Source: Hyphomicrobiales bacterium | GTDB lineage: Bacteria > Pseudomonadota > Alphaproteobacteria > Rhizobiales > Beijerinckiaceae | Assembly: GCA_900470775.1 (NCBI GenBank) | Contig: UCBZ01000042.1 | Coordinates: 1 to 64,000, forward strand | Length of the DNA stretch: 64,000 bases | Direction: 5' to 3' | Shown here: positions 1-64,000 of the stretch, piece by piece | Numbering within the stretch: position 1 is the first letter of the stretch | Layout: every line of letters starts with the position of its first letter | Notes under the pieces: model-generated | The model's database searches: none | The model's input: only the letters and a program-made list of their open reading frames with translations | What the model was told of the DNA's origin: nothing | Made by a program: the position numbers and the translations under genes

Positions 1-81
1 TCCCCGGGACCAAACACCTAATTCCGGCCTTTGTATACGTCTGCTTCTCGGCATCGGCCCAACGTCAGCAAATGGCGGATA

Positions 82-97
82 CCGTTGAAAAAAGTCG
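82..97 (+). repeat. left terminal inverted repeat core of the IS
   Basis: CCGTTGAAAAAAGTCG is matched on the opposite strand at 1595-1609, with one base less in the A run. It lies about 55 bases outside the transposase stop codon. Confidence 0.65.
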
Positions 98-152
98 ACC
101 TCTGAACGAGGCTTGTGCGGAGCGCGATTTCGCCGGCGCGCTCCTCAGCCTC

Positions 153-1541
153 TCATGCGGGCCGGAGTTGCGGCCCGTTCGGCAGGAGCTTGGCAAGTTT
201 CCTGAGGTTCTGGGCTGCTGCTGCGAGGTGGAACTCGTCTCGGGCGCCATTGGGTCCGCGTAGTCGCAACCGGTCGAGCCGCAAGATGCGCTTGAGGTGA
301 GCAAACAGCATCTCGACCTTCTTCCGCTCGCGCCGCGAGGTGACATAGGCATCGGTCGCGGCGATGTCCCTGGCCATGTCACGGGCGCCCTCGTGGATCG
401 AGCGCAGGATCTTGCGGGCGGGCGTGTTGGGCGAGCACTGCGGCTTCAGCAGGCAGGCGTCGCAGTCGAACTTGCTGGCGCGGTAGCGCATCATGCCCTC
501 GTCGTCGACGAGCGGACGCTCGCTTCGATAGGCCTTCTGGCGTGGTCGCAACTCCTTCCCAGCCGGGCAGGTGTAGAGATCACGGGCGTGGTCATAGGCG
601 AAGTCGGACCGGCTGAAGGTGCCGTCACTGCGCTGGGACTTGTCGAAGACCGGGATGTGCGGCTCGATCCCGCGCTCATGCACCATCCAGGCGAGGTTCT
701 CGGCCGAGCCGTAGGCACTGTCGGCAGCCAAACGAGCCGGGTAGAGCCCGAAGCGCTCCTGCGTCCGGTCGAGCATGATGCGGGCCGAGCCGACTTCGGC
801 CTGCCGGATGGCGCGGCTGGCCTCGACATCGACGATGACGGCGTGGTCGAGATCGATCAGATAGTTGGTGGCGTAGGCGAAGAAGGCGTGGCCTTTGAGG
901 GCCCCGGTCCATTGCGCTGCCGGATCAGAGCGCGAGACGAACTTCGGCTTGGCCTCGCTGGCTGCGCCCCAGGCGGCCTCGTCGAGCGTGTCGAGATATT
1001 CGCGGACCGAGCGCCGCGTCCGGGAAAGATCGTCCCAGTCGACCGGCTCCGAGGCTTCCGCCGAGCGCTGCTTGTTCGCATCCGCCCTGATCAGGCTGGC
1101 ATCGACGGCGAAGCCTTCGCCGCCCACGAGACCTTCTGCGATGCAGCGCCGGACGGTCGTCTCGAACAGCTCGCGCAGAAGATCACTCTCACGGAAGCGG
1201 CCATGCCGGTTCTTCGAGAAGGTCGAGTGATCGGGAACGTCGCCCTCGAGCCCGAGCCGGCCAAACCAGCGATAGGCCAGGTTCAGATGGACCTCCTCGC
1301 ACAGGCGACGTTCGGAGCGGATGCCGAAGCAGTAGCCGATGAGCAGCATCCGGATCATCAGTTCCGGATCGATCGAGGGCCGGCCCATCTCGCTGTAGAA
1401 CGGACGTAGATGCGCGCGGATCTCAGAGAGGTCGACGAAGCGGTCGATGGCGCGCACCCAATGATCGGCCGGCACGTGACGCTCAAGACTGAACTCGTAG
1501 AACAGTGCCTCCTGCGCCACCTGCCGCTCACCCATCATCAC
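153..1541 (-). CDS. IS1182-family transposase (DDE)
   Basis: A 462-residue transposase catalysing movement of the surrounding insertion sequence. The N-terminal region (about residues 10-110) is the DUF772-like DNA-binding part typical of IS1182/IS5-type enzymes. The probable catalytic triad is D147 (FAVDASL), D274 (AADSAYG) and E410 (KKVEMLFAHLKR), and the family Cys cluster lies near 325-370 (CPAGKE, CDACLLKPQC). Length and motifs are those of a full, uninterrupted enzyme. The start is one of three tandem ATGs behind a GGAGGG-like ribosome-binding site. The reading frame shows no damage, so the element may still be active. Family level is confident; the exact IS name is not. Confidence 0.9.
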   Translation of the reverse strand: MMMGERQVAQEALFYEFSLERHVPADHWVRAIDRFVDLSEIRAHLRPFYSEMGRPSIDPELMIRMLLIGYCFGIRSERRLCEEVHLNLAYRWFGRLGLEGDVPDHSTFSKNRHGRFRESDLLRELFETTVRRCIAEGLVGGEGFAVDASLIRADANKQRSAEASEPVDWDDLSRTRRSVREYLDTLDEAAWGAASEAKPKFVSRSDPAAQWTGALKGHAFFAYATNYLIDLDHAVIVDVEASRAIRQAEVGSARIMLDRTQERFGLYPARLAADSAYGSAENLAWMVHERGIEPHIPVFDKSQRSDGTFSRSDFAYDHARDLYTCPAGKELRPRQKAYRSERPLVDDEGMMRYRASKFDCDACLLKPQCSPNTPARKILRSIHEGARDMARDIAATDAYVTSRRERKKVEMLFAHLKRILRLDRLRLRGPNGARDEFHLAAAAQNLRKLAKLLPNGPQLRPA

Positions 1542-1594
1542 GCCGCCCTCCGCCCAAGGACAACTGAATCAGGACTTCACAACCGCAGCAACGA

Positions 1595-1609
1595 CGACTT
1601 TTTCAACGG
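1595..1609 (-). repeat. right terminal inverted repeat core of the IS
   Basis: CGACTTTTTCAACGG, complementary to the left core at 82-97. It lies about 55 bases upstream of the transposase start. Confidence 0.65.
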
Positions 1610-1767
1610 CTCGGCGCAAAGCGGGCGTTTGCCAACGCGGTCCTGTCTCAAGCAGAAATCGACGGCCGCGGCCCGGGATGGGGCGGTGTTCAGGCTTCGC
1701 GGAAGCGCTCACGCCGGTTGGCGCTGCTGCCGCGCTTAAATAGCGCGACAGCTTTCAGCTACTCCGG

Positions 1768-2070
1768 CTAGATGTCCGCGTCCTGCGCCTTCACCGGCCG
1801 TGCCTTCCGCTGACCGACATATGGGCCGGGAGCAACCTTCGCGCGCCTGGCCAGACTGGCTTGTCGGCGCTGTTCGAGCCACACCTCGACCTCTTCCAGA
1901 TCCCACACCACGCAGCGGGGCGTAAGATTGAAGCGGCGCGGGAACTCGCCTCGCTTTTTTTGAATCTCATAGATCGTGCTGTCGGCGAGCGGGACGATCA
2001 GCCTGAGTTCATGCCGCCTGATGGTTCGCGGCAGACCGGTCAATACCGTTGCGGGGCCGGAGTAGCCCAC
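1768..2070 (-). CDS. AlpA-like HTH regulator / excisionase-type protein
   Basis: A small protein of 100 residues. The central segment (LRLIVPLADSTIYEIQKK, then GEFPRRFNLTPRCVVWDLEEVEVWLEQR) matches the layout of AlpA/excisionase proteins: a winged helix-turn-helix with a STIY recognition helix, a GEFPxP turn and a WxxxEVExWL C-terminal helix. Such proteins activate integrase genes or act as directionality factors of prophages and integrative elements. No integrase or att site is visible here, so this is probably a leftover of an element disrupted by or next to the IS. The GTG start at 2070 is not well supported by a ribosome-binding site; a shorter form is possible. Confidence 0.7.
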   Translation of the reverse strand: MGYSGPATVLTGLPRTIRRHELRLIVPLADSTIYEIQKKRGEFPRRFNLTPRCVVWDLEEVEVWLEQRRQASLARRAKVAPGPYVGQRKARPVKAQDADI

Positions 2071-2546
2071 GGGATCACTGTCCTCGCTTCTAGTGGGAAG
2101 GAGGACGGATACCGGGCTTGCGTTGGCGGGCTCGCAAAGAAGCCTTCGCGGGAGTAGGGCATCGTTCCAAAGGGCAGGGTGGGATGATACAAAGTCTCGG
2201 ACGATAGGCTTGAAATCCTAGCTTTCATATCGAACATCAGCCCGGCTGGCGATCCAACCTAGATCCTGGATGAGTGCGTGATGTGCGCTGGGTGGCGGTA
2301 CTTTTCGAGGTCGGTCACGCTAGTTGGTGAAACGTCAGAATTTTCTTTGCGGGAATTTTCCCTTTAATATCAATACCGTAGTTTTTTAGCGGCCCGAGCG
2401 GCGGCTTTTCAAGCTGAATACAAGAAAAAACCCTGCTAGGTCAATCATCTAGGAGGGCGGAGAACAATCGAGTGGGAGTGAGGGAGAAAAGGCGGCAATA
2501 GCGTAGGTTTGGCGGTGGGTTCTGCTGCTCCACAATTGGCGTTCTA
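2071..2546. other. gene-free accessory DNA
   Basis: No open frame in this stretch resembles a known protein. Base composition is locally more AT-rich than the rest of the window (for example around 2335-2430), which suits a foreign or decayed segment. I see no tRNA, integrase or clear attachment site. Confidence 0.5.
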
Positions 2547-2807
2547 TTGGGTTCTCACGCTGCTGAACTGGCGTTTTCAAAGCTTTCAGGGATCGTCAGT
2601 TGCGAGGCGGCGTCGGCAGTGCCGCATTTCCACGCCAAGAAAGTGGCCGAGGATCTGATCAAGGCCTCCGGGGTGCCATACGTGTTTGTCCGCGCGCCTA
2701 CATTTCTCGATCAAAGCGCGGACATTATTGCGAAGGGTGTGAAAGCTGGCCGGTTTGTGGCGGTTGGCGATAATATCTCGCCAAAGCCGCGAGGTTTCTG
2801 GCAGTGA
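2547..2807 (+). pseudogene. fragment of an NmrA-like NAD(P)-binding reductase
   Basis: The open frame codes for 86 residues. The middle resembles the second half of NmrA-type atypical short-chain reductases: AVPHFHAKKVAEDLIKASG followed by VPYVFVRAPTFLDQ. In intact members this follows a Rossmann domain of about 100 residues, and another 100 or more follow it. Both are missing, and no continuation appears in other frames nearby. I read it as the decayed remnant of a roughly 300-residue reductase. It lies between an IS and a tandem repeat, consistent with local rearrangement. Confidence 0.6.
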
Positions 2808-3236
2808 GATCGACTACCAAACGATCGATGTCGGCTGGAGTGATGGCCCCAAGAGCCAGCAAGAGATCACACTACGTTTCGAACATTTCGAAGCAAGAGC
2901 ACTTTTTCGGGCCAGCGCCTGCACCTCGATATGCGATCACGCGGTGGGCGAAGAGTCATCAATTAATACCCTGACCCAATCCGGAAATTAATACCCTGAC
3001 CCAACCCGGACGAGATCGGGGTCGCAGGGTGGCAGGAAGAGGGACCAGGCGGCCAGATTGGGCATCGTGGTTTGGCCCGCGCCGGTTTCGTGGAGGGGGG
3101 GCTCGTTCACCTGCGCGGGACAAGCCCCGACCGATCCCACCGTCGAGCTCCTCGATCGGATACAGGCTTGCCTTGCCGATCTTGACGGATGACGGGCCCC
3201 TCCTCATCGATCGCCAGTTGCGACGTGTGCCCTGGC
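2808..3236. other. gene-free stretch between the reductase fragment and tetR
   Basis: No recognisable gene. Short open frames occur on both strands, but none has family motifs or a convincing start. The one feature seen is the 24-bp tandem repeat at 2961-3009. Confidence 0.45.
2961..3009. repeat. two direct 24-bp repeats, one base apart
   Basis: Units 2961-2984 and 2986-3009 are identical except for one base near the end; both contain AATTAATACCCTGACCCA and end in CCGG. The placement in remnant DNA suggests duplicated ends or scars of a mobile element, but no partner transposase is present. Confidence 0.7.
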
Positions 3237-3836
3237 CTACCTGGCGCCGGCAGGTTGTGGGCTGATCCCGGCCTCGATCCATTCGCGCGTCTGTTCCAGC
3301 ACCTCATCCGAAAGTGTGCGGTCGTCGATCGAGCGGGCAAGGATCACCGCCCCCACCATCGCCGCGAAGCTTCCGATTGCCGCGCGGCGTCTCTCTGCCG
3401 CATCCAGTTCCGGGAGCGCCTTGCCGAGACGGTCGATCTGCGAGCGAAGGCCTTCGGCCATGACGGCGCGTGCAGCCGGAGTCTGCAGGCGGACCGCCGC
3501 TGCAAGTCCCGCCGTCGGGCAACCACCGGCGCAGTTGTCGCGATGCCGGGGTGAAAGATAGTCGTCCAGATAGGCGCGAAGGTCGCCCCCTTCGCCTGCA
3601 TTCGCAGCGAGAACATGGGCAAGGGTCTGCGCGATCAGGTCGTCCTTCGAACCGAAATGGCCATAGAAGCCGCCATGGGTCAGGCCGGCGGCTTTCATCA
3701 CCTCCGCCACGCTGACCGCGTCGAACCCCCTGTCGCGGAACAGCCGGCCGGCAACCTCCAGAATCCGGCGACGGTTCTCCACCATCTGCTCTCGACTGAC
3801 CTTCATTTCAAAATTCTCCGCCGGCTCCGTTGACAT
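3237..3836 (-). CDS. TetR/AcrR-family repressor
   Basis: A protein of 199 residues with an N-terminal TetR DNA-binding domain (about 15-65: RRRILEVAGRLFRDRG, then VAEVMKAAGLTHGGFYGHFG) and an all-alpha ligand domain carrying a GCP motif. It faces a four-gene redox cluster on the other strand, with two palindromes between them, so it most likely represses those genes and itself and is released by a small electrophile. An internal Met (MKVSREQ, about residue 11) is an equally good start. It resembles the TetR at 10268-10873, including the GCP motif. The ligand cannot be deduced. Confidence 0.9.
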   Translation of the reverse strand: MSTEPAENFEMKVSREQMVENRRRILEVAGRLFRDRGFDAVSVAEVMKAAGLTHGGFYGHFGSKDDLIAQTLAHVLAANAGEGGDLRAYLDDYLSPRHRDNCAGGCPTAGLAAAVRLQTPAARAVMAEGLRSQIDRLGKALPELDAAERRRAAIGSFAAMVGAVILARSIDDRTLSDEVLEQTREWIEAGISPQPAGAR

Positions 3837-3840
3837 TTAC

Positions 3841-3882
3841 ATGATGACCATCATATTTAGGATCATTCATGACGATCATCAT
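3841..3882. promoter_or_regulatory. paired operator-like palindromes between tetR and the SDR operon
   Basis: ATGATGACCATCAT (3841-3854) and ATGACGATCATCAT (3869-3882) share the pattern ATGAyGnnCrTCAT, with centres 28 bp apart. They lie directly before the divergent starts of tetR (3836) and the SDR (3917). This is the usual arrangement for a TetR repressor acting on both promoters; binding itself is inferred. Confidence 0.6.
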
Positions 3883-3916
3883 GAATATAGGTCCCAGCAG
3901 AGAAAAGAGCAACGCC

Positions 3917-4705
3917 ATGACCACCATTCCCTCAGTCCTCGTCACCGGCGCCTCCACCGGCATCGGAGCCGCCTATGCCGAGCGCTTCGCGCGCCGCGGG
4001 CACGACCTCGTGCTGGTTGCCCGCGACATGGCACGCATGGAGGCTCTGGCCGCCCGTCTGCGTCAGCAGAATGGCGTGGCCATCGACATCATCCAGGCAG
4101 ATCTCACCAAGGCCGACGAGCTTGCAACCGTCGAGGCAAGGCTGCGCGACGACGTTCGCATCGGGATCCTCGTCAACAATGCCGGAACGGCCATCGGCGG
4201 AAGCTTTATCGAGCAGAGCACCGATGACGTTGCGCGGCTGGTTGCGCTCAACACGACCGCATTGCTCCGGCTTGCCAGCGCCATCGCCCCGCGGCTTGCG
4301 AAGGCTGGCGACGGCGCGATCGTCAACATGGGTTCCGTGGTCGGTCTGGCACCGGAGTTCGGCATGACGGTCTACGGCGCGACCAAGGCCTTCGTGCTGT
4401 TCCTGTCGCAGGGGCTCAGCCTCGAGCTCGCGCCGAAGGGCGTCTACGTTCAGGCGGTGCTTCCTGCCACGACGCGAACCGAAATCTGGGACCATGTCGG
4501 CGCCGACATCAACGCGCTTTCCAACGTGATGGAGGTGGGCGATCTGGTCGATGCAGCACTGGTCGGCTTCGACCGCCGCGAGCCGGTGACCATCCCGCCG
4601 CTTCCCGATGCCGGGCAGTGGGACGCGCTCCAGGCCGCGCGGCAGGCCATGCTTCCGAATTACCGGAACGAGCTTCCCGCCGAGCGCTACCGCACGGTCG
4701 CCTGA
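3917..4705 (+). CDS. short-chain dehydrogenase/reductase (SDR)
   Basis: A classical SDR of 262 residues. It has the N-terminal cofactor motif (TGASTGIG), NNAG near residue 90, the catalytic Tyr-Lys pair in YGATK and a preceding serine in NMGSVVG. Substrate is unknown; these enzymes oxidise or reduce alcohols and ketones with NAD(P)(H) in the cytoplasm. I start it at the ATG at 3917, because the frame is open from 3869 but that ATG lies inside the operator-like palindrome; the extra 16 residues do not look conserved. It is the first gene of a run of four (SDR, ene reductase, MDR, hydrolase) facing tetR. Confidence 0.88.
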   Translation: MTTIPSVLVTGASTGIGAAYAERFARRGHDLVLVARDMARMEALAARLRQQNGVAIDIIQADLTKADELATVEARLRDDVRIGILVNNAGTAIGGSFIEQSTDDVARLVALNTTALLRLASAIAPRLAKAGDGAIVNMGSVVGLAPEFGMTVYGATKAFVLFLSQGLSLELAPKGVYVQAVLPATTRTEIWDHVGADINALSNVMEVGDLVDAALVGFDRREPVTIPPLPDAGQWDALQAARQAMLPNYRNELPAERYRTVA

Positions 4706-4733
4706 GCACCAACCAAGCCATTTCGACAAGCGA

Positions 4734-4749
4734 CCCCGCCGCGGCGGGG
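4734..4749. repeat. perfect GC palindrome before the ene-reductase gene
   Basis: CCCCGCCGCGGCGGGG ends 16 bases before the start codon at 4766. It has no T-run, so it is not an obvious terminator. In RNA it could form a hairpin between the first and second genes of the cluster. Confidence 0.5.
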
Positions 4750-4765
4750 ACAACATGGGTGATCT

Positions 4766-5857
4766 ATGACCAACAAGACGCTGTTTGAGCCCTATAAACT
4801 CGGCTCGCTGACCCTCTCCAATCGCATCGTCATGGCCCCTTTGACGCGCAATCGCGCTGGCGCGGGCTTCATTCCGGGCGAGCTCGCGGCAGAATACTAC
4901 CGCCAGCGCGCATCGGCCGGGTTGCTGATTTCGGAGGCGACGCAGATCTCGCAGCAGGGACAGGGTTACCAGGACACGCCCGGCATCTACTCCCAGGCTC
5001 AGATCGACGGCTGGCGCAAGGTCACCGCCGCTGTGCACGCCAAGGGCGGGCGGATTTTCCTGCAGCTCTGGCATGTCGGCCGCGTCAGCCACGTCGATCT
5101 CCAGGAGAACGGGGCGGCGCCGGTCGCGCCGTCGGCGATCCGGGCGGAAACCAAGACGTTCGTGAACGACGGCTTCTTCGATGTCTCGGAGCCGCGCGCA
5201 CTGGCCCTCGACGAACTGCCAGGGATCGTCAACGATTTCCGGCAGGCCGCCGCGAACGCCATTGCCGCCGGCTTCGATGGCGTCGAGATTCACGGTGCCA
5301 ACGGCTATCTGCTCGACCAGTTCGCCAGGGACAGCGCCAATCGCCGCACCGATGCTTATGGCGGATCGGTCGAGAACCGCGCCCGGCTGATGCTGGAGGT
5401 AGCGGCCGCGGTGGTCGAGAAGATCGGCGCCGAGCGCACCGGCATCCGGATTTCGCCCGTCTCGCCGGCCAATGGTGTTTCGAGCAGTGATGCTCAGGCG
5501 CAGTTCGACTACATCGTCGATCAGCTGAACAGCCTCGGTATCGTCTACATCCACGTCGTCGAGGGCGCCACGGGCGGATCGCGCGACGTCGCGCCGTTCG
5601 ATTTCGGCTCGCTCCGCCGTCGCTTCAAGAACACCTATATCGCCAATAACGGCTATGACCTCGACCTCGCGACGTCGCGCCTGGCCGAGGACAAGGCCGA
5701 CCTGTTCGCCTTCGGCCGCCCCTTCATCGCCAATCCCGACCTTGTGGAGAGGCTCGAGGCCGGCGCACCGCTGGCGCAGGTCAACCCGGCCACGATCTAT
5801 GGCGGAGGCGCGGTGGGATACACCGATTATCCCGCCATCGCAGCAAGCCGTTCCTGA
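4766..5857 (+). CDS. Old Yellow Enzyme-family alkene reductase
   Basis: An FMN-dependent ene reductase of 363 residues, the usual length for NemA/OYE proteins. Visible family marks are the N-terminal FEPYKLGSLTLSNRIVMAPL strand, RAGAGFIPGELAAEYYRQRA, the substrate-binding pair in GFDGVEIHGANGYL with the following DQFARDSANRRTDAYGGS, and the C-terminal phosphate-binding GRPFIANPDLVERL. These enzymes use NAD(P)H to reduce C=C bonds conjugated to carbonyl or nitro groups and often detoxify electrophiles or nitro compounds. It is the second gene of the TetR-linked cluster, 60 bp after the SDR. The in vivo substrate is unknown. Confidence 0.93.
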   Translation: MTNKTLFEPYKLGSLTLSNRIVMAPLTRNRAGAGFIPGELAAEYYRQRASAGLLISEATQISQQGQGYQDTPGIYSQAQIDGWRKVTAAVHAKGGRIFLQLWHVGRVSHVDLQENGAAPVAPSAIRAETKTFVNDGFFDVSEPRALALDELPGIVNDFRQAAANAIAAGFDGVEIHGANGYLLDQFARDSANRRTDAYGGSVENRARLMLEVAAAVVEKIGAERTGIRISPVSPANGVSSSDAQAQFDYIVDQLNSLGIVYIHVVEGATGGSRDVAPFDFGSLRRRFKNTYIANNGYDLDLATSRLAEDKADLFAFGRPFIANPDLVERLEAGAPLAQVNPATIYGGGAVGYTDYPAIAASRS

Positions 5858-5900
5858 CCAACCGGGGGCGCGCTGTCGGCGAGATTGGAGAACAGATTTC

Positions 5901-6902
5901 ATGAAAGCCTTCATCCTCGATCGATACAAGAAGAACGGCGCGCTGCGGCTTGGCGAGATGCCGGAGCCGACCGTGCGGGATGACGATGTCCTGGTCGAGA
6001 TTCACGCGGCCGGGCTCAATCCTCTCGATTCGAAAATCCGCGACGGCGAGTTCAAGCTCATCCTGCCGTACCGCCCGCCCTTCATCCTGGGGCACGATGT
6101 GGCGGGCAGGGTGGTCCGCGTCGGATCGAACGTCCGGCGCTTCAAGCCGGACGACGAGGTTTATGCCCGGCCGCGCGACGGCCAGATCGGGGCCTTCGCG
6201 GAATTCATCGCCGTGAACGAAGCCGACCTCGCGCTGAAGCCGCAAAACCTCGGCATGGAGGAAGCCGCTTCCATCCCGCTGGTGGGACTGACGGCCTGGC
6301 AGGCTCTGGTCGAGCGAGCCGGCCTGCGAAAAGGGCAGAAGGTCCTCATCCACGCGGGCTCCGGCGGCGTGGGGACATTCGCTATCCAGCTTGCCAAGCA
6401 TCTGGGCGCAACCGTCGCGACGACGACGAGCACGGCGAACGTCGATCTGGTCAGAAGTCTCGGCGCCGATGTCGTCATCGACTACAAAAAGGAAGACTTC
6501 GAGAAGGTCTTGTCCGGCTATGACGTTGTCCTCAACAGCCTGGACGGCGACACGCTTCAGAAATCCCTGAAGGTGCTGAAGCCCGGCGGCAAGCTGATCT
6601 CGATCTCCGGCCCGCCGGACCCTGGTTTTGCCAGGGAACAAGGACTGAATTGGCTCCTGCAGCAGATCTTGCGTCTTCTGAGTTTCGGCATCCGAAGGAA
6701 GGCCAAAGCCCGCGGGGTCGGCTATTCCTTCCTGTATATGCGCGCCAATGGCGGGCAGCTGAGCCAGCTCACGTCGCTGATCGAAGCCGGGATCATTCGC
6801 CCCGTCATGGATCGGGTCGTCCCGTTTGAAGCGACCAACGAAGCCATGGCTTACCTCGAAACCGGACGGTCAAAGGGCAAAGTCGTGATCAAGCTGAGGT
6901 GA
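5901..6902 (+). CDS. zinc-independent MDR oxidoreductase (quinone oxidoreductase-like)
   Basis: A medium-chain dehydrogenase/reductase of 333 residues. The N-terminal GroES-like domain holds AGLNPLDSKIRDG and the GHDVAGRVVRVG signature; the Rossmann domain has HAGSGGVGTFAIQLAKHLGA. Catalytic zinc cysteines are absent, as in quinone oxidoreductase and enoyl-reductase type MDRs, which reduce activated C=C bonds or quinones with NADPH. The open frame extends further upstream, but the ATG at 5901 follows GGAGAAC and begins the conserved MKAF strand. It lies 43 bp after the ene reductase. Confidence 0.9.
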   Translation: MKAFILDRYKKNGALRLGEMPEPTVRDDDVLVEIHAAGLNPLDSKIRDGEFKLILPYRPPFILGHDVAGRVVRVGSNVRRFKPDDEVYARPRDGQIGAFAEFIAVNEADLALKPQNLGMEEAASIPLVGLTAWQALVERAGLRKGQKVLIHAGSGGVGTFAIQLAKHLGATVATTTSTANVDLVRSLGADVVIDYKKEDFEKVLSGYDVVLNSLDGDTLQKSLKVLKPGGKLISISGPPDPGFAREQGLNWLLQQILRLLSFGIRRKAKARGVGYSFLYMRANGGQLSQLTSLIEAGIIRPVMDRVVPFEATNEAMAYLETGRSKGKVVIKLR

Positions 6903-6985
6903 GGGCGGTGTCGTCTTTGCGTGAAGCCCACGGGGACGCCAACGGCGTTCGTCTGTCGCGCGCATCTAAGGAAACGATCCTGAGC

Positions 6986-7843
6986 ATGTCCCATCCATCG
7001 CAATCCAGCTCCATGACGTGGAAAGACGCGCCGACCAGGAGCGTCGATGTTGCCGGCACGATATTCGTCTACCGGCAGCTCGGGCCAACCACGGGCATCC
7101 CGATCATCCTGCTGAACCATTGGGGCGCCGTTCTCGACAATTTCGATCCGCGCATCGTCGATGGCCTCGCCACGAGCCGGCGAGTGATCGCTTACAACTA
7201 TCGGGGCGTCGGCGGATCGGGCGGCAAGGCGCCGCTCACGGTGGCCGAGATGGCCGAAGACGTCGTCGCCTTCATTCGCGCGCTGGGCCTCGAACAGGTC
7301 GATCTACTTGGCTTCTCGCTTGGCGGTTTCGTGGCGCAGGACATCGTTCTGAAAGAACCGGGCCTGGTTCGCAAGCTGGTCTTGACCGGCACCGGCCCGG
7401 CAGGCGGCGAGGGCATCGCGAATGTGGGGCGTATGTCCTGGCCGCTCATCCTCAAGGGGATGCTGACCTTCCGGGACCCGAAATTCTACCTCTTCTTCAC
7501 CTCGACAGCGAATGGCCGCCGCGCCGCGAAAGCCTTCCTGGAACGTTTGAAGGAGCGCAATGCGGATCGCGACAAGCCGATCACGATGGCTGCATTCCTG
7601 AGGCAGCTCAGGGCGATCAAGGCCTGGGGTAAGCAGGCACAACAGGACCTCAGCGGAATTCGCATCCCCGCTCTCATCGTGAACGGCGATCAGGACAAGA
7701 TGGTGCCCAGCAGCAACTCGGTCGATCTGGCGCGCCGTCTGCCGAATGCGGAACTCGTGCTCTACGAGGATGCCGGTCACGGAGGCATCTTCCAGTATCA
7801 CGAGGCTTTCGTGGGAAGGGCTCTGGCGTTTCTCACGCGCTGA
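6986..7843 (+). CDS. alpha/beta hydrolase
   Basis: A hydrolase of 285 residues with the nucleophile elbow GFSLGGF (Ser), an acid in NGDQDKMVP and a catalytic His in EDAGHGG; RGVGGSGG near residue 75 is also typical of the family. The substrate cannot be read from sequence; esters or lactones are usual. I start it at the ATG at 6986 behind AAGGAA rather than at the upstream GTG, which would add 29 unconserved residues. It is the last gene of the TetR-linked run, and its stop codon lies inside a terminator-like hairpin. Confidence 0.88.
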   Translation: MSHPSQSSSMTWKDAPTRSVDVAGTIFVYRQLGPTTGIPIILLNHWGAVLDNFDPRIVDGLATSRRVIAYNYRGVGGSGGKAPLTVAEMAEDVVAFIRALGLEQVDLLGFSLGGFVAQDIVLKEPGLVRKLVLTGTGPAGGEGIANVGRMSWPLILKGMLTFRDPKFYLFFTSTANGRRAAKAFLERLKERNADRDKPITMAAFLRQLRAIKAWGKQAQQDLSGIRIPALIVNGDQDKMVPSSNSVDLARRLPNAELVLYEDAGHGGIFQYHEAFVGRALAFLTR

Positions 7844-7879
7844 TCCCCGCGTGCTCGCAGCCTGTCGCGCGGGGGATCA
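7841..7879. terminator. hairpin between convergent hydrolase and SDR genes
   Basis: TGATCCCCGCG at 7841 pairs, with one bulged base, with the complementary sequence ending TCA at 7879. It spans the hydrolase stop codon and lies between convergent genes. There is no U-tract, so terminator activity is inferred from position. Confidence 0.4.
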
Positions 7880-7938
7880 CCGATATCCATCGCAAAAGCG
7901 GCTGAACACTCGCCTCCGGATTCCCGTGATCCCGACCA

Positions 7939-8754
7939 TCAGGCCGGCAGCCCGTTCTGCTTTCGCAAGCTTTTATCGAATGCGGATGCGGGGACGAAAC
8001 GGCGCAGCAAACTGACCTGCCGCGCCATCTTTCCCGCCGCATAACGCCGTTTCGGAGCAGAAGCGGTCGCCGCTTCGAGGATCGTCCTTGCGACGACGTC
8101 CGGCGCATCGCCTGCTTCGATCGCTGTCCGCATAATCGTGTTCATGCCGTCCCGCGCGGCGTCATAGGCGTCCAGCGGTCGGTCCGGCCTGATTTGGTTT
8201 TCCTCGAATGCGGTCCGGGTATAGGCCGGCTCGACCAGAACGACGCGGATGCCAAGCGAGCGCAGCTCGTGGTCGAGCGATTCGGAATAGCCTTCGATGG
8301 CATGCTTGGTCGCCGCGTAGAGCGCCGAATAAGGCGCCGGTATCAGGCCCAGCAGCGAACTCAGATTGACGATCCTGCCCTGCTTCTGGCGGCGCATCAC
8401 CGGCAGAACCGCGTTGGTCACGCGCAAGACACCGAAGACATTGACATCGAACAGGGCCTTGGCCTGCTCGATCGAGGATTCCTCGGCGCCGCCGAGCAGC
8501 CCGATGCCGGCATTGTTCACGAGCAGGTCGATGCGCCCCGCCTGGGCGACCACCTCACCGATCAGCTTCGCCACGGATCCATCGTCGGTCACGTCACAGG
8601 ACAGCATGGTGACGCCTTCGAGGCGTTCCGAGGTCGCCCGACGGCTGGTTCCGAAGACGCGATACCCTGCGTCCGCCAGCGCCTTGGCCGTCACGCGGCC
8701 GATGCCGGAGGAAGCGCCGGTGACCAGGGCCACGCCAGGATTCTTCGTGTTCAT
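7939..8754 (-). CDS. short-chain dehydrogenase/reductase
   Basis: A classical SDR of 271 residues. It has TGASSGIGR near the N-terminus, NNAGIG near residue 90, a serine in VNLSSLLG and catalytic YAATK. Length and the long C-terminal tail resemble the retinol/steroid-dehydrogenase-like SDRs often annotated only as oxidoreductase. It lies 57 bp downstream of the KAS-like gene on the same strand and probably shares its transcript, so it might reduce a beta-keto product of that enzyme; this is inference. Confidence 0.87.
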   Translation of the reverse strand: MNTKNPGVALVTGASSGIGRVTAKALADAGYRVFGTSRRATSERLEGVTMLSCDVTDDGSVAKLIGEVVAQAGRIDLLVNNAGIGLLGGAEESSIEQAKALFDVNVFGVLRVTNAVLPVMRRQKQGRIVNLSSLLGLIPAPYSALYAATKHAIEGYSESLDHELRSLGIRVVLVEPAYTRTAFEENQIRPDRPLDAYDAARDGMNTIMRTAIEAGDAPDVVARTILEAATASAPKRRYAAGKMARQVSLLRRFVPASAFDKSLRKQNGLPA

Positions 8755-8811
8755 GGCAGTTATCTCTTTGTTTTTGTTGAATAGGCGACGTCGAAGCGCT
8801 GCGCGGCTGCG

Positions 8812-10101
8812 TCAAGAACCCGCGCCGCCGATCGCGTCCGACCAGCGGCGGAACAGCACGCTGGCATTCACGCCGCCAAAGCCGAAGCCATTGGCGATGG
8901 CGTAGTCCGTCACGATCGGTCGGGCCTCGTTCGCGACGAAGTCGATCCCGTCGCCGGCCGGATCGGGAGTTGTCAGATTGAGCGTCGGAGGCGCGACCTG
9001 ATGCCGGAGCGCAAGGATCGCGAAGATGGCTCCAAGCCCGCCGGCCGCGCCCAGAAGATGGCCCGTCGCCGATTTCGTCGCACTGACGGCAATCGTGCGA
9101 TCCGAGCCGAACAGGGTCCTGATGGCAGCCAGTTCTCCCAGATCGCCGACGGGCGTCGATGTTGCATGCGCATTAAGGTGGCCAATCTTGCCCGGCGCAA
9201 TTCCGGCCTGGGCGATCGCGATCTCCATGGCGCGGCGCGCGCCGCTGCCATCCTCGGGGCCGGAGGTGATGTGGTGCGCGTCCGCGGTCGTGCCATAGCC
9301 GACGAGTTCGGCGAGCGGTGTGGCGCCGCGCGCCAGCGCATGGCCCAGTTCCTCGATCACCAGCATGCCGGCGCCTTCGCCCATCACGAAACCGTCCCTT
9401 GCCATGTCGAACGGGCGCGAAGCCTCGGCAGGTCGGTCGTTGAAGCCGGTGGACAATGAGCGTGCGGCAGCAAACCCGCCGAGGCTGACGATGTTCATGC
9501 AGGCTTCGGAGCCGCCGCACAGCGCGATATCGGCTTCGCCCGAGCGGATGAGGCGGGCGGCATCCCCGATCGCCTGGATACCCGCGGCGCACGCCGTCAC
9601 CGGCGCACCGAGCGGACCCTTGAACCCGTGGCGGATCGAAACCTGCCCGGCAGCGAGGTTGACCAGGAAGGAGGGTACCGTGAACGGCGACAGGCGGCGC
9701 ACGCCTCGCGTGTCCACGGTGCGCACGGCTTCGGTTATGGCCGGGAAACCGCCGATGCCCGAGGCGATGATGGTGGCCGTGCGGCGTTGCTCGGCGTCCG
9801 AGCCAGGCTTCCAGTTTGCCTGCGCCAGCGCCTCGTCTGCCGCCGCCAGCGCGAGGATGATAAACCGGTCGACCTTGCGCTGATCCTTTGGAGCCAGGAC
9901 GGCATCGGGATCGAAGCCCGCTTCCGGATCCTCGACGATGGAGGGAACGACTCCTCCCACCTTTGCTGGCAAATCGCCGACAACCTCGTCGGGAAGCCTG
10001 CGCAGGCCCGATCGGCCGGCCAGCAGGCGCGACCATGAGGCATCGACCCCGGCGGCAAGCGGCGTGACCGCTCCCAGGCCCGTAACAACAATCCTTCGCA
10101 T
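8812..10101 (-). CDS. beta-ketoacyl-ACP synthase II-like condensing enzyme
   Basis: A FabF-type thiolase-fold enzyme of 429 residues with the full KAS triad: C171 in VTACAAG, H312 in NAHATSTPVGD and H348 in KSATGHLLGAAGG, plus K343. It should condense an acyl thioester with malonyl-ACP. No acpP, fabG or fabD neighbour is present, so it is not the housekeeping locus and may serve a special acyl chain. I use the ATG at 10101 (MRRIVVTGLG); the frame runs further upstream, but the family begins here. The start overlaps the stop of a 56-codon frame (TGATG). Confidence 0.9.
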   Translation of the reverse strand: MRRIVVTGLGAVTPLAAGVDASWSRLLAGRSGLRRLPDEVVGDLPAKVGGVVPSIVEDPEAGFDPDAVLAPKDQRKVDRFIILALAAADEALAQANWKPGSDAEQRRTATIIASGIGGFPAITEAVRTVDTRGVRRLSPFTVPSFLVNLAAGQVSIRHGFKGPLGAPVTACAAGIQAIGDAARLIRSGEADIALCGGSEACMNIVSLGGFAAARSLSTGFNDRPAEASRPFDMARDGFVMGEGAGMLVIEELGHALARGATPLAELVGYGTTADAHHITSGPEDGSGARRAMEIAIAQAGIAPGKIGHLNAHATSTPVGDLGELAAIRTLFGSDRTIAVSATKSATGHLLGAAGGLGAIFAILALRHQVAPPTLNLTTPDPAGDGIDFVANEARPIVTDYAIANGFGFGGVNASVLFRRWSDAIGGAGS

Positions 10102-10271
10102 CAGGCACCTATCGGTTTCATCTTGCCGGTGGGATCGGCCGACGCGAAATGCAGGTCGCTCGATCCCAATCCGTTCGTCAGCACGCCGGGCGCCGCCGCG
10201 AAGACGCGGTGCAGTGGCCGGCTGTCGGGCGTGCAACCGCGACAGAGCGCGCCTGAATCAAGGGCCGTCAC
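10101..10271 (-). CDS. small hypothetical protein coupled to tetR and the KAS gene
   Basis: A frame of 56 codons starts with GTG overlapping the tetR stop (GTGA) and stops overlapping the KAS start (TGATG). The product contains LCRGC, LTNGLGSSDLHF and ends TGKMKPIGA. I recognise no family. The double overlap is typical of translationally coupled bacterial genes and fills the whole gap between two genes of one strand. There is no independent ribosome-binding site, so it could be a chance frame. Confidence 0.4.
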   Translation of the reverse strand: MTALDSGALCRGCTPDSRPLHRVFAAAPGVLTNGLGSSDLHFASADPTGKMKPIGA

Positions 10272-10873
10272 TGGCGCCGACCGGGATGTGCTTCGCCTGC
10301 CGGCGATCGCTGCAGCACGCTCTCGGCGGCGGCCTCCAGGAACCGCTTCGACATCTCTTGGTCGTTGACCGCGCGGGCGAGGAGCACCGCCCCGACCATG
10401 GTCGAGAGGATGGCCATGGCCTTGCCATCCGGCGCGTCGCCCTCGGCCTTTCCGATCCAGCCACTCAGCAAATCGAGATATTCGCGGATGCCGCCTTCAA
10501 ATGAGGTCTTCACCTCCGGGCCTTGCCGTGCGGCATCGGAACCGAGCGCCACGACCGGACAGCCATCCGTCTTCTCGGCGCAGTGACCCGTGCTGAGATA
10601 GAAATCGACGACTGCCGATAGCGGGTCTTCGGGGCTGGACTCGGCAGCGGCCACCCATCGACCCAACGCGCTCTCCAAAGCACGCCGGGAGGCTTGCGCC
10701 GCCAAATCGTCCTTGGAGTCGAACTGCTTGTAGAAGGCGCCCTGCGTCAGCCCGGCACCCGCCATCAGGTCCTTCAGTCCAATGCCGTCAAAGCCATGCT
10801 GCCGGAAAAGGCGGCTTGCCACGTCGATGACCGTCTGCCGGTTTTCTTCAGCCTGCTGGCGCGTGACACGCAT
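10268..10873 (-). CDS. TetR/AcrR-family repressor
   Basis: A protein of 201 residues with an N-terminal TetR helix-turn-helix (about 8-55: NRQTVIDVASRLFRQHGFDG, then LKDLMAGAGLTQGAFYKQFD) and a C-terminal ligand domain with a GCP motif like that of the TetR at 3237-3836. I start it at MRVTRQQ (10873); the open frame extends upstream across the operator. It divides two operons: the small ORF, KAS and SDR genes downstream on its own strand, and an RND efflux pair on the other. It probably represses both and itself through the inverted repeat at 10888-10938. Confidence 0.88.
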   Translation of the reverse strand: MRVTRQQAEENRQTVIDVASRLFRQHGFDGIGLKDLMAGAGLTQGAFYKQFDSKDDLAAQASRRALESALGRWVAAAESSPEDPLSAVVDFYLSTGHCAEKTDGCPVVALGSDAARQGPEVKTSFEGGIREYLDLLSGWIGKAEGDAPDGKAMAILSTMVGAVLLARAVNDQEMSKRFLEAAAESVLQRSPAGEAHPGRRQ

Positions 10874-10887
10874 CGGGAGCTCCAGAA

Positions 10888-10938
10888 TTAGATTGCGTTC
10901 AACCTCTATATCGATCATAGAGTTCGAACGCAATCTAA
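10888..10938. promoter_or_regulatory. long inverted repeat, probable TetR operator
   Basis: The arms at 10888-10909 and 10917-10938 are 22 bp each with two mismatches and 7 bp between. Each contains TTAGATTGCGTTC or its complement. The repeat lies 15 bp from the tetR start on one side and 15 bp from the RND adaptor start on the other. Length and position strongly suggest an operator over both promoters; binding by this TetR is inferred. Confidence 0.7.
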
Positions 10939-10952
10939 TTTGGTAAGAGGCG

Positions 10953-12074
10953 ATGGGCAAGACAAGAAAATCGGTCATTGCGGCGGGGGGCGTCCTGTTC
11001 GCGGCGGCGGCGGTCGCGGGATTCGTCGCGCTGTCGGTGCGCCCGCAGCAGGCTTCGGCCGTCGGAGACCCGCGACAGGCCGCGCCGATCGTCAGGCTGG
11101 CGACGCCCACGCCTGTCGTCGCATCCGAGCGCCGCTTCACCGGCACCGTCGCCGCCAGGGTGCAGAGCAATCTCGGTTTCCGCGTTCCCGGCAAGATCGT
11201 CGAACGGCTGGTCAATGTCGGCCAGCCCGTCACGGCCGGTCAGGCACTGATGCGGATCGACGAAACCGATCTGCGGCTTGCGCTCACCGCCAAACGCAAC
11301 GCGACGATCGCGGCGCGTGCCGTCCTGGCTCAGGCGAAGGCGGACGAGAAGCGCTATGCGGTTCTGGTTAAGGACGGTTTTGCCGCTAGTCCGCAGCGCT
11401 ACGAACAGGCAAAGGCGGCACTCGACACCGCCGCCGCACAACTCGCCGCGGCGGAAGCGGAGGAGAAGGTCGCCGAGAACGGATCGGGCTATGCCGTTCT
11501 GGCCGCCGACGTCGACGGGATCGTGGTCGAGACGCTTGGTGAGCCCGGCCAGGTCGTCACGGCCGGCCAGGCCGTGATCCGGCTTGCCCAGGCGGGCCCG
11601 CGCGAGGCGATCGTGGCACTGCCGGAAACCGTCCGGCCTGCCATCGGCTCGACGGCCTTCGCCAATCTCTATGGCACGGAGGCCCGCCGCCATACGGCCA
11701 CGCTGAGGCAGCTGTCGGATTCCGCCGATCCTCTGACGCGCACCTATGAAGCGCGCTACGTCCTCGACGGCGAGGCCGCGGCGGCTCCGCTCGGAGCGAC
11801 CGTGACCATCCGGCTGGCCAACCAGGCGAGCCAGCCGGAAATGGAAGTACCGCTCGGAGCGGTCCTGGACGACGGCCGGAAGACGGGTGTCTGGCTCCTC
11901 GACGAAGCGTCGTCGACGGTGCGGTTCCGCGCCGTCAGGCTTGTGCGGGTGACCAACGAGACCGCCGTCGTCTCCGGGCTCAGCGGCGGCGAGCCGGTCG
12001 TTTCGATCGGAGCGCATCTTCTGCGGGAAGGCGCCCGCGTCAGGACCCTCTCGCAGAGCAAGGCCAGCAAATGA
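10953..12074 (+). CDS. RND efflux periplasmic adaptor subunit (MFP/HlyD type)
   Basis: A membrane-fusion protein of 373 residues. An N-terminal membrane anchor or uncleaved signal (about 7-27) is followed by the first lipoyl half (FRVPGKIVERLVNVGQPVTA), an alpha-hairpin rich in Ala, Lys and Glu (about 105-175), the second lipoyl half (VDGIVVETLGEPGQVVTAGQ) and beta-barrel segments. No lipobox Cys is seen. It should couple the inner-membrane pump encoded next to an outer-membrane channel. Its stop overlaps the pump start (ATGA). No TolC-type gene follows, so the channel must be encoded elsewhere. Confidence 0.92.
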   Translation: MGKTRKSVIAAGGVLFAAAAVAGFVALSVRPQQASAVGDPRQAAPIVRLATPTPVVASERRFTGTVAARVQSNLGFRVPGKIVERLVNVGQPVTAGQALMRIDETDLRLALTAKRNATIAARAVLAQAKADEKRYAVLVKDGFAASPQRYEQAKAALDTAAAQLAAAEAEEKVAENGSGYAVLAADVDGIVVETLGEPGQVVTAGQAVIRLAQAGPREAIVALPETVRPAIGSTAFANLYGTEARRHTATLRQLSDSADPLTRTYEARYVLDGEAAAAPLGATVTIRLANQASQPEMEVPLGAVLDDGRKTGVWLLDEASSTVRFRAVRLVRVTNETAVVSGLSGGEPVVSIGAHLLREGARVRTLSQSKASK

Positions 12075-15000
12075 GCTTCAATCTCTCGGCGATCGCCGTT
12101 CGCGAACGCGCCGTCACCCTGTTCGCGATCCTTCTGCTCGTCGCGGCCGGCGCCTTCGCCTTCATCATGCTGGGCCGGGCGGAAGATCCGAGCTTCACCA
12201 TCAAGACGCTGACGGTCACGACGGTCTGGCCGGGCGCGACCGCGCGTGAAATGCAGGACCTCGTCGCCGAGCCGCTGGAGAAACGAATCCAGGAGCTGAC
12301 CTGGTACGACCGGGTCGAAACGACCACCCGTCCGGGCTACGCCTATATGACGGTCACGCTCAAGGACAGCACGCCCCCATCCGCCGTTCAGGAGGAGTTC
12401 TACCAGGCCCGCAAGAAGCTCGGCGACGAGGCCCGCAACCTGCCACCAGGCGTGGTCGGCCCCTTCGTCAACGACGAATATTCGGATGTGAGCTTTGCCC
12501 TCTATGCGCTGAAGGCCAAGGGCATGCCGATGCGCGAACTGGCGCGGCAGGCCGAAACCATCCGCCAGGACCTGCTGCACGTGCCTGGCGTCAAGAAGAT
12601 CAACATCCTCGGCGAACGGCCGGAACAGATCTTCGTCGAGTTTTCCTTTGCGAAGCTCGCGACGCTGGGTCTATCGGCGCAGGACATCATCACAGCCCTG
12701 CAACGGCAGAATGCCGTCACCCCGGCGGGTTCGATCGACACGAACGGGCCGCAGATGTTCATCCGGATCGACGGCGCCTATGCCGGTTTGAAGACGATCG
12801 CCGATACGCCGATCGTCGCTGCCGGGCGCAGCCTGAAGCTCTCCGACATTGCCGAGGTTCGGCGCGGCTATCAGGACCCCCCGACCTATCTCATCCGGCG
12901 GCAGGGCGAGCCCACGATCCTGGTCGCAGCCGTGATGCAGGCGGGCTGGGATGGGCTGGCGCTCGGCAAGGCGCTCGAGAAGAAGACCGCTGACATTGCT
13001 GCGATGCTCCCGCTCGGCATGACGCTCGACAAGGTCACCGACCAGGCCGTCAACATCAGGTCGGCAGTCGACGAGTTCATGATGAAGTTCGCCATGGCGC
13101 TCGGCGTCGTGCTGCTGGTGAGCCTGCTCAGCCTCGGCTGGCGCGTCGGCCTCGTCGTGGCGGCCGCGGTTCCGCTGACGCTTGCGGTCGTGTTCCTGAT
13201 CATGCTCGAGACCGGCCGCTTCTTCGACCGGATCACGCTGGGCGCGCTCATCCTGTCGCTGGGCCTGCTCGTCGACGATGCCATCATCGCCATCGAGGTC
13301 ATGGTGGTGAAGATGGAAGAGGGCATGGACCGCATCAAGGCGGCCGCCTATGCGTGGAGCCATACGGCCGCGCCGATGCTGTCGGGCACGCTCGTGACCA
13401 TCGCCGGCTTCCTGCCCGTCGGGTTCGCCCGGTCGACGGCGGGCGAATATGCCGGCAACATCTTCTGGGTCGTCGGGTTTGCCCTGATCGTCTCCTGGAT
13501 CGTCGCAGTGGTGTTCACGCCCTATCTGGGCGTGAAGATGCTGCCCGACATCAAGCCCGTCGCAGGCGGCACGCATGCGATCTACGACACGCCGAACTAC
13601 CGGCGCCTTCGGGGGCTGATCACCTTCGCCGTGCGCCACAAATTCACGACCTGTGTCGTCGTCGTCGTCGCGTTCGCGCTGTCCGGCATCGGCATGGCCG
13701 GTGTCAAACAGCAGTTCTTCCCGACATCGGACCGGCCCGAAGTGCTGGTGGAAGTGCGTCTGCCGGAAGGCACCAGCATCGAAACCACGACCGCCACGGT
13801 CGAAAAGCTCGAACGCTGGCTGGGCGGCCAGCCCGAGGCGACGATCGTCACGAGCTATGTCGGCCAGGGCGCGCCGCGCTTCTTCTTCGCCATGGCGCCG
13901 GAACTGCCGGATTCCGCCTTTGCCAAGATCGTCGTCCTGACGCCCGACGCCGAGAACCGCGAGGTCTTGAAGCACAGGCTCCGCGAAGCCGTATCCCAGG
14001 GCCTGGTCCCGGAGGCTTTCATTCGCGTCACGCAGCTCGTCTTCGGCCCCTACACGCCGTTCCCGGTCGAGTTTCGCGTGATGGGGCCCGATCCCGCCGA
14101 GCTCTATGCCATCTCCGAAAAGGCCCTGGAGGTCATGCGGGGCGTTGCCGATGTCCGGCAGGCCAATCGGGACTGGGGCAACCGCACGCCGGTGCTTCGC
14201 TTCGTTCCCGACCAGGACCGGCTGAACCTCATTGGCCTGTCGCCTGCAGCCGTCGGCCAGCAGCTGCAATTCCTGCTCACCGGGGTGACCGTCACGCAGG
14301 TTCGCGAGGACATCCGCAATGTCCCGGTGGTGGCGCGCAGCGCGGGCAGCGAACGGCTCGACCCGGCGCGTCTTGCGGATTTCTCGCTGACGAGCCGCGA
14401 CGGTCGCCAGATTCCGCTCGACCAGATCGGTCATTCCGAAATCCGTCTGGAAGAGCCCATCCTGAAACGCCGCGACCGGACGCCCGTCATCACGATCCGG
14501 ACCGACATCAACGAGGCGACGCAGCCGCCGGAGGTCTCCAAGCAGATCATCACGGCCCTGCAGCCGCTGATCGCAGCGCTTCCGGCAGGCTATCGCATCG
14601 AAACCGGAGGATCGATCGAGGAGGCCGGCAAGGCCAACGCTGCCCTGGCTCAAATCTTTCCGGTGATGATCGCGGCCACACTGATCGTCATCATGTTCCA
14701 GGTGCGGTCGTTCTCAATGATGGTGATCGTGCTGCTGACGGCGCCGCTGGGGGTGATCGGCGTCGTCCCGACCCTGCTCATCTTCAATCAGCCCTTCGGG
14801 TTCAACGCCATCCTGGGCCTGATCGGACTGGCCGGCATCCTGATGCGCAACACGTTGATCCTCACCGAGCAGATCGAGGAGAACCGTGCCGCCGGCCTCG
14901 ACGACTATAACGCCGTCATCGAGGCGACGGTGCAGCGGACGAGACCCGTGATCCTGACGGCGTTGGCCGCCGTGCTCGCGTTCATTCCGCTCACGCACTC

Positions 15001-15181
15001 CGTCTTCTGGGGATCGATGGCCTATACGCTGATCGGCGGCACGGCGGTCGGCACCGTGTTGATCCTGCTGTTCCTTCCCGCGCTCTACATTGCGTGGTTC
15101 CGGATCAAGCCGCGTGCCGACGAGAACGATGAGGTCGCGACGGAGCGAGTTGAGCCGCGAACCGCAATGGCTGCTGAGTAG
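12071..15181 (+). CDS. RND-family efflux pump permease (AcrB/AcrD/AcrF type)
   Basis: A protein of 1036 residues, the normal size for a proton-driven RND exporter. TM1 lies near residues 12-32, followed by a large periplasmic domain, TM2-6 near 335-480 with the proton-relay motif LSLGLLVDDAIIAIEVMV, a second periplasmic domain and TM8-12 near 855-1015 (NAILGLIGLAGILMRNTLIL). Only the drug/organic-compound branch fits; the heavy-metal branch motif is not seen. Substrate is unknown. It is co-transcribed with the adaptor (4-bp overlap) behind the TetR operator. Confidence 0.93.
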   Translation: MSFNLSAIAVRERAVTLFAILLLVAAGAFAFIMLGRAEDPSFTIKTLTVTTVWPGATAREMQDLVAEPLEKRIQELTWYDRVETTTRPGYAYMTVTLKDSTPPSAVQEEFYQARKKLGDEARNLPPGVVGPFVNDEYSDVSFALYALKAKGMPMRELARQAETIRQDLLHVPGVKKINILGERPEQIFVEFSFAKLATLGLSAQDIITALQRQNAVTPAGSIDTNGPQMFIRIDGAYAGLKTIADTPIVAAGRSLKLSDIAEVRRGYQDPPTYLIRRQGEPTILVAAVMQAGWDGLALGKALEKKTADIAAMLPLGMTLDKVTDQAVNIRSAVDEFMMKFAMALGVVLLVSLLSLGWRVGLVVAAAVPLTLAVVFLIMLETGRFFDRITLGALILSLGLLVDDAIIAIEVMVVKMEEGMDRIKAAAYAWSHTAAPMLSGTLVTIAGFLPVGFARSTAGEYAGNIFWVVGFALIVSWIVAVVFTPYLGVKMLPDIKPVAGGTHAIYDTPNYRRLRGLITFAVRHKFTTCVVVVVAFALSGIGMAGVKQQFFPTSDRPEVLVEVRLPEGTSIETTTATVEKLERWLGGQPEATIVTSYVGQGAPRFFFAMAPELPDSAFAKIVVLTPDAENREVLKHRLREAVSQGLVPEAFIRVTQLVFGPYTPFPVEFRVMGPDPAELYAISEKALEVMRGVADVRQANRDWGNRTPVLRFVPDQDRLNLIGLSPAAVGQQLQFLLTGVTVTQVREDIRNVPVVARSAGSERLDPARLADFSLTSRDGRQIPLDQIGHSEIRLEEPILKRRDRTPVITIRTDINEATQPPEVSKQIITALQPLIAALPAGYRIETGGSIEEAGKANAALAQIFPVMIAATLIVIMFQVRSFSMMVIVLLTAPLGVIGVVPTLLIFNQPFGFNAILGLIGLAGILMRNTLILTEQIEENRAAGLDDYNAVIEATVQRTRPVILTALAAVLAFIPLTHSVFWGSMAYTLIGGTAVGTVLILLFLPALYIAWFRIKPRADENDEVATERVEPRTAMAAE

Positions 15182-15264
15182 GAAGCCATTCTTGGAAGGA
15201 GATCGTTCAGGCGTCCGAGTGACCCTCGCGTCTCCCGATCGTGAGGATACGCTGTCCGGTGGGC

Positions 15265-15319
15265 ATGTCGGTTGACATCAAAATGAGAATGCGGCCAATA
15301 TGTCGATACTAATCGACAT
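15265..15319 (+). promoter_or_regulatory. ars promoter with ArsR-type operator
   Basis: A consensus -35 element TTGACA lies at 15272-15277. A perfect palindrome, ATGTCGAT-ACTA-ATCGACAT (15300-15319), covers the expected -10/start region and ends 6 bp before the arsC start. A shorter ATGTC-N4-GACAT palindrome overlaps the -35 (15265-15278). This suits ArsR repression that is relieved by arsenite. Which ArsR binds is not known. Confidence 0.65.
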
Positions 15320-15325
15320 AACGAG

Positions 15326-15853
15326 ATGATGGCCATGACTCGCGCGCCGCTGAACGTCCTCTTCGTCTGTACCGGCAATTCCGCCCGCTCGATCATGGCG
15401 GAGGCCATCATGAGCCGCGTCGCGCCCGGCAAGTTCAAGGGTTACAGCGCCGGCAGCGATCCGAAGGAGGAGATCAACCCCTTCGCCGCGCGGCTTTTGA
15501 AATCGCTGAACTATGACATCTCGCAGTTCCGTCCGAAGAACTGGGAGGAATTCGCCAGGCCGGGTGCACCGGAGCTCGATTTCGTCTTCACCCTCTGCGA
15601 TGACGCCGCCAACGAGCCGTGCCCTTACTGGCCTGGCCAACCCATGAGCGCCCATTGGGGCCTGCCCGACCCGGCCGCCTTCGTCGGCGATGACGTGCAG
15701 AAGGCCCTTGCCTTCGCCGACGCCTACCGGATGCTCAACAACCGGATATCGACCTTCGCCAGCTTGCCCTTGGCGTCCCTTGAAGGGGTCGCGCTGCAAC
15801 GCCGGCTCGAATCGATCGGCACTGACGCCGGCAAGACGGACCACGCCGCTTGA
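15326..15853 (+). CDS. arsC: arsenate reductase, LMW-phosphatase fold
   Basis: A protein of 175 residues of the low-molecular-weight phosphatase family. It has the P-loop CTGNSARS (catalytic C15 counted from the first Met), the general-acid motif WGLPDP near 111-116, and a second Cys pair, C91 and C99. This matches thioredoxin-coupled ArsC enzymes, in which three cysteines relay electrons while arsenate is reduced to arsenite; the pair spacing (seven residues between) is one longer than in the plasmid pI258 enzyme as I recall it. There are alternative starts (MMAM). It heads the ars operon, and its stop overlaps the next start. Confidence 0.88.
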   Translation: MMAMTRAPLNVLFVCTGNSARSIMAEAIMSRVAPGKFKGYSAGSDPKEEINPFAARLLKSLNYDISQFRPKNWEEFARPGAPELDFVFTLCDDAANEPCPYWPGQPMSAHWGLPDPAAFVGDDVQKALAFADAYRMLNNRISTFASLPLASLEGVALQRRLESIGTDAGKTDHAA

Positions 15854-16731
15854 ACAATCGCCTCGAAGCGCCGGCCGCGGTGGATCTGCTGGGTGCACTC
15901 GCCCAGCCGACGCGGCTGGAGATCTTCCGCCTGCTGATGCGCTACCGGCCTCACGGGCTCGCCGCCGGCGATATCGGCCGGTTGCTGGCGGTCGCGCACA
16001 ATACGCTCTCGACCCATCTTGCCGCGCTGGAGCAGGTCGGTCTGCTGGCATCGCGGCGCGAAGGCCGGCATGTCATCTTCGCGGCGGCGCCGAGACGGGC
16101 TGACGCATTGCTCGGCTTTCTCGCCGACGCCTGCTGCAGCGAGCGCCCGACCAGATGCGACACCGCAGCCTCCGCCTATCCTTCACGGAAGGAGCCGCGT
16201 GCCACCGACGCGCCCCTTCGCGTGCTTGTCGTCTGCACTGGCAATTCCGCTCGCTCGGTCATGGCGGAGGCGGTGCTCAACCGCGAGGGGCTGGGCCGCA
16301 TAGAGTCGTTCTCGGCGGGCAGCCGACCGCACGAGGCGCCGCATCCGCTCGCGCTCGGTCTGCTTGACGAGCTCGGATACGAGAGCTCCGGCTTTCGTTC
16401 GAAATCCTGGGACGAGTTCCTGGCTCCGGGCGCACCGAAGCTCGATCTTGTCATCACCGTTTGCGATGCGGCGGCTGACGACGCTTGCCCCGCCTTCCCG
16501 GGAACTCCCCTGCAGGTGCATTGGGGCCTCGATGACCCGGCCATCGTCGAGGGGCCGCTCGAAGCGCGCCGTGCCGCATTCCGCAAGAGCTACCGCAACC
16601 TGGCCGCCCGCGTCTCCGCCTTCGTCAACCTGCCATTCGAAGAGATGACACTGACCGAACTCGCACCGCTGCTCGCCGCGATCGGGCGGATGGATGGCGC
16701 TACCGATCGATCCCTGGAGCAAGCAGCATGA
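15850..16731 (+). CDS. ArsR-ArsC fusion: ArsR repressor domain plus LMW arsenate reductase
   Basis: Two domains make up 293 residues. Residues about 8-95 are an ArsR winged helix (LLGALAQPTRLEIFRLLMRY, with recognition helix NTLSTHLAALEQVG), followed by cysteines C95, C96 and C103, a likely arsenite site. Residues about 122-265 are a complete LMW-phosphatase ArsC with CTGNSARS (C129), the Cys pair C205/C213 and WGLDDPA. The protein could both sense the product and reduce the substrate. It starts with TTG overlapping the previous stop (TTGA) and overlaps the next gene by 4 bp, so the operon is translationally coupled. Domain calls are firm; the coupled function is inferred. Confidence 0.88.
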   Translation: MNNRLEAPAAVDLLGALAQPTRLEIFRLLMRYRPHGLAAGDIGRLLAVAHNTLSTHLAALEQVGLLASRREGRHVIFAAAPRRADALLGFLADACCSERPTRCDTAASAYPSRKEPRATDAPLRVLVVCTGNSARSVMAEAVLNREGLGRIESFSAGSRPHEAPHPLALGLLDELGYESSGFRSKSWDEFLAPGAPKLDLVITVCDAAADDACPAFPGTPLQVHWGLDDPAIVEGPLEARRAAFRKSYRNLAARVSAFVNLPFEEMTLTELAPLLAAIGRMDGATDRSLEQAA

Positions 16732-17183
16732 GCCACGACCCCGCCACCACCGATGTGGTGATCTATCACAACCCGGATTGCGGCACTTCGCGCAACACGC
16801 TGGCGCTGATCCGCAATGCTGGCGTCGAACCGCATGTCGTCGAATACCTCAAGACCCCGCCGAACCGGGCGTTGCTGACCAGGCTGCTCGCGCGCATGAA
16901 CCTGCCGCTGCGCGCGATCCTGCGCGAGAAGGGCACGCCCTTCGCCGAACTCGGCCTCGGCGATTCCGCCATCAGCGACGAGACGGTCTGGTCGGCCGTT
17001 GCCGCGCATCCGATCCTGATCAACCGACCGATCGTGATCACGCCCTGGGGCGTCGCCTTGTGCCGGCCCTCGGAAGCGGTGCTCGACATTCTGCCGCTGC
17101 CGCAGCTCGGCCCGTTCGACAAGGAGGACGGCGAGCCGCTGATCGATGGGCATGGCCGTCGCGTCGCCGCATCGGCGGCCTGA
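16728..17183 (+). CDS. arsC: arsenate reductase, glutaredoxin-dependent (ArsC/Spx fold)
   Basis: A protein of 151 residues of the thioredoxin-fold ArsC family, unrelated to the two LMW-type enzymes before it. The catalytic Cys is C18 in HNPDCGTSRNT. The arginines that bind arsenate are visible in LLARMNLPLRAILREKG and in NRPIVITPWGVALCRPSE. It reduces arsenate with glutathione and glutaredoxin in the cytoplasm. Its start overlaps the fusion gene by 4 bp, and the aquaporin gene follows after 3 bp. Having two ArsC folds in one operon suggests use of both thioredoxin and glutaredoxin pools. Confidence 0.92.
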   Translation: MSHDPATTDVVIYHNPDCGTSRNTLALIRNAGVEPHVVEYLKTPPNRALLTRLLARMNLPLRAILREKGTPFAELGLGDSAISDETVWSAVAAHPILINRPIVITPWGVALCRPSEAVLDILPLPQLGPFDKEDGEPLIDGHGRRVAASAA

Positions 17184-17186
17184 GGC

Positions 17187-17849
17187 ATGAAACAATCGCT
17201 TTCCATCCGCCTGCTGGCGGAAGCGCTCGGCACCGGCATCCTGGTCGCGACCGTCATCGGCTCCGGCATCATGGCGACCAGGCTGTCGCAGGACGTCGCG
17301 ATCCAGCTGCTCGGCAACACGATTCCGACCGGCGCGATCCTCGTCGTGCTGATCACGATTCTCGGGCCGGTCTCGGGCGCGCATTTCAATCCGGCGGTCA
17401 GCCTCGTCTTCGCGCTCAGGCGCGAGCTGCCCTGGCGCGAACTCGCGCCCTATGCGTTGGTGCAATGCCTCGGCGGCATCGCCGGCACGGTGATCGCACA
17501 TCTGATGTTCGGGCTGACGCCGCTGATGATCGGCACGACCGCGCGGACCGGCGCCTCGCTCTGGCTGGCCGAGGCGGTCGCGACCTTCACGCTCGTCCTC
17601 GCCATTCTCGGCTCGCTCAAGGCGCGGCCGGAGAGCGTGCCGCTGATTGTCGGCCTGACCATCACCGCGACCTACTGGTTCACCGCCTCGACTTCCTTCG
17701 CCAACCCGGCGGTGACGCTGGCGCGCGGTTTCACCACGAGCTTTGCCGGCATCGCGATCGAGCATGTGCCGGTATTCGTTCTGGCGCAGATCGTCGGGGC
17801 GCTGGTTGGGTTGGCGGTGGCCGGAGCCTTGTCGTTCAATCGCAGCTGA
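17187..17849 (+). CDS. aqpS: aquaglyceroporin of the ars operon (AqpS-like)
   Basis: A MIP-family channel of 220 residues with six membrane spans and the two pore motifs NPA at 68-70 (GAHFNPAVSL) and 173-175 (FANPAVTLARG). In Sinorhizobium meliloti an ars-linked AqpS carries arsenite out of the cell down its gradient in place of an ArsB or Acr3 pump; the same role is likely here, as neither pump gene is present. It is the last gene of the operon and begins 3 bp after arsC. A terminator-like hairpin follows. Confidence 0.88.
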   Translation: MKQSLSIRLLAEALGTGILVATVIGSGIMATRLSQDVAIQLLGNTIPTGAILVVLITILGPVSGAHFNPAVSLVFALRRELPWRELAPYALVQCLGGIAGTVIAHLMFGLTPLMIGTTARTGASLWLAEAVATFTLVLAILGSLKARPESVPLIVGLTITATYWFTASTSFANPAVTLARGFTTSFAGIAIEHVPVFVLAQIVGALVGLAVAGALSFNRS

Positions 17850-17910
17850 GCTGTCGCGTCAGGCCGACTGTCGTCGCTGATGTGCGGTCGCTATGGCGGA
17901 CGGGTCATAG

Positions 17911-17932
17911 CCGCGCCCGCCTGAGGGCGCGG
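17911..17932. terminator. GC hairpin between convergent ars genes
   Basis: CCGCGCCC (17911-17918) pairs exactly with GGGCGCGG (17925-17932) across a 6-base loop. It sits between the stops of aqpS and the flavoprotein gene. There is no T-tract on either side. Confidence 0.45.
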
Positions 17933-17956
17933 TGAGAGGCAAGGACAGGCTCGCCA

Positions 17957-19357
17957 TCAGACTTCGGCCGCCTCGCGATTTTCGCCTTGAACGGGACTGC
18001 AGCCGCAACCCGTCTCGCCGGCGGCCTTCGCTTTCGCGTCGTCGGCGCAGCAGGCATCGACCGAGACCGGAGCGGGACCGCCGCAGCAGCTCGTCTTCGC
18101 CTGGCTTGGCCCCCGCGGCGTCGAGCTGCATACCCCGGTCTCGGGCAAAACCAGCTCGACGCGTCGTGCTGCGGCGTGGTCGCCGGCAAGCTCGGCGACG
18201 ATCGAGCGAACCTGCTCATGACCGGTCGCGAGCAGGAAGGTCGGTGCGCGGCCGTAAGACTTCATGCCGGCGATATAAAACCCGGGTTCGGGATGAGCGA
18301 GTTCGACCGCGCCATGCGGCCGAACGGTGCCGCAGGAGTGAATGTTGGGATCGATCAGCGGCGCCAGGCTCGGCGGACATTCCAGAGCGGGGTCGAGCGC
18401 GACGCGCAACTCGCGCAAAGGGCTCAGGTCCGGGCGGAACCCTGTTGCGACGACGAGCTCGTCGACCGTCACGGTCTGGTTGCGCGCGTCGTCAGAGACG
18501 AGCCGCAGCCCCGCCTCAGCTGGCTCGATCCGATCCAGCTGGAAGCCGGTGAGGGCGTGAATCCGCCCCTGTCTGACGAGCTCGGCAACCTGCAGGCCGA
18601 GATCGCCGCGCGCCGCCAATTGGTCGGCAGCGCCGCCGCCAAAGGCCTTTGCCAGAATCGGACCCCGATAGAGCCAGGTGATCTCCGTCGAGAGCGTTGC
18701 CGCCTGCAATTGCGACAATGCGATGAGGGTGCCGATGGCCGAATGCCCGCCGCCGAGCACTGCGATGCGCTTGCCGGCATAGCGCCACCGGGCTTCGCCC
18801 AGGGCATTCGGCATGCCGTAGCTGATGCGTGCCGACGCCTCGGACTCACCCGTCGCCGGAATGCCGCCGGCGCCAGCCGGGTTCGGCGAGAACCAGGTGC
18901 CGGAGGTGTCGATCACAGCGTCGGCGGTGAGCTTCGCAATCGCCTTGCCGTCGCGATAGCGAACCAGAAATGGCGCCGTCGCGCGTCCGGCGCTCTTCAC
19001 CTTGTCGAAGCCGACGCGCGAGACCGAGATCAGCTCCGCGTTGAGCCTGATGTGATCGCGCAGGATCGTCTGCTCGGCGAGGGGAGCGACGTAGTCCGAG
19101 ACGAGATCGCCGCCGGTTGGATACCGGTCCGCATTCGGCCGCGTCCAGCCCGCCGTCACAAGGAGGCGCTCTGCCGCCCTATCGATGTTGAAGGCCCAGG
19201 GCGAGAACATCGGCACATGCGCCCATTGCTGAATGGCATGTCCCGCGGACGGGCCTCGCTCCAGGACGATCGGGGAGAGGCCGCGCTCCAGGGCATGGGC
19301 TGCCGCCGCAAGGCCGACCGGACCGGCTCCAATAATCGCGATCGTTGTGATTGCCAT
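17957..19357 (-). CDS. ars-linked FAD/NAD(P) flavoprotein with Cys-rich C-terminus (ArsO-like)
   Basis: A flavoprotein of 466 residues. The N-terminal FAD motif is IIGAGPVGLAAAAHALERG, a second dinucleotide motif is AVLGGGHSAIG near 215, and ATGFRPD lies near 310. This is the flavin monooxygenase/thioredoxin-reductase-like fold of proteins found in ars clusters and sometimes called ArsO. The last 55 residues are unusual: CCGG, ACCADD and GCGC supply three Cys pairs that could bind trivalent arsenic. The start is the second ATG (19357), because GGGAGG lies between it and the first ATG at 19372. It shares direction with the arsR upstream. The reaction is unknown. Confidence 0.82.
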   Translation of the reverse strand: MAITTIAIIGAGPVGLAAAAHALERGLSPIVLERGPSAGHAIQQWAHVPMFSPWAFNIDRAAERLLVTAGWTRPNADRYPTGGDLVSDYVAPLAEQTILRDHIRLNAELISVSRVGFDKVKSAGRATAPFLVRYRDGKAIAKLTADAVIDTSGTWFSPNPAGAGGIPATGESEASARISYGMPNALGEARWRYAGKRIAVLGGGHSAIGTLIALSQLQAATLSTEITWLYRGPILAKAFGGGAADQLAARGDLGLQVAELVRQGRIHALTGFQLDRIEPAEAGLRLVSDDARNQTVTVDELVVATGFRPDLSPLRELRVALDPALECPPSLAPLIDPNIHSCGTVRPHGAVELAHPEPGFYIAGMKSYGRAPTFLLATGHEQVRSIVAELAGDHAAARRVELVLPETGVCSSTPRGPSQAKTSCCGGPAPVSVDACCADDAKAKAAGETGCGCSPVQGENREAAEV

Positions 19358-19381
19358 CTTATATCCTCCCATAAAACCGGA

Positions 19382-19395
19382 ATTATCGAAATAAT
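19382..19395. promoter_or_regulatory. palindrome between arsR and the flavoprotein gene
   Basis: ATTAT-CGAA-ATAAT (19382-19395) lies in the 51-bp gap upstream of the flavoprotein start. It shares the GAAATAAT element with the palindrome upstream of arsR at 19768-19788, so the same regulator may bind both. Confidence 0.4.
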
Positions 19396-19408
19396 ATGCC
19401 GAAAAACG

Positions 19409-19726
19409 TCATGCGGCGCTCTGGTCGGAGGCGCAGTTGCTGTCGGCGCAGCATTCGGCCACCAGGAACGCGACAAGTTCATTCATGCGGTCGAAATTGG
19501 CTCGACAAATCAGCGTCGTGCCGTCGCGCTCCTGGCTGACGAGGCCGACGATGATGAGCGTTTTCAGATGATGCGAGAGCGTCGAGGCGGCGATTTCCAG
19601 CCGCTGCTGGCACTGCCCCACGGACAGACCGCCATGGCCGGCCCTGACCAGCAGCCGATAGAGCGAGAGCCGCGTCGGATTGCCGAGCGCTTCGAGCTTC
19701 GCGGCTGCGTCTGGTGTGTTCATCAT
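19409..19726 (-). CDS. arsR: ArsR-family arsenite-responsive repressor
   Basis: A protein of 105 residues with a winged-helix core (KLEALGNPTRLSLYRLLVRA; recognition helix ASTLSHHLKTL) and a C-terminal cysteine cluster C92, C93 and C98 (AECCADSNC). The classical CVC site on the DNA-binding helix is missing; instead the vicinal pair and third Cys near the C-terminus resemble the site of Acidithiobacillus ferrooxidans ArsR. It should release DNA on binding arsenite or antimonite. It is upstream of the flavoprotein gene on the same strand and probably regulates both ars transcripts. The start may be either of two tandem ATGs. Confidence 0.88.
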   Translation of the reverse strand: MMNTPDAAAKLEALGNPTRLSLYRLLVRAGHGGLSVGQCQQRLEIAASTLSHHLKTLIIVGLVSQERDGTTLICRANFDRMNELVAFLVAECCADSNCASDQSAA

Positions 19727-19767
19727 GTCGGCGAGCTTGCAATGGGCAAGCGAAAGGAGTCAATCGA

Positions 19768-19788
19768 TATTTCCAGAAGTACGAAATA
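19768..19788. promoter_or_regulatory. operator-like inverted repeat upstream of arsR
   Basis: TATTTC (19768-19773) and GAAATA (19783-19788) are complementary, with 9 bp between. It lies about 42 bp upstream of the arsR start. It differs from the ATGTCGAT palindrome of the other ars promoter, so the two transcripts may use different ArsR proteins. Confidence 0.45.
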
Positions 19789-19912
19789 ATACTGCCGGTC
19801 GGCCCGGTAGCTGATGCCTGAGCCGCGCCAATCTTCACGCGCGAGCGCGCCCGGGGCAGGCGAGCGCGATCCGTGCCATGGATGTCGCCCGCGCCTCAGG
19901 ACAGATCGACGG

Positions 19913-20110
19913 TCAGGGCACGTCGATCTGCGGGCCGTGTGTCCCGGCTGGTCGGCCCGGCGACCGCGGGAGGTCGTCATCCTGCAGGGCGCGCCAGCCG
20001 GGCCCCTCGAGATCGGCGAACTGGCCCGTCCGCATGCACCAGAAGAACGCAAGCAAGCCGACAAGGCCGAGGCCCAGAGCCAGCGGAAACAGGATCACGA
20101 GAATGTTCAT
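19913..20110 (-). CDS. ccoS: cbb3 oxidase maturation protein CcoS
   Basis: A protein of 65 residues with one N-terminal membrane span (NILVILFPLALGLGLVGLLA) and the short conserved FFWCMRTGQFADLEGPGWR segment of CcoS/FixS. In known systems it is needed for insertion of heme and copper into CcoN. The C-terminal Pro/Gly-rich tail is longer than in many homologues. It is last in the cluster, 9 bp after ccoI. Confidence 0.88.
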   Translation of the reverse strand: MNILVILFPLALGLGLVGLLAFFWCMRTGQFADLEGPGWRALQDDDLPRSPGRPAGTHGPQIDVP

Positions 20111-20119
20111 GGCGCGGTC

Positions 20120-22321
20120 CTAGCGGGGTGCGCCCGAGCGCCTTGCGGCGCGCAAGGCGTTGAGCGTGACGATCAGGGACGAGCCGGACATCGCCGCCGC
20201 CGCGACCAGCGGAGTCGCCAGCCCGGCGATCGCGACCGGAACCGCGATTGCGTTGTAGAGCACCGCGAACCAGAGGTTTTCCAGCATCAGTTTTCGCGCC
20301 TGCCGGGCGGTGCGAAGGCTGGAGGCCACCGGCGCGAGGCTGTCACCGAGGAAAACGATGTCGGCCGATGCCTGCGCCAGATGCGTCGCGCTGATCGGCG
20401 AGATCGAGACATGGGCCTTGGCGAGGGCAGGGGCGTCGTTCAGCCCGTCCCCGACCATCAGGACCTTGCAGCCTTGCGCCGCGAGCCGGTCCAGTTCGAG
20501 CAGCTTCTCGTCAGGGCGCAGGCCGGCCTTGTAGTCGGAGATGCCGAGTTGGGCCGCGACGGGCGCGACCGCCGAGGCGCGATCGCCGGAGAGGATCAGC
20601 ACGCGCAGGCCGAGCCTGACGAGCGCCTGCACACACGCTTCCGCATCCGGGCGTAGTTCCTGGTCAACGGCGAAGACAGCGCTCGCCTCGCCATGTCGCC
20701 AGGCGATCAGCGAGGCCGTGGGGAAGGCGGCCGCGACAGGCGCTGCGGCCACTTCGGCGTCGCAGAAGCCGACGCTGCCGAGACGCATCTCGACACCGTC
20801 GCACAACGCGCTCAGGCCGAGCCCTTGATGCTCGCGGACTCCCTCGATCGGCCGGAGATTGCCCGCCGCCAGCGCGATCGGGCGCGCCAGCGGATGACGG
20901 CTGGCCGCGGCGAGGCTGCCGGCCTTGCGCAGCACCTCGGGCGCGACGCTTCCGGCATTGACCAGGGCGGGATCCGGCAGGGTCAGCGTTCCCGTCTTGT
21001 CGAAGACGACGGTGTCGGCCTCGGCCAGACGCTCCAGCGCTCCGCCCTCCTTGAGCATCACCTTCTGGCGAAACAGAGCGGAGGCCGCGACGACCTGCAC
21101 GGCCGGGATCGCCAGCCCCAACGCGCAGGGGCAGGTGATGATCAGTACGGTGATCGCGATGATCAAGGCCTGCTGCCAGGCCAGCCCGAAGGCGATCCAA
21201 CCCAGCAAGGTCGCGAGCGCCGTCGCATGCACCAGCGGCGCATAAAGGCGTGCCGCGCGATCGGACAGGCGCACATAGCGCGAGCGGCTCTCGACGGCCT
21301 GCGCCATCAGGCGGTCGATCTCGTCGAGCAGGGTGCCGCCGCCGGCCGCCGCGACCCGCACGGTCAGGGCTCCCGACAGGTTGATGGTGCCGGCATAGAC
21401 GGACGCACCCGGGGCGATGCTGATCGGCGCGGTCTCGCCGGTCACCAGGCTCTGGTCGATATCGGAGGCACCGCTCTCGACCATCCCGTCGACGGAGACG
21501 CGCTCGCCCGGCCGGACCAGGACGAGGTCGCCGCGGGCGATCGCCGCGATGGGGACGACGACCGTCTCGCCGCTCGCCGAGAGGCGCGTGGCGGTCTCCG
21601 CCTTGAGCGCGGCCAGATTGCCGGCGAGATCGCGCGTGCGCCGCCTCATCAGCTCGTCGAGATAGCGCCCGATCAGCAGGAAGAAGAGCAGCATCACCGC
21701 GCCGTCGAAATAGGCGTGCTCGGCATGGTTCCAGGTCTCGACGACCGACATCCCCAGCGCCAGCACGACGCCAAGCGTGATCGGCACGTCCATGTTGACC
21801 GCGCCGGCCCGCAGCGCCCGCAGCGCGCTCTCGAAGAAGGGGCGTCCGGCATAGGCGGCCGTCGGTAAGGCGAGCAGGGCCGAAAGCCAGTGGAAGAAAT
21901 CGCGGGTGACCGGCGAGATGTCGCTGCTGTTGCCCGACCAGACCGAGACCGAGAGCAGCATGATGTTCATGGCGGCGAAGCCCGCGACGCCCAGGCAGCG
22001 CAGCAGGCGCTTCTCTTCGCGCGAGGCGCCATCGCGCTCGGCCGATGGCAGGAACGGGTAGGCCTTGAAGCCCAGGCCGGACAGGCGCTCGATCACCGTC
22101 TCGGGCCGGAGTGCGCCTTCGCGCCATTCGACGGTGACGCGCTTGAGCGCCAGGTTGACGCGCGCGCTCAGAATATCGGCTTCGCGGGCCAGGCCGCTCT
22201 CGATCGCCTGCATGCAGCCGGCGCAGCGGATGCCATCGACGGCCAGTTCCATCCCGGCGACGTTGCCATCGCGATGGCGGACGAAGACCGACAGATCCTG
22301 TTTCACGCTCACGGCTCTCAA
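20120..22321 (-). CDS. ccoI: copper-transporting P1B ATPase for cbb3 assembly, CcoI/FixI
   Basis: A P-type ATPase of 733 residues. It has an N-terminal metal-binding domain with CAGC (C33/C36), eight likely membrane spans, the metal-site motif CPC at 397-399 (ITCPCALGLA), the phosphorylation site DKTGTLT at 441 and the hinge MVGDGLNDAPAL near 640. CcoI exports copper used for the CuB centre of CcoN. The TTG start overlaps the ccoH stop (TTGA); GTG codons three and five codons later are alternatives. ccoS follows at once. Confidence 0.93.
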   Translation of the reverse strand: MRAVSVKQDLSVFVRHRDGNVAGMELAVDGIRCAGCMQAIESGLAREADILSARVNLALKRVTVEWREGALRPETVIERLSGLGFKAYPFLPSAERDGASREEKRLLRCLGVAGFAAMNIMLLSVSVWSGNSSDISPVTRDFFHWLSALLALPTAAYAGRPFFESALRALRAGAVNMDVPITLGVVLALGMSVVETWNHAEHAYFDGAVMLLFFLLIGRYLDELMRRRTRDLAGNLAALKAETATRLSASGETVVVPIAAIARGDLVLVRPGERVSVDGMVESGASDIDQSLVTGETAPISIAPGASVYAGTINLSGALTVRVAAAGGGTLLDEIDRLMAQAVESRSRYVRLSDRAARLYAPLVHATALATLLGWIAFGLAWQQALIIAITVLIITCPCALGLAIPAVQVVAASALFRQKVMLKEGGALERLAEADTVVFDKTGTLTLPDPALVNAGSVAPEVLRKAGSLAAASRHPLARPIALAAGNLRPIEGVREHQGLGLSALCDGVEMRLGSVGFCDAEVAAAPVAAAFPTASLIAWRHGEASAVFAVDQELRPDAEACVQALVRLGLRVLILSGDRASAVAPVAAQLGISDYKAGLRPDEKLLELDRLAAQGCKVLMVGDGLNDAPALAKAHVSISPISATHLAQASADIVFLGDSLAPVASSLRTARQARKLMLENLWFAVLYNAIAVPVAIAGLATPLVAAAAMSGSSLIVTLNALRAARRSGAPR

Positions 22322-22842
22322 TCCTTCAGCACGATGCGGCTGCGCGAGACGAAGACCGGCTCGCCGTCGCGCCGCGCCTCGATCACAACCGTCCAGCCAC
22401 CGCTGTGGACCGCCGGCACGCGCGCCGCATAGCTGCCTGGCGCCGTCTCGCTCAGCGTCGCGTCGTGATCCTGCTGCCGCGTCGCCGGGTGCAGCAGCTT
22501 CGCCTCGACAGCCAGCCCCTGGACGGGCAGCCCCTGCTTGTCGTGCAGCACCAGCGCGACGAGGGCATCCGCGCCGGTGCGGTGGATGTCGGCCTTCGCC
22601 TGCCAGCCGCGTGCGTCCTGCTCCTGCATGCGGGCGATCTCGCTGTTGAAGCGCTGGCTCGTCTCATAGGCGCTCTTCACATCGACGCCGGGCATCGTCC
22701 GGATCGCCATGGTCATCATGATCGCATTCACTCCAGCCACGACGATGAAGAAGCCGATCATGCTTGCCAGCACGATGCGCCCGCTGAGTTCGAACGGGCG
22801 GCGCGGGCTCGGCGCGGCGCGAACCGGCAGATCGATCGGCAT
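22318..22842 (-). CDS. ccoH: cbb3 oxidase assembly protein CcoH/FixH
   Basis: A protein of 174 residues with one membrane span near 20-45 (ASMIGFFIVVAGVNAIMMTM) and the FixH periplasmic domain (DVKSAYETSQRFN, then a beta-rich part). FixH associates with the oxidase subunits during assembly. I start at MPIDLPV (22842), which follows TGGAGG; the open frame begins 14 codons earlier. It overlaps ccoI by 4 bp and lies 147 bp after ccoG, a gap that holds a strong hairpin. Confidence 0.88.
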   Translation of the reverse strand: MPIDLPVRAAPSPRRPFELSGRIVLASMIGFFIVVAGVNAIMMTMAIRTMPGVDVKSAYETSQRFNSEIARMQEQDARGWQAKADIHRTGADALVALVLHDKQGLPVQGLAVEAKLLHPATRQQDHDATLSETAPGSYAARVPAVHSGGWTVVIEARRDGEPVFVSRSRIVLKD

Positions 22843-22954
22843 GATGAAACCTCCACAGCAGCACATGGGCGTTCTCTGGAGCATGGCCTTGGCGGAAACG
22901 GGTGGCGTCTTCGCTGAGGTCGTTGCTCGATCTCTCTGTCCACGAACAGGTTTT

Positions 22955-22982
22955 CGCGGTCGGGCGGGAACGCCCGGCCGCG
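22955..22982 (-). repeat. strong hairpin between ccoG and ccoH
   Basis: The arms 22955-22966 and 22971-22982 are complementary over 12 bp with one mismatch and a 4-base loop. The hairpin starts 8 bp after the ccoG stop and lacks a U-tract. It could stabilise the 3' end of the oxidase mRNA or partly end transcription, reducing expression of the assembly genes. Confidence 0.55.
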
Positions 22983-22989
22983 ACGTGAT

Positions 22990-24432
22990 CTAGGGCGCGA
23001 TGAAGTGATCCTGGACCGTCACGACTTCGCCCGCGAACAGGTCGGAAGCGGTGAAGGTGATCGTCTGCGTCGGATTGACATGGACATCGGCGGGCACGGT
23101 GACGAGCACCCGGACCTCGCGCGAGGTGTCGGGCGGGACCGATACGATCGGCCGCAGATCGGCGGTCGCCGTGACGCCGACCGCCTCGATGCGCAGGCCC
23201 GGCACGCCGTGAACCCTCAGTGCGACGGGACGCTCGTCGGGGCGCTTGTTGAGGATGCGGATGGTGTAGGCGTTGCGGATCGAGCCGTCGCTGAGCAGAA
23301 CGAAGAGCGGTGCGCGGTCGTGCAGGACCGACAACTCCACGGTGCGGCGCGTCGCCAGCTGGTAGACCATGGCGCCGCCGACCAGGAGGATCAGCGCGGC
23401 ATAGATCATCGTGCGAAGGCGCAGCGGATTGTAGACAGGCTTCTCGCCGGCGATGCGCCGCTTGACGTTGTCGTCGGTGTCGTAGCCGATCAACCCCTTG
23501 GGGCGGCTGATCTTTTCCATGACGTTGTCGCAGGCGTCGATGCACAGACCGCACTGGATGCAGTCGAGCTGCGCGCCGTCGCGGATGTCGATCCCTGTCG
23601 GGCAGACGGCGACGCATTGGCGGCAGTCGATGCAGTCGCCCGCCGGCTCATTCTTGGCACGCAGACGCTCGGCCTGGCGCAGCGAGACGCGCGGATCGCC
23701 GCGGTCGTAGCGATAGGTGACGTTCAGCGCGTCGTCGTCGGTCAGCGCGGCCTGGATGCGCGGCCAGGGGCACATATAGTTGCAGACCTGCTCGCGCATG
23801 ATGCCGGCGAGCGCATAGGTGGTGAAGGTCAGGATCGCGATGAAGGCATAGGCCGTGAACGGCGCCTGGAGCGTCGCGAGGTCGCGCACCAGTGTCGGCG
23901 CATCGGCGAAGTAGAGCACCCAGGCGCCGCCAGTCCACCAGGCGATCATCAGCCAGACGAAGTGCTTGGCGCTCTTGCGCCAGATCTTGTTGGGGGTCCA
24001 GGGCCCTTCGTCGAGCTTGATGCGCTCGCGCCTGTCGCCCTCGAAGAAGCGCTCGACCACCAGGAACAGATCGGTCCAGACGGTCTGAGGGCAGAGATAG
24101 CCGCACCAGACCCGGCCTGCGACCGCGTTCATCATGAACAGAATGAAGGCCGCCAGAATCAGCAGGCCGGTGAAGTAGTAAACCTCCTGCGGCCAGATTT
24201 CGATGAAGAAGAAATAGAAACGGGCATTGGCGATGTCGAGCAGGACCGCCTGGTCGGGCAGGTTGGGGCCGCGGTCCCAGCGCAGGAAGGGCAGCAGGTA
24301 GTAGACCCCGAGGCAGAGCGCCAGGATGATCCATTTGGCGCGCCGGTAAGGCCCGGACACGCTTTGCGGATAGACCTTCTTCGTCGCCGCGAAGAGCGGC
24401 AGGTCACCGAGGTCCGTCTCCTGGGAGGCCAT
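22990..24432 (-). CDS. ccoG: cbb3 oxidase accessory iron-sulfur protein CcoG/FixG
   Basis: A membrane protein of 480 residues with about five spans, a cysteine-containing FixG core (VWCGYLCPQTVW near 110), a 2[4Fe-4S] ferredoxin-type domain near 264-305 (CIDCRQCVAVC and CIQCGLCIDAC) and a C-terminal periplasmic FixG_C domain of beta structure. CcoG acts as a cupric reductase that supplies Cu(I) for CcoN assembly. It begins 2 bp after the ccoP stop. Confidence 0.94.
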   Translation of the reverse strand: MASQETDLGDLPLFAATKKVYPQSVSGPYRRAKWIILALCLGVYYLLPFLRWDRGPNLPDQAVLLDIANARFYFFFIEIWPQEVYYFTGLLILAAFILFMMNAVAGRVWCGYLCPQTVWTDLFLVVERFFEGDRRERIKLDEGPWTPNKIWRKSAKHFVWLMIAWWTGGAWVLYFADAPTLVRDLATLQAPFTAYAFIAILTFTTYALAGIMREQVCNYMCPWPRIQAALTDDDALNVTYRYDRGDPRVSLRQAERLRAKNEPAGDCIDCRQCVAVCPTGIDIRDGAQLDCIQCGLCIDACDNVMEKISRPKGLIGYDTDDNVKRRIAGEKPVYNPLRLRTMIYAALILLVGGAMVYQLATRRTVELSVLHDRAPLFVLLSDGSIRNAYTIRILNKRPDERPVALRVHGVPGLRIEAVGVTATADLRPIVSVPPDTSREVRVLVTVPADVHVNPTQTITFTASDLFAGEVVTVQDHFIAP

Positions 24433-24434
24433 GT

Positions 24435-25319
24435 CTACTGGCCCCCTCCGAGCGAGTGCACATAGATCGTCAGCGCCTTCACGGTGGTCGCGTCGAGGCG
24501 CGGCCCCCAGGCGGGCATCACGCCGGCGCGGCTGTTGGCGATGGTCTCGGTCAGAGAGGCCAGGTCCATGCCGTAGAGCGAGATGGCGTCGGTGAGGTTG
24601 GGCGCACCGAGCTCCTTGTTGCCCTTGCCGGCATCGCCATGGCAGGCGGCACAGTTGGTGGCGAAGAGCTCGCGGCCCTTGGTCAGGTCGGCGCTGGCTT
24701 CCGTCGGCAGCCCAGCCAGTTCGCGGACATGGTTGGCGACGGCGCGGATCTCTGCGGGCTTAAGCAGCCCGTCCTTGCCGAAGGCCGGCATCTGGCTGAC
24801 GCGGGTGTCGTTGTTGCCGGCGACGCGGACGCCGTGCTGGAGCGTCAGATGGATCTGGTCGAGCGTGCCGCCCCAAAGCCAGTCGTCGTCGTTGAGGTTG
24901 GGATAGCCCTTGGAGCCGGCCCCGCCGACGCCGTGGCACGCAGCACAGTTGTCGCCGAAGGCGGCCTTGCCCTGCGCCATCGCGATGCGAAACAGCGACG
25001 GGTCGGCCTTGATCTGCGCGAGGGAGGCCTCGGCCAGACCGCTCGACTGGGTCGCGCGGTGCTGCTGCAGCAGAGCGAGGTCCTTGGCGATCTCGATGCG
25101 CGAGGCATAGCCGATGACGCCCTGCGTCGCGCCGGTGATCAGCGGCCAGGCCGGATAGACGACCCAATAGCCGACCGACCAGACGATGGTGGCATAGAAG
25201 ATGCCGAGCCACCAGCGCGGCAGCGGCGTGTTGAGTTCGCGGATGCCGTCCCATTCATGGCCGGTCGTGGGCACGCCGGTATGGGCGTCCACCTCGTGAT
25301 GGACCTGATGCTGAGCCAT
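24435..25319 (-). CDS. ccoP: cbb3 cytochrome c oxidase subunit III, diheme CcoP/FixP
   Basis: A protein of 294 residues. A single membrane anchor near 35-60 (WWLGIFYATIVWSVGYWVVY) is followed by two cytochrome c domains with CAACH at 125-129 and 223-227 and axial Met residues in MPAFG and MPAWG. It passes electrons from soluble cytochrome c towards CcoO. I start at MAQHQVHH (25319), the conserved start; the open frame extends 24 codons further into ccoQ. It lies 4 bp after ccoQ and 2 bp before ccoG. Confidence 0.95.
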   Translation of the reverse strand: MAQHQVHHEVDAHTGVPTTGHEWDGIRELNTPLPRWWLGIFYATIVWSVGYWVVYPAWPLITGATQGVIGYASRIEIAKDLALLQQHRATQSSGLAEASLAQIKADPSLFRIAMAQGKAAFGDNCAACHGVGGAGSKGYPNLNDDDWLWGGTLDQIHLTLQHGVRVAGNNDTRVSQMPAFGKDGLLKPAEIRAVANHVRELAGLPTEASADLTKGRELFATNCAACHGDAGKGNKELGAPNLTDAISLYGMDLASLTETIANSRAGVMPAWGPRLDATTVKALTIYVHSLGGGQ

Positions 25320-25323
25320 GATG

Positions 25324-25479
25324 TCAGTCGTCCTGCAGCGGGGTGCGGGCGGCCTCTTCGAACCGGGCCTTGTTCGACGGCCAGAAGGCATAGAGGCAGA
25401 CGCAGAGAAAGATGCCGACGAAGTAGAGCAGGCCGGCGGACTGCGCGAAACGCGCGAGCCACTGATAGGTTGTGTCCAT
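25324..25479 (-). CDS. ccoQ: cbb3 oxidase small subunit CcoQ/FixQ
   Basis: A small protein of 51 residues with one membrane helix (AGLLYFVGIFLCVCLYAFW) followed by the basic and acidic tail KARFEEAARTPLQDD, the typical FixQ layout. It stabilises the assembled oxidase. It sits between ccoO (11-bp gap) and ccoP (4-bp gap). It shares its frame with a long spurious open frame upstream; the ATG at 25479 is the true start by alignment with the family. Confidence 0.92.
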   Translation of the reverse strand: MDTTYQWLARFAQSAGLLYFVGIFLCVCLYAFWPSNKARFEEAARTPLQDD

Positions 25480-25490
25480 GATGACCTCGC

Positions 25491-26255
25491 TCAGCGAATG
25501 TTGGCTTTGTCGTCGTAGAGCTTGAAATCGACGAGCGTGCCCAGCACCTGGAGATAGGCGATCAACGCGTCGGCCTCGGTGATGCGAGCCGGGTCGCCGT
25601 CGAAATCGCGGGCCTGCACCTTCGGGTAACGTGCCTCGAGCTCGCCGGCCTTGGGATGCTCCGGCGTGGCCTGAGCCCGCAGATCGGTCTCTGCCTGCGC
25701 GATCATCTCGTCGGTGTAGGGCACGCCGCCGCCCCGGTTGGCGCGCAGCTCGTTGGCGATGTCGCCGAATTTGAGCTCGTTGCGCGCCAGGAACGGATAG
25801 CCGGGCATGATCGATTGCGGCACCAATGCGCGCGGATCGGCAAGATGGCCGCGCTGCCACTCGTCTGAATACTTGCCGCCGACGCGGGCGAGATCGGGTC
25901 CCGTCCGCTTCGAGCCCCATTGGAACGGCTTGTCGTACATGCTCTCGGCCGCGAGCGAATAGTGCCCGTAGCGCTCGATCTCGTCGCGTAGCGGCCGGAT
26001 CATCTGGCTGTGGCAGTTGTAGCAGCCCTCGCGGACATAGATCGCGCGGCCCGCCAGCTCGAGCGGGGTGTATGGCCGCATGCCGTCGACCTTCTCGATG
26101 ACGTTCTTCAGGTAGAAGAGCGGCGCGATCTCGACCAGGCCACCGACCGAGATCACCAGCAGCACGCCGATGATCAGGATGATGGAGTTGGTCTCGAAGA
26201 TCTTGTGCTTCGACCAGAGCGACTGGCGAGGAGCCTTGTGTTCGATGCTCGTCAT
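25491..26255 (-). CDS. ccoO: cbb3 cytochrome c oxidase subunit II, monoheme CcoO/FixO
   Basis: A protein of 254 residues. It has an N-terminal membrane anchor near 22-46 and one c-type heme site, CYNCH at 78-82, followed by [10 protein letters not shown], the CcoO signature. An axial Met is likely in IMPGYPFL. It carries electrons from CcoP to the CcoN heme-copper centre. It lies 12 bp after ccoN. Confidence 0.96.
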
Positions 26256-26267
26256 GGAAGGCGATCC

Positions 26268-27935
26268 TTACTCGGCCGGCACGAGGCTGGGCTGCAGAGG
26301 GGCGCTGTCTTGGGCGCTCTCGGGCGTTCCGCTGCGGACCGTCATCCAGAGGTTGAAGACCATGATCAGCGCGCCGGTCAGGAAGAGTGCGCCGCCGAGC
26401 GCGCGGATGGCATAGAAGGGATGCATCGCCGCGACCGTCTCGATGAAGGAGTATTCGAGGAAGCCGAGCGGGGTGTAGGCCCGCCACATCAGGCCCTGGA
26501 GGATGCCGGAGACCCACATCGCCGAGATGTAGAAGACGATGCCGAGCGTCGAGATCCAGAAGTGCCAGCTCACGAGCTTGAGCGAATACAGCTCCTTGCG
26601 GTTCCAGAGCCAGGGCACGAGGCAGTAGATCGCGCCAAACGAGATATAGGCGACCCAGCCGAGCGCTCCGGAATGGACATGGCCGATCGTCCAGTCTGTG
26701 TAGTGGGAGAGCGAGTTGACCGCCTTGATCGACATCAGCGGCCCCTCGAAGGTCGACATGCCATAGAAGGCCAGCGAGACGACCATCATCCGCAGCACGG
26801 GGTCGGTACGCAGCTTGTCCCAGGCACCTGACAGCGTCATCAGGCCGTTGATCATGCCACCCCAGGACGGCATCCAGAGCATGATCGAGAAGGTCATGCC
26901 GAGCGTCTGGGCCCAGTCGGGCAGGGCGGTGTAGTGCAGGTGGTGCGGACCCGCCCAGATGTAGAGGAAGATCAGCGCCCAGAAGTGGATGATCGAGAGC
27001 CGGTAGCTGTAGACCGGCCGGCCGGCGCGCTTGGGCACGAAGTAATACATGATCGCGAGGAAGCCGGCGGTCAGGAAGAATCCGACCGCGTTGTGGCCGT
27101 ACCACCACTGGAACATCGCATCCTGCACGCCCGACCACAGGATATAGGACTTCGGCGAGAGGACCGAGACCGGCAGCGCCAGGTTGTTGCCGATATGCAG
27201 GACCGCGATGGTCAGGATGAAGGCGAGATAGAACCAGTTCGCGACATAGATGTGGGGCTCCTTGCGCTTGGCCAGCGTCAGCAGGAACACCAGCAGGTAG
27301 ACCACCCAGACGATGGTGAGCCAGAGATCGGCGTACCATTCCGGCTCGGCGTATTCCTTGCCCTGGCTGATCCCCAGCAGGTAGCCCGTGCCGGCGATGA
27401 CGATGAAGAAATTATAGCCCAGGATCACGAACCAGGGCGCGATGTCGCCGGCCAGCCGCGCCCGGCAGGTGCGCTGCACGACGTAGAAGGAGGTGCCGAG
27501 CAGCACGTTGCCGCCGAAGGCGAAGATCACGGCCGAGGTGTGCAAGGGCCGCAGGCGGCCGAAATTGATCCAGGGCAGATCGAAGTTCAGGACCGGAAAG
27601 GCGAGCTGCAGGGCAATGATCAGGCCGACCGAGAAGCCGGCGATACCCCAGAACATCGCGGCGATCGTCGCGAACTTGACCGGCTCCATGTTGTAGTTCG
27701 GGCGCCCGTCGATCTCCTGCGGCGCGGGCACCTGGCCCGGCTGGAACAGGCGGTTGGCGATGAGGATCAGGCTGCCAAGGGCCGCGGCGATCGCCAGCGT
27801 CACGTGGAAGGCATAGCCGGAATCCTCGGTCAGCGCCGCGATCAGAACCAGCGGCAGAACCGCTCCGCCTGCGAGCACCATGCCGGCGAACTCGCCCATG
27901 GTTGCCCGTCTGACAGGAGAGACAATCGCTCCCAT
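26268..27935 (-). CDS. ccoN: cbb3 cytochrome c oxidase catalytic subunit I, CcoN/FixN
   Basis: A heme-copper oxidase subunit of 555 residues with about 14 membrane spans. Ligand-containing helices are visible as [54 protein letters not shown] (CuB ligands) and [14 protein letters not shown]. It reduces oxygen to water with high affinity under microoxic conditions. The ATG at 27935 follows GGGGGAATGATTC; a second ATG 12 codons on is less well placed. It heads the operon behind a FixK/FNR box. Confidence 0.96.
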
Positions 27936-28003
27936 GAATCATTCCCCCGTAAAACCGTTGCGCTGCTCGGGTCGAGCCTTACAGGCGCCCGCATCAGTCA
28001 GGT

Positions 28004-28017
28004 TTGATCCATGTCAA
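28004..28017 (-). promoter_or_regulatory. FixK/FNR box of the cco operon
   Basis: TTGATCCATGTCAA; on the coding strand of ccoN it reads TTGACATGGATCAA, fitting the TTGAT-N4-ATCAA consensus with one mismatch. Its centre is about 75 bp upstream of the ccoN start, suitable for class II activation with a short leader. It implies induction at low oxygen by a FixK/FnrN-type protein encoded outside the window. Confidence 0.85.
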
Positions 28018-28128
28018 AGAGGCCTCCCACGCCGCCGCCTTCGCGCCACGGCCTTGATCTCCTCAGGGTCCGGCCTGCCATGGCGCGCAGCCAGCCATTT
28101 TGTCGCTTTCAGGCCAGAACATGTCGTA

Positions 28129-28160
28129 TTCCAACACATCGCGGAGGGGATGCGTTGGAA
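28129..28160 (+). promoter_or_regulatory. inverted repeat upstream of the binding-protein gene
   Basis: TTCCAACACATC (28129-28140) and GATGCGTTGGAA (28149-28160) are complementary except at one position, with 8 bp between. The repeat ends 37 bp before the start at 28198. It could be an operator for a substrate-sensing regulator or, as RNA, a leader hairpin. No regulator gene is adjacent. Confidence 0.5.
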
Positions 28161-28197
28161 CTCTAGCGGTCACAAAAAAACGAGGGGACCGACCGAC

Positions 28198-29031
28198 ATG
28201 AATCGTCTTGCCATTCTTGCGTCCAGCTTGGCGCTGGCCTGCGCCGCGGCCCTGGCCGCCCTGCCTGCCGCGGCCCAGGATTCGCTGGCTAAAATCAAGG
28301 AGAAGGGCGTCCTCTCCGTGGGCGTCAAGAACGACTACAAGCCCTGGGGCTTCCTCGAGCCGTCGGGCAAGATCGTCGGGCTGGAGATCGATCTCGCCCA
28401 GGCCGTCGCCGACAAGATCGGCGTCAAGCTCGAGATGCTGCCGGTGACCGGCGCCAACCGCATGGAATTCCTCAAGCAGGGCCGCATCGACATGATCGTG
28501 GCGACGATGGGCGACACCGCCGATCGCCGCAAGATCGTCGGCATGGTCGAGCCGAACTACTATGCCGGCGCGACCAACGTCATGGCGCCCAAGAGCGCCG
28601 GGCTGAAGAAGTGGGAAGACCTCAAGGGCCGCAAGGTCTGCGCCGTGCAGGGCGCCTATTACAACCGCCGCGTCTCGCAGCTCTACACGCCCGATCTGAC
28701 GGTTTTCCCGACGGTTCCCGATGCCCTCAATGCGCTGGCCGGCAACAACTGCGTCGCCTTCCTGTTCGACGACACGCTGATCGTCTCGACGCTCTCGGCC
28801 GGCGATCCGAAATGGGCCAATTACGAGATGCCGCTGGTCTCCGAGGACCCGCAGCTCTGGGCGATCGGCATCCGGCTCGAGGACATGGACGGCCCGCTCG
28901 GAAAGATCGTCAAGGACATCTCGACCGACTGGCACAAGAGCGGCAAGCTGCTCGAACTCGAGACGAAATGGGGCATCAAGCAGAGCCCCTATCTGATCGA
29001 GACCAACAAGAAGCTGAAGGCGGCGTCGTAG
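28198..29031 (+). CDS. ABC transporter substrate-binding protein, polar amino acid/opine type
   Basis: A periplasmic binding protein of 277 residues, SBP_bac_3 family. A signal peptide with AQ cleavage site lies near residue 26. The binding fold is seen as GVLSVGVKNDYKPWGFLEPSG and VGLEIDLAQAVADKIGVKLEMLPV, then RMEFLKQGRIDMIVATMGDT. The ATG at 28198 follows an AGGGGA site. Permease, permease, ATPase and two oxidoreductase genes follow in the same direction. The ligand is not deducible from sequence alone; the linked dehydrogenase points to an N-substituted or D-amino acid. Confidence 0.9.
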   Translation: MNRLAILASSLALACAAALAALPAAAQDSLAKIKEKGVLSVGVKNDYKPWGFLEPSGKIVGLEIDLAQAVADKIGVKLEMLPVTGANRMEFLKQGRIDMIVATMGDTADRRKIVGMVEPNYYAGATNVMAPKSAGLKKWEDLKGRKVCAVQGAYYNRRVSQLYTPDLTVFPTVPDALNALAGNNCVAFLFDDTLIVSTLSAGDPKWANYEMPLVSEDPQLWAIGIRLEDMDGPLGKIVKDISTDWHKSGKLLELETKWGIKQSPYLIETNKKLKAAS

Positions 29032-29077
29032 CTCTCGGCGGTCGCTGAAGCGTAACCCGATGCCAAACCCTCCACGG

Positions 29078-29161
29078 CATCCCGGGCTTGACCCCGGATC
29101 CATCATCGAGCGCTGCGCTCTGCGATGGATCCCGGAGCTCCGCTTCGCTGCGTCCGGGATG
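29078..29161. repeat. intergenic palindromic repeat inside the transporter operon
   Basis: Two nested complementary pairs are seen: CATCCCGG (29078-29085) with CCGGGATG (29154-29161), and GGATCCATC (29096-29104) with GATGGATCC (29124-29132). Repeats of this kind, with CCCGGGCTTGACCC next to GGATCC, are common between genes in Hyphomicrobiales genomes as I know them. It lies between the binding-protein and first permease genes, where an RNA stem could keep the binding-protein message more abundant. Confidence 0.7.
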
Positions 29162-29196
29162 ACGTCGCGGATGGGGCAACGGCACGGCAAATCGCG

Positions 29197-29937
29197 ATGA
29201 TCGCCGCCTTCTTCGAGCGCCTGAACGAGACGCAGGGGCTGAACTTCTCGGTCTTCTACGACGCCTTCGACCGCTCGCGATTCCTGACGGGGCTCTGGAC
29301 CACGAGCTATATCTGCGTGGTCGCGATCCTCGCCTCGCTGCTGCTCGGCCTGCTCGGCGTCTGGGTCGCCGGCAGCGGCTCGCGGCTCGGGCGTCTGCTC
29401 GTGCGGGCTTACGTCCAGTTCTTCCGCAACACGCCGCCGCTGGTGCAGCTGTCCTTCTTCTATTTCGCCGTTGGCGGGCTGCTGCCCACGGTATCTGACG
29501 GCTTCGGCGGGCAGTCGCCGCTGGTCTCGGGGACGGGCTGGGCGATCATCGCGCTGTCGCTGTTTGCCGGCGCCTTCAATGTCGAGATCTTTCGCGCCGG
29601 CATCGAGGCCGTGCCCTCGACCACGGTCGAGGCGGCGGAATCCCTCGGCTACACGCGGCTGCAGCTCTATATCCATGTCGTGCTGCCGCTGGCCTTCCGG
29701 ATCTGTCTGCCGGCGCTGAACAACAACCTCGTCAACCTCGTGAAGACGACGACATTGGCCTACGCGATCGGCGTGCCCGAGCTGCTCTATGCCGCGTCGC
29801 AGATCTGGTCGGAGAGCTTCAATGTCCGCGAGATGATGAACGTCCTGCTGGTGACCTATGTCCTGCTCGTCGCCGTGCTGGTCTTCGTGATGGGCCGTTG
29901 GGAGAGGGCAATGCGCATCCCCGGCTATTCGACATGA
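29197..29937 (+). CDS. amino acid-type ABC transporter permease
   Basis: An inner-membrane permease of 246 residues of the HisM/GlnP family. Several spans are visible, and the EAA loop for ATPase contact is near residue 145 (EAAESLGYTRLQLYIHVVLP). FFRNTPPLVQLSFFYFAVGG is typical of the family. I start at MIAAFFE (29197); the open frame extends 24 codons into the palindromic repeat, and the upstream residues are not conserved. It overlaps the next permease gene by 4 bp. Confidence 0.9.
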   Translation: MIAAFFERLNETQGLNFSVFYDAFDRSRFLTGLWTTSYICVVAILASLLLGLLGVWVAGSGSRLGRLLVRAYVQFFRNTPPLVQLSFFYFAVGGLLPTVSDGFGGQSPLVSGTGWAIIALSLFAGAFNVEIFRAGIEAVPSTTVEAAESLGYTRLQLYIHVVLPLAFRICLPALNNNLVNLVKTTTLAYAIGVPELLYAASQIWSESFNVREMMNVLLVTYVLLVAVLVFVMGRWERAMRIPGYST

Positions 29938-30788
29938 GTGCGGGCGCGACCGACCTTCCCGTCCTGCTGCCCTATCGCGCCCCGGCGCCGATCGCGCCCT
30001 CGGGCCTCGCAGCCCCGGTTCTGCTGGGCGGCGGGACATTCGCCGCCTTCGCCATCCTGTTCGGGGCGTCGCTTGCGCTGGCCCAGGTCACGGCGCGACC
30101 GGCCGGGGAGGGGGCGACCACCGTCCTGCTGCGCTGGGCGCCGCTGATCTTCCAGGGCTTCCTGTTCAACATCCTGATCAGCTTCCTCTCGATGGCGCTG
30201 GGCACGCTCATTGGCGTGCTGGTCGGCATCGCGCAGGTCTCGCTGGTCGCACCCCTGCGCAAGACTGCCTGGGGCCTGACCCAGTTCTTCCGCAATGCAC
30301 CCTGGCTGGTGCTGCTGTTCTACGCGATGTTCCTGCTGCCCTTCGAGTTCCGGGTTTTCGGGCTGACCATCGCCTTCCCGGCCTGGGTCAAGGCGATCAT
30401 CGGGCTGGCGCTGCCAGTCGCGGCCAATGTCTCGGAGATCGTGCGCGGCGGCGTCCGCTCGATTCCCTCGGGCCAATGGGAATCGGCCGAGGCGCTGGCC
30501 TTCACCCGCCGGCAGACCATGTGGATGATCATTCTGCCGCAGGCTTTCAAACGGATGATCCCGCCCTGGATGAACCTCTATGCCATCCTGACCATGGCGA
30601 CGACGCTGATCTCGGTCGTCGGCATCCAGGACGGGCTGACCATCACCCGCGCGGCGCTCGTGGCCGAGAGCCGGCCCGAACTGATGATCCCGATGTACAC
30701 CCTGCTGCTGCTGATGTTCTTCGCCTATTGCTACCCGATCGCGCGGGCGACCATGGCGCTCGAACGCCGTTTCAACGTGAAGGCTTAG
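29934..30788 (+). CDS. amino acid-type ABC transporter permease, second subunit
   Basis: An inner-membrane permease of 284 residues, same family as its neighbour, with an N-terminal extension of about 25 residues before the first span. QFFRNAPWLVLLFYAMFLLP and the EAA loop (ESAEALAFTRRQTMWMIILP) are visible. The ATG at 29934 overlaps the previous stop (ATGA). The two permeases probably form a heterodimer with the ATPase encoded 7 bp downstream. Confidence 0.9.
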   Translation: MSAGATDLPVLLPYRAPAPIAPSGLAAPVLLGGGTFAAFAILFGASLALAQVTARPAGEGATTVLLRWAPLIFQGFLFNILISFLSMALGTLIGVLVGIAQVSLVAPLRKTAWGLTQFFRNAPWLVLLFYAMFLLPFEFRVFGLTIAFPAWVKAIIGLALPVAANVSEIVRGGVRSIPSGQWESAEALAFTRRQTMWMIILPQAFKRMIPPWMNLYAILTMATTLISVVGIQDGLTITRAALVAESRPELMIPMYTLLLLMFFAYCYPIARATMALERRFNVKA

Positions 30789-30794
30789 ACGGAC

Positions 30795-31547
30795 ATGGCA
30801 AGCCGGCATCAACTGGGCGAGCCCGTCGTCGTGGTCGCGGGCGTCGAGAAATCCTTCGGCAGCTTCAAGGTGCTCAAGGATGTCGGACTGATCGTGCGGC
30901 GCGGCGAGACCGTCTGCATCATCGGCCCGTCCGGCTCGGGCAAGTCGACGCTGCTGCGCTGCATCAACGGGCTCGTGCCGATCAGCAAGGGCTCGATCAC
31001 GGTCGCCGGCCGCGAGGTCAACGATCCGCGCCTCGACAAGCTGAGTTTGCGCCGCGACGTTGGCATCGTCTTCCAGCAATACAATCTCTTCCCCCACAAG
31101 AGCGCGCTGCAAAACGTCATGATGGCGCCGATCCATGTCCTCAAGCAGGACAAGGCCGAGGTCGAGGAGCGGGCGCGCCGGCTGCTCGCCAAGGTCGGCC
31201 TCTCCGACAAGCTCGCGAGCTATCCCGGCGAATTGTCGGGCGGGCAGCAGCAGCGTGTAGCGATCGCGCGCTCGCTGGCGATGAACCCCAAGGTCATGCT
31301 GTTCGACGAGGTGACCGCCGCGCTCGATCCCGAGACCAAGAAGGAGGTTCTGGTGACGATCCAGGACCTCGCCGCGGAGGGCATGACCTGCATCCTCGTG
31401 ACCCACGAGATGGGCTTCGCTCGCGAGGTCGCCGACCATGTCTATTTCACCGACGGCGGGCTGATCGTCGAGCATGGACCGCCGGCCGAGCTCTTCGGCG
31501 CACCGCGCGAGGAGCGCACGAAGGCCTTCCTCGACAAGGTGCTGTGA
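30795..31547 (+). CDS. amino acid-type ABC transporter ATP-binding protein (GlnQ/HisP-like)
   Basis: An ATPase of 250 residues with Walker [11 protein letters not shown]-loop [11 protein letters not shown], signature LSGGQQQR, Walker [13 protein letters not shown] and the switch His in LVTHEMGFA. These are the marks of polar amino acid importers. It begins 7 bp after the second permease gene and is followed by the two FAD oxidoreductase genes. Confidence 0.95.
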
Positions 31548-31614
31548 CAACCGATCGAACGCCTGGTCATGACCGCGGGCGGCAAGGCGGTCTCATGAGG
31601 GAACGAAACGCGCC

Positions 31615-33246
31615 ATGGCTTCGACCATTCCGCCCGATCCGAAATCCGTCGCCGGCAAGGCCCTGCAGGTCGAGGAGCGCACGCAGCTTCTCGTGATTGG
31701 CGCCGGGCCGGCCGGGCTTGCCGCTGCGATCGAGGCGGCCGGGCAGGGCCTCTCGGTCGTGCTCGTGGACGAGAACCCGGTCTCCTTCAAGACGATGGGC
31801 GACGAGGTGCCGCTGCATTACGGGCAGGGCATGTCCGGGCTGGCGCGCAACCGCAACGCCATGCTGGAGGCCTTCATCGCCTCGGAGCCGCTAATCGAGA
31901 TCGCCTTCGAGGCCGGCGTCGACGTCCGTCTCGGCACCGCCTGCTGGGGCGTCTACGCCAACGGCCCCTCGGTGACCTGGCTGCCGGGTCTGGTTGCCGG
32001 GCTGAACGACGAGGAGCGCTCCTGGATGCTCCAGGCCGACCATGTCGTGGTCGCCGCCGGTCGTCGCGATATGGGGCTGGGCTTTCCCGGCTGGGAGAAG
32101 CCCGGCGTGATGGGCGCGACCGCGGCCGTGGCCCTGGCCTCGCGCTATGGCGCGTTCGCACCGCGCCGGGTCGTGGTCCTGGGATCGTCTGCGGAGGCCG
32201 TGAGCGCCGCGCTCGCGCTCCGCGAGGCCGGCATCGAGATCGTCGCGATCATCGAACAGGCGGCCGAGCCGCTCGGTGAAGCCGGTCTGATCGCGACGCT
32301 GCGCGGGGGCGGCACGGAGATCCTGACCGGCCATGTCGTGCGCGAGGCTCTGGGCCGTGATGGGGTTGAGGCGGCGCTGGTCAGCGCGATCGATGCGGCT
32401 GGCCGCGTGACCGGCGCGGAACGCGAGATCGCCTGCGACGGCATCGTGCTCGCGGTGGGGGCGACGCCGGTCGTCGATCTAATCGACGCGCTCGGCTGCA
32501 AGGTCGCCTTCCAGGCCGAACGCGGCGGCTATGCCCCGCTGGTCGATGCCGACCAGCGCACCAGCCTTCGTCCTGTCTTCGCGGTCGGGGATTGCGCCGG
32601 CATCTGGCCGTCGAAGTCACTGGATCGGGCGGTCGCGGAGACCGAAGGCCGGCGCGCGGTCGCTGCCATCATCCACGATCTCGGGCTCGATGACGGACGC
32701 ACCGTGCCAGAAGCCGTCGTGCCCGACGCCGCAACCCATGACATCGACGCCTATCGCCTCGCCTGGGTGCGCGCCAGCGTGATCGAGGCCCGCGCCGAGT
32801 TCCATGTCTGCCAATGCGAGGAGGTCACGGCCCGAGAAATCCTCGAGGTCCGCCCGCCGCGCTATCTCGACTGGCAGAACGAACGCCGCAACGACCGTTC
32901 GCTCGCGGCGCTTCTCGGCGAGGAGCCGCCAAATCCCGACCAGATCAAGCGCCTGACGCGGGCCGGCATGGGGCCCTGCCAGGGCCGGCGCTGTCGCGAG
33001 CAGGTCGCAGGCCTGCTGGCGCTGGGCGCGGCGATGCCGTTGTCGTCGATCCCGCTGGCCGGCTATCGCGCGCCGGTTCGGCCGCTGCCGCTCTCGGTCG
33101 CGGGCCAGATTCCGGAGGCACCCGAGCAGGCCGAGCATTGGGACACCTGGTTTGGCATGCATGCGCAATGGCGTCCGTTCTGGGACGTGCCGGAGTTCTA
33201 TACGGTCGCGAGCAATGACGCGACCGGGCCCGTGGCGAGCGAGTGA
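31615..33246 (+). CDS. FAD/[2Fe-2S] dehydrogenase large subunit, opine oxidase/HcnB-like
   Basis: A protein of 543 residues with an FAD motif LLVIGAGPAGLAAAIEAAG at the N-terminus, a second Rossmann motif RRVVVLGSSAEAV near 185 and a C-terminal BFD-like iron-sulfur region with C399, C401, C455 and C460 (CQCEEVT and CQGRRC). This domain order is known from octopine/nopaline oxidase A, hydrogen cyanide synthase HcnB and the alpha subunit of D-hydroxyproline dehydrogenase. It should oxidise, together with the next gene product, a secondary amine or D-amino acid taken up by the linked importer. GAGGGAACG precedes the start. Confidence 0.85.
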   Translation: MASTIPPDPKSVAGKALQVEERTQLLVIGAGPAGLAAAIEAAGQGLSVVLVDENPVSFKTMGDEVPLHYGQGMSGLARNRNAMLEAFIASEPLIEIAFEAGVDVRLGTACWGVYANGPSVTWLPGLVAGLNDEERSWMLQADHVVVAAGRRDMGLGFPGWEKPGVMGATAAVALASRYGAFAPRRVVVLGSSAEAVSAALALREAGIEIVAIIEQAAEPLGEAGLIATLRGGGTEILTGHVVREALGRDGVEAALVSAIDAAGRVTGAEREIACDGIVLAVGATPVVDLIDALGCKVAFQAERGGYAPLVDADQRTSLRPVFAVGDCAGIWPSKSLDRAVAETEGRRAVAAIIHDLGLDDGRTVPEAVVPDAATHDIDAYRLAWVRASVIEARAEFHVCQCEEVTAREILEVRPPRYLDWQNERRNDRSLAALLGEEPPNPDQIKRLTRAGMGPCQGRRCREQVAGLLALGAAMPLSSIPLAGYRAPVRPLPLSVAGQIPEAPEQAEHWDTWFGMHAQWRPFWDVPEFYTVASNDATGPVASE

Positions 33247-33272
33247 GCAGGCCTTAGCGAGCGAGAATTGCC

Positions 33273-34439
33273 ATGAGCGAAATCAAGGGAGCGTCCGTCG
33301 TCATCTTCGGCGGCGGCGTCACGGGCCTCAGCGCCGCCTGGTGGCTGGCCCGCGAGGGCGTCGATGTCCTGGTCATCGAGAAGGGCATGATCGGCTGGGA
33401 GGCTTCGGGCCGCAATGGCGGCGGCTGCTCGCACCATCATTCGCCGCTCTTCCTCGAGGAACAGCGGCTCTGGCCTGACATGGACGAATTGCTCGGCTAT
33501 CCCACCGAATTCAGCCCCAGCCGGGTGCGCCTGGCCTCGAGCGAGCACCAGATGGCGCTCTATGGCCGGGCGCTGTCAAACGCGAAGCGGCAGGGTTTTG
33601 ACTCCGAAATCCTCGACGTGAAGCAGATCAGGGAGTTCGTGCCGCTGGCCGGCGAGAACATGGTCGGCGGCTATTTCTACAAGTTCGGCGGCCACGCCAA
33701 TCCGCACCGCACCCTGCAGGCCTATGCCTGGGCGATGCAGGATCATGGCGGACGCGTGATGCAGCATTGCGCTGTCACGGGTTTCCAGACGGCCGGCGGC
33801 AAGGTCACCGGCGTCGAGACCGAGCGCGGGCTCGTCGCCTGCGACCATCTCGTCATTGCCGCAGGCCCCCAGACGGGGCGGCTCTCGGCCATGCTCGGGC
33901 AGGAGGTTCCGGTCGCTTCGGCCCGCTGCGAGATGATCGTCACCGAGCCTTTGCCGCTGATGCCCTATGGCGGCGTCGATGGGAACGGCCTCTACGGCCG
34001 CCAGACCCTGCGCGGCAACCTCGCCTATGGCGGCGGCCCGCATGAATGGCTCGACATCGCCGGCAACGCCGCCCCGGCCAAGCCGACGACGCCATTGATG
34101 GGCCATATCGGCCGCAGGCTGGCGGAATTGCTGCCGAAAGCGGCGCATGCCCGCATCATCCGCTCCTGGGCGGGCGTGATCGAGAACACGCCCGACGGAC
34201 GGCCGGTGATAGATCGCCTCGGTTCGCTGGAGAATGTCGTCGTGGCAACGCTGTCGAGCGTCGGCTTCGGCCTCTCGCCGGCAAGCGGCCACGCAATCCG
34301 AGACCTCGTCATCGACGGCACCTGTTCCTTCGCCGACATCTCGTCGTTCAAGCTGTCCCGCTTCGACAGGCTCGAACCGAACTGGCGTGATTTGCAGGGC
34401 TGGCAGGCGCTGGCGGCGCAAGAGGCAATCGCGGCTTAG
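33273..34439 (+). CDS. FAD-dependent amine/amino acid oxidoreductase, opine oxidase subunit B-like
   Basis: A protein of 388 residues of the DAO family (glycine/D-amino acid oxidase fold). The FAD motif is VVIFGGGVTGLSAAWWLA with the usual E about 30 residues later (VLVIEKGMIGWEASGRNGG); GRPVIDRLG and SVGFGLSPASGHAI near the C-terminus close the FAD site. It resembles OoxB/HcnC/D-hydroxyproline dehydrogenase beta. It lies 26 bp after the large subunit gene. It is the catalytic subunit by family knowledge; the substrate is not known. Confidence 0.87.
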   Translation: MSEIKGASVVIFGGGVTGLSAAWWLAREGVDVLVIEKGMIGWEASGRNGGGCSHHHSPLFLEEQRLWPDMDELLGYPTEFSPSRVRLASSEHQMALYGRALSNAKRQGFDSEILDVKQIREFVPLAGENMVGGYFYKFGGHANPHRTLQAYAWAMQDHGGRVMQHCAVTGFQTAGGKVTGVETERGLVACDHLVIAAGPQTGRLSAMLGQEVPVASARCEMIVTEPLPLMPYGGVDGNGLYGRQTLRGNLAYGGGPHEWLDIAGNAAPAKPTTPLMGHIGRRLAELLPKAAHARIIRSWAGVIENTPDGRPVIDRLGSLENVVVATLSSVGFGLSPASGHAIRDLVIDGTCSFADISSFKLSRFDRLEPNWRDLQGWQALAAQEAIAA

Positions 34440-34496
34440 CGAGGCGTGGCTGGCGCTGACTGCCTGCCTTGCGGAGGCCCACTCAACGCGAATCGA

Positions 34497-34586
34497 TGGC
34501 GGAAGGGGTGGGATTCGAACCCACGGTAGGCTTTCACCTACGGCGGTTTTCAAGACCGCTGCCTTAAACCACTCGGCCACCCTTCC
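34497..34586 (-). tRNA. tRNA-Ser(UGA)
   Basis: A 90-nt class II tRNA. The acceptor GGAAGGG (5' end at 34586) pairs with CCCTTCC, followed by G and an encoded CCA. The anticodon is TGA at 34550-34552 (read on the minus strand) in the loop CTTGAAA. A long variable arm (TAGGTGAAAGCCTA) and the T-loop GGTTCGAATCC are present. It decodes UCA and probably other UCN codons. Confidence 0.97.
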
Positions 34587-34709
34587 GGTGTCGCAGTCAT
34601 TGCCGCGCATGGGCCGTTTTGGCAAGCGCTGTCCGCAACGAGCAGGCGAGGGGGGCGGCATGGGCAGCGTTTTCGCGGCGGATCGGCTCGAACGGAGGGC
34701 GCCGCTCTC

Positions 34710-34761
34710 TCGGCAGAGTGTGCTTGCGGCAAGCGTGGCAGCCGTGCCACGCCTCTGCCGA
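34710..34761. repeat. nested inverted repeats upstream of tRNA-Ser
   Basis: The outer arms TCGGCAGAG (34710-34718) and CTCTGCCGA (34753-34761) enclose GCGTGGCA-GCCG-TGCCACGC (34733-34752). All pairs are perfect, and the inner right arm abuts the outer one. On the plus strand the stem ends in AAAA; on the minus strand it is preceded by TTTT. Confidence 0.65.
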
Positions 34762-34876
34762 AAAGTGGCGCTGGCGTGCCGCGGGTTGACAGTTGCCGCA
34801 TTTCCGACACCTTTGTGCCCGCTCAAGGGCACGCGGGGAACAGCCCGTTAACGCTACCGCGTCGCTGCGGCCGGCG

Positions 34877-34891
34877 TTAACGATCCCTTAA
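34877..34891 (+). promoter_or_regulatory. CtrA-binding box upstream of rlpA
   Basis: TTAACGATCCCTTAA is an exact TTAA-N7-TTAA, the full recognition site of the alphaproteobacterial cell-cycle regulator CtrA. It lies about 85 bp upstream of the chosen rlpA start, a position suited to promoter control. It overlaps one arm of the GTTAACGC repeat. Confidence 0.65.
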
Positions 34892-34974
34892 TTGGATTGA
34901 CCGAAAACTCTGGCTTCGCCGCCGATGCGGCGTGGTCGGCTTGTGGTTTTCGGCGCAGAAAGCGGAACGACGGC

Positions 34975-36183
34975 ATGATGCGAGGCGCTCGCCCTTCGGC
35001 ACCGGACAGCCTTTCCGCTTCGACCGATACGGGCCTAGCCCTGCCTTCCCGCAGCATCGCCATCCGCGCCGCGCGCCTTGGCTGCGTTGCGCTCGCCGGC
35101 CTTTTTCTCGCCAATTGCGCCAACGACCAGGTCGCGCGTCGCGGCAAGTCGAAGGAAATCGGCGCCTTCCCGCAGTCGAAATATGGCCCCGCCAGCCCGC
35201 GCGTCGTCGCGGAGGGCGAAGATGTGCCCAAGGGCGGCGGACGCCAGCTCATCGGCAAGACCTATTCCGTCGCCGGCAAGCGCTATACCCCTTACGAAAA
35301 GCCCGTCGGCTATACGGCTGTCGGCACCGCCTCCTGGTATGGCGAGGCTTTCCACGGCCGCCGCACCGCCAATGGCGAGGTCTATGACCGCCACGGCATC
35401 ACCGCCGCGCATCCGACTATGCCGCTGCCGGCCTATGCCCGCGTTACGAACATGCTCAACAGCCGCTCGATCATCGTGCGCGTCAACGATCGCGGCCCCT
35501 ATCATGGCGGCCGCGTCATGGACGTCTCGCAGCAAACGGCCGAGGCGCTGGCCTTCCGCCATCTCGGCACCGCGCGAATCAAGCTCGAATATCTCGGCCA
35601 GGCCTCGCTCGCCGGCTCAGACGACAAGCTTCTTCTGGCGACACTGCGCACCGACGGCCAGCCCGCCGCCATCCCGGGCACGAGCGCCCGCACGATGGTC
35701 GCTAGCGCAGCCCCAGTCGCCAGCACCCGTTCGCAAAGCGCCAATCTCGACGAGCGGCCTGAACCGGTCGCCGAGCCGGAGATTTCGCGGCCGGTTGCTC
35801 AGACCTATTCCACGGCATCGACCGCGCGCGCCTATGCGCCGCAAAGCTATTCCACGGCCTCGTCATCGAGCGAGCCGCTGCGCACGGTCCAGCCGAGCGA
35901 ACCCGTTGCGGCTTCGCTCGTCTCGACATCGCCCGCTGGCGGCGTCCCGGTTCGCGGCGTGAAGCTGCCTCCGAGCCGTCCTTTCGACCTCGATACTATC
36001 GCGAACGCAGGCACCCCCGTTCGGGTTCCCGCCGTGATGCGCAGCACGTTGCCGCCGACGCGGGCCACGGTTGCGAGCCTGTTCGCCGCCCCCGAGCGCG
36101 CACCGACGCAGCGCTTCTCTGCCTCGCATCCGCTCAATCGCGCCCTCCTTCCGCAAGAGCTGCAGCCGCTGTCGCGGAATTGA
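34975..36183 (+). CDS. rlpA: RlpA-family septal peptidoglycan lytic transglycosylase, lipoprotein
   Basis: A protein of 402 residues. A lipobox (LFLANC, lipidated Cys 48) follows a long basic N-terminus. The double-psi beta barrel of RlpA spans about 115-205 (GTASWYGEAFHGRRTANGE, then VRVNDRGPYHGGRVMDVS); E134 and D172 match the family catalytic acids. The C-terminal half is Ala/Ser/Pro-rich without a recognisable SPOR domain. RlpA cleaves naked glycan strands at the division site. I start at the ATG at 34975 behind GAAAGCGGAA. An upstream CtrA box fits cell-cycle control, and a D,D-carboxypeptidase gene follows. Confidence 0.88.
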   Translation: MMRGARPSAPDSLSASTDTGLALPSRSIAIRAARLGCVALAGLFLANCANDQVARRGKSKEIGAFPQSKYGPASPRVVAEGEDVPKGGGRQLIGKTYSVAGKRYTPYEKPVGYTAVGTASWYGEAFHGRRTANGEVYDRHGITAAHPTMPLPAYARVTNMLNSRSIIVRVNDRGPYHGGRVMDVSQQTAEALAFRHLGTARIKLEYLGQASLAGSDDKLLLATLRTDGQPAAIPGTSARTMVASAAPVASTRSQSANLDERPEPVAEPEISRPVAQTYSTASTARAYAPQSYSTASSSSEPLRTVQPSEPVAASLVSTSPAGGVPVRGVKLPPSRPFDLDTIANAGTPVRVPAVMRSTLPPTRATVASLFAAPERAPTQRFSASHPLNRALLPQELQPLSRN

Positions 36184-36231
36184 TGCGATCGAGCCTTGAC
36201 CGGCCGCGTTCGGCTCTGCTTCTGATCGGAT

Positions 36232-37473
36232 ATGCGCGCTCCCGGTCGCCCGTCTGACAGGTTTTCCACCGTTTCGGTCGTCAGGCGCTGCCTGATCCGC
36301 GCCCGTGCGCTCGGCGTCGTCGCGATGCTGGCGTTCGCAGCCGGACTGCCTGCTTCCACTGCCTTCGCTCAGAGCTTCCAGTCGCCGGCCCCCTTTGCGG
36401 TGCTGCTCGATTCCGCCAGCGGCACCATCCTCTACGAGAAGGCGGCCGACGAACTGATGGCGCCCGCCAGCCTCGCCAAGATCGCGACCGCGCTCGTCGC
36501 CTTCCAGGAAATCGCCCAGGGCCGGCTGACGCTCGACAGCGAGATCGGCATTTCCGAGAACGCCTGGCGCAAGGGTGGCGGCGTCTCGGGCGGCTCGACC
36601 ATGTTCGCCCAGCTCAACAGCCGGGTGAAGCTCTCCGACATCCTGCACGGTATCATCGTCCAGTCCGGCAATGATGCTTCGATTGCGCTGGCCGAGACCG
36701 TCGCCGGAGACGAGGCGACCTTCGCGCGGCTGATGACCGAGCGCGTCCGGGCGCTCGGTCTGACGAAATCGGTCTTCCGCAACGCCACCGGCATGGGCGA
36801 TCCGCTGCAGAAGGTCACGGCGCGCGAACTCGCGCTCCTGTCCGACCACATCATCAAGACCTACCCGGAGCACTACAGGATCTTCGGCCAGCGCGAATTC
36901 ACCTGGAACAAGATCAGGCAGCAGAACCGCAACCCGCTGCTGACGATGGATATCGGCGCCGACGGGCTCAAGACCGGCAATATCGACGATTCCGGCTTTG
37001 GCCTCGTCGGCTCGGCGGTGCAGAACGGCCAGCGCCTGATCGTGGTGGTCAATGGCCTGAAGACCGCGCGCGACCGCGCCAACGAATCGCGCAAGCTGCT
37101 CGAATGGGGTTTTCGCGCCTTCGAGCCGCGCAAGATCTTCGACGCCGGCGAGATCGTCGGCGAGGCCAGCGTCTTCGGCGGCGAGAAGGGACGAGTCGGG
37201 CTCAAGGCCAGGGGGCCTGTCAGCCTGCTCCTGCCGCGCGGCAGCAGCGAACGCCTGAACGCACGCATCGTCTATCGCGGGCCGCTGATCGTGCCCGTCC
37301 AGGAAGGGGCGCAGGTCGCGCGGCTCCTGGTCACGCGCGGCGAGGTCAAGACGCTCGACATACCCCTCTATGCCGCCGAGACGGTGCAGGCCGGCACCTT
37401 GCAGAGCCGCGCGCTCGACGCGCTGATGGAAGCGGCATCCGGCTGGGTCCGCAAGGCCCTGAGCCGGAGTTGA
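36232..37473 (+). CDS. D-alanyl-D-alanine carboxypeptidase (PBP5/6 family)
   Basis: A periplasmic penicillin-binding protein of 413 residues. A signal peptide ends near AFAQ (residue 47). The active-site motifs are SLAK (S80-K83), SGN (145-147) and KTG (247-249), followed by the C-terminal PBP5 beta domain and an amphipathic tail (LMEAASGWVRKALSRS) that probably anchors it to the membrane. It removes the terminal D-Ala of peptidoglycan pentapeptides. It lies 48 bp after rlpA and 8 bp before tmk. Confidence 0.93.
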   Translation: MRAPGRPSDRFSTVSVVRRCLIRARALGVVAMLAFAAGLPASTAFAQSFQSPAPFAVLLDSASGTILYEKAADELMAPASLAKIATALVAFQEIAQGRLTLDSEIGISENAWRKGGGVSGGSTMFAQLNSRVKLSDILHGIIVQSGNDASIALAETVAGDEATFARLMTERVRALGLTKSVFRNATGMGDPLQKVTARELALLSDHIIKTYPEHYRIFGQREFTWNKIRQQNRNPLLTMDIGADGLKTGNIDDSGFGLVGSAVQNGQRLIVVVNGLKTARDRANESRKLLEWGFRAFEPRKIFDAGEIVGEASVFGGEKGRVGLKARGPVSLLLPRGSSERLNARIVYRGPLIVPVQEGAQVARLLVTRGEVKTLDIPLYAAETVQAGTLQSRALDALMEAASGWVRKALSRS

Positions 37474-37481
37474 GCGGCGCC

Positions 37482-38132
37482 ATGGCACCGGGACGCTTCA
37501 TCACGCTCGAAGGCGGCGAGGGCGCCGGCAAATCGACGCTGGCCCGCAGCCTGAAGGAGCGCATCGAGGCGCTCGGCCTGCGCGTCACGGTGACGCGCGA
37601 ACCCGGCGGCTCGCCCAAGGCCGAGGCGATCCGCGAGGTCATCCTCTCCGGCCAGGTCAAGCAGCGCGGCCCCTTCGTCGAGGCGCTGATGTTCTCGGCG
37701 GCCCGGATCGACCATATCGACCGGCTGATCGCGCCCGCCCTGGCGCGGGGCGAATGGGTGCTCTGCGACCGCTTCATCGATTCGACCCGGGTCTATCAGG
37801 GCACGCTCGGCCGCATCGAGCCGGGGCTGCTGGCTGAGCTCGAAGCCGTCACCATCGACGGGCTGATGCCGGATCTGACGCTGATCCTCGATCTCGACCC
37901 GAGCATCGGGCTTGCCCGCGCGGCGCGGCGCCGGGCCCCCGGCGAAGGCACCGACCGCTTCGAGAGTGAGACCCTGGCCTTCCATCGCAAGCTGCGAAAG
38001 GCCTATCTCGCGATCGCCGAAGCCGAGCCGTCGCGCTGCGTCGTGCTCGATGCGGCGCAGCCGCCGGCCATGCTGGCGCAGGCGGCCTGGACGGCGATCC
38101 GCGAGCACCTTCCGGTGCCGCAGGCCGCCTGA
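37482..38132 (+). CDS. tmk: thymidylate kinase
   Basis: A kinase of 216 residues that phosphorylates dTMP to dTDP. It has the P-loop GGEGAGKST near residues 10-18, the DR(F/Y) motif CDRFIDSTRVYQG and a LID region RRRAPGEGTDRFE. The ATG at 37482 begins the conserved GRFITLEGGEG strand; the frame is open much further upstream inside the carboxypeptidase gene. holB follows, the usual order in these bacteria. Confidence 0.96.
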   Translation: MAPGRFITLEGGEGAGKSTLARSLKERIEALGLRVTVTREPGGSPKAEAIREVILSGQVKQRGPFVEALMFSAARIDHIDRLIAPALARGEWVLCDRFIDSTRVYQGTLGRIEPGLLAELEAVTIDGLMPDLTLILDLDPSIGLARAARRRAPGEGTDRFESETLAFHRKLRKAYLAIAEAEPSRCVVLDAAQPPAMLAQAAWTAIREHLPVPQAA

Positions 38133-38218
38133 GCCGGCCAGGGCTGTTGTCATCGAGGGCTCTTGCCCTCAAGCGCGCCACGGACCAAACACATCCGATC
38201 AGCGACGAAGGACGACGG

Positions 38219-39289
38219 ATGCTCCAGACCAGCGACGAACCCGACCGCCTGGCAAACGCGCCGCATCCGCGCGAGACGCTGGCGCTGATCGGGCACGACG
38301 CGCAGGAGCAGGCCTTCCTCGCCGCGCTATCGTCGGGCCGGATGCATCATGGCTGGCTGCTCGGCGGTCCCGAAGGCATCGGCAAGGCGAGCTTCGCCTA
38401 TCGCGCCGCGCGCTTCGTGCTGGCGGCCGGCGACCCCACCGTCCGGGCAGCAGGAGCGACCTCGCTGGCGATGCCCGAGACCGATGCGGCGACCCGGCGG
38501 GTGATGGCGCAGTCCCACCCCGACCTGCACCTGCTGCGCCGGATCCAGAAGCCCGACGGCAAGGGCTACACCAGCAACATCCCGGTCGATGCGGTCAGGC
38601 GGGTGCTCGACCGTTTCGGTTCGAGCGCGGCCGAGGGCGGCTGGCGCGTCTGCATCGTCGATTCGGCCGAGGACATGGACCGCTCGGCGGGCAACGCCCT
38701 GCTCAAGCTGCTGGAGGAGCCGCCGCCGCGGGCGCTCTTCCTGATCGTGGCCCATGCGCCGGGCCGGATGCTGCCGACGATCCGCTCGCGCTGCCGCCTG
38801 ATGACCTTCGCCGCGCTCGACGAGGCGCACGTCGCGCAGGCCGGCGAAATCGCGCTCGAGCGTCTGGGCGGCCCCTTCGACGCCTCCGCATTGACCCGCG
38901 CCGCCCGGCTCGCCGACGGTTCGGTGCGCCGGGCGCTCACCTATGTCGATCCGGAGACGCTGGCGCTGGTCGAGGCGGTGCGGGCGCGGCTCGACGCGCT
39001 GCCCGGCATCGACCTGAACGCGCTGATGGCGCTGGCCGAGGATGTCGCCGGCAAGGCCGGCGAGAGCGATTTCGCCGTGATGATCGAGACGGTGCAGAGC
39101 TGGCTGTCCGACCATCTCCACGCGCATGCTGCAGCGCAACCGGCGCGTCTTGCACCGCTGGCGGAGGTATGGGACAAGCTTGGTCGTGCGGCCCGCGACG
39201 TCGAAACCTACAATCTCGACCGCCGCCCGCTCGTGATGACCATGTTTCATGATCTGTCGGATGCGGTTGCCCGCTCGCGCGCAGCGTGA
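38219..39289 (+). CDS. holB: DNA polymerase III subunit delta prime
   Basis: A clamp-loader subunit of 356 residues. The N-terminal AAA+ domain has a degenerate P-loop [15 protein letters not shown] and the delta-prime motif [28 protein letters not shown] matches the SRC motif of clamp loaders. It helps load the sliding clamp at replication forks. I start at the ATG at 38219 behind GAAGGA; a TTG 24 codons earlier is possible. It lies between tmk and metG. Confidence 0.93.
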
Positions 39290-39309
39290 AGCGAACTTCC
39301 GGATCGACC

Positions 39310-40872
39310 ATGGCCACGGCCCCGAAATTCTACCTGACGACCGCGATCTCCTACACCAATGGCCCGCCGCATCTCGGCCACGCCTATGAGATGGTGACCT
39401 CCGACGCGATCGCGCGCTTCAAGCGACTCGACGGCTACGATGTCTTCGCGATGACCGGCACCGACGAGCACGGTCAGAAGAACGCACGAACCGCAGCCCA
39501 GCATGGGCTCTCGCCGAAGGAATTCGTCGATCGAACGGTCGTGCCCTTCCAAAACATGGCTCAGACGCTCGGCTGCTCCTTCGACCGCTTCATCCGCACC
39601 ACCGACGCCGACCATCTGCCCTCGACGCAGGAGTTGTGGCGGCGGATGGAGGCCAATGGCGACATCTATCTCGCCAAATATGCCGGCTGGTATTCGGTCC
39701 GCGACGAAGCCTTCTATGGCGAGGAGGAAACCACGCTCCAGCCCGACGGCACGCGCCTGGGCGGGCAGGGCACGCCGGTCGAATGGGTCGAGGAGGAGAG
39801 CTATTTCTTCCGCCTGAAAGCCTATCAGGACCGGCTTCTGAAGCTTTATGAGGACGTGCCGGACTTCGTCTCGCCGCCGACGCGCCGAAACGAGGTCGTC
39901 TCCTTCGTGAAGGGCGGGCTGGAGGATCTCTCGATCAGCCGCACCACCTTCGACTGGGGTCTTCCCGTGCCGGGCGACCCCAAGCATGTGATGTATGTCT
40001 GGGTCGATGCGCTCAACAACTATGTCACCGGAACGGGCTTTCCGGATCCCGACAGTCCGCGCGCGCATTACTGGCCGGCCGATGTCCACATCATCGGCAA
40101 GGACATCGTGCGCTTCCACACGGTCTATTGGCCGGCCTTCCTGATGTCGGCCGGGCTGCCGCTGCCCAAGCGCGTCTTCGGCCATGGCTTCCTCCTCGCC
40201 AAGGGCGGCGAGAAGATGTCGAAATCGCTCGGTAACGTCGTCGATCCCTTCGATCTCGCCGATACCTATGGCGTCGACCAGTTGCGCTATTTCTTCCTGC
40301 GCGAGGTCTCCTTTGGCCAGGACGGCGCTTACAGCCATGAGGCGATCGTCGGGCGCATCAATGCCGACCTCGCCAACGACCTCGGCAACCTGGCGCAGCG
40401 CTCGCTCTCGATGATCGCGAAGAACTGCGAGGGCAGGGTGCCGGCACGCGGCACGCTGACCGAGGGCGACGAGGCGATGCTGGCGCTGGCCGATGGCGCG
40501 CTGGCCAAGGCACGCGGCGCCATGCAGGATTTCGCGCTTCACGTCATGCTGGCCGAGATCTGGGCCGTGGTCGCGGAGGCGAACCGCTATTTCGCCGCCA
40601 ACGAACCCTGGCGCCTGTCCAAGAGCGACCCGGCCCGGCGCGACAGCGTGCTTTACGTCACCGCCGAGGTGATCAGGCAGGTCGCGATCCTGGTCCAGCC
40701 GGTGATGCCGGATTCCATGGCCAAGCTGCTCGATCTGCTCGGCGTCGCGCCCGAAGCGCGCAGCTTCGCGGCCCTGGGCGAAGGTGGCCGACTCGTCGCC
40801 GTCACGCCATTGCCGGCGCCGAGCGGGATCTTCCCGCGCTATGTCGAGCCTGACAGCGGGCAGGCCGCCTGA
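39310..40872 (+). CDS. metG: methionine--tRNA ligase
   Basis: A class I synthetase of 520 residues with the HIGH-type motif HLGH at 21-24 and KMSKS near 302-306, the connective domain between them and an anticodon-binding helical domain with no C-terminal tRNA-binding (EMAP) domain. I use the ATG at 39310 ([18 protein letters not shown]). A GTG at 39286 overlaps the holB stop (GTGA) and would add eight residues; both are possible. The tatD gene starts at its stop codon. Confidence 0.96.
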
Positions 40873-41672
40873 TGCTGATCGACACCCATTGCCATCTCGA
40901 CTTCCCGGACTTCGCCGAGGAACTGCCGTCCTATGTCGCCCGCGCCGAAGCGGCCGGCGTCGGTCGCATGGTCACGATCTCGACCCGGGTCGCGCGCTTT
41001 GCCGCCTATGCGGCGATCGCCGAACGCTTCCCGTCAGTCTGGTGCAGCGTCGGCACGCATCCCCATGGCGCGCATGAGGAATTGGACGTCACCGCCGAGC
41101 AGCTTGTGGCCCTGTCGGCGCATCCGCGCTGCGTCGCCATCGGCGAGGCCGGGCTCGACTACCACTATGACAAGAGCCCGCGCGAGGCGCAGGCTCAAGG
41201 GCTGCGCGTCCATATAGCGGCGGCCCGGATCACCCAGCTGCCGCTCGTCATCCATGCCCGCCAGGCCGATGACGACATGATCGCGATCCTGCGCGAGGAA
41301 ATGGGGAAGGGCGCCTTCCCCGCCATCCTGCATTGCTTCACCGCCGGCGAAGCGCTCGCCATGGCGGGCGTGGAGCTCGGTCTCTACGTCTCGTTCTCCG
41401 GCATCCTGACCTTCAAGACCTCGGAAGAATTGCGCCGGATCGCCCGGATGGTGCCGCGCGAGCGCCTGCTGGTCGAGACCGATGCGCCCTATCTCGCGCC
41501 CGTGCCGTTCAGGGGCAAGCGCAACGAGCCGTCCTATGTCGTTGAGACGGCAAGGGTTCTCGGTGACACGATCGGCGTCTCATTCGACGAGATCGCAGCC
41601 CTGACCACGGCGAATGCGCGCCGCTGCTACTGGAAGATGGACCATGCCGTGCCCGTCGCGCAGGTCGCCTGA
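40872..41672 (+). CDS. TatD-family metal-dependent hydrolase
   Basis: A TIM-barrel hydrolase of 266 residues. Metal ligands are visible in DTHCHLDFPDF, the glutamate of GEAGLDYHYD, the histidine of VIHARQADDD, a His in LHCFTAG and the aspartate of ETDAPYLAP. Family members are DNases or D-aminoacyl-tRNA deacylases, and the physiological substrate is debated. The start overlaps the metG stop (TGATG). Confidence 0.95.
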   Translation: MLIDTHCHLDFPDFAEELPSYVARAEAAGVGRMVTISTRVARFAAYAAIAERFPSVWCSVGTHPHGAHEELDVTAEQLVALSAHPRCVAIGEAGLDYHYDKSPREAQAQGLRVHIAAARITQLPLVIHARQADDDMIAILREEMGKGAFPAILHCFTAGEALAMAGVELGLYVSFSGILTFKTSEELRRIARMVPRERLLVETDAPYLAPVPFRGKRNEPSYVVETARVLGDTIGVSFDEIAALTTANARRCYWKMDHAVPVAQVA

Positions 41673-41686
41673 GGCAGCGGACGGAC

Positions 41687-42535
41687 ATGACCCATACGCT
41701 GACGATTCTCGGTTGCGGCTCCTCCGGCGGCGTGCCCAAGCCCGGCACCGGCTGGGGGGGCTGTGATCCGTCCGAGCCGAAGAACCGGCGGCGGCGCTGC
41801 TCGATCCTGGTCGAGCGCGTCCAGGAGGCGGGCACGACGCGGCTGCTCGTCGATACCTCGCCGGATTTGCGCGAACAGCTTCTCGACGCCGAGGTGCCCG
41901 ATCTCGACGCCGTGCTGTTCAGCCACGACCACGCCGACCATACCCATGGCATCGACGATCTGCGCTCGCTCGTGCTGCACAACCGGAGGCGCATCGTCGT
42001 CCACGCCGATACGCTGACGACGCACTCATTGCTCTCGCGCTTCGCCTATCTGTTCGAGACGCCGCCGGGCAGCATCTACCCGCCGATCCTTGAGCTGCGG
42101 CCGATGGCGGACCGGACTCCTGTGACCGTCCAGGGCGCCGGCGGCGAGATCGTCGCGCTGCCGATCGCCGTCGAGCACGGGCCGAACTACGAGGCGCTTG
42201 GCTTCCGCTTCGGCGACGTCGCTTATCTGCCAGATGTCAGCCTGATCCCACTGCGGGCCAAGGCGGCCCTGGCAGGGCTCGACATCCTGATCCTCGACTG
42301 CCTGCGCGAGGCGCCGCATCCGAGCCATTTCAACCTGACGCAGGCGCTGGCGACGATCGCGGAACTGAAACCGCGCAAGGCGATCATGACCGATCTCCAC
42401 TCCGATCTCGATTACGCCAGGCTTATCAGCATGTTGCCGCCGGATATCGATGTGGCATTCGATGGCATGCGGATCCCGTTCGACCTGCGGATCGACGCTG
42501 CCAGGACCAGCACGGCATCAGTTTTAGTTCCATAA
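41687..42535 (+). CDS. MBL-fold metal-dependent hydrolase (PhnP-like)
   Basis: A metallo-beta-lactamase-fold protein of 282 residues with the metal motif SHDHADHTHGID, a further His in VEHGPNYEALGF and the aspartate and serine-rich start LGCGSSGGVPKPG typical of the PhnP/cyclic phosphodiesterase group. It follows tatD by 14 bp in an order conserved in related genomes. The substrate is probably a phosphodiester, by family only. Confidence 0.88.
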   Translation: MTHTLTILGCGSSGGVPKPGTGWGGCDPSEPKNRRRRCSILVERVQEAGTTRLLVDTSPDLREQLLDAEVPDLDAVLFSHDHADHTHGIDDLRSLVLHNRRRIVVHADTLTTHSLLSRFAYLFETPPGSIYPPILELRPMADRTPVTVQGAGGEIVALPIAVEHGPNYEALGFRFGDVAYLPDVSLIPLRAKAALAGLDILILDCLREAPHPSHFNLTQALATIAELKPRKAIMTDLHSDLDYARLISMLPPDIDVAFDGMRIPFDLRIDAARTSTASVLVP

Positions 42536-42635
42536 TATACCTTATGCGAATCAGCTATGGGGTGGTTGGTGTGTGATCCCGCGTCATCCCTGCCGCCGCT
42601 CGGCTTCACGCTGCGTACGGCACAGGCCGATCCGC

Positions 42636-43865
42636 TCAGGCTGACTTGACCCTCCGCGCCAGGGCAAACAACGCGACCGCCGCGAGCGTCGAAAGCGCGA
42701 TCAGCAGCAGCAGGCTCGTTACCTGCCCTGTTCGCTCGATCAGGACCGCGAAGGCGAGCGGCGCCGCCGCCCTGATGATCAGGCCCGGCGCCGAGAGCTT
42801 GCCGAGCATCGCGCCATAACCAGCCGGGCCGAACAATTGCAGCGGCACGGTTCCGCGCACGATCGAGCCCAGTCCCATGCTGATGCCGTAGGCGATCGCA
42901 AACAGCCCGGCGAGCGTCGCCGTCATGCCGCCGACCAGCAGGAGCATCAGCCCCAGCGGCATCAGCACGGCCGAGACCCAGGCGGTGGTCACCGGCTGCA
43001 GCGCGGTGCCGAACAGCATCTCCACCAACCGGCCGGCGACCTGCGACGGCCCGATCATCGCCCCGATGCCGACCGCGACCGCCGCGCTCAGGCCCAGCCC
43101 CTGCAGCAGCGTCAGCATATGCACCGACATCGCCGAGACGACGAAGCCCTGCAGCGAGAATGCGAGAGCCAGCAGCAGAAAGGCAGAGCGTCGGGCATCG
43201 CCATGAAGATAGCTGCGCGCAGCGACCTCGCCTGTCGGCGTCGACGGCGCGATGCCGATGGGATGGCGCACACGGCCAGGCAGCAGGAACAGGTGCAGCG
43301 GCACGCAGAGCGCGAACTGCAGCACGGCGTAGAGGCGATAGATCTCGCGCCAGTCGAACTGGCCCAGCAGCATCGTCGTCAGCGGCCAGAACAGCGTCGA
43401 GGCGAAGCCGCCGATCAGAGTGAGCTGGCTGATGGCGCGACGCGCCTGGGCGCCTCTCGCCTGCGTCAGGGCTGCAAAGGCTGCATCGTAGAGCACCATG
43501 GTCGAGACGACTTCGAGCGCGATCATCGCCGCGAAATAGCTGACCGGCCCCCTCGCCTCCGCCAGCGCCAGCAATGCCACGCCGGCCAGCGCCGAACCGA
43601 TGCTCATGACGATGCGCGTGCCATAACCATCGATCAGGCGGCCGACCGCTGGCGCGACCAATCCGCCTGCCAGAAGCCCCGCAGCGAAGCCGCCATAGGT
43701 CCATTCCGGTGCCCAGCCGAAGCTCTCTGTCATGCGCGGCGCCAGCACGGCGAAGGCGTAGTAGAGCGCGCCGTAGCCGATGACCTGGGTCACGCCGAGC
43801 GCGAGGATCAGAGGCAGGCCGCTCTTGGCTCCCGGGGCGGGCGGTATCATCGAAACACTGGACAT
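42636..43865 (-). CDS. MFS transporter
   Basis: A membrane protein of 409 residues with about 12 spans. LVAPAVGRLIDGYGTRIVMSI holds the loop 2-3 signature of the major facilitator family. It resembles oxalate/monocarboxylate-type or general MFS exporters, but substrate and direction are not evident. Its start lies 9 bp after the methyltransferase stop, on the same strand, so they are probably co-transcribed. Confidence 0.88.
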   Translation of the reverse strand: MSSVSMIPPAPGAKSGLPLILALGVTQVIGYGALYYAFAVLAPRMTESFGWAPEWTYGGFAAGLLAGGLVAPAVGRLIDGYGTRIVMSIGSALAGVALLALAEARGPVSYFAAMIALEVVSTMVLYDAAFAALTQARGAQARRAISQLTLIGGFASTLFWPLTTMLLGQFDWREIYRLYAVLQFALCVPLHLFLLPGRVRHPIGIAPSTPTGEVAARSYLHGDARRSAFLLLALAFSLQGFVVSAMSVHMLTLLQGLGLSAAVAVGIGAMIGPSQVAGRLVEMLFGTALQPVTTAWVSAVLMPLGLMLLLVGGMTATLAGLFAIAYGISMGLGSIVRGTVPLQLFGPAGYGAMLGKLSAPGLIIRAAAPLAFAVLIERTGQVTSLLLLIALSTLAAVALFALARRVKSA

Positions 43866-43874
43866 CCCTGTCCC

Positions 43875-44366
43875 TCAGCAGACACGGCGATAGGCGTAGT
43901 AGCGCCCGGCAGGCACGCCCTCGGGCAGCGGAACCGCCACGAGCGCCGCATGATCGAGCTCCCAGCCGCTGAGGACCAGCGCATCGGGCGCCGCCAGCGC
44001 CGCGACATGCTCCGGCAACCAGGCGAACAGGATGCGGTCGCGCTCGGGCACGCCCGTGGTCACGTCGACATGGACGAGTGCGGCGCTGCGGCCATGGCGC
44101 GCCGCGAAGGCCGGCAGCGTCATAGCCATATCGCCCGCCACCAGCATACCGGCCGGCGGCATCGAGGCGGGATTGGGGCTGACATCGCGCTCGAAGACAT
44201 GGATGTCGCGCTCCGGCAGGATCTCGCGGAGATGATCATAGGTCCGGCCATTGCCCAGGCCGAGTTCGAGCACGAGGCCGGGACGGTCCATGATCGACGC
44301 AGCGGCCCAGTCCAGCATCCGGCGCTGGGCCTCGAGCCGGCGGATGAAACTATCGAGGCGGCTCAT
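43875..44366 (-). CDS. class I SAM-dependent methyltransferase
   Basis: A protein of 163 residues with the SAM-binding strand LVLELGLGNGRTYDHLRE, an acidic residue at the end of the next strand (VFERDVS) and AGDMAMTLP. The C-terminal half lacks a catalytic motif that would name the acceptor. I start at MSRLDSF (44366), which follows GGAGACGACTG; the open frame extends 35 codons upstream. The substrate is unknown. Confidence 0.75.
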   Translation of the reverse strand: MSRLDSFIRRLEAQRRMLDWAAASIMDRPGLVLELGLGNGRTYDHLREILPERDIHVFERDVSPNPASMPPAGMLVAGDMAMTLPAFAARHGRSAALVHVDVTTGVPERDRILFAWLPEHVAALAAPDALVLSGWELDHAALVAVPLPEGVPAGRYYAYRRVC

Positions 44367-44598
44367 GCGCAGTCGTCTCCAGGCGGCATTATTCCCCGGC
44401 GCGTTCAGATGCGAAAGCGTGCCGTCGTGCCGGCATAGCAGCGGCGACGGGCGCGCCGATACCCCCTCCAAACGACAGGCTTGTCAGGACGATCGGCGAA
44501 TGCCCTAATTCATCACGATGACGGTCGCCCTGCCGAGGCGGAGCGACCAGCGGCCGCCAAGAGCCGTCTTCAACATTTTCAGGGAGGTATCCGATTCC

Positions 44599-45576
44599 AT
44601 GACCACGTCACGTTCTCTCGTCGCGCTCGCGGTCGCCACCGGGCTCAGCCTCGTCGCGGCGGGTTCGGCTCAAGCCCAAACCTGGCCGCAGCGCCCGATC
44701 ACATTTATCGTCCCCTTCCCGGCCGGCGGCGGCACCGACGCCTTCGCCCGCCCGTTGGCAGCCCAACTCGACCAGCAGCTCGGCCAGCGCATCATCATCG
44801 AGAATCGCGGCGGCGCCGGCGGCACGGTCGGCGCCTCGGCCGCATCCAAGATGCAGCCGGATGGCTACGGTTTCTTCGTTGGCGCGGCTCACCACGCCAT
44901 CGCGCCGGCGCTCTATCCGAAGCTGGACTACAACATCCAGACCGACTTCATCCCGATCGCGGTGATCGCGCAGCCGCCGCAGGTCATCGTCGTCCATCCG
45001 AAGGTCGAGGCCAAGACGGTCGCCGAGCTGATCGCCTTCGCCAAGGCCAACCCGGACAAGCTGAACTACGCCTCGGCCGGCAACGGCACCACGCATCACC
45101 TCGCCGGCGAGCTGTTCAAACTGCAGACCAAGACCAGCCTGACGCATGTCCCCTATCGCGGTGCCGGCCCGGCGCTGCAGGACATCGTCGCCGGCCAGGT
45201 CGACGTGCTGTTTGACGGTCTCGGTTCGTCCGCGCCGCAGATTCAGAGCGGCCGCCTGCGCGGTCTCGCCGTCGCGGCGGCGACGCGCTCGGACGCGATT
45301 CCCGATGTGCCCACAGCCAAGGAGGCCGGGCTCGACGGCTATGAGGTCGCGACCTGGTATGCGCTCTGGGCGCCCAAAGGCACGCCGCCAGAGATTGTCG
45401 CCCGCATGCGCGCCGAAGTCGCCAAGGCGCTCGCCGCGCCGGCCATCGCCGATGCCTGGAAGAAGAACGGTTCGCCGATCCCGACGCTCGCAGGCGATGA
45501 TTTCGGCAAGTTCGTCACCGCCGAGATTGCGCGCTGGGGCACGGTGGTGAAGGACGCGCAGGTCAAGCTGGAGTGA
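44599..45576 (+). CDS. tripartite tricarboxylate transporter substrate-binding protein (Bug/TctC family)
   Basis: A periplasmic binding protein of 325 residues. A signal peptide ends near AQAQ (residue 27); typical motifs are WPQRPITFIVPFPAGGGTD, then IENRGGAGGTVG and NYASAGNGTTHHLAGELFK. The ATG follows GGGAGGTATCCGATTCC. TctA/TctB membrane genes are absent nearby, as is usual for the many orphan Bug proteins; the ligand is unknown. A terminator-like hairpin covers the stop codon. Confidence 0.92.
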   Translation: MTTSRSLVALAVATGLSLVAAGSAQAQTWPQRPITFIVPFPAGGGTDAFARPLAAQLDQQLGQRIIIENRGGAGGTVGASAASKMQPDGYGFFVGAAHHAIAPALYPKLDYNIQTDFIPIAVIAQPPQVIVVHPKVEAKTVAELIAFAKANPDKLNYASAGNGTTHHLAGELFKLQTKTSLTHVPYRGAGPALQDIVAGQVDVLFDGLGSSAPQIQSGRLRGLAVAAATRSDAIPDVPTAKEAGLDGYEVATWYALWAPKGTPPEIVARMRAEVAKALAAPAIADAWKKNGSPIPTLAGDDFGKFVTAEIARWGTVVKDAQVKLE

Positions 45577-45590
45577 GCGGGGCCGCTCAC
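45573..45590. terminator. hairpin between convergent Bug and recX genes
   Basis: GTGAGCGG (45573-45580) pairs exactly with CCGCTCAC (45583-45590). It overlaps the stop of the binding-protein gene and is followed by GCCGCCCTTTC on the plus strand. It sits between convergent genes. Confidence 0.5.
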
Positions 45591-45601
45591 GCCGCCCTTT
45601 C

Positions 45602-46183
45602 TCATCCGTCGATCGCTTCCTCATCGCCCGCGCCGTCAATCACAGCGCGGGCGATTGTCATCGGGAAGCCCGCACGCGCCATCGCCGCCAGATCCTTTTG
45701 CCGCAAGGCCACACGGTCGCCTCTGCTCCAGGGACCGAGCCGTTTGCGCTGGGCGGTCTTCAGCGCCGCCGCCAACTCGTCCTCGGTACTGGCGTCGCTG
45801 GCCTCCGCCGCAAGCTCGCGCGACACGCCCTTGGCGGACAGGCTTGCCGCGACGGCGCGCGAGGATCGGCCCTTGCGCCGCAGCGTCGCCGCCCTCGCCT
45901 GCGCAAAGCGCTCGTCATCGACAAGCCCCGAGGTCACGCAGCGCGCCACGACCTCATCCAGCATCGCATCGAACGCCGCCGGCTCCAGCCCGTGATGCCG
46001 GCAGCTCAGATTGATCTTGCGCGCCAGTACCCGGCGCAGCTGCGCAGCCGGCGCGGCATAGCGTTCGAGGTAATGCATCGCCGCGCGCTGGAGATAGTCG
46101 GCGCTGATGCGACGCGGTGGCCGGCGCACGGGCCTGCGATTCTGGAAATTGCCGCTGTCGGGGCGCCCTCCTCCGGTCTCCAT
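45602..46183 (-). CDS. recX: regulatory protein RecX
   Basis: A helical protein of 193 residues. The RecX core is visible: AAMHYLERYAAPAAQLRRVL, then LVDDERFAQARAATLRRKG and a third helical repeat ending with FPMTIARAVID. It modulates RecA filament activity. I start at METGGGRP (46183), which overlaps the arfB stop (ATGA arrangement); the open frame continues further upstream but only as a shadow of arfB. A basic N-terminal tail of about 25 residues precedes the core. Confidence 0.88.
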   Translation of the reverse strand: METGGGRPDSGNFQNRRPVRRPPRRISADYLQRAAMHYLERYAAPAAQLRRVLARKINLSCRHHGLEPAAFDAMLDEVVARCVTSGLVDDERFAQARAATLRRKGRSSRAVAASLSAKGVSRELAAEASDASTEDELAAALKTAQRKRLGPWSRGDRVALRQKDLAAMARAGFPMTIARAVIDGAGDEEAIDG

Positions 46184-46602
46184 CAATCCTCGCCCGGCCT
46201 GGCGCGGCCGGCCTTGATCGAGGAGCGCTTGTCCTTGGAAACCAGCCGGCGCTCCTTCGAGGCCTTGGTCGGCTTGGTCGGGCGGCGGGTCTGCGGACGG
46301 ATCGCGGCCTCGCGGATCATCTCGAGCAGGCGTTCCAACGCCTCCTCGCGGTTGCGCTTCTGGCTGCGCTGCGCCTGCGCGATGATGACGATCACGCCGT
46401 CCTGCGTCAGGCGGCTGCCGGCGAGCTTCATCAGCCGGATCGCGACATCGTTGGGCAGCGAGGTCGAGCGCCGCGCATCGAAACGCAGCTGCACCGCGCT
46501 CGAGACCTTGTTGACGTTCTGCCCGCCGGGACCCGAGGCGCGCACGAAGGTCTCCTCGATCTCGCTCTCGTCGATGGCGATGGACGGCGTCACTTGAATC
46601 AT
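46183..46602 (-). CDS. arfB: alternative ribosome-rescue factor / peptidyl-tRNA hydrolase ArfB (YaeJ)
   Basis: A protein of 139 residues with the release-factor GGQ motif in ASGPGGQNVNKVSSAVQLRF and a basic C-terminal tail (RPTKPTKASKERR, then SKDKRSSIKAGRARP) that in ArfB enters the mRNA channel of stalled ribosomes. It releases nascent chains from non-stop complexes. recX overlaps its stop. Length and tail distinguish it from a canonical release factor. Confidence 0.95.
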   Translation of the reverse strand: MIQVTPSIAIDESEIEETFVRASGPGGQNVNKVSSAVQLRFDARRSTSLPNDVAIRLMKLAGSRLTQDGVIVIIAQAQRSQKRNREEALERLLEMIREAAIRPQTRRPTKPTKASKERRLVSKDKRSSIKAGRARPGED

Positions 46603-46640
46603 GGGAGGAACCGTAGCTCATTTGACGGAGATTTTCAGCC

Positions 46641-47480
46641 TTGCAGCCCTCCAGCGACATCGCCCGGCTGATCGAGATCATGGCGGCGCTGCGCACGCCG
46701 GGCACGGGCTGCCCCTGGGATCTCGAACAGGATTTCGCGTCGATCGCGCCCTACACGGTCGAGGAGGCCTATGAGGTTGCCGACGCGATCGCGCGCGGCG
46801 ACCGGCTCGATCTCAAGGACGAGCTCGGCGATTTGCTGCTCCAGGTTGTCTATCATGCCCGCATGGCGGAGGAGGAAGGCGCTTTCGCCTTCCCCGACGT
46901 GGTCGAGGCGATCACCGCCAAGCTGATCCGGCGCCATCCACATGTCTTCGGCGATGCGCGCGACCTGTCACCGGCCCAGGTCAAGGCGCTGTGGCACCAG
47001 ATCAAGGCGCAGGAGAAAGCCGACAAGGCCGCAGCCCGGCGCGCAGCCGGCCTGCCCGAGCAGGTCGAGGAGAAGGGCGTGCTCGCCGGCGTCACGCAGG
47101 CCCTGCCCGCCCTCACCCGCGCCTGGAAGCTGCAGGCCAAGGCCTCCACCGTCGGTTTCGACTGGAACGACGCCCGTCTCGTGCTCGACAAGATCCGCGA
47201 GGAAACCGCCGAGATCGACGAGGCGTTGGCCTCGGGCGACAAGGCGGCGATCGCCGAGGAAATCGGCGATCTGCTCTTCGTCGTCGCCAACCTCGCCCGC
47301 CATGTCGATGCCGACCCCGAAGGCTGCCTTCAGGCCGCCAACGCCAAGTTCGAGCGCCGATTCAAGGGAATCGAGCAGGCCCTGGAAGCTCAGGGCCGGA
47401 CCGCCGCCGATGCGAGCCTCGACGAGATGGAAGCGCTCTGGCAGGCGGTGAAACGCGGCGAGCAGGCCCGAAACCGGTAG
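46641..47480 (+). CDS. mazG: nucleoside triphosphate pyrophosphohydrolase MazG
   Basis: A protein of 279 residues with two MazG domains. The first has GTGCPWDLEQDFASIAPY and EEAYEVADAI followed by DELGDLLLQVVYHARMAEE; the second has REETAEIDEAL and EEIGDLLFVVANLARH. The EExxE and ExxD residues bind magnesium. It hydrolyses noncanonical and regulatory nucleotides to monophosphates. A TTG start at 46641 is likely, since the conserved DIARLIEIM stretch precedes the first ATG and GACGGAG lies upstream. Confidence 0.95.
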   Translation: MQPSSDIARLIEIMAALRTPGTGCPWDLEQDFASIAPYTVEEAYEVADAIARGDRLDLKDELGDLLLQVVYHARMAEEEGAFAFPDVVEAITAKLIRRHPHVFGDARDLSPAQVKALWHQIKAQEKADKAAARRAAGLPEQVEEKGVLAGVTQALPALTRAWKLQAKASTVGFDWNDARLVLDKIREETAEIDEALASGDKAAIAEEIGDLLFVVANLARHVDADPEGCLQAANAKFERRFKGIEQALEAQGRTAADASLDEMEALWQAVKRGEQARNR

Positions 47481-47529
47481 GCCCGCGCATGCAGAAGAAG
47501 CGCGGAATGCCAATTGCGGGGAGATCGCG

Positions 47530-47988
47530 ATGAGACGGGCCGTTGTCCTGGGGCTGATCGTGCTCGGCTGCGCCGCGCCTGTGGCCGCCAGTTGGAAGCC
47601 CAGCATCTTCGACGGCGAAAGCCGGCGCTCGATCCAGGGTTGCGCCGCGAAATCGACCGATGATTCCTGGTCTTGCGCCTTCATCCGCTGCGAGCCCGGC
47701 AACCGGCTCGGGCTTTATCTCGATGTGCCGGGCGCGCTGGCCGAAGGGCCGATCACCCTGGCCGTCGGGGCCCGCTCCTTTGTCCTTGCGCTGGAATCGA
47801 CCCCGCCCAGTCCCTTCGGCGGCGCCTTGCGAGTGGTCGGCGCCGGCCCCGAGCTGGTCCCGGCGCTGGCTGCGGGCACATCACTGCGAATCGTCAACTA
47901 CGGCATCAACTCGGGATACGACGCGATCCCGCTGACGGGCATCGCGTCACATCTGCGCCGGATCGAACAGGCCTGCAAGCCGCGCTAA
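47530..47988 (+). CDS. hypothetical secreted protein
   Basis: A protein of 152 residues with a clear signal peptide (RAVVLGLIVLGCAAPVAAS, cleavage near residue 21). Four cysteines follow (GCAAKSTDDSWSCAFIRC and one near the C-terminus), suggesting disulfides in the periplasm. GGGGAG precedes the ATG. I recognise no family. It lies between mazG and cysG on the same strand with no shared function evident. Confidence 0.8.
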   Translation: MRRAVVLGLIVLGCAAPVAASWKPSIFDGESRRSIQGCAAKSTDDSWSCAFIRCEPGNRLGLYLDVPGALAEGPITLAVGARSFVLALESTPPSPFGGALRVVGAGPELVPALAAGTSLRIVNYGINSGYDAIPLTGIASHLRRIEQACKPR

Positions 47989-48117
47989 TCAGCCGACAGA
48001 CTGCCTTGCTGGTTCGCCCCTTGCTTTCGGCCTATCCTGTTGCAGGGAATGGCTTCCGCCCGCTATCGGACCATATCGAGCCGGCATGATGGGCCTGGAA
48101 GACAGACAAAGAACGCG

Positions 48118-49578
48118 ATGACGCAGAGACGACCCGAAACCACCAGCGCACGCCGTATCGAGCGTCTGGCGACATTGCCGCTCTTCCACAAGCTGGAGGG
48201 GCGCAAGGTCGTGCTGGCCGGCGACAGCGAAGGCGCACTCTGGAAGGCCGAGCTCCTGGCCGCGACCGGCGCCGATCTGCACGTCTTCGCAGGCCTCGGC
48301 GCAGAGCTGTTCGACAGCCTTGCGAAACAGGGCAATGGTGGGCGTATCACCGTCCATGTGCGAAATTGGCAAGCGGCCGATCTTCAGGATGCTGCGCTCG
48401 CGGTCGGCGATATCGAGAATGAAGCCGAGATCCGCGCCTTCGTCGCTGCGGCGCGGCAGGCCGGCGCGCCGGTCAACATCGTCGACAAGCCGGAGCATTG
48501 CGACTTCTCCTTCGGGACGCTGGTCAACCGCTCGCCGCTGATCGTCGCGATCTCGACCGATGGCGCCGCCCCCGTCTTCGGGCAGGCGCTCCGCGCCAGG
48601 ATCGAGACGCTGCTGCCGGCCGGGCTCAAGGCCTGGGCTCAAGCCGCCAAGGACTGGCGGCCAGCAGTGCAGGCGCGCGAGTTGCCCTTCGCACTGCGGC
48701 GCGCCTTCTGGGAGCTTTTCACCACCAAAGCGATGAGTGAGCCGGAGCGGGCTCCAGACGAGGATGACAGGGCGGCGCTGTTCGCAGCACTCGACCGGCT
48801 CGAGGGCAGTCCGGACGGCACTGGTCGGGTCAGCCTGGTCGGTGCGGGTCCCGGCGATCCGGAACTGCTGACGCTCAAGGCGATCCGCGCGCTCCAGAGC
48901 GCTGACATCATCCTTTACGACGATCTGGTCTCGCCCGGCGTGCTCGAACTCGCCCGCCGCGAGGCCAAACGCATGATGGTTGGCAAGACGGGCTACGGCC
49001 CCTCGGTCAAGCAGAGCGAGATCAACGCGCTGATCGTCTCGCTGGCGAGCCAGGGCAAGCATGTCGTGCGGCTGAAGGGCGGCGATCCCGGTATTTTCGG
49101 GCGCGCCGGCGAGGAGATCGCCGCCTGCGCGGCGGCTGGCCTGCCCGTGACGATCGTGCCGGGCATTTCGGCGGCGCAGGGCGCGGCTGCCTCGCTCGGC
49201 TTGTCGCTGACCCATCGCGACCATGCCCGCCGCCTGCAATTCGTCACCGGCCATGCCCGCAGCGGCGACCTGCCCGAGGATCTGGACTGGCGAGCCATGG
49301 CCGATCCTCATGCTACGACGGTGATCTACATGGCACGCGCCACCCTGTCGGGCTTCCGCGACCGCGCCATCGCGGCGGGGCTTGATCCGCGGACGCCGGC
49401 CATCGCCGTGCAATCGGCGACGCTGCCCGGCGAGGTCCGCGTCGCCGCCACCATCGCGACGCTGCCGGAACGCCTCCGCGAGCTTCCGAAGGGTGGGCCG
49501 GTGCTGGTGATGGTCGGTCACGCGCTGGGGGGCGCGCTCTCCGGAACGGCCTCCGTCGCCGACCGCCGCCGCGCCTGA
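48118..49578 (+). CDS. cysG: siroheme synthase, multifunctional CysG
   Basis: A protein of 486 residues. The N-terminal part (about 1-210) is the precorrin-2 dehydrogenase/sirohydrochlorin ferrochelatase domain, seen in VVLAGDSEGALWKAELL and VNIVDKPEHCDFSFG, then LIVAISTDGAAPVFG. The C-terminal part (about 235-480) is uroporphyrinogen III methyltransferase with VSLVGAGPGDPELLTLKAIR and VVRLKGGDPGIFGR. It makes siroheme for sulfite or nitrite reductase. The usual first glycine motif is GDSEG rather than GGG. I start at the ATG at 48118; the frame extends 26 codons upstream. Sulfite reductase genes are not in the window. Confidence 0.94.
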   Translation: MTQRRPETTSARRIERLATLPLFHKLEGRKVVLAGDSEGALWKAELLAATGADLHVFAGLGAELFDSLAKQGNGGRITVHVRNWQAADLQDAALAVGDIENEAEIRAFVAAARQAGAPVNIVDKPEHCDFSFGTLVNRSPLIVAISTDGAAPVFGQALRARIETLLPAGLKAWAQAAKDWRPAVQARELPFALRRAFWELFTTKAMSEPERAPDEDDRAALFAALDRLEGSPDGTGRVSLVGAGPGDPELLTLKAIRALQSADIILYDDLVSPGVLELARREAKRMMVGKTGYGPSVKQSEINALIVSLASQGKHVVRLKGGDPGIFGRAGEEIAACAAAGLPVTIVPGISAAQGAAASLGLSLTHRDHARRLQFVTGHARSGDLPEDLDWRAMADPHATTVIYMARATLSGFRDRAIAAGLDPRTPAIAVQSATLPGEVRVAATIATLPERLRELPKGGPVLVMVGHALGGALSGTASVADRRRA

Positions 49579-49677
49579 GCGCGCGCCGAAGCCCGCCGGG
49601 CTCGCCTCATTCCGTTCAAGCGGCTATGCCATGCAACCGACTTCGCCATGGCTGAATCGGCAGACAGGAGACGCAGC

Positions 49678-50115
49678 ATGAAAGCGCGTGCAAGATGGGT
49701 CGAGGGCATGGCCTTCATGGGCGAGGCCGGCAGCGGCCATGCCGTCATGATGGACGGCTCGCCTGAATATGGCGGGCGCAATATCGGGATCCGGCCGATG
49801 GAGATGCTGCTGATCGGGCTTGCCGGCTGCACCGGCTTCGATGTCGTGCAGATCCTGAAGAAGGGCCGCGAGCCGGTCACCGGCTGCGAGGTCGAGGTCG
49901 AGGCCGAGCGCGCCGTCGAGGATCCCAAGGTCTTCACCAAAATCCATCTCGGCTATCGCATCAGCGGGCCGGGCCTCTCGCAAGCCAAGGTCGAGCGGGC
50001 CGTCACATTGTCGAAGGAAAAATACTGTTCGGCTTCGATCATGCTCGGCGCCACCGCCGAATTTACCTATGCGATCGATATCGTCGACGAAACGAAGAAG
50101 GTAGCAGCCGAATGA
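49678..50115 (+). CDS. OsmC-family protein
   Basis: A protein of 145 residues of the OsmC/Ohr fold, nearest to the YhfA group. One conserved Cys is seen in LIGLAGCTGFDVVQILKK and the second in KEKYCSASIML, the peroxidatic and resolving positions. It probably reduces organic peroxides or related thiol substrates. The ATG at 49678 follows CAGGAGACG; an upstream ATG at 49648 would add ten residues. Its stop overlaps the sulfurtransferase start. Confidence 0.9.
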   Translation: MKARARWVEGMAFMGEAGSGHAVMMDGSPEYGGRNIGIRPMEMLLIGLAGCTGFDVVQILKKGREPVTGCEVEVEAERAVEDPKVFTKIHLGYRISGPGLSQAKVERAVTLSKEKYCSASIMLGATAEFTYAIDIVDETKKVAAE

Positions 50116-50978
50116 GCGAAACCGCATTTTCCGGCCTGATCAGCCCCGAGACTCTTCTGGCGCGGCTTAGCGACAGCAACCTCGTCGTGCTCGACATCCG
50201 CTCCTCCGTCGATGGCGGCGGCAAGGCGGCCTACGAGGCCGGCCATGTGCCCGGCGCCGTGCATTCCGACTATGTCGCGGATGGCTGGCGCGCCAAGGTC
50301 GGCAATGCGCCGGGCCTTCTGCCCCCGCTCGACCATCTTGCCGCTCTCGTGGGCCGGCTCGGCATCAAGCCGCATGACGACGTCGTCGTCGTCCCTGCCG
50401 GCGTCAGCGCGACCGATTTTGCCGCCGCCGCCCGCATCTACTGGACGCTGAAGCTGGTCGGCCACGGCCAGCAGGCGATCCTCGATGGCGGCTTCAAGGC
50501 CTGGATCTCGGATGCTTCGCGTCCGGTCGAGACCGGCCCCTCCGCCCCGAAGCCGACGGAGCCCTACCCTGTCGTGATGCAGCAGCGCCTGCGCAGCACG
50601 AGCGACGCCACGCTCGTCGCCTCGCGCAGCAAGCTCGCGACACTGGTCGATGCGCGCTCGACCAGCTATTTCGAGGGCCGCGAGAAGGCGCCCGAGGCAG
50701 CGCGGGCCGGGCACATCCCGGGTGCGGTCTCGCGCGACTATGCCGAGGCGTTCGAGCCGGCGACGGGGCGGTTGAAGCCGGCGGGCGATCTGGCGAAGCT
50801 GTTCAGCGCAGTGCCCAACGGCCCGGCGATCTCCTATTGCAACACCGGCCATACGGCGGCGCTGAACTGGTTCGTCATGTCGGAACTGCTCGGCCGTGAC
50901 GAGATCGCGCTCTATGACGGTTCGATGACCGACTGGACGCAGGACCCGGAGCGGCCGGTGGCGACAGGGGCCGCCTGA
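50112..50978 (+). CDS. rhodanese-type sulfurtransferase (two domains)
   Basis: A protein of 288 residues with tandem rhodanese domains. The N-terminal one (about 8-135) has VLDIRSS and AGHVPGAVH but no active Cys; the C-terminal one (about 160-285) has LVDARSTSYFEG, RAGHIPGAV and the active-site C243 in SYCNTGHTA. It is similar to thiosulfate/3-mercaptopyruvate sulfurtransferases; the donor cannot be told. The overlap with the OsmC gene (ATGA) suggests co-expression for thiol or sulfide handling. Confidence 0.92.
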   Translation: MSETAFSGLISPETLLARLSDSNLVVLDIRSSVDGGGKAAYEAGHVPGAVHSDYVADGWRAKVGNAPGLLPPLDHLAALVGRLGIKPHDDVVVVPAGVSATDFAAAARIYWTLKLVGHGQQAILDGGFKAWISDASRPVETGPSAPKPTEPYPVVMQQRLRSTSDATLVASRSKLATLVDARSTSYFEGREKAPEAARAGHIPGAVSRDYAEAFEPATGRLKPAGDLAKLFSAVPNGPAISYCNTGHTAALNWFVMSELLGRDEIALYDGSMTDWTQDPERPVATGAA

Positions 50979-50998
50979 ACCGCTCCGGCAGCACCTAT

Positions 50999-51454
50999 TC
51001 AGTTGTTGCTTCTCGATACCGAGCGGTTGCCCTGCCGGTCGACATGGACGCCGGTGACGCGGCCGTCGGCAGTGCGGGTGAAGGTGCTGGTGATGCCGGT
51101 CTTGGGATTGTAGACGGTCCGGTTGACCTTGTTTCTCTTCGCCCCGTCGCCGCGCCGGCCCTGCACCATGTTGCCATCAGGCGTCAGCGTCCTGACGGAG
51201 CGAACGCCGCCGCCGATATCTTCCGATGTGATGCGCGTGCCGTCGGGCAGGGTCGAACGAGCCGATGCGATCGGACCGGGCCGGCGCGCCGCGCCTGCTG
51301 CTGGCAGCGCAGCCCTGTTTGCCGGCGCGGGCTGGGCCCAGCGGTCGTCGCCGCCTCCGCCTCCGCCTCCGCCGCCTTCAGCGTGTGCCGTAGCCGCCAT
51401 GCCGAGCACCAGCGCTGCCGCGCCGGCCAGGGACAGGATTGCATTGCGTGTCAT
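50999..51454 (-). CDS. hypothetical secreted Gly-rich protein
   Basis: A protein of 151 residues with a signal peptide (cleavage after AHA, residue 25) followed by EGGGGGGGGGDDRW. The C-terminal half repeats short motifs: LPDGTRITSEDIGGGVRSV, then TPDGNMVQGRRG and GRVTGVHVDRQGNRS, as in small beta-rich extracytoplasmic proteins. A strong GAGGAGGAG site precedes the ATG. No family is recognised. Confidence 0.75.
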   Translation of the reverse strand: MTRNAILSLAGAAALVLGMAATAHAEGGGGGGGGGDDRWAQPAPANRAALPAAGAARRPGPIASARSTLPDGTRITSEDIGGGVRSVRTLTPDGNMVQGRRGDGAKRNKVNRTVYNPKTGITSTFTRTADGRVTGVHVDRQGNRSVSRSNN

Positions 51455-51676
51455 GACCGTCTCCTCCTCACATAGGGTTTCTTGGCACCCGTCACGGGCG
51501 ACACGCATTGGTCGCAGGAGCAGGCGATCAGGTTCACGCGCTGGCACGCTTTTCAGCAGAAGCGGGGCCAGGACAGCGCATATTTGCCAAACCGGCCGAA
51601 ACGGGGCAAAGGAAGCGCATCCGCGCAGGCCCTTCAGCCGTGCCCTTTTGCTCCTCAATCTCCGAGTCCGCCGCCG

Positions 51677-52996
<1,320 letters not shown>

Positions 52997-53014
52997 GGCA
53001 TGTCCTCGTAGTTC

Positions 53015-53350
53015 TCAGAAGAACTGGCAGATCCGGCGGATGACCTTGCCGTTGCGGTCGCGCGCGATGGTGCCGTCGCTGCCGCAGCCGCCAGAGACCT
53101 GGGTCTCGTCCTGTGCCGTCCGCGCGCCCTTCGGCGGCGTATCGCAGGCTTGCGTCGGGCACTCGGTCACGGCGCGGCGTGGTTCGACCGCACGCGACAG
53201 CTTGGCCTTGCCCTGATCCGCAGCCGTAACGACGGCCGCTGGCGACGGGTCGTCGCTGCGGCTCTTGCCGCCGCTCTGCTGCGCCAACGCGACGGTCACG
53301 ATGGTGAGCGAGGCGAGGAGAAGGCCAAGGGTGCGAAGGGGGCGAGACAT
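53015..53350 (-). CDS. hypothetical secreted protein
   Basis: A protein of 111 residues with a signal peptide (LGLLLASLTIVTVALAQ) and cysteines in ECPTQACD, SGGCG and the C-terminal RRICQFF. The end of the protein, ARDRNGKVIRRICQFF, resembles other small exported proteins whose role is unknown. No neighbours clarify its function. Confidence 0.65.
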   Translation of the reverse strand: MSRPLRTLGLLLASLTIVTVALAQQSGGKSRSDDPSPAAVVTAADQGKAKLSRAVEPRRAVTECPTQACDTPPKGARTAQDETQVSGGCGSDGTIARDRNGKVIRRICQFF

Positions 53351-53439
53351 GACGGCAAGTCCGAATGAGCGTCAGCATGTGCTGACAGCCATTCGTCGCG
53401 GCATTGCTGCATTTGGTTCACTCAGACGACAGCAATTCG

Positions 53440-54498
53440 TCAGGCAGCCGCCCGGCGCGGAAACAGCCTGCGGCCGAGCCACCAGCCGAAGCGCTGCGCC
53501 AGCATGGCAAACGCGACCGCATAGCCGATCAGCGCGAGCATCCAGCCGACCGCGCTGAGGCTCAAGGCACCCAGGACAAGCGCGCCGCGCCCGAGCACCT
53601 TGAGGATCGCGCGCGCGGTCGTGCCCTTCGCCGCGCCGAGCTTGGCCGCCTTGCCGATGTCGCCGGCATCGTCGGCGAGGCTCAGCACCTGCCGCAGCCC
53701 GCGCTGGCCGGTGCGGGCATAGACGGATCCCGCATCCTGGCCGAGCGCAGCAAAGCGGGCCATCGCGGCGGGCTTGACGATGCCGCCTGCGGCGACGCGG
53801 GCAGCCGCGACATCGAAGCGCGATGCGGCGGCAAGGCTGGCGCTTAGGGCCGGGCGGTCGATCGCGCCCGCCGCTGTGCGGCTCAGATGGGCGGTCAGCG
53901 TCGGCGAGAGCAGCTTGGCCTTGCTCGCCACCTTCACCGCGCTCAGCCCGTTGCGCGCCGGCAGCGCACCGCCGAAGCTCACCCATGTCGCCGCGCTGAT
54001 CGCCAGGCCCGCTGCCGCAATAGCGAGCACGGTCGGGTCGGCACCCTCCCCGCCCAGCCATTTGCGGCCCTCGAGCGCCAGGTCGCGCAGATCGCCATAA
54101 CCGGTGATGTCGCCGACGAGCGTGCCGGCAAAGGCAGCGCCACTCTCGCGGTCCCCTGCTACGAAGCCATGACCGAAATCGGCGACGGCCTGACCCAACG
54201 CGCCATCCTTGAGGATTTGCAGGCGGCGTTGCTGTTCAAGCGAGACGGCAAAACCGCGCTCGCCCGCAAGCGCGAACAGGCTCTCGGCCAGTTCGGGATC
54301 GCGTGCTGCGATAGCGCTGTCGATCTCGGCCGCGACACGCGCCGCCGATAGCGTCTCAGAGAGACGAAGCTCCGAGAGCGCGACGGGGTCCTCTGCGGCG
54401 GCGAGCAATTGCCAGTGCTGCCAGCCGGGCGGCAGCACGAGCGTGCCTGCCGCGGCCAGACCGAGCCCAAGCCCGAGCGCCAGCGCAATCTTCTTCAT
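53440..54498 (-). CDS. hypothetical membrane protein
   Basis: A protein of 352 residues. A hydrophobic N-terminus (MKKIALALGLGLGLAAAGTL) is followed by a mostly helical Ala-rich middle part with a weak hydrophobic segment near 165-185, and by strong C-terminal spans (LVLGALSLSAVGWMLALIGY and AVAFAMLAQRFGWWLGRRLF). I recognise no domain. The ATG at 54498 begins the signal-like segment; the frame is open 12 codons further upstream. It is not obviously in an operon. Confidence 0.7.
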   Translation of the reverse strand: MKKIALALGLGLGLAAAGTLVLPPGWQHWQLLAAAEDPVALSELRLSETLSAARVAAEIDSAIAARDPELAESLFALAGERGFAVSLEQQRRLQILKDGALGQAVADFGHGFVAGDRESGAAFAGTLVGDITGYGDLRDLALEGRKWLGGEGADPTVLAIAAAGLAISAATWVSFGGALPARNGLSAVKVASKAKLLSPTLTAHLSRTAAGAIDRPALSASLAAASRFDVAAARVAAGGIVKPAAMARFAALGQDAGSVYARTGQRGLRQVLSLADDAGDIGKAAKLGAAKGTTARAILKVLGRGALVLGALSLSAVGWMLALIGYAVAFAMLAQRFGWWLGRRLFPRRAAA

Positions 54499-54613
54499 GC
54501 CGACGCCACGCCCCAAACCGCTTCCGCCCGGCACCTGCCAGACGGAAGCGACGTTTAGCAGCCGATTTGGGCGATATTGCCGCAGTCAGCCGTCACAAGC
54601 GGGAAATCCCGGA

Positions 54614-55588
54614 TCAGGGCATCAGCACCGTCGAGCCCGTCGTGCCGCGCCCTTCCAGCGCGCGATGGGCGTTGGCGGCATCCGTCAGCGCGAAGCGCGC
54701 ATTGACCGGCACCACGACCTTGCCGGACGAGACCGCCCCGAACAGGTTGGCGGCCATCTCGACCATGGTCTCGCGCTTGGCGATATGGGTGAACAGCGTT
54801 GGCCGCGTCAGATAAAGCGAGCCTTTGGGCCCAAGCAGGCCGAGATTGACCGGATCGACCGCGCCCGAGGCGTTACCGAAGCTGACCAGCACGCCGAAGG
54901 GCTGCAGGCAGTCGAGCGAGGGCAGGAAGGTGTCCTTGCCGACGCCGTCATAGACCACGGCGCAGAGCTTGCCGCCGGTGATCTCCTTCACACGGGCGAC
55001 GAAATCCTCCTCGCGATAGAGGATGACATGGTCGGCGCCATGGGCCTTGGCGAGCGCGGCCTTCTCCGTCGAGCCGGCGGTGCCGATGACGGTCGCGCCG
55101 AGCGCCTTGCCCCATTGGCACAGGATCAGGCCGGTGCCGCCGGCGGCGGCATGGACCAGGATGGTATCGCCCGACTTCACCTTGTAGGTCCGGTGCAGCA
55201 GGTATTCCGCCGTCATGCCCTTGAGCATCATGCTGGCGGCGGCCTCAAACGAGACCGCGTCCGCCAGGGGCACCGTCGAGTTGACCGCGACGATCCGCTC
55301 CTCGGCATAGGAGCCGAGCGTCGCGACATAGGCGACGCGGTCGCCGGGCTTGAACTCGGTGACATTGGGGCCAACAGCCAGAACCTCGCCGGCGCCTTCA
55401 TTGCCCGGCACGAAGGGCATCTGCGGCACCGGATAGAGCCCGCTGCGGAAATAGGTGTCGACGAAATTCAAGCCGATGGCCCGGTTCTTCACCAAGAGCT
55501 CACCCGGCCCCGGCTGGGGCAGCGTGATGTCCTCGACCTGCAACACCTCTGGGCCGCCCACCTTGTGGACGCGGATCGCCTTGACCAT
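54614..55588 (-). CDS. NADPH:quinone oxidoreductase (MDR, QorA-like)
   Basis: A protein of 324 residues of the zinc-free MDR family. Motifs are AIGLNFVDTYFRSGLYP, then PGNEGAGEV and the dinucleotide motif HAAAGGTGLILCQWGKALGA. SLGLLVPKGS-like residues near 260 (NLGLLGPKGSLYLTRPTL) match quinone oxidoreductases, which reduce quinones by one electron or enones. I start at MVKAIRVHKVGG (55588) behind AGGAGACGAGTC. It faces the UbiH-type gene across 183 bp. Confidence 0.92.
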   Translation of the reverse strand: MVKAIRVHKVGGPEVLQVEDITLPQPGPGELLVKNRAIGLNFVDTYFRSGLYPVPQMPFVPGNEGAGEVLAVGPNVTEFKPGDRVAYVATLGSYAEERIVAVNSTVPLADAVSFEAAASMMLKGMTAEYLLHRTYKVKSGDTILVHAAAGGTGLILCQWGKALGATVIGTAGSTEKAALAKAHGADHVILYREEDFVARVKEITGGKLCAVVYDGVGKDTFLPSLDCLQPFGVLVSFGNASGAVDPVNLGLLGPKGSLYLTRPTLFTHIAKRETMVEMAANLFGAVSSGKVVVPVNARFALTDAANAHRALEGRGTTGSTVLMP

Positions 55589-55771
55589 GACTCGTCTCCT
55601 CGGACTTCGTGGCAGGGACCATAAGGCCTGCGACGTGCCGCGCAACGCCGCCGCCACGCGGCTGGGGCATCACATCTGTGCGATGGCGGAGGCTCTCGCT
55701 GCTGCGCTCGGCCCTCGCCTGCGACGCCCCGGCCAGTGGCCAAGCCCGGCATCTTGGGCTAGCCACGTTGC

Positions 55772-56947
55772 ATGAATTCGAGCGATGCCCATCCAGTCGA
55801 TATCGCCATCGTCGGCGCAGGCGCCGTCGGTCTCGCCGCCGCGCTCGCGCTGGCGGAAAGCGGCCGGAGCGTCGCGGTGGTGGGCCCGCTGCACGCGCTT
55901 CGCGACGGGCGCACGGTCGCCCTGCTCGACGGTTCCTGGCGGCTGCTCGGCGAACTCGGCCTGGCGGATGTGCTCGCCGAGCGGGCTGCGCCGCTTTGCG
56001 TGATGCGGCTGGTCGACGATACCGGCAGCCTGTTTCGCCAGCCGCCGGTCGAGTTCCGCGCCTCCGAGGTCGGGCTCGACGCCTTCGGCTGGAATGTCGA
56101 GAATGCCGAGTTGGTCGAGGCGCTGGCCGCAAGGGTCCGCGAGACCGCCGCGATCCGGCTCGTGCCAGGACTGGTCTCGGAGATCGTCGCGGATGAGGCC
56201 GGGGTGACGCTGACCGGCGAGGGCTTCCCGCCGCTGCGCGCGCGCCTCGTCGTCGGCGCCGATGGCCGGCAGTCACGCGTGCGGGCTGCAGCCGGCATCG
56301 CGGCGCGCGACTGGCGTTATCCGCAGGCCGCACTGACCGCGATCCTCAGCCACACCCGCGACCATTGCGAGACCTCGACGGAATTCCACACCCGCAAGGG
56401 CCCTTTCACGCTCGTCCCCCTGCCCGGCCGGCGTTCCTCGCTGGTCTGGCTGCTCGATCCCGAAGAGGCCGATGCGGTCGCCGCGCTCGACGATCCGGCC
56501 TTCGCGCGTCGTGTCGAAACGCAGGCGCATTCGCTGCTCGGTGCGATGCAGCTCGATGGGCCGCGCGGCCGCGTGCCGATGGGCGGATTGTCGGTCGAGC
56601 GCTTCGGCGCGGGCCGTATGGTCCTGATCGGCGAGGCCGCGCATGTCTTCCCGCCGATCGGCGCGCAAGGGCTCAATCTCGGCCTGCGCGACGTGACGGC
56701 CCTGCGGGAGGCGGTCTCGGATTCCTCCGATCCCGGCGCGGCTGGGGTCGTCGCGGCCTATGATCGCGCCAGAACGGCCGATGTCCGCCTGCGCACCGGC
56801 GCGGTCGATGCGCTGAACCGGACGCTGCTCGCCGACCTGATGCCGGCCGACCTACTGCGTGGCGCGGGGCTGCTGGCTTTGTCACGACTGGGGCCGCTGC
56901 GTCGCCTCGTCATGCGCCAAGGGCTGGCCGGCGGGATCGGGCGTTAA
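55772..56947 (+). CDS. UbiH/UbiF-family FAD-dependent hydroxylase
   Basis: An aromatic-ring hydroxylase of 391 residues. The FAD motif is IAIVGAGAVGLAAALALAES, the DG motif is VVGADGRQSRVRAAAG near 165 and the GD motif is RMVLIGEAAHVFPPIGAQG near 285, followed by NLGLRDVTAL, as in UbiH, UbiI and UbiF, which hydroxylate ubiquinone precursors. Which ring position it acts on cannot be read from sequence. It is convergent with ppx; the stops lie 6 bp apart. Confidence 0.9.
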   Translation: MNSSDAHPVDIAIVGAGAVGLAAALALAESGRSVAVVGPLHALRDGRTVALLDGSWRLLGELGLADVLAERAAPLCVMRLVDDTGSLFRQPPVEFRASEVGLDAFGWNVENAELVEALAARVRETAAIRLVPGLVSEIVADEAGVTLTGEGFPPLRARLVVGADGRQSRVRAAAGIAARDWRYPQAALTAILSHTRDHCETSTEFHTRKGPFTLVPLPGRRSSLVWLLDPEEADAVAALDDPAFARRVETQAHSLLGAMQLDGPRGRVPMGGLSVERFGAGRMVLIGEAAHVFPPIGAQGLNLGLRDVTALREAVSDSSDPGAAGVVAAYDRARTADVRLRTGAVDALNRTLLADLMPADLLRGAGLLALSRLGPLRRLVMRQGLAGGIGR

Positions 56948-56953
56948 AGTGGA

Positions 56954-58531
56954 TCAGATCCGCGCGATCTCGACGTCGCGCCCGAGCAGCTTGGCGAGCT
57001 GTTTAAGCCGCCCCACGACGCGGTCGCTCGCCAGCGGGCGCAGATCGTCGGGAAAGCGCAGGATCAGCCGGCCATCGACGCAGGTCGCCGGCATGCGCGG
57101 CAAAAGCCCGGCCATGCCGGCTGAGAGCAGATAGGCGACGCGGAAGATCGCGGCGAGCAGGAAGGCCCGTTCCAGGATCGGCGGCGGCAGCAGCGCACGC
57201 AGCTCCAGCGCCGCCGGCGACGTGGATTTCAGCCCGGCATAGCGATGGAAGATCGCCAGCGCCAGGAAGGCGCGGCCGACATGGTCGATTCCCGTGAAAT
57301 AGGCATGGGCAATGACGTTCATGCTCTGCTCGCCACGATAATCGGGATGGGCGCGCCAGCCGATATCCGAGAGCAGGCAGACCGACTCGATCAGCCGCGA
57401 TGACGGCTCGTCCTCGGACAGGCCTGCCGTCTCGAGGATGGCGCGGCTCCAGGCGATCAGCTCGACGGCATGGCGCGGATCGCGCGCCCGCAAATGGTTG
57501 TAGTCCCGCGCCGCGCGCAGCAGCGGATCCGCGGCACGTTCCTCCGGCGAGAGCTGTTCGTGCAGCAGCCCCTCGCGCACGCCTTGCGCCGAGATGATGA
57601 CGGCACGCGGCTTGCCGCGCTTGATCAGTTCGTCGAGGACAAGCGCGCCATAGGCCAGCAGCGGCCGCCGTGCCGACGACACGGTGTCGATCGCATCCAG
57701 TCCCGTCAGGTCGGCGCGCTCGACCAGCTTGACGAAATCCGCAACGTCCTTCGCGGGCACGGTATAGCCATGCATGACGTTGAGCGGGTATTTGGCCTGG
57801 TGCTGGTGCAACGTCGCAAGCGCCCGCCAGGTGCCGCCGACGGCATAGAAGTCGCGGCCCTTCATGGCGCCGACCTGCGGCAGCTTGTCGAGCTCGTCCT
57901 TGACGATCTTCTCGGCCAGCTTGAGCGAGTTCTTCGAGCGGTCGAGCAGCGCCAGACCGCCGAGCGGAACGCTGGCACCCTCCCCGACATGCCCGCCGGA
58001 AACGGTGATCAGCTCGAGGCTGCCGCCGCCCAGATCACCCACGACCCCATCGGGATTGTCGAAGCCCGAGACGACGCCGAGCCCCGACAGCACCGCCTCG
58101 CGATCGCCCGAGATCAGCTCGATGCGCTGGCCGATGGCCTCCTCGGCCCGCGCGATGAACTCCGGCCCGTTGCTGGCATAGCGCGCGGCAGCGGTGGCGA
58201 TGACGCGGATCTCGCCGACATGCATGGCGTCGCACAGGATGCGGAAGCGCACGAGGGCGGAGATCGCGCGCTCCATCGCGTCGGTCGAGAGCTTCCCGGT
58301 CGAAGCGACGCCGCGGCCGAGGCCGGCCATCTCCTTTTCGTTGAAGACCTGGGCCGGCGCGCGCGCCACCATCTCGTAGACGACGAGGCGCACCGAGTTC
58401 GAACCGATGTCGACGATCGCCAGCGTGCCGGCGCCCAGGCCGAGCCGGCCGGGCGCGTTCAGGACCTTAGCCTTTTCGTCCACCTCGGCGTGAGAGGGAC
58501 CGGGGGCTGGAATTGGAAAGTGATTTGCCAC
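56954..58531 (-). CDS. ppx: exopolyphosphatase, Ppx/GppA family
   Basis: A protein of 525 residues. The acetate-kinase-fold core has the two phosphate loops [16 protein letters not shown] and [15 protein letters not shown]; the C-terminal half is an HD-type helical domain. It releases phosphate from polyphosphate chains or hydrolyses pppGpp. The GTG start at 58531 follows CAGGAC and lies inside the ppk gene, so the two genes overlap by 65 bp; they make and degrade the same polymer. Confidence 0.93.
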
Positions 58532-60704
58532 GTCCTGAGAGACTCGGGTTCGTCATGAAGTACTTATGCGCGTTGAACGACTCTTCGTTCGGCGCCGGGA
58601 CAATGCGTCGGGAGCCGCCATCGGGCAAGATCGTCCAGCTCTGTTCGTTGTCGAGAAAGTTCGCCAGCATGATCTGTTCGAGCAGCTGCTGGTGCACCGT
58701 CGGGTTCAGGATCGGTGTCAGCGCCTCGACGCGCCGGTCGAGATTGCGCGGCATCAGATCGGCCGAGGAGATGTAGAGCTTCGCCTTGGGCGACGGCATG
58801 CCATGGCCCGCGCCGAAGGCATAGACGCGGGTATGCTCGAGGAAGCGCCCGATGATCGATTTGACCCGGATGTTCTCGGACAGGCCGGGAACGCCCGGTC
58901 GCAGGCAGCAGATGCCGCGTACGACGAAATCGATCTCGACGCCGGCCTGACTCGCGTCATAGAGCGCGTCGATGATCTCGGGATCGACCAGCGAATTGCA
59001 TTTGCCCCAGATCGCACCCTTACGGCCGGCCTTCACATGGGCGACCTCCTCGGCGATGTCGTCAAGCAGGCGCTGCTTCAGCCCCACAGGCGAGACCGAC
59101 ATCTTCTCCAGCTCGGCCGGCTCGGCATAGCCGGTGATGAAGTTGAAGACGCGGGCGACATCCTGCGACATCACCGGATCGGCGGTGAAGAAGGAGACGT
59201 CGGTATAGATCCGCGCCGTGATCGGATGGTAGTTGCCGGTCGCGATATGGCAGTAGCTGACGAGTTGCCCGGCTTCGCGACGCACGACCAGCGAGAGCTT
59301 GGCGTGGGTCTTCAGTTCGATGAAGCCGTAGACGACCTGGACGCCGGCGCGCTCCATCTCCTTGGCCCAGCGGATGTTCGCCTCCTCGTCGAAGCGCGCC
59401 TTGAGCTCGACCAGCGCCGTCACCGACTTGCCGGCCTCTGCGGCTTCGGTCAGCGCCTTGACGATCGGCGAATTGGACGAGGTGCGGTAGAGCGTCTGCT
59501 TGATCGCGACAACATTGGGGTCGCGCGCGGCCTGCTCCAGAAACTGCACGACAACGTCGAAGCTCTCGTAGGGGTGATGGACGAGCAGGTCCTTCTGGCG
59601 GATCGCGGCGAAGCAGTCGCCGCCATGCTCGCGGATGCGCTCGGGAAAGCGGGCATTGTAGGGCTTGAACTTCAGGTCCGGCCGGTCGACGCCGACGAGC
59701 TGGGCCAGTTCGCTGAGGCCGATCATACCGTCGATCGCGACGACCTCGTCCTCATCGACCTTGAGCTCGCGCACGATCAGCTTGCGCAGATGCGCCGGCA
59801 TGCCGCGGCTGATCTCGAGTCGGATCACGACCCCGAGCCGGCGCAGTTTCAACATCGTCTCGAAGACGCGGACCAGATCCTCTGCCTCCTCCTCGATGTC
59901 GAGATCGGTGTCGCGGATGACGCGGAACGAGCCCGTGCCCTTGACGTCGTAACCCGGGAAGAGCTTGCCGATGAACAGCGAGACCGCGTCCTCCAGCGTG
60001 ATGAAGCGGCGCAGGCCCTCGCGTGCAAGGTCGGGCAATTCGATGAAGCGGTCCATCTTGATCGGCACGCGGATCAGCGCATCGAGCTGACGGCCATCGC
60101 TGATCCGCTCCAGCGCCAGCGCCAGCGTGAAGCCGAGATTGGGGATGAAGGGAAAGGGGTGCGCCGGGTCGATCGCCAGCGGCGTCAGCACCGGAAAGAC
60201 ATAGTTCAGGAAATAATCCTCGAGCCAGACGCGCTCCGGCGGGCCGATATCGCCCGGCGCCAGCAGATGGATCCGGTTCTCGTGCAGGTCGCGCTTGAGC
60301 TCGACCCAGCGCGCCTGCTGATCGTCGGTCAGCGCCGCGACCGCCCTGCCGAGTTCGCCGAGCTGCTCGGCCGGGGTCAGCCCGTCCTGGCTTGGTGTGA
60401 CAACGCCGGCCTTGAGCTGCTCACGCAGCCCCGAGACACGGACCATGAAGAACTCGTCGAGATTGGCGGCCGAAATCGAGAGGAAGCGCAACTGCTCCAG
60501 CAGCGGATGATTGCGGTTGGAGGCCTCCTCCATGACGCGGCGGTTGAACTGCAGCCAGGACAGCTCCCGATTCATGAAGCGCGCCGGCGACTGGCGCAGC
60601 GAGGTGGCCTCGTCGGCGGGAACGGCCTCCGCGGCTTCGACGACGACGGCGCTGGGTTGCATGTTCATGCCTCTGGCTCTCGTTCCGGTCGCTGCTCTGG
60701 CCAC
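58467..60704 (-). CDS. ppk: polyphosphate kinase 1
   Basis: A protein of 745 residues. The N-terminal domain begins with [20 protein letters not shown]; the catalytic region has [12 protein letters not shown] and [20 protein letters not shown], which hold the conserved histidines, one of which is phosphorylated during polymerisation of the ATP gamma-phosphate. GTG at 60704 is chosen because AAGGAG precedes it by six bases; an ATG 12 codons later lacks a clear site. The last 25 residues are Ser/Arg-rich and are encoded in the overlap with ppx. Confidence 0.95.
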
Positions 60705-60912
60705 GTTGGTCTCCTTGGCTGGTCTTGAGCCATCCTAGCGTGACGGTTCGATGACGCACGACACCGTATTTGCCATTCTCCGGCCATCGCAGCCCCTACC
60801 CTGCGTCGAGCGGTCTCCTTGCACCGACCGTCAAGGTCCTGTTTCGTGCGCAAAGCGGGAGTTTCCCTTCCAGGCGGCTGCGACAGGAGCCGCGCCAACG
60901 CCAGAGGCCGTC

Positions 60913-62181
60913 TTGAACAGCACGCTCCACCATGATGACGGCGATATCGTCTATCCGTCCGCGGTCCCCTTCGTCCTGGCGCATCTCGCCTGCTTCGGCG
61001 CGATCTGGAGCGGCGTGACCGCGACCTCGGTCTGGCTCGCCATCGGCCTGTACTGGCTGCGGATGTTTGCGGTGACGGGCGGCTATCACCGCTATTTCTC
61101 GCACAGGACCTACAAGACCAGCCGCTTCGGGCAGTTTCTGCTGGCCTTTCTGGCGCAATCGACGGCGCAGAAGAGCGTGTTCTGGTGGGCCTCGAAGCAT
61201 CGCCATCACCATCGCTATGCCGACACCGAGCATGACGTCCATTCGCCGGTTCTGACCTCTTTCGTCTACTCGCATGTCGGCTGGATCTTCAGCCGCGACC
61301 ATCACGTCTTCGATGATTCCAGCATCCAGGACCTGACGAAATTCCCCGAGCTGCGCTGGCTGCACCGCTTCGAGATCGTGCCGGCGATCCTGCTCGCCGT
61401 GATCTGCTTTGCCATCGACGGCTGGGCCGGGCTGTTCGTCGGCTTCTTCTGGTCGACGGTCGCCGTCTTCCACGCCACCTTCTGCATCAACTCGCTCGCC
61501 CATGTGCATGGCGACAAGGACTATGTGACGGGCGACGAGAGCCGCAACAACTGGTGGCTGGCGATCATCACGATGGGCGAAGGCTGGCACAACAACCACC
61601 ATGCCTATCAGTACAGCGTCCGCCAGGGCTTCCGCTGGTGGCAGATCGACCCGACCTATTACATCATCCTCGGTCTCTCGAAGCTGCGCCTGGTCTGGGA
61701 CCTCAAGCAGCCGCCGCAGGCGGTGATCGAACGCTCGCAGGCGCTGCCGCCGCGCGTCATCGAACGCTCGGCCGAGCGGCTGGCGGCTTCCGTTCCACTC
61801 GACCGCGTCGTGACGGCCTTCCGCGAGGCTTATGCGGCCACGCCGAGCCTCGCCGATCTGCACCTGCCGAGCATCACGCTGGCCGAACTCAAAACGGCGC
61901 TGGGCGAGCTGCAGGATCGTGCCGGCGACCGTCTGGCTGAAATCCAGCAGCAGGCGCAGGATGCCCTGGCGAACTGGGACGCCTCGAACTGGCAAGCTTC
62001 GAATTGGCACTTGCCGGTCCTGCCGACGCGCGAGCAGCTCGGCGAGAAGGCGGCGGCGATGTTCGTCAAGACGCCCTCGCTGGACGCGATCGCGGCACGG
62101 GCCCACGACCTCCTCGTCGAGGCGATGCATGCCAGGCTGATCGCCTCATCCGTCGAGGCAACGCCCGGCCGAGCCGGCTGA
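60913..62181 (+). CDS. fatty acid (acyl-CoA) desaturase
   Basis: An integral-membrane di-iron desaturase of about 422 residues. The three histidine boxes are HRYFSH, HRHHH and HNNHH (GEGWHNNHHAYQYSV), with four membrane spans. This is the delta-9 stearoyl-CoA desaturase group, which makes cis double bonds in acyl chains with oxygen. Beyond residue about 270 a helical tail of roughly 150 residues, with LAELKTALGELQDRAGDRLA, is an extension that most bacterial homologues lack. I use TTG at 60913 behind AGAGG; an ATG at 60751 would add 54 poorly conserved residues. Confidence 0.88.
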   Translation: MNSTLHHDDGDIVYPSAVPFVLAHLACFGAIWSGVTATSVWLAIGLYWLRMFAVTGGYHRYFSHRTYKTSRFGQFLLAFLAQSTAQKSVFWWASKHRHHHRYADTEHDVHSPVLTSFVYSHVGWIFSRDHHVFDDSSIQDLTKFPELRWLHRFEIVPAILLAVICFAIDGWAGLFVGFFWSTVAVFHATFCINSLAHVHGDKDYVTGDESRNNWWLAIITMGEGWHNNHHAYQYSVRQGFRWWQIDPTYYIILGLSKLRLVWDLKQPPQAVIERSQALPPRVIERSAERLAASVPLDRVVTAFREAYAATPSLADLHLPSITLAELKTALGELQDRAGDRLAEIQQQAQDALANWDASNWQASNWHLPVLPTREQLGEKAAAMFVKTPSLDAIAARAHDLLVEAMHARLIASSVEATPGRAG

Positions 62182-62193
62182 GCGCCGACGAAA

Positions 62194-62237
62194 GCGTTTT
62201 CAAGCGAAGTGGATACCGGTTCGCGTGAAGAAAACGC
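62194..62237. repeat. intergenic palindromic element between desaturase and hdaA
   Basis: GCGTTTTC (62194-62201) pairs with GAAAACGC (62230-62237) around AAGCGAAGTGGATACCGG and TTCGCGTGAA. I know this motif as a very common intergenic repeat in Hyphomicrobiales; it lies between convergent genes here and may act as a terminator. Confidence 0.75.
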
Positions 62238-62250
62238 GACGATAAAATGC

Positions 62251-62943
62251 TCAGTCCTCGGGAAAGAGCGCCGCCAGCGCTTCCGTCGCCAGCGCTCGCG
62301 TCACGCGGCGCCCGCGTTCGAGCGAGAGCCGATCGAGCGCATCGACCAGCGCGCGCGCGGCTGCAAAGGAGCGCTCCATCCGCAGCGCCAGCATCTCGAT
62401 GATGCCGGTATCGACGACGAGTTGCCGGTCGATGAAGAGCTTGACGAGCACCGCGCGCAACAACGCGTCATCAGGCGGCTCGATCGTCGCATGCGGCGCC
62501 AGCCGCAGCCGCGACAGCAGATCCGGCACGCGCAAGCCCCATTGATCGGGCGATCGGCGCGCCGTCAGCAGCAGGAAGCCGCCGCGCGCCTTGATCGCGT
62601 TCATCAGATGGAACAGCGCCGCCTCGTCGGCCAAGTCACGGTCGCAATCCTCGACGACCAGCGCGCCGCCGGAGACCAGATGCGGCACGTTGCCTTCGAC
62701 GACCTCGGACGCCGGCACGGTCCAGGCATGGGCGGCCTTGGCCCAGATCGCGGCGAGATGGGTCTTGCCGGCGCCTTCCGGCCCGACCAGCCGCAGCCAG
62801 GCATCGGGCCAGTCCGGCCAGGCTTCGACGAAGCCATAGGCCGCCTCGTTCGACGGGCCGATCAGAAAGTCCTCGACGCCGTGGCGGCTGTCGACCGGCA
62901 GGTCGAAGGCGAGCTGGCGCGGGCGGCCGGGTTGATCAGACAT
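62251..62943 (-). CDS. hdaA: DnaA regulatory inactivator HdaA
   Basis: A DnaA-like AAA+ protein of 230 residues without the DnaA DNA-binding domain. It has an N-terminal clamp-binding motif near RQLAFDLPV, Walker A GPEGAGKTHLAAI and Walker B LVVEDCDRDL, and SRLRLAPHATIEPPDD near 160. It stimulates ATP hydrolysis by DnaA after initiation in complex with the sliding clamp. I start at MSDQPGRPRQL (62943), which overlaps the end of the upstream gene by 8 bp. The neighbouring desaturase is convergent. Confidence 0.93.
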   Translation of the reverse strand: MSDQPGRPRQLAFDLPVDSRHGVEDFLIGPSNEAAYGFVEAWPDWPDAWLRLVGPEGAGKTHLAAIWAKAAHAWTVPASEVVEGNVPHLVSGGALVVEDCDRDLADEAALFHLMNAIKARGGFLLLTARRSPDQWGLRVPDLLSRLRLAPHATIEPPDDALLRAVLVKLFIDRQLVVDTGIIEMLALRMERSFAAARALVDALDRLSLERGRRVTRALATEALAALFPED

Positions 62944-64000
62944 CTGTGTCGATGCGGACTTGCACCTGCGCCGCCCGCGCGGCGTCGCCGCCGTGATAGA
63001 TGTTGCTGGCAAGATATTGCCGAAGCGCGAAGCGGCAGAGTACGCCGATGACCGCCGCCAGCGGCACCGCTAGCAGAAGGCCTACGAAGCCGAACAGCGA
63101 ACCGAAGGCGAGCAGCGCGAACATCAGCCAGACCGGATGCACGCCGATCGAATCGCCGACGAATTTCGGCTGGAAGATGTTGCCCTCCAGGAACTGCCCG
63201 GCGGCGAAGACGGAGAGCGTCGCCAGCGGCAGGGTCCAGTCCGGCCAGAACTGGACAATGGCGACGCCGACGGAGAGCACGAGCCCGGTCAGCGAGCCAA
63301 CAAAGGGAATGAAGGAAAGAAAACCGCTGATGATACCGATCAGCGCGCCGAAATTGACGCCGAGCAGGCTCAGGCCCACGGCGTAGAAGATGCCGAGCAG
63401 CAGGCAGACCAGCGCCTGTCCGCGCAGGAAGCCCGCAATGGCGGTGTCCATCTCGTGCAACAGGCCGCGAATCGTCTCGCGATGGTCGAGCGGCAGCCAG
63501 CCATCGACGGTGGCGCACATCCGGTCCCAATCGACGAGCAGGTAGAAGGCGATGACCGGCGTCAGCACCAGCAGCGAGAACACGCCGATGATCGCCGTGC
63601 CGCCAGTCCAGAGCGACTGAAGGACGCTGCCGACCCATTTGGTCCCCTCGCCAACGAGGTTTCCGAGCGAGTTCTGCGCTTCCTCGGTGATCTTGGTGCC
63701 GCCGAGGCGCTCGAGCCAGGGGCCGCCCCGTTCCAGCACCAGCGCCTGCAGCTTGGCCGCGTCGGCAGGCAGGCGTGCGACAAGGCCCGCGAGTTGCTGG
63801 CCGAGCAGCGGCGCCAGCAGCACCAGCGCCAGCACGAACACCAGGAGGAAGACGACGAGGATCGCAATCGTCGCGGCAAGCCGGCTCATGCCCGCCTTTT
63901 CGAGGCGGTCGGCCAGCGGATCGAGCAGATAGGCCAGCGCCAGCGCTGCGATGAAGGGCAGCAGGACGTCGCGCAGCACCACCAGCAGCAGCACGAAGAC
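62936..64000 (-). CDS. AI-2E/PerM-family membrane protein, N-terminus outside window
   Basis: At least 352 residues with several membrane spans near both ends and a central soluble loop. FLRGQALVCLLLGIFYAVGL and GFLSFIPFVGSLTGLVLSVG are the family signature. Members have been linked to autoinducer-2 or antiporter functions, but the role of this hdaA-linked branch is not established. The frame is open to the end of the window; the GTG at 63994 gives MLLLVVLRDVLLPF, but family members normally have an earlier first span, so the true start is probably beyond 64000. Confidence 0.85.
   Translation of the reverse strand, partial: VFVLLLVVLRDVLLPFIAALALAYLLDPLADRLEKAGMSRLAATIAILVVFLLVFVLALVLLAPLLGQQLAGLVARLPADAAKLQALVLERGGPWLERLGGTKITEEAQNSLGNLVGEGTKWVGSVLQSLWTGGTAIIGVFSLLVLTPVIAFYLLVDWDRMCATVDGWLPLDHRETIRGLLHEMDTAIAGFLRGQALVCLLLGIFYAVGLSLLGVNFGALIGIISGFLSFIPFVGSLTGLVLSVGVAIVQFWPDWTLPLATLSVFAAGQFLEGNIFQPKFVGDSIGVHPVWLMFALLAFGSLFGFVGLLLAVPLAAVIGVLCRFALRQYLASNIYHGGDAARAAQVQVRIDTDV

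Follow-up and report, generated by a model that had tools for sequence, protein, structure and literature searches.

The stretch of DNA analysed here, hereafter the window, comprises 64,000 nucleotides (positions 1 to 64,000 of contig UCBZ01000042.1, assembly GCA_900470775.1) from a Hyphomicrobiales bacterium, and contains a gene, arsRC, in which an ArsR domain and an ArsC domain are encoded in a single chain (Table 1). The translation of arsRC has no internal stop codon, as seen both in the list of open reading frames and in the translation itself, and its TTG start codon overlaps the 3' end of a stand-alone arsC gene by 4 bases. The gene order arsRC-arsC2-aquaporin was also found in two other loci (L009 and L013). 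The sequence-only reading of this DNA placed a stand-alone copy of each half beside the fusion, which is accurate for arsC; the stand-alone arsR is located about 2.7 kb from arsRC on the opposite strand. That reading made no reference to the second operator copy (15265-15284), nor to the glutaredoxin-type arsC and the aquaporin downstream of arsRC. Positions 15326-17183 encode three arsenate reductase domains from two unrelated families, of which two are of the LMW type and one is of the glutaredoxin type. The monooxygenase-like protein (17957-19372, minus strand) has a Cys-rich C-terminal tail with several CC and CGC motifs, as if it were metalloid-binding.

Table 1. Coordinates of the arsRC gene, its parts and its neighbours in the window.
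Feature	Position	Strand	Description
RND efflux pair (membrane fusion and pump)	10953..15181	+	Ends just upstream of the operators and arsC
Operator copy 1, putative	15265..15284	+	ATGTCGGTTGACATCAAAAT; 13/16 arm letters agree with the 15300 palindrome
Operator copy 2, putative	15300..15319	+	Perfect palindrome ATGTCGAT-ACTA-ATCGACAT
Stand-alone LMW-phosphatase-type arsC	15326..15853	+	LMWPc 56.9 bits; CTGNSAR and CDDAANEPC kept; all three redox Cys
arsRC, single-chain ArsR-ArsC fusion	15850..16731	+	One frame, 293 aa, TTG start
ArsR half, residues 1-103	15850..16158	+	Nearest solved ArsR is AfArsR (6j05)
Codons of the Cys triad	C95 16132-16134; C96 16135-16137; C103 16156-16158	+	
Linker, residues 104-121	16159..16212	+	pLDDT <50 at 104-112
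ArsC half, residues 122-293	16213..16728	+	Nearest is Deinococcus indicus ArsC2 (8p5n)
Codons of the ArsC half	C129 16234-16236; R135 16252-16254; C205 16462-16464; C213 16486-16488; D229-P230 16534-16539	+	
Glutaredoxin-type arsC (arsC2)	16728..17183	+	Second arsenate reductase family; TIGR00014 127.6 bits (cut-off 106.05)
aqpS-like aquaporin	17187..17849	+	MIP 84.4 bits; inferred to be a probable route of arsenite exit
FAD/NAD(P)-binding monooxygenase-like gene	17957..19372	-	Neighbour outside the fusion; Pyr_redox_3 59.1 bits; ArsO model 42 bits, under cut-off
Stand-alone arsR	19409..19726	-	Neighbour; its Cys triad is of the type seen in ArsRC; NF033788 63.8 bits (cut-off 55); tail VAECCADSNC

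Searches against Pfam identified HTH_20 at residues 17-68 of ArsRC (36.4 bits; cut-off 27), HTH_5 (23.9 bits; cut-off 22) and LMWPc at residues 125-258 (57.8 bits; cut-off 23.2), and HTH_metalloreg from NCBIfam matched residues 11-87 (57.6 bits; cut-off 55). The two HTH matches above their cut-offs and the match to the structure 6j05 identify an ArsR-type winged helix, and both domains of an ArsR-ArsC fusion are contained in one open frame. The score of ArsRC against the arsC_pI258 equivalog model of NCBIfam (TIGR02691) was only 65.1 bits, as compared to a cut-off of 174.3 bits, but this model seems not to cover this branch, since the stand-alone ArsC neighbour also scored below the cut-off (69.8 bits). 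By its predicted fold and residues, the ArsC half is a relative of the LMW-phosphatase arsenate reductases, and not a TIGR02691 equivalog.

The cysteines of ArsRC are residues 95, 96, 103, 129, 205 and 213. C95, C96 and C103 have the Cys-Cys...Cys arrangement of a putative arsenite site of the AfArsR type, while the ArsC half contains the CX5R loop (C129, R135), the DP motif (D229, P230) and the second and third redox cysteines (C205, C213). The description of one frame with a winged helix, a cluster of C95, C96 and C103, and an ArsC with all three redox cysteines was thus confirmed by the open reading frame, the Pfam matches and the cysteine positions. In an alignment of 23 rows, C129, R135, C205, D229 and P230 are invariant and C213 is nearly so, and S54, H56, R70 and R73 of the recognition helix and wing are likewise invariant. 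Among 57 fused proteins, which are the distinct sequences in a set of 72 fused rows, C205 is kept in all 57 and C213 in 56. A model generated with AlphaFold2 from the 23-row alignment (mean pLDDT 82.2, pTM 0.67) predicts a winged helix that closes with a helix at residues 81-98, a linker of low confidence (residues 104-112) and then the ArsC fold. When the model was compared to solved structures with Foldseek, 8p5n ranked first and the best ArsR was AfArsR (6j05), with 43% identity in the alignment; a sequence search ranked the nearest structures in agreement with this.

We searched for the same domain order in other genomes. Within the genus, 30 of 67 genomes, counting the window's own, matched ArsRC at E ≤1e-55, and every place listed spans both halves without a stop codon. 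At the same threshold, 61 of 397 genomes in the order gave a match, of which 31 (the window's own included) have one stop-free frame over both halves, 24 have a stop between or within the halves and six match the ArsC half only. Matches were also obtained in 21 of 385 genomes of the class and, at the looser threshold of 1e-50, in 41 of 398 genomes of the phylum. Fifteen Bosea-type loci in the GTDB collection carry the fusion at 74-81% identity, and several fusion proteins from members of the genus are identical to Bosea proteins over the last 250 residues, which suggests that the window itself derives from a genome of the Bosea type. The best plasmid match (78.8%) was to pB32-2 of Bosea sp. 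F3-2, in which the homologue is annotated as a single CDS (WP_149134523.1), described only as a "helix-turn-helix domain-containing protein".

These results bear on the possibility that two genes were joined by a sequencing or assembly error. Such an error would be compatible with 19 rows (including L079, L080, L081, L083, L085 and L088) in which arsR and arsC are in the same frame and split by a single stop codon, in a sample that is biased towards such cases and over-represents them. However, 27 distinct Bosea-type fused proteins were identified, the linker is 21-27 residues long in ten rows, and the fusion is a single CDS on a plasmid that is recorded as complete. Moreover, both the ArsR half (dN/dS 0.02-0.24) and the ArsC half (dN/dS 0.05-0.18) are under purifying selection, as estimated from 14 hand-picked pairs of sequences. 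A sequencing error at the junction, which was the first objection foreseen in the sequence-only reading, is refuted by the conservation of the fused form, with matches over both halves in nearly half of the genus genomes searched, and an artificial joining of two genes has a negligible probability in our estimate. The pairs that are split by one stop plausibly represent a step before or after fusion.

For comparisons across loci, we used a set of 122 distinct arsR-arsC pairs out of 138, consisting of 83 fused and 39 separate pairs, from which L001-L008, L046 (which is the window itself) and L168-L172 had been left out beforehand. The separate rows were selected as the best-scoring against a fused query, and they are therefore not a random sample of arsR-arsC pairs. 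A tree was inferred from the joined halves of 120 rows in a short search with SH-aLRT as the only support measure, and with two separate rows from one locus (L061) omitted. The window falls within a group of 36 rows, all of which are fused (support 100), and which consists of 27 Bosea-type rows, of which 26 carry the triad of cysteines, and nine sister rows that lack it; the grouping of the nine sister rows has a support of only 83. The fused or separate state changes 15 times on the best tree, but only two changes are forced by supported branches, and several origins or splits are for this reason likely, although unproven.

The palindrome noted previously at 15300-15319, just upstream of arsC, is exact, and the second putative operator copy contains a -35-like hexamer, TTGACA, at 15272-15277. 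Matches to the operator pattern with at most three mismatches were found at three places in the window, as compared to 0.31 expected: at 14489 (three mismatches, inside an RND gene), 15265 (three) and 15300 (none). In the whole genome of 5.55 Mb, 82 places match at this level, among which 15300 is the sole exact match; the next-best match has two mismatches, and there are no places with a single mismatch. A consensus scan for a sigma-70 promoter gave no site at the threshold used. We scored the upstream regions of the other loci as the number of letters out of 16 that agree with ATGTCGAT-N4-ATCGACAT. The best score was at least 12 in all 27 Bosea-type loci (window included) and in five of the nine sister loci. 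Of the remaining fused loci, 6 of 47 reached this level, as did 10 of the 39 rows with separate arsR and arsC. At least two sites with a score of 11 or higher were found in 25 of the 27 Bosea-type loci, and in L127 and L129, which are of the Bosea type but in which the upstream LMW gene was not found, one operator copy is located upstream of the fusion itself. Because separate rows also score, the motif goes with the HTH subfamily and is not private to fusions. With a score of 12 or more in 10 of the 39 separate rows, it is not a marker of the fusion and could be bound by the stand-alone ArsR, which weakens any argument from the operator that the fusion is what binds there.

The LMW gene is located just upstream of the fusion in 25 of the 27 Bosea-type loci. 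All three cysteines are present in its product in seven of these 25, including the window, while only the P-loop cysteine is left in the other 18 (CKGNHAR in 17, CKGNHSR in one). The decayed ArsC relatives, as seen in L012-L023 (e.g., L012:4441-4980), are open frames in 17 of the 18 cases; the exception is L119, in which the gene (2409-2963, minus strand) is interrupted by a stop codon and the adjacent fusion is intact. The decayed proteins may be pseudoenzymes, or phosphatases that serve a new role. Since these 18 genes lack the other redox cysteines, it is the fusion that provides a neighbouring LMW-type reductase with the complete set of three cysteines at those loci, which argues that the enzyme half of the fusion is likely to work.

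With both domains in one frame, their key residues present, a pair of operators upstream and the fused form conserved under purifying selection, we think that ArsRC is probably (at roughly 70%) an autorepressor with an arsenite site that also has a working reductase of the thioredoxin-coupled type. As the pattern of conservation suggests, the ArsR half would bind as a dimer to both ATGTCGAT-N4-ATCGACAT sites and so cover the -35 and start region of its own operon, arsC-arsRC-arsC2-aqpS, which ArsRC would in this way repress. By analogy with AfArsR, ArsRC would be released from the DNA when arsenite binds to C95, C96 and C103, where the dimerisation helix ends. The ArsC half, if it acts as the ArsC of the pI258 type, would reduce arsenate through a C129-C205-C213 relay that is probably coupled to thioredoxin.

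The presence of the separate arsR (19409-19726) points to another division of labour, in which the separate protein would bind the operator and sense arsenite, and the ArsR half of the fusion would serve only for dimerisation or anchoring. A separate ArsR with the triad is indeed found near the fusion in the window and in nine of the 15 Bosea-type loci, and the behaviour of the fusion beside a separate ArsR, a question raised in the sequence-only reading, is relevant to these loci. The arrangement is not general, however, since no other ArsR was found in the local flanks of six of the 15 Bosea-type loci (L013, L021 and L023 having short flanks), nor near six of ten loci without the triad, which are the nine sister loci and L129 (9-16 kb examined, with short flanks in two of the six). 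Furthermore, the operator pattern has no match with three or fewer mismatches upstream of or near the stand-alone arsR, and the invariance of the recognition helix and wing residues in the 23 rows also speaks against a mere anchoring role, which we regard as quite improbable.

The preferred reading of ArsRC as an autorepressor and reductase must be separated from the reason for the fusion. Because the product of the enzyme half is the ligand of the sensor half, it had been proposed that the protein might act as a self-triggered switch. The components of this proposal, a sensor half, a reductase half and an operator with the key residues, are all present and conserved, but it cannot be the general reason for the fusion, since 16 of the 83 distinct fused proteins, including the nine nearest sister rows, lack the Cys triad (present in 67), whereas the CX5R loop is kept in all 83. 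The triad is present in all 39 separate rows, and the redox pair was recovered with a regular expression in 79 of the 83 fused proteins. The Cys-Cys pair is still present in three of the 16 proteins (L142, L147 and L149) and absent from the other 13. The nine sister rows have at most one cysteine in the ArsR half and linker, but their recognition helix is HNT(L/M)STH, as in the window. In two sister pairs, the dN/dS of the ArsR half is 0.03 and 0.14, which indicates continued selection on the DNA-binding half in these rows. The triad has also been lost in L129, within the Bosea-type clade. Arsenite release by that site is therefore not indispensable to the family, given its loss in both L129 and the nine sister rows.

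Arsenite, or methylarsenite, is the ligand sensed by most of the arsenic-responsive ArsR repressors that have been characterised. The conservation of the catalytic loop in proteins that have lost the arsenite site nevertheless raises the prospect, which we consider unlikely but worth weighing, that the reductase half would be the functional input and that the ArsR-type repressor would respond to arsenate or to enzyme turnover. In the forms with a triad, arsenate would be turned into arsenite on the repressor; in those without, the ArsC half in its arsenate-bound, arsenite-bound or oxidised state would give the signal and alone control DNA binding. Such a mechanism would explain how the triad could be lost while DNA binding is retained, as the recognition helix, the operators and the dN/dS values of the sister rows suggest. 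It would also be in line with the structure of pI258 ArsC (C15A), which is described in its entry (1lju) as solved with arsenite bound, and with an ArsR from Vibrio cholerae that is thought to sense arsenate, according to the accessible text of PMC9601151. In the literature searched, no paper on an arsenate-responsive ArsR repressor was found.

The gapdh-arsJ route (arsenate export) acts on arsenate without making arsenite, and its genes are often located near the fusion. Of 81 fused rows, 49 encode GAPDH or ArsJ at a distance of no more than 1.3 kb, as compared to none of 36 separate rows (raw Fisher p 1.7e-11; 117 of the 122 rows, after removal of the L061 rows and three rows with short flanks). 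Among the 27 Bosea-type rows the number is 25, the exceptions being the window and L112. The RND pair of the window (10953-15181, plus strand) occupies the place where these 25 loci have gapdh or arsJ. The association would be expected if the fused repressor reads arsenate, but only two independent pairs differ in fusion on supported branches and it is not significant after correction for ancestry. With only two such pairs, the link is indistinguishable from shared ancestry, and we do not claim a phylogenetically safe link between fusion and gapdh-arsJ. The 1.3 kb limit also favours the contrast: the gene order arsR-arsC-ACR3-gapdh-arsJ was found in L185, L189 and L191, and because GAPDH-ArsJ lies beyond ACR3 in these loci, 0 of 36 looks too clean. 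These are three of the six loci with only a separate ArsR among 17 arsJ loci from 297 genomes of the order, as compared to seven with a fused ArsRC close by; the remaining four have neither form in the DNA examined, with L190 and L192 cut by contig ends. Nor does the loss of the triad track ArsJ, which was near 8 of 15 rows without the triad and 41 of 66 rows with it. Finally, no gapdh-arsJ match was found in the window, in which the triad is intact, and arsJ was not found in the window's genome with the query that identified it in 17 genomes of the order. We retain the autorepressor with a working reductase as the preferred reading of ArsRC.

We also compared ArsRC to previously described systems. 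The sequence-only reading suspected that ArsR-ArsC fusions occur elsewhere, and they are already in print: the available portions of PMC6205960, PMC4443643 and PMC6514093 describe them in ars clusters of Leptospirillum ferriphilum (as arsRC), Microbacterium, Sinorhizobium and Actinobacteria. Those fusions likewise have both domains in one chain but come from different lineages, and the comparison is by description only. In the actinobacteria they form two clusters, C4 and C7, according to the portion of PMC6514093 available, and arsRC transcripts of L. ferriphilum YSK are stated to change upon arsenite shock (PMC4443643, available portion). A biochemical test of an ArsR-ArsC fusion was not found in the literature searched, which was partly available and excluded most subscription journals, where one may exist. 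The ArsR-ArsC fusion is already known as a kind, and the protein described here adds a further member.

The ArsC half shares the CX5R loop, the DP motif and the two further redox cysteines with the ArsC proteins of S. aureus pI258 and B. subtilis and with ArsC2 of Deinococcus indicus (8p5n). ArsRC differs from the LMW arsenate reductases in its C-x7-C spacing, its added N-terminal DNA-binding half and its equivalog score below the cut-off; the spacing of the redox cysteines in pI258 ArsC is shorter. With AfArsR, a type 2 ArsR (6j05; 43% identity), the protein shares the winged helix and a C-terminal Cys-Cys-x(5 or 6)-Cys motif, but AfArsR is a free repressor, whereas an ArsC follows in ArsRC. 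C95, C96 and C103 occupy the positions of Cys95, Cys96 and Cys102 of AfArsR with almost the same spacing; of the AfArsR residues, the first two are reported to be essential and Cys102 not strictly needed, according to the accessible part of PMC8470949. The ArsRM protein of Brevundimonas sp. M20, reported in the available text of PMC10190100 to be active and to bind its own promoter, likewise joins an ArsR to an arsenic enzyme, which is a methyltransferase there and a reductase in ArsRC.

A further related system is the ArsR of the gapdh-arsJ (var) operon of V. cholerae, in which the arsenite motif carries a C-to-A substitution and for which the authors think that arsenate is sensed; the accessible text of PMC9601151 describes it as an ArsR repressor and makes no mention of a fused ArsC. 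How gapdh-arsJ loci sense arsenate is a question that was raised by the same authors. If ArsRC is only a bifunctional repressor and reductase, it is a tidy but ordinary domain fusion. Because the family contains relatives with and without the arsenite site, all 83 of which keep the catalytic loop, ArsRC allows a direct test of arsenate sensing.
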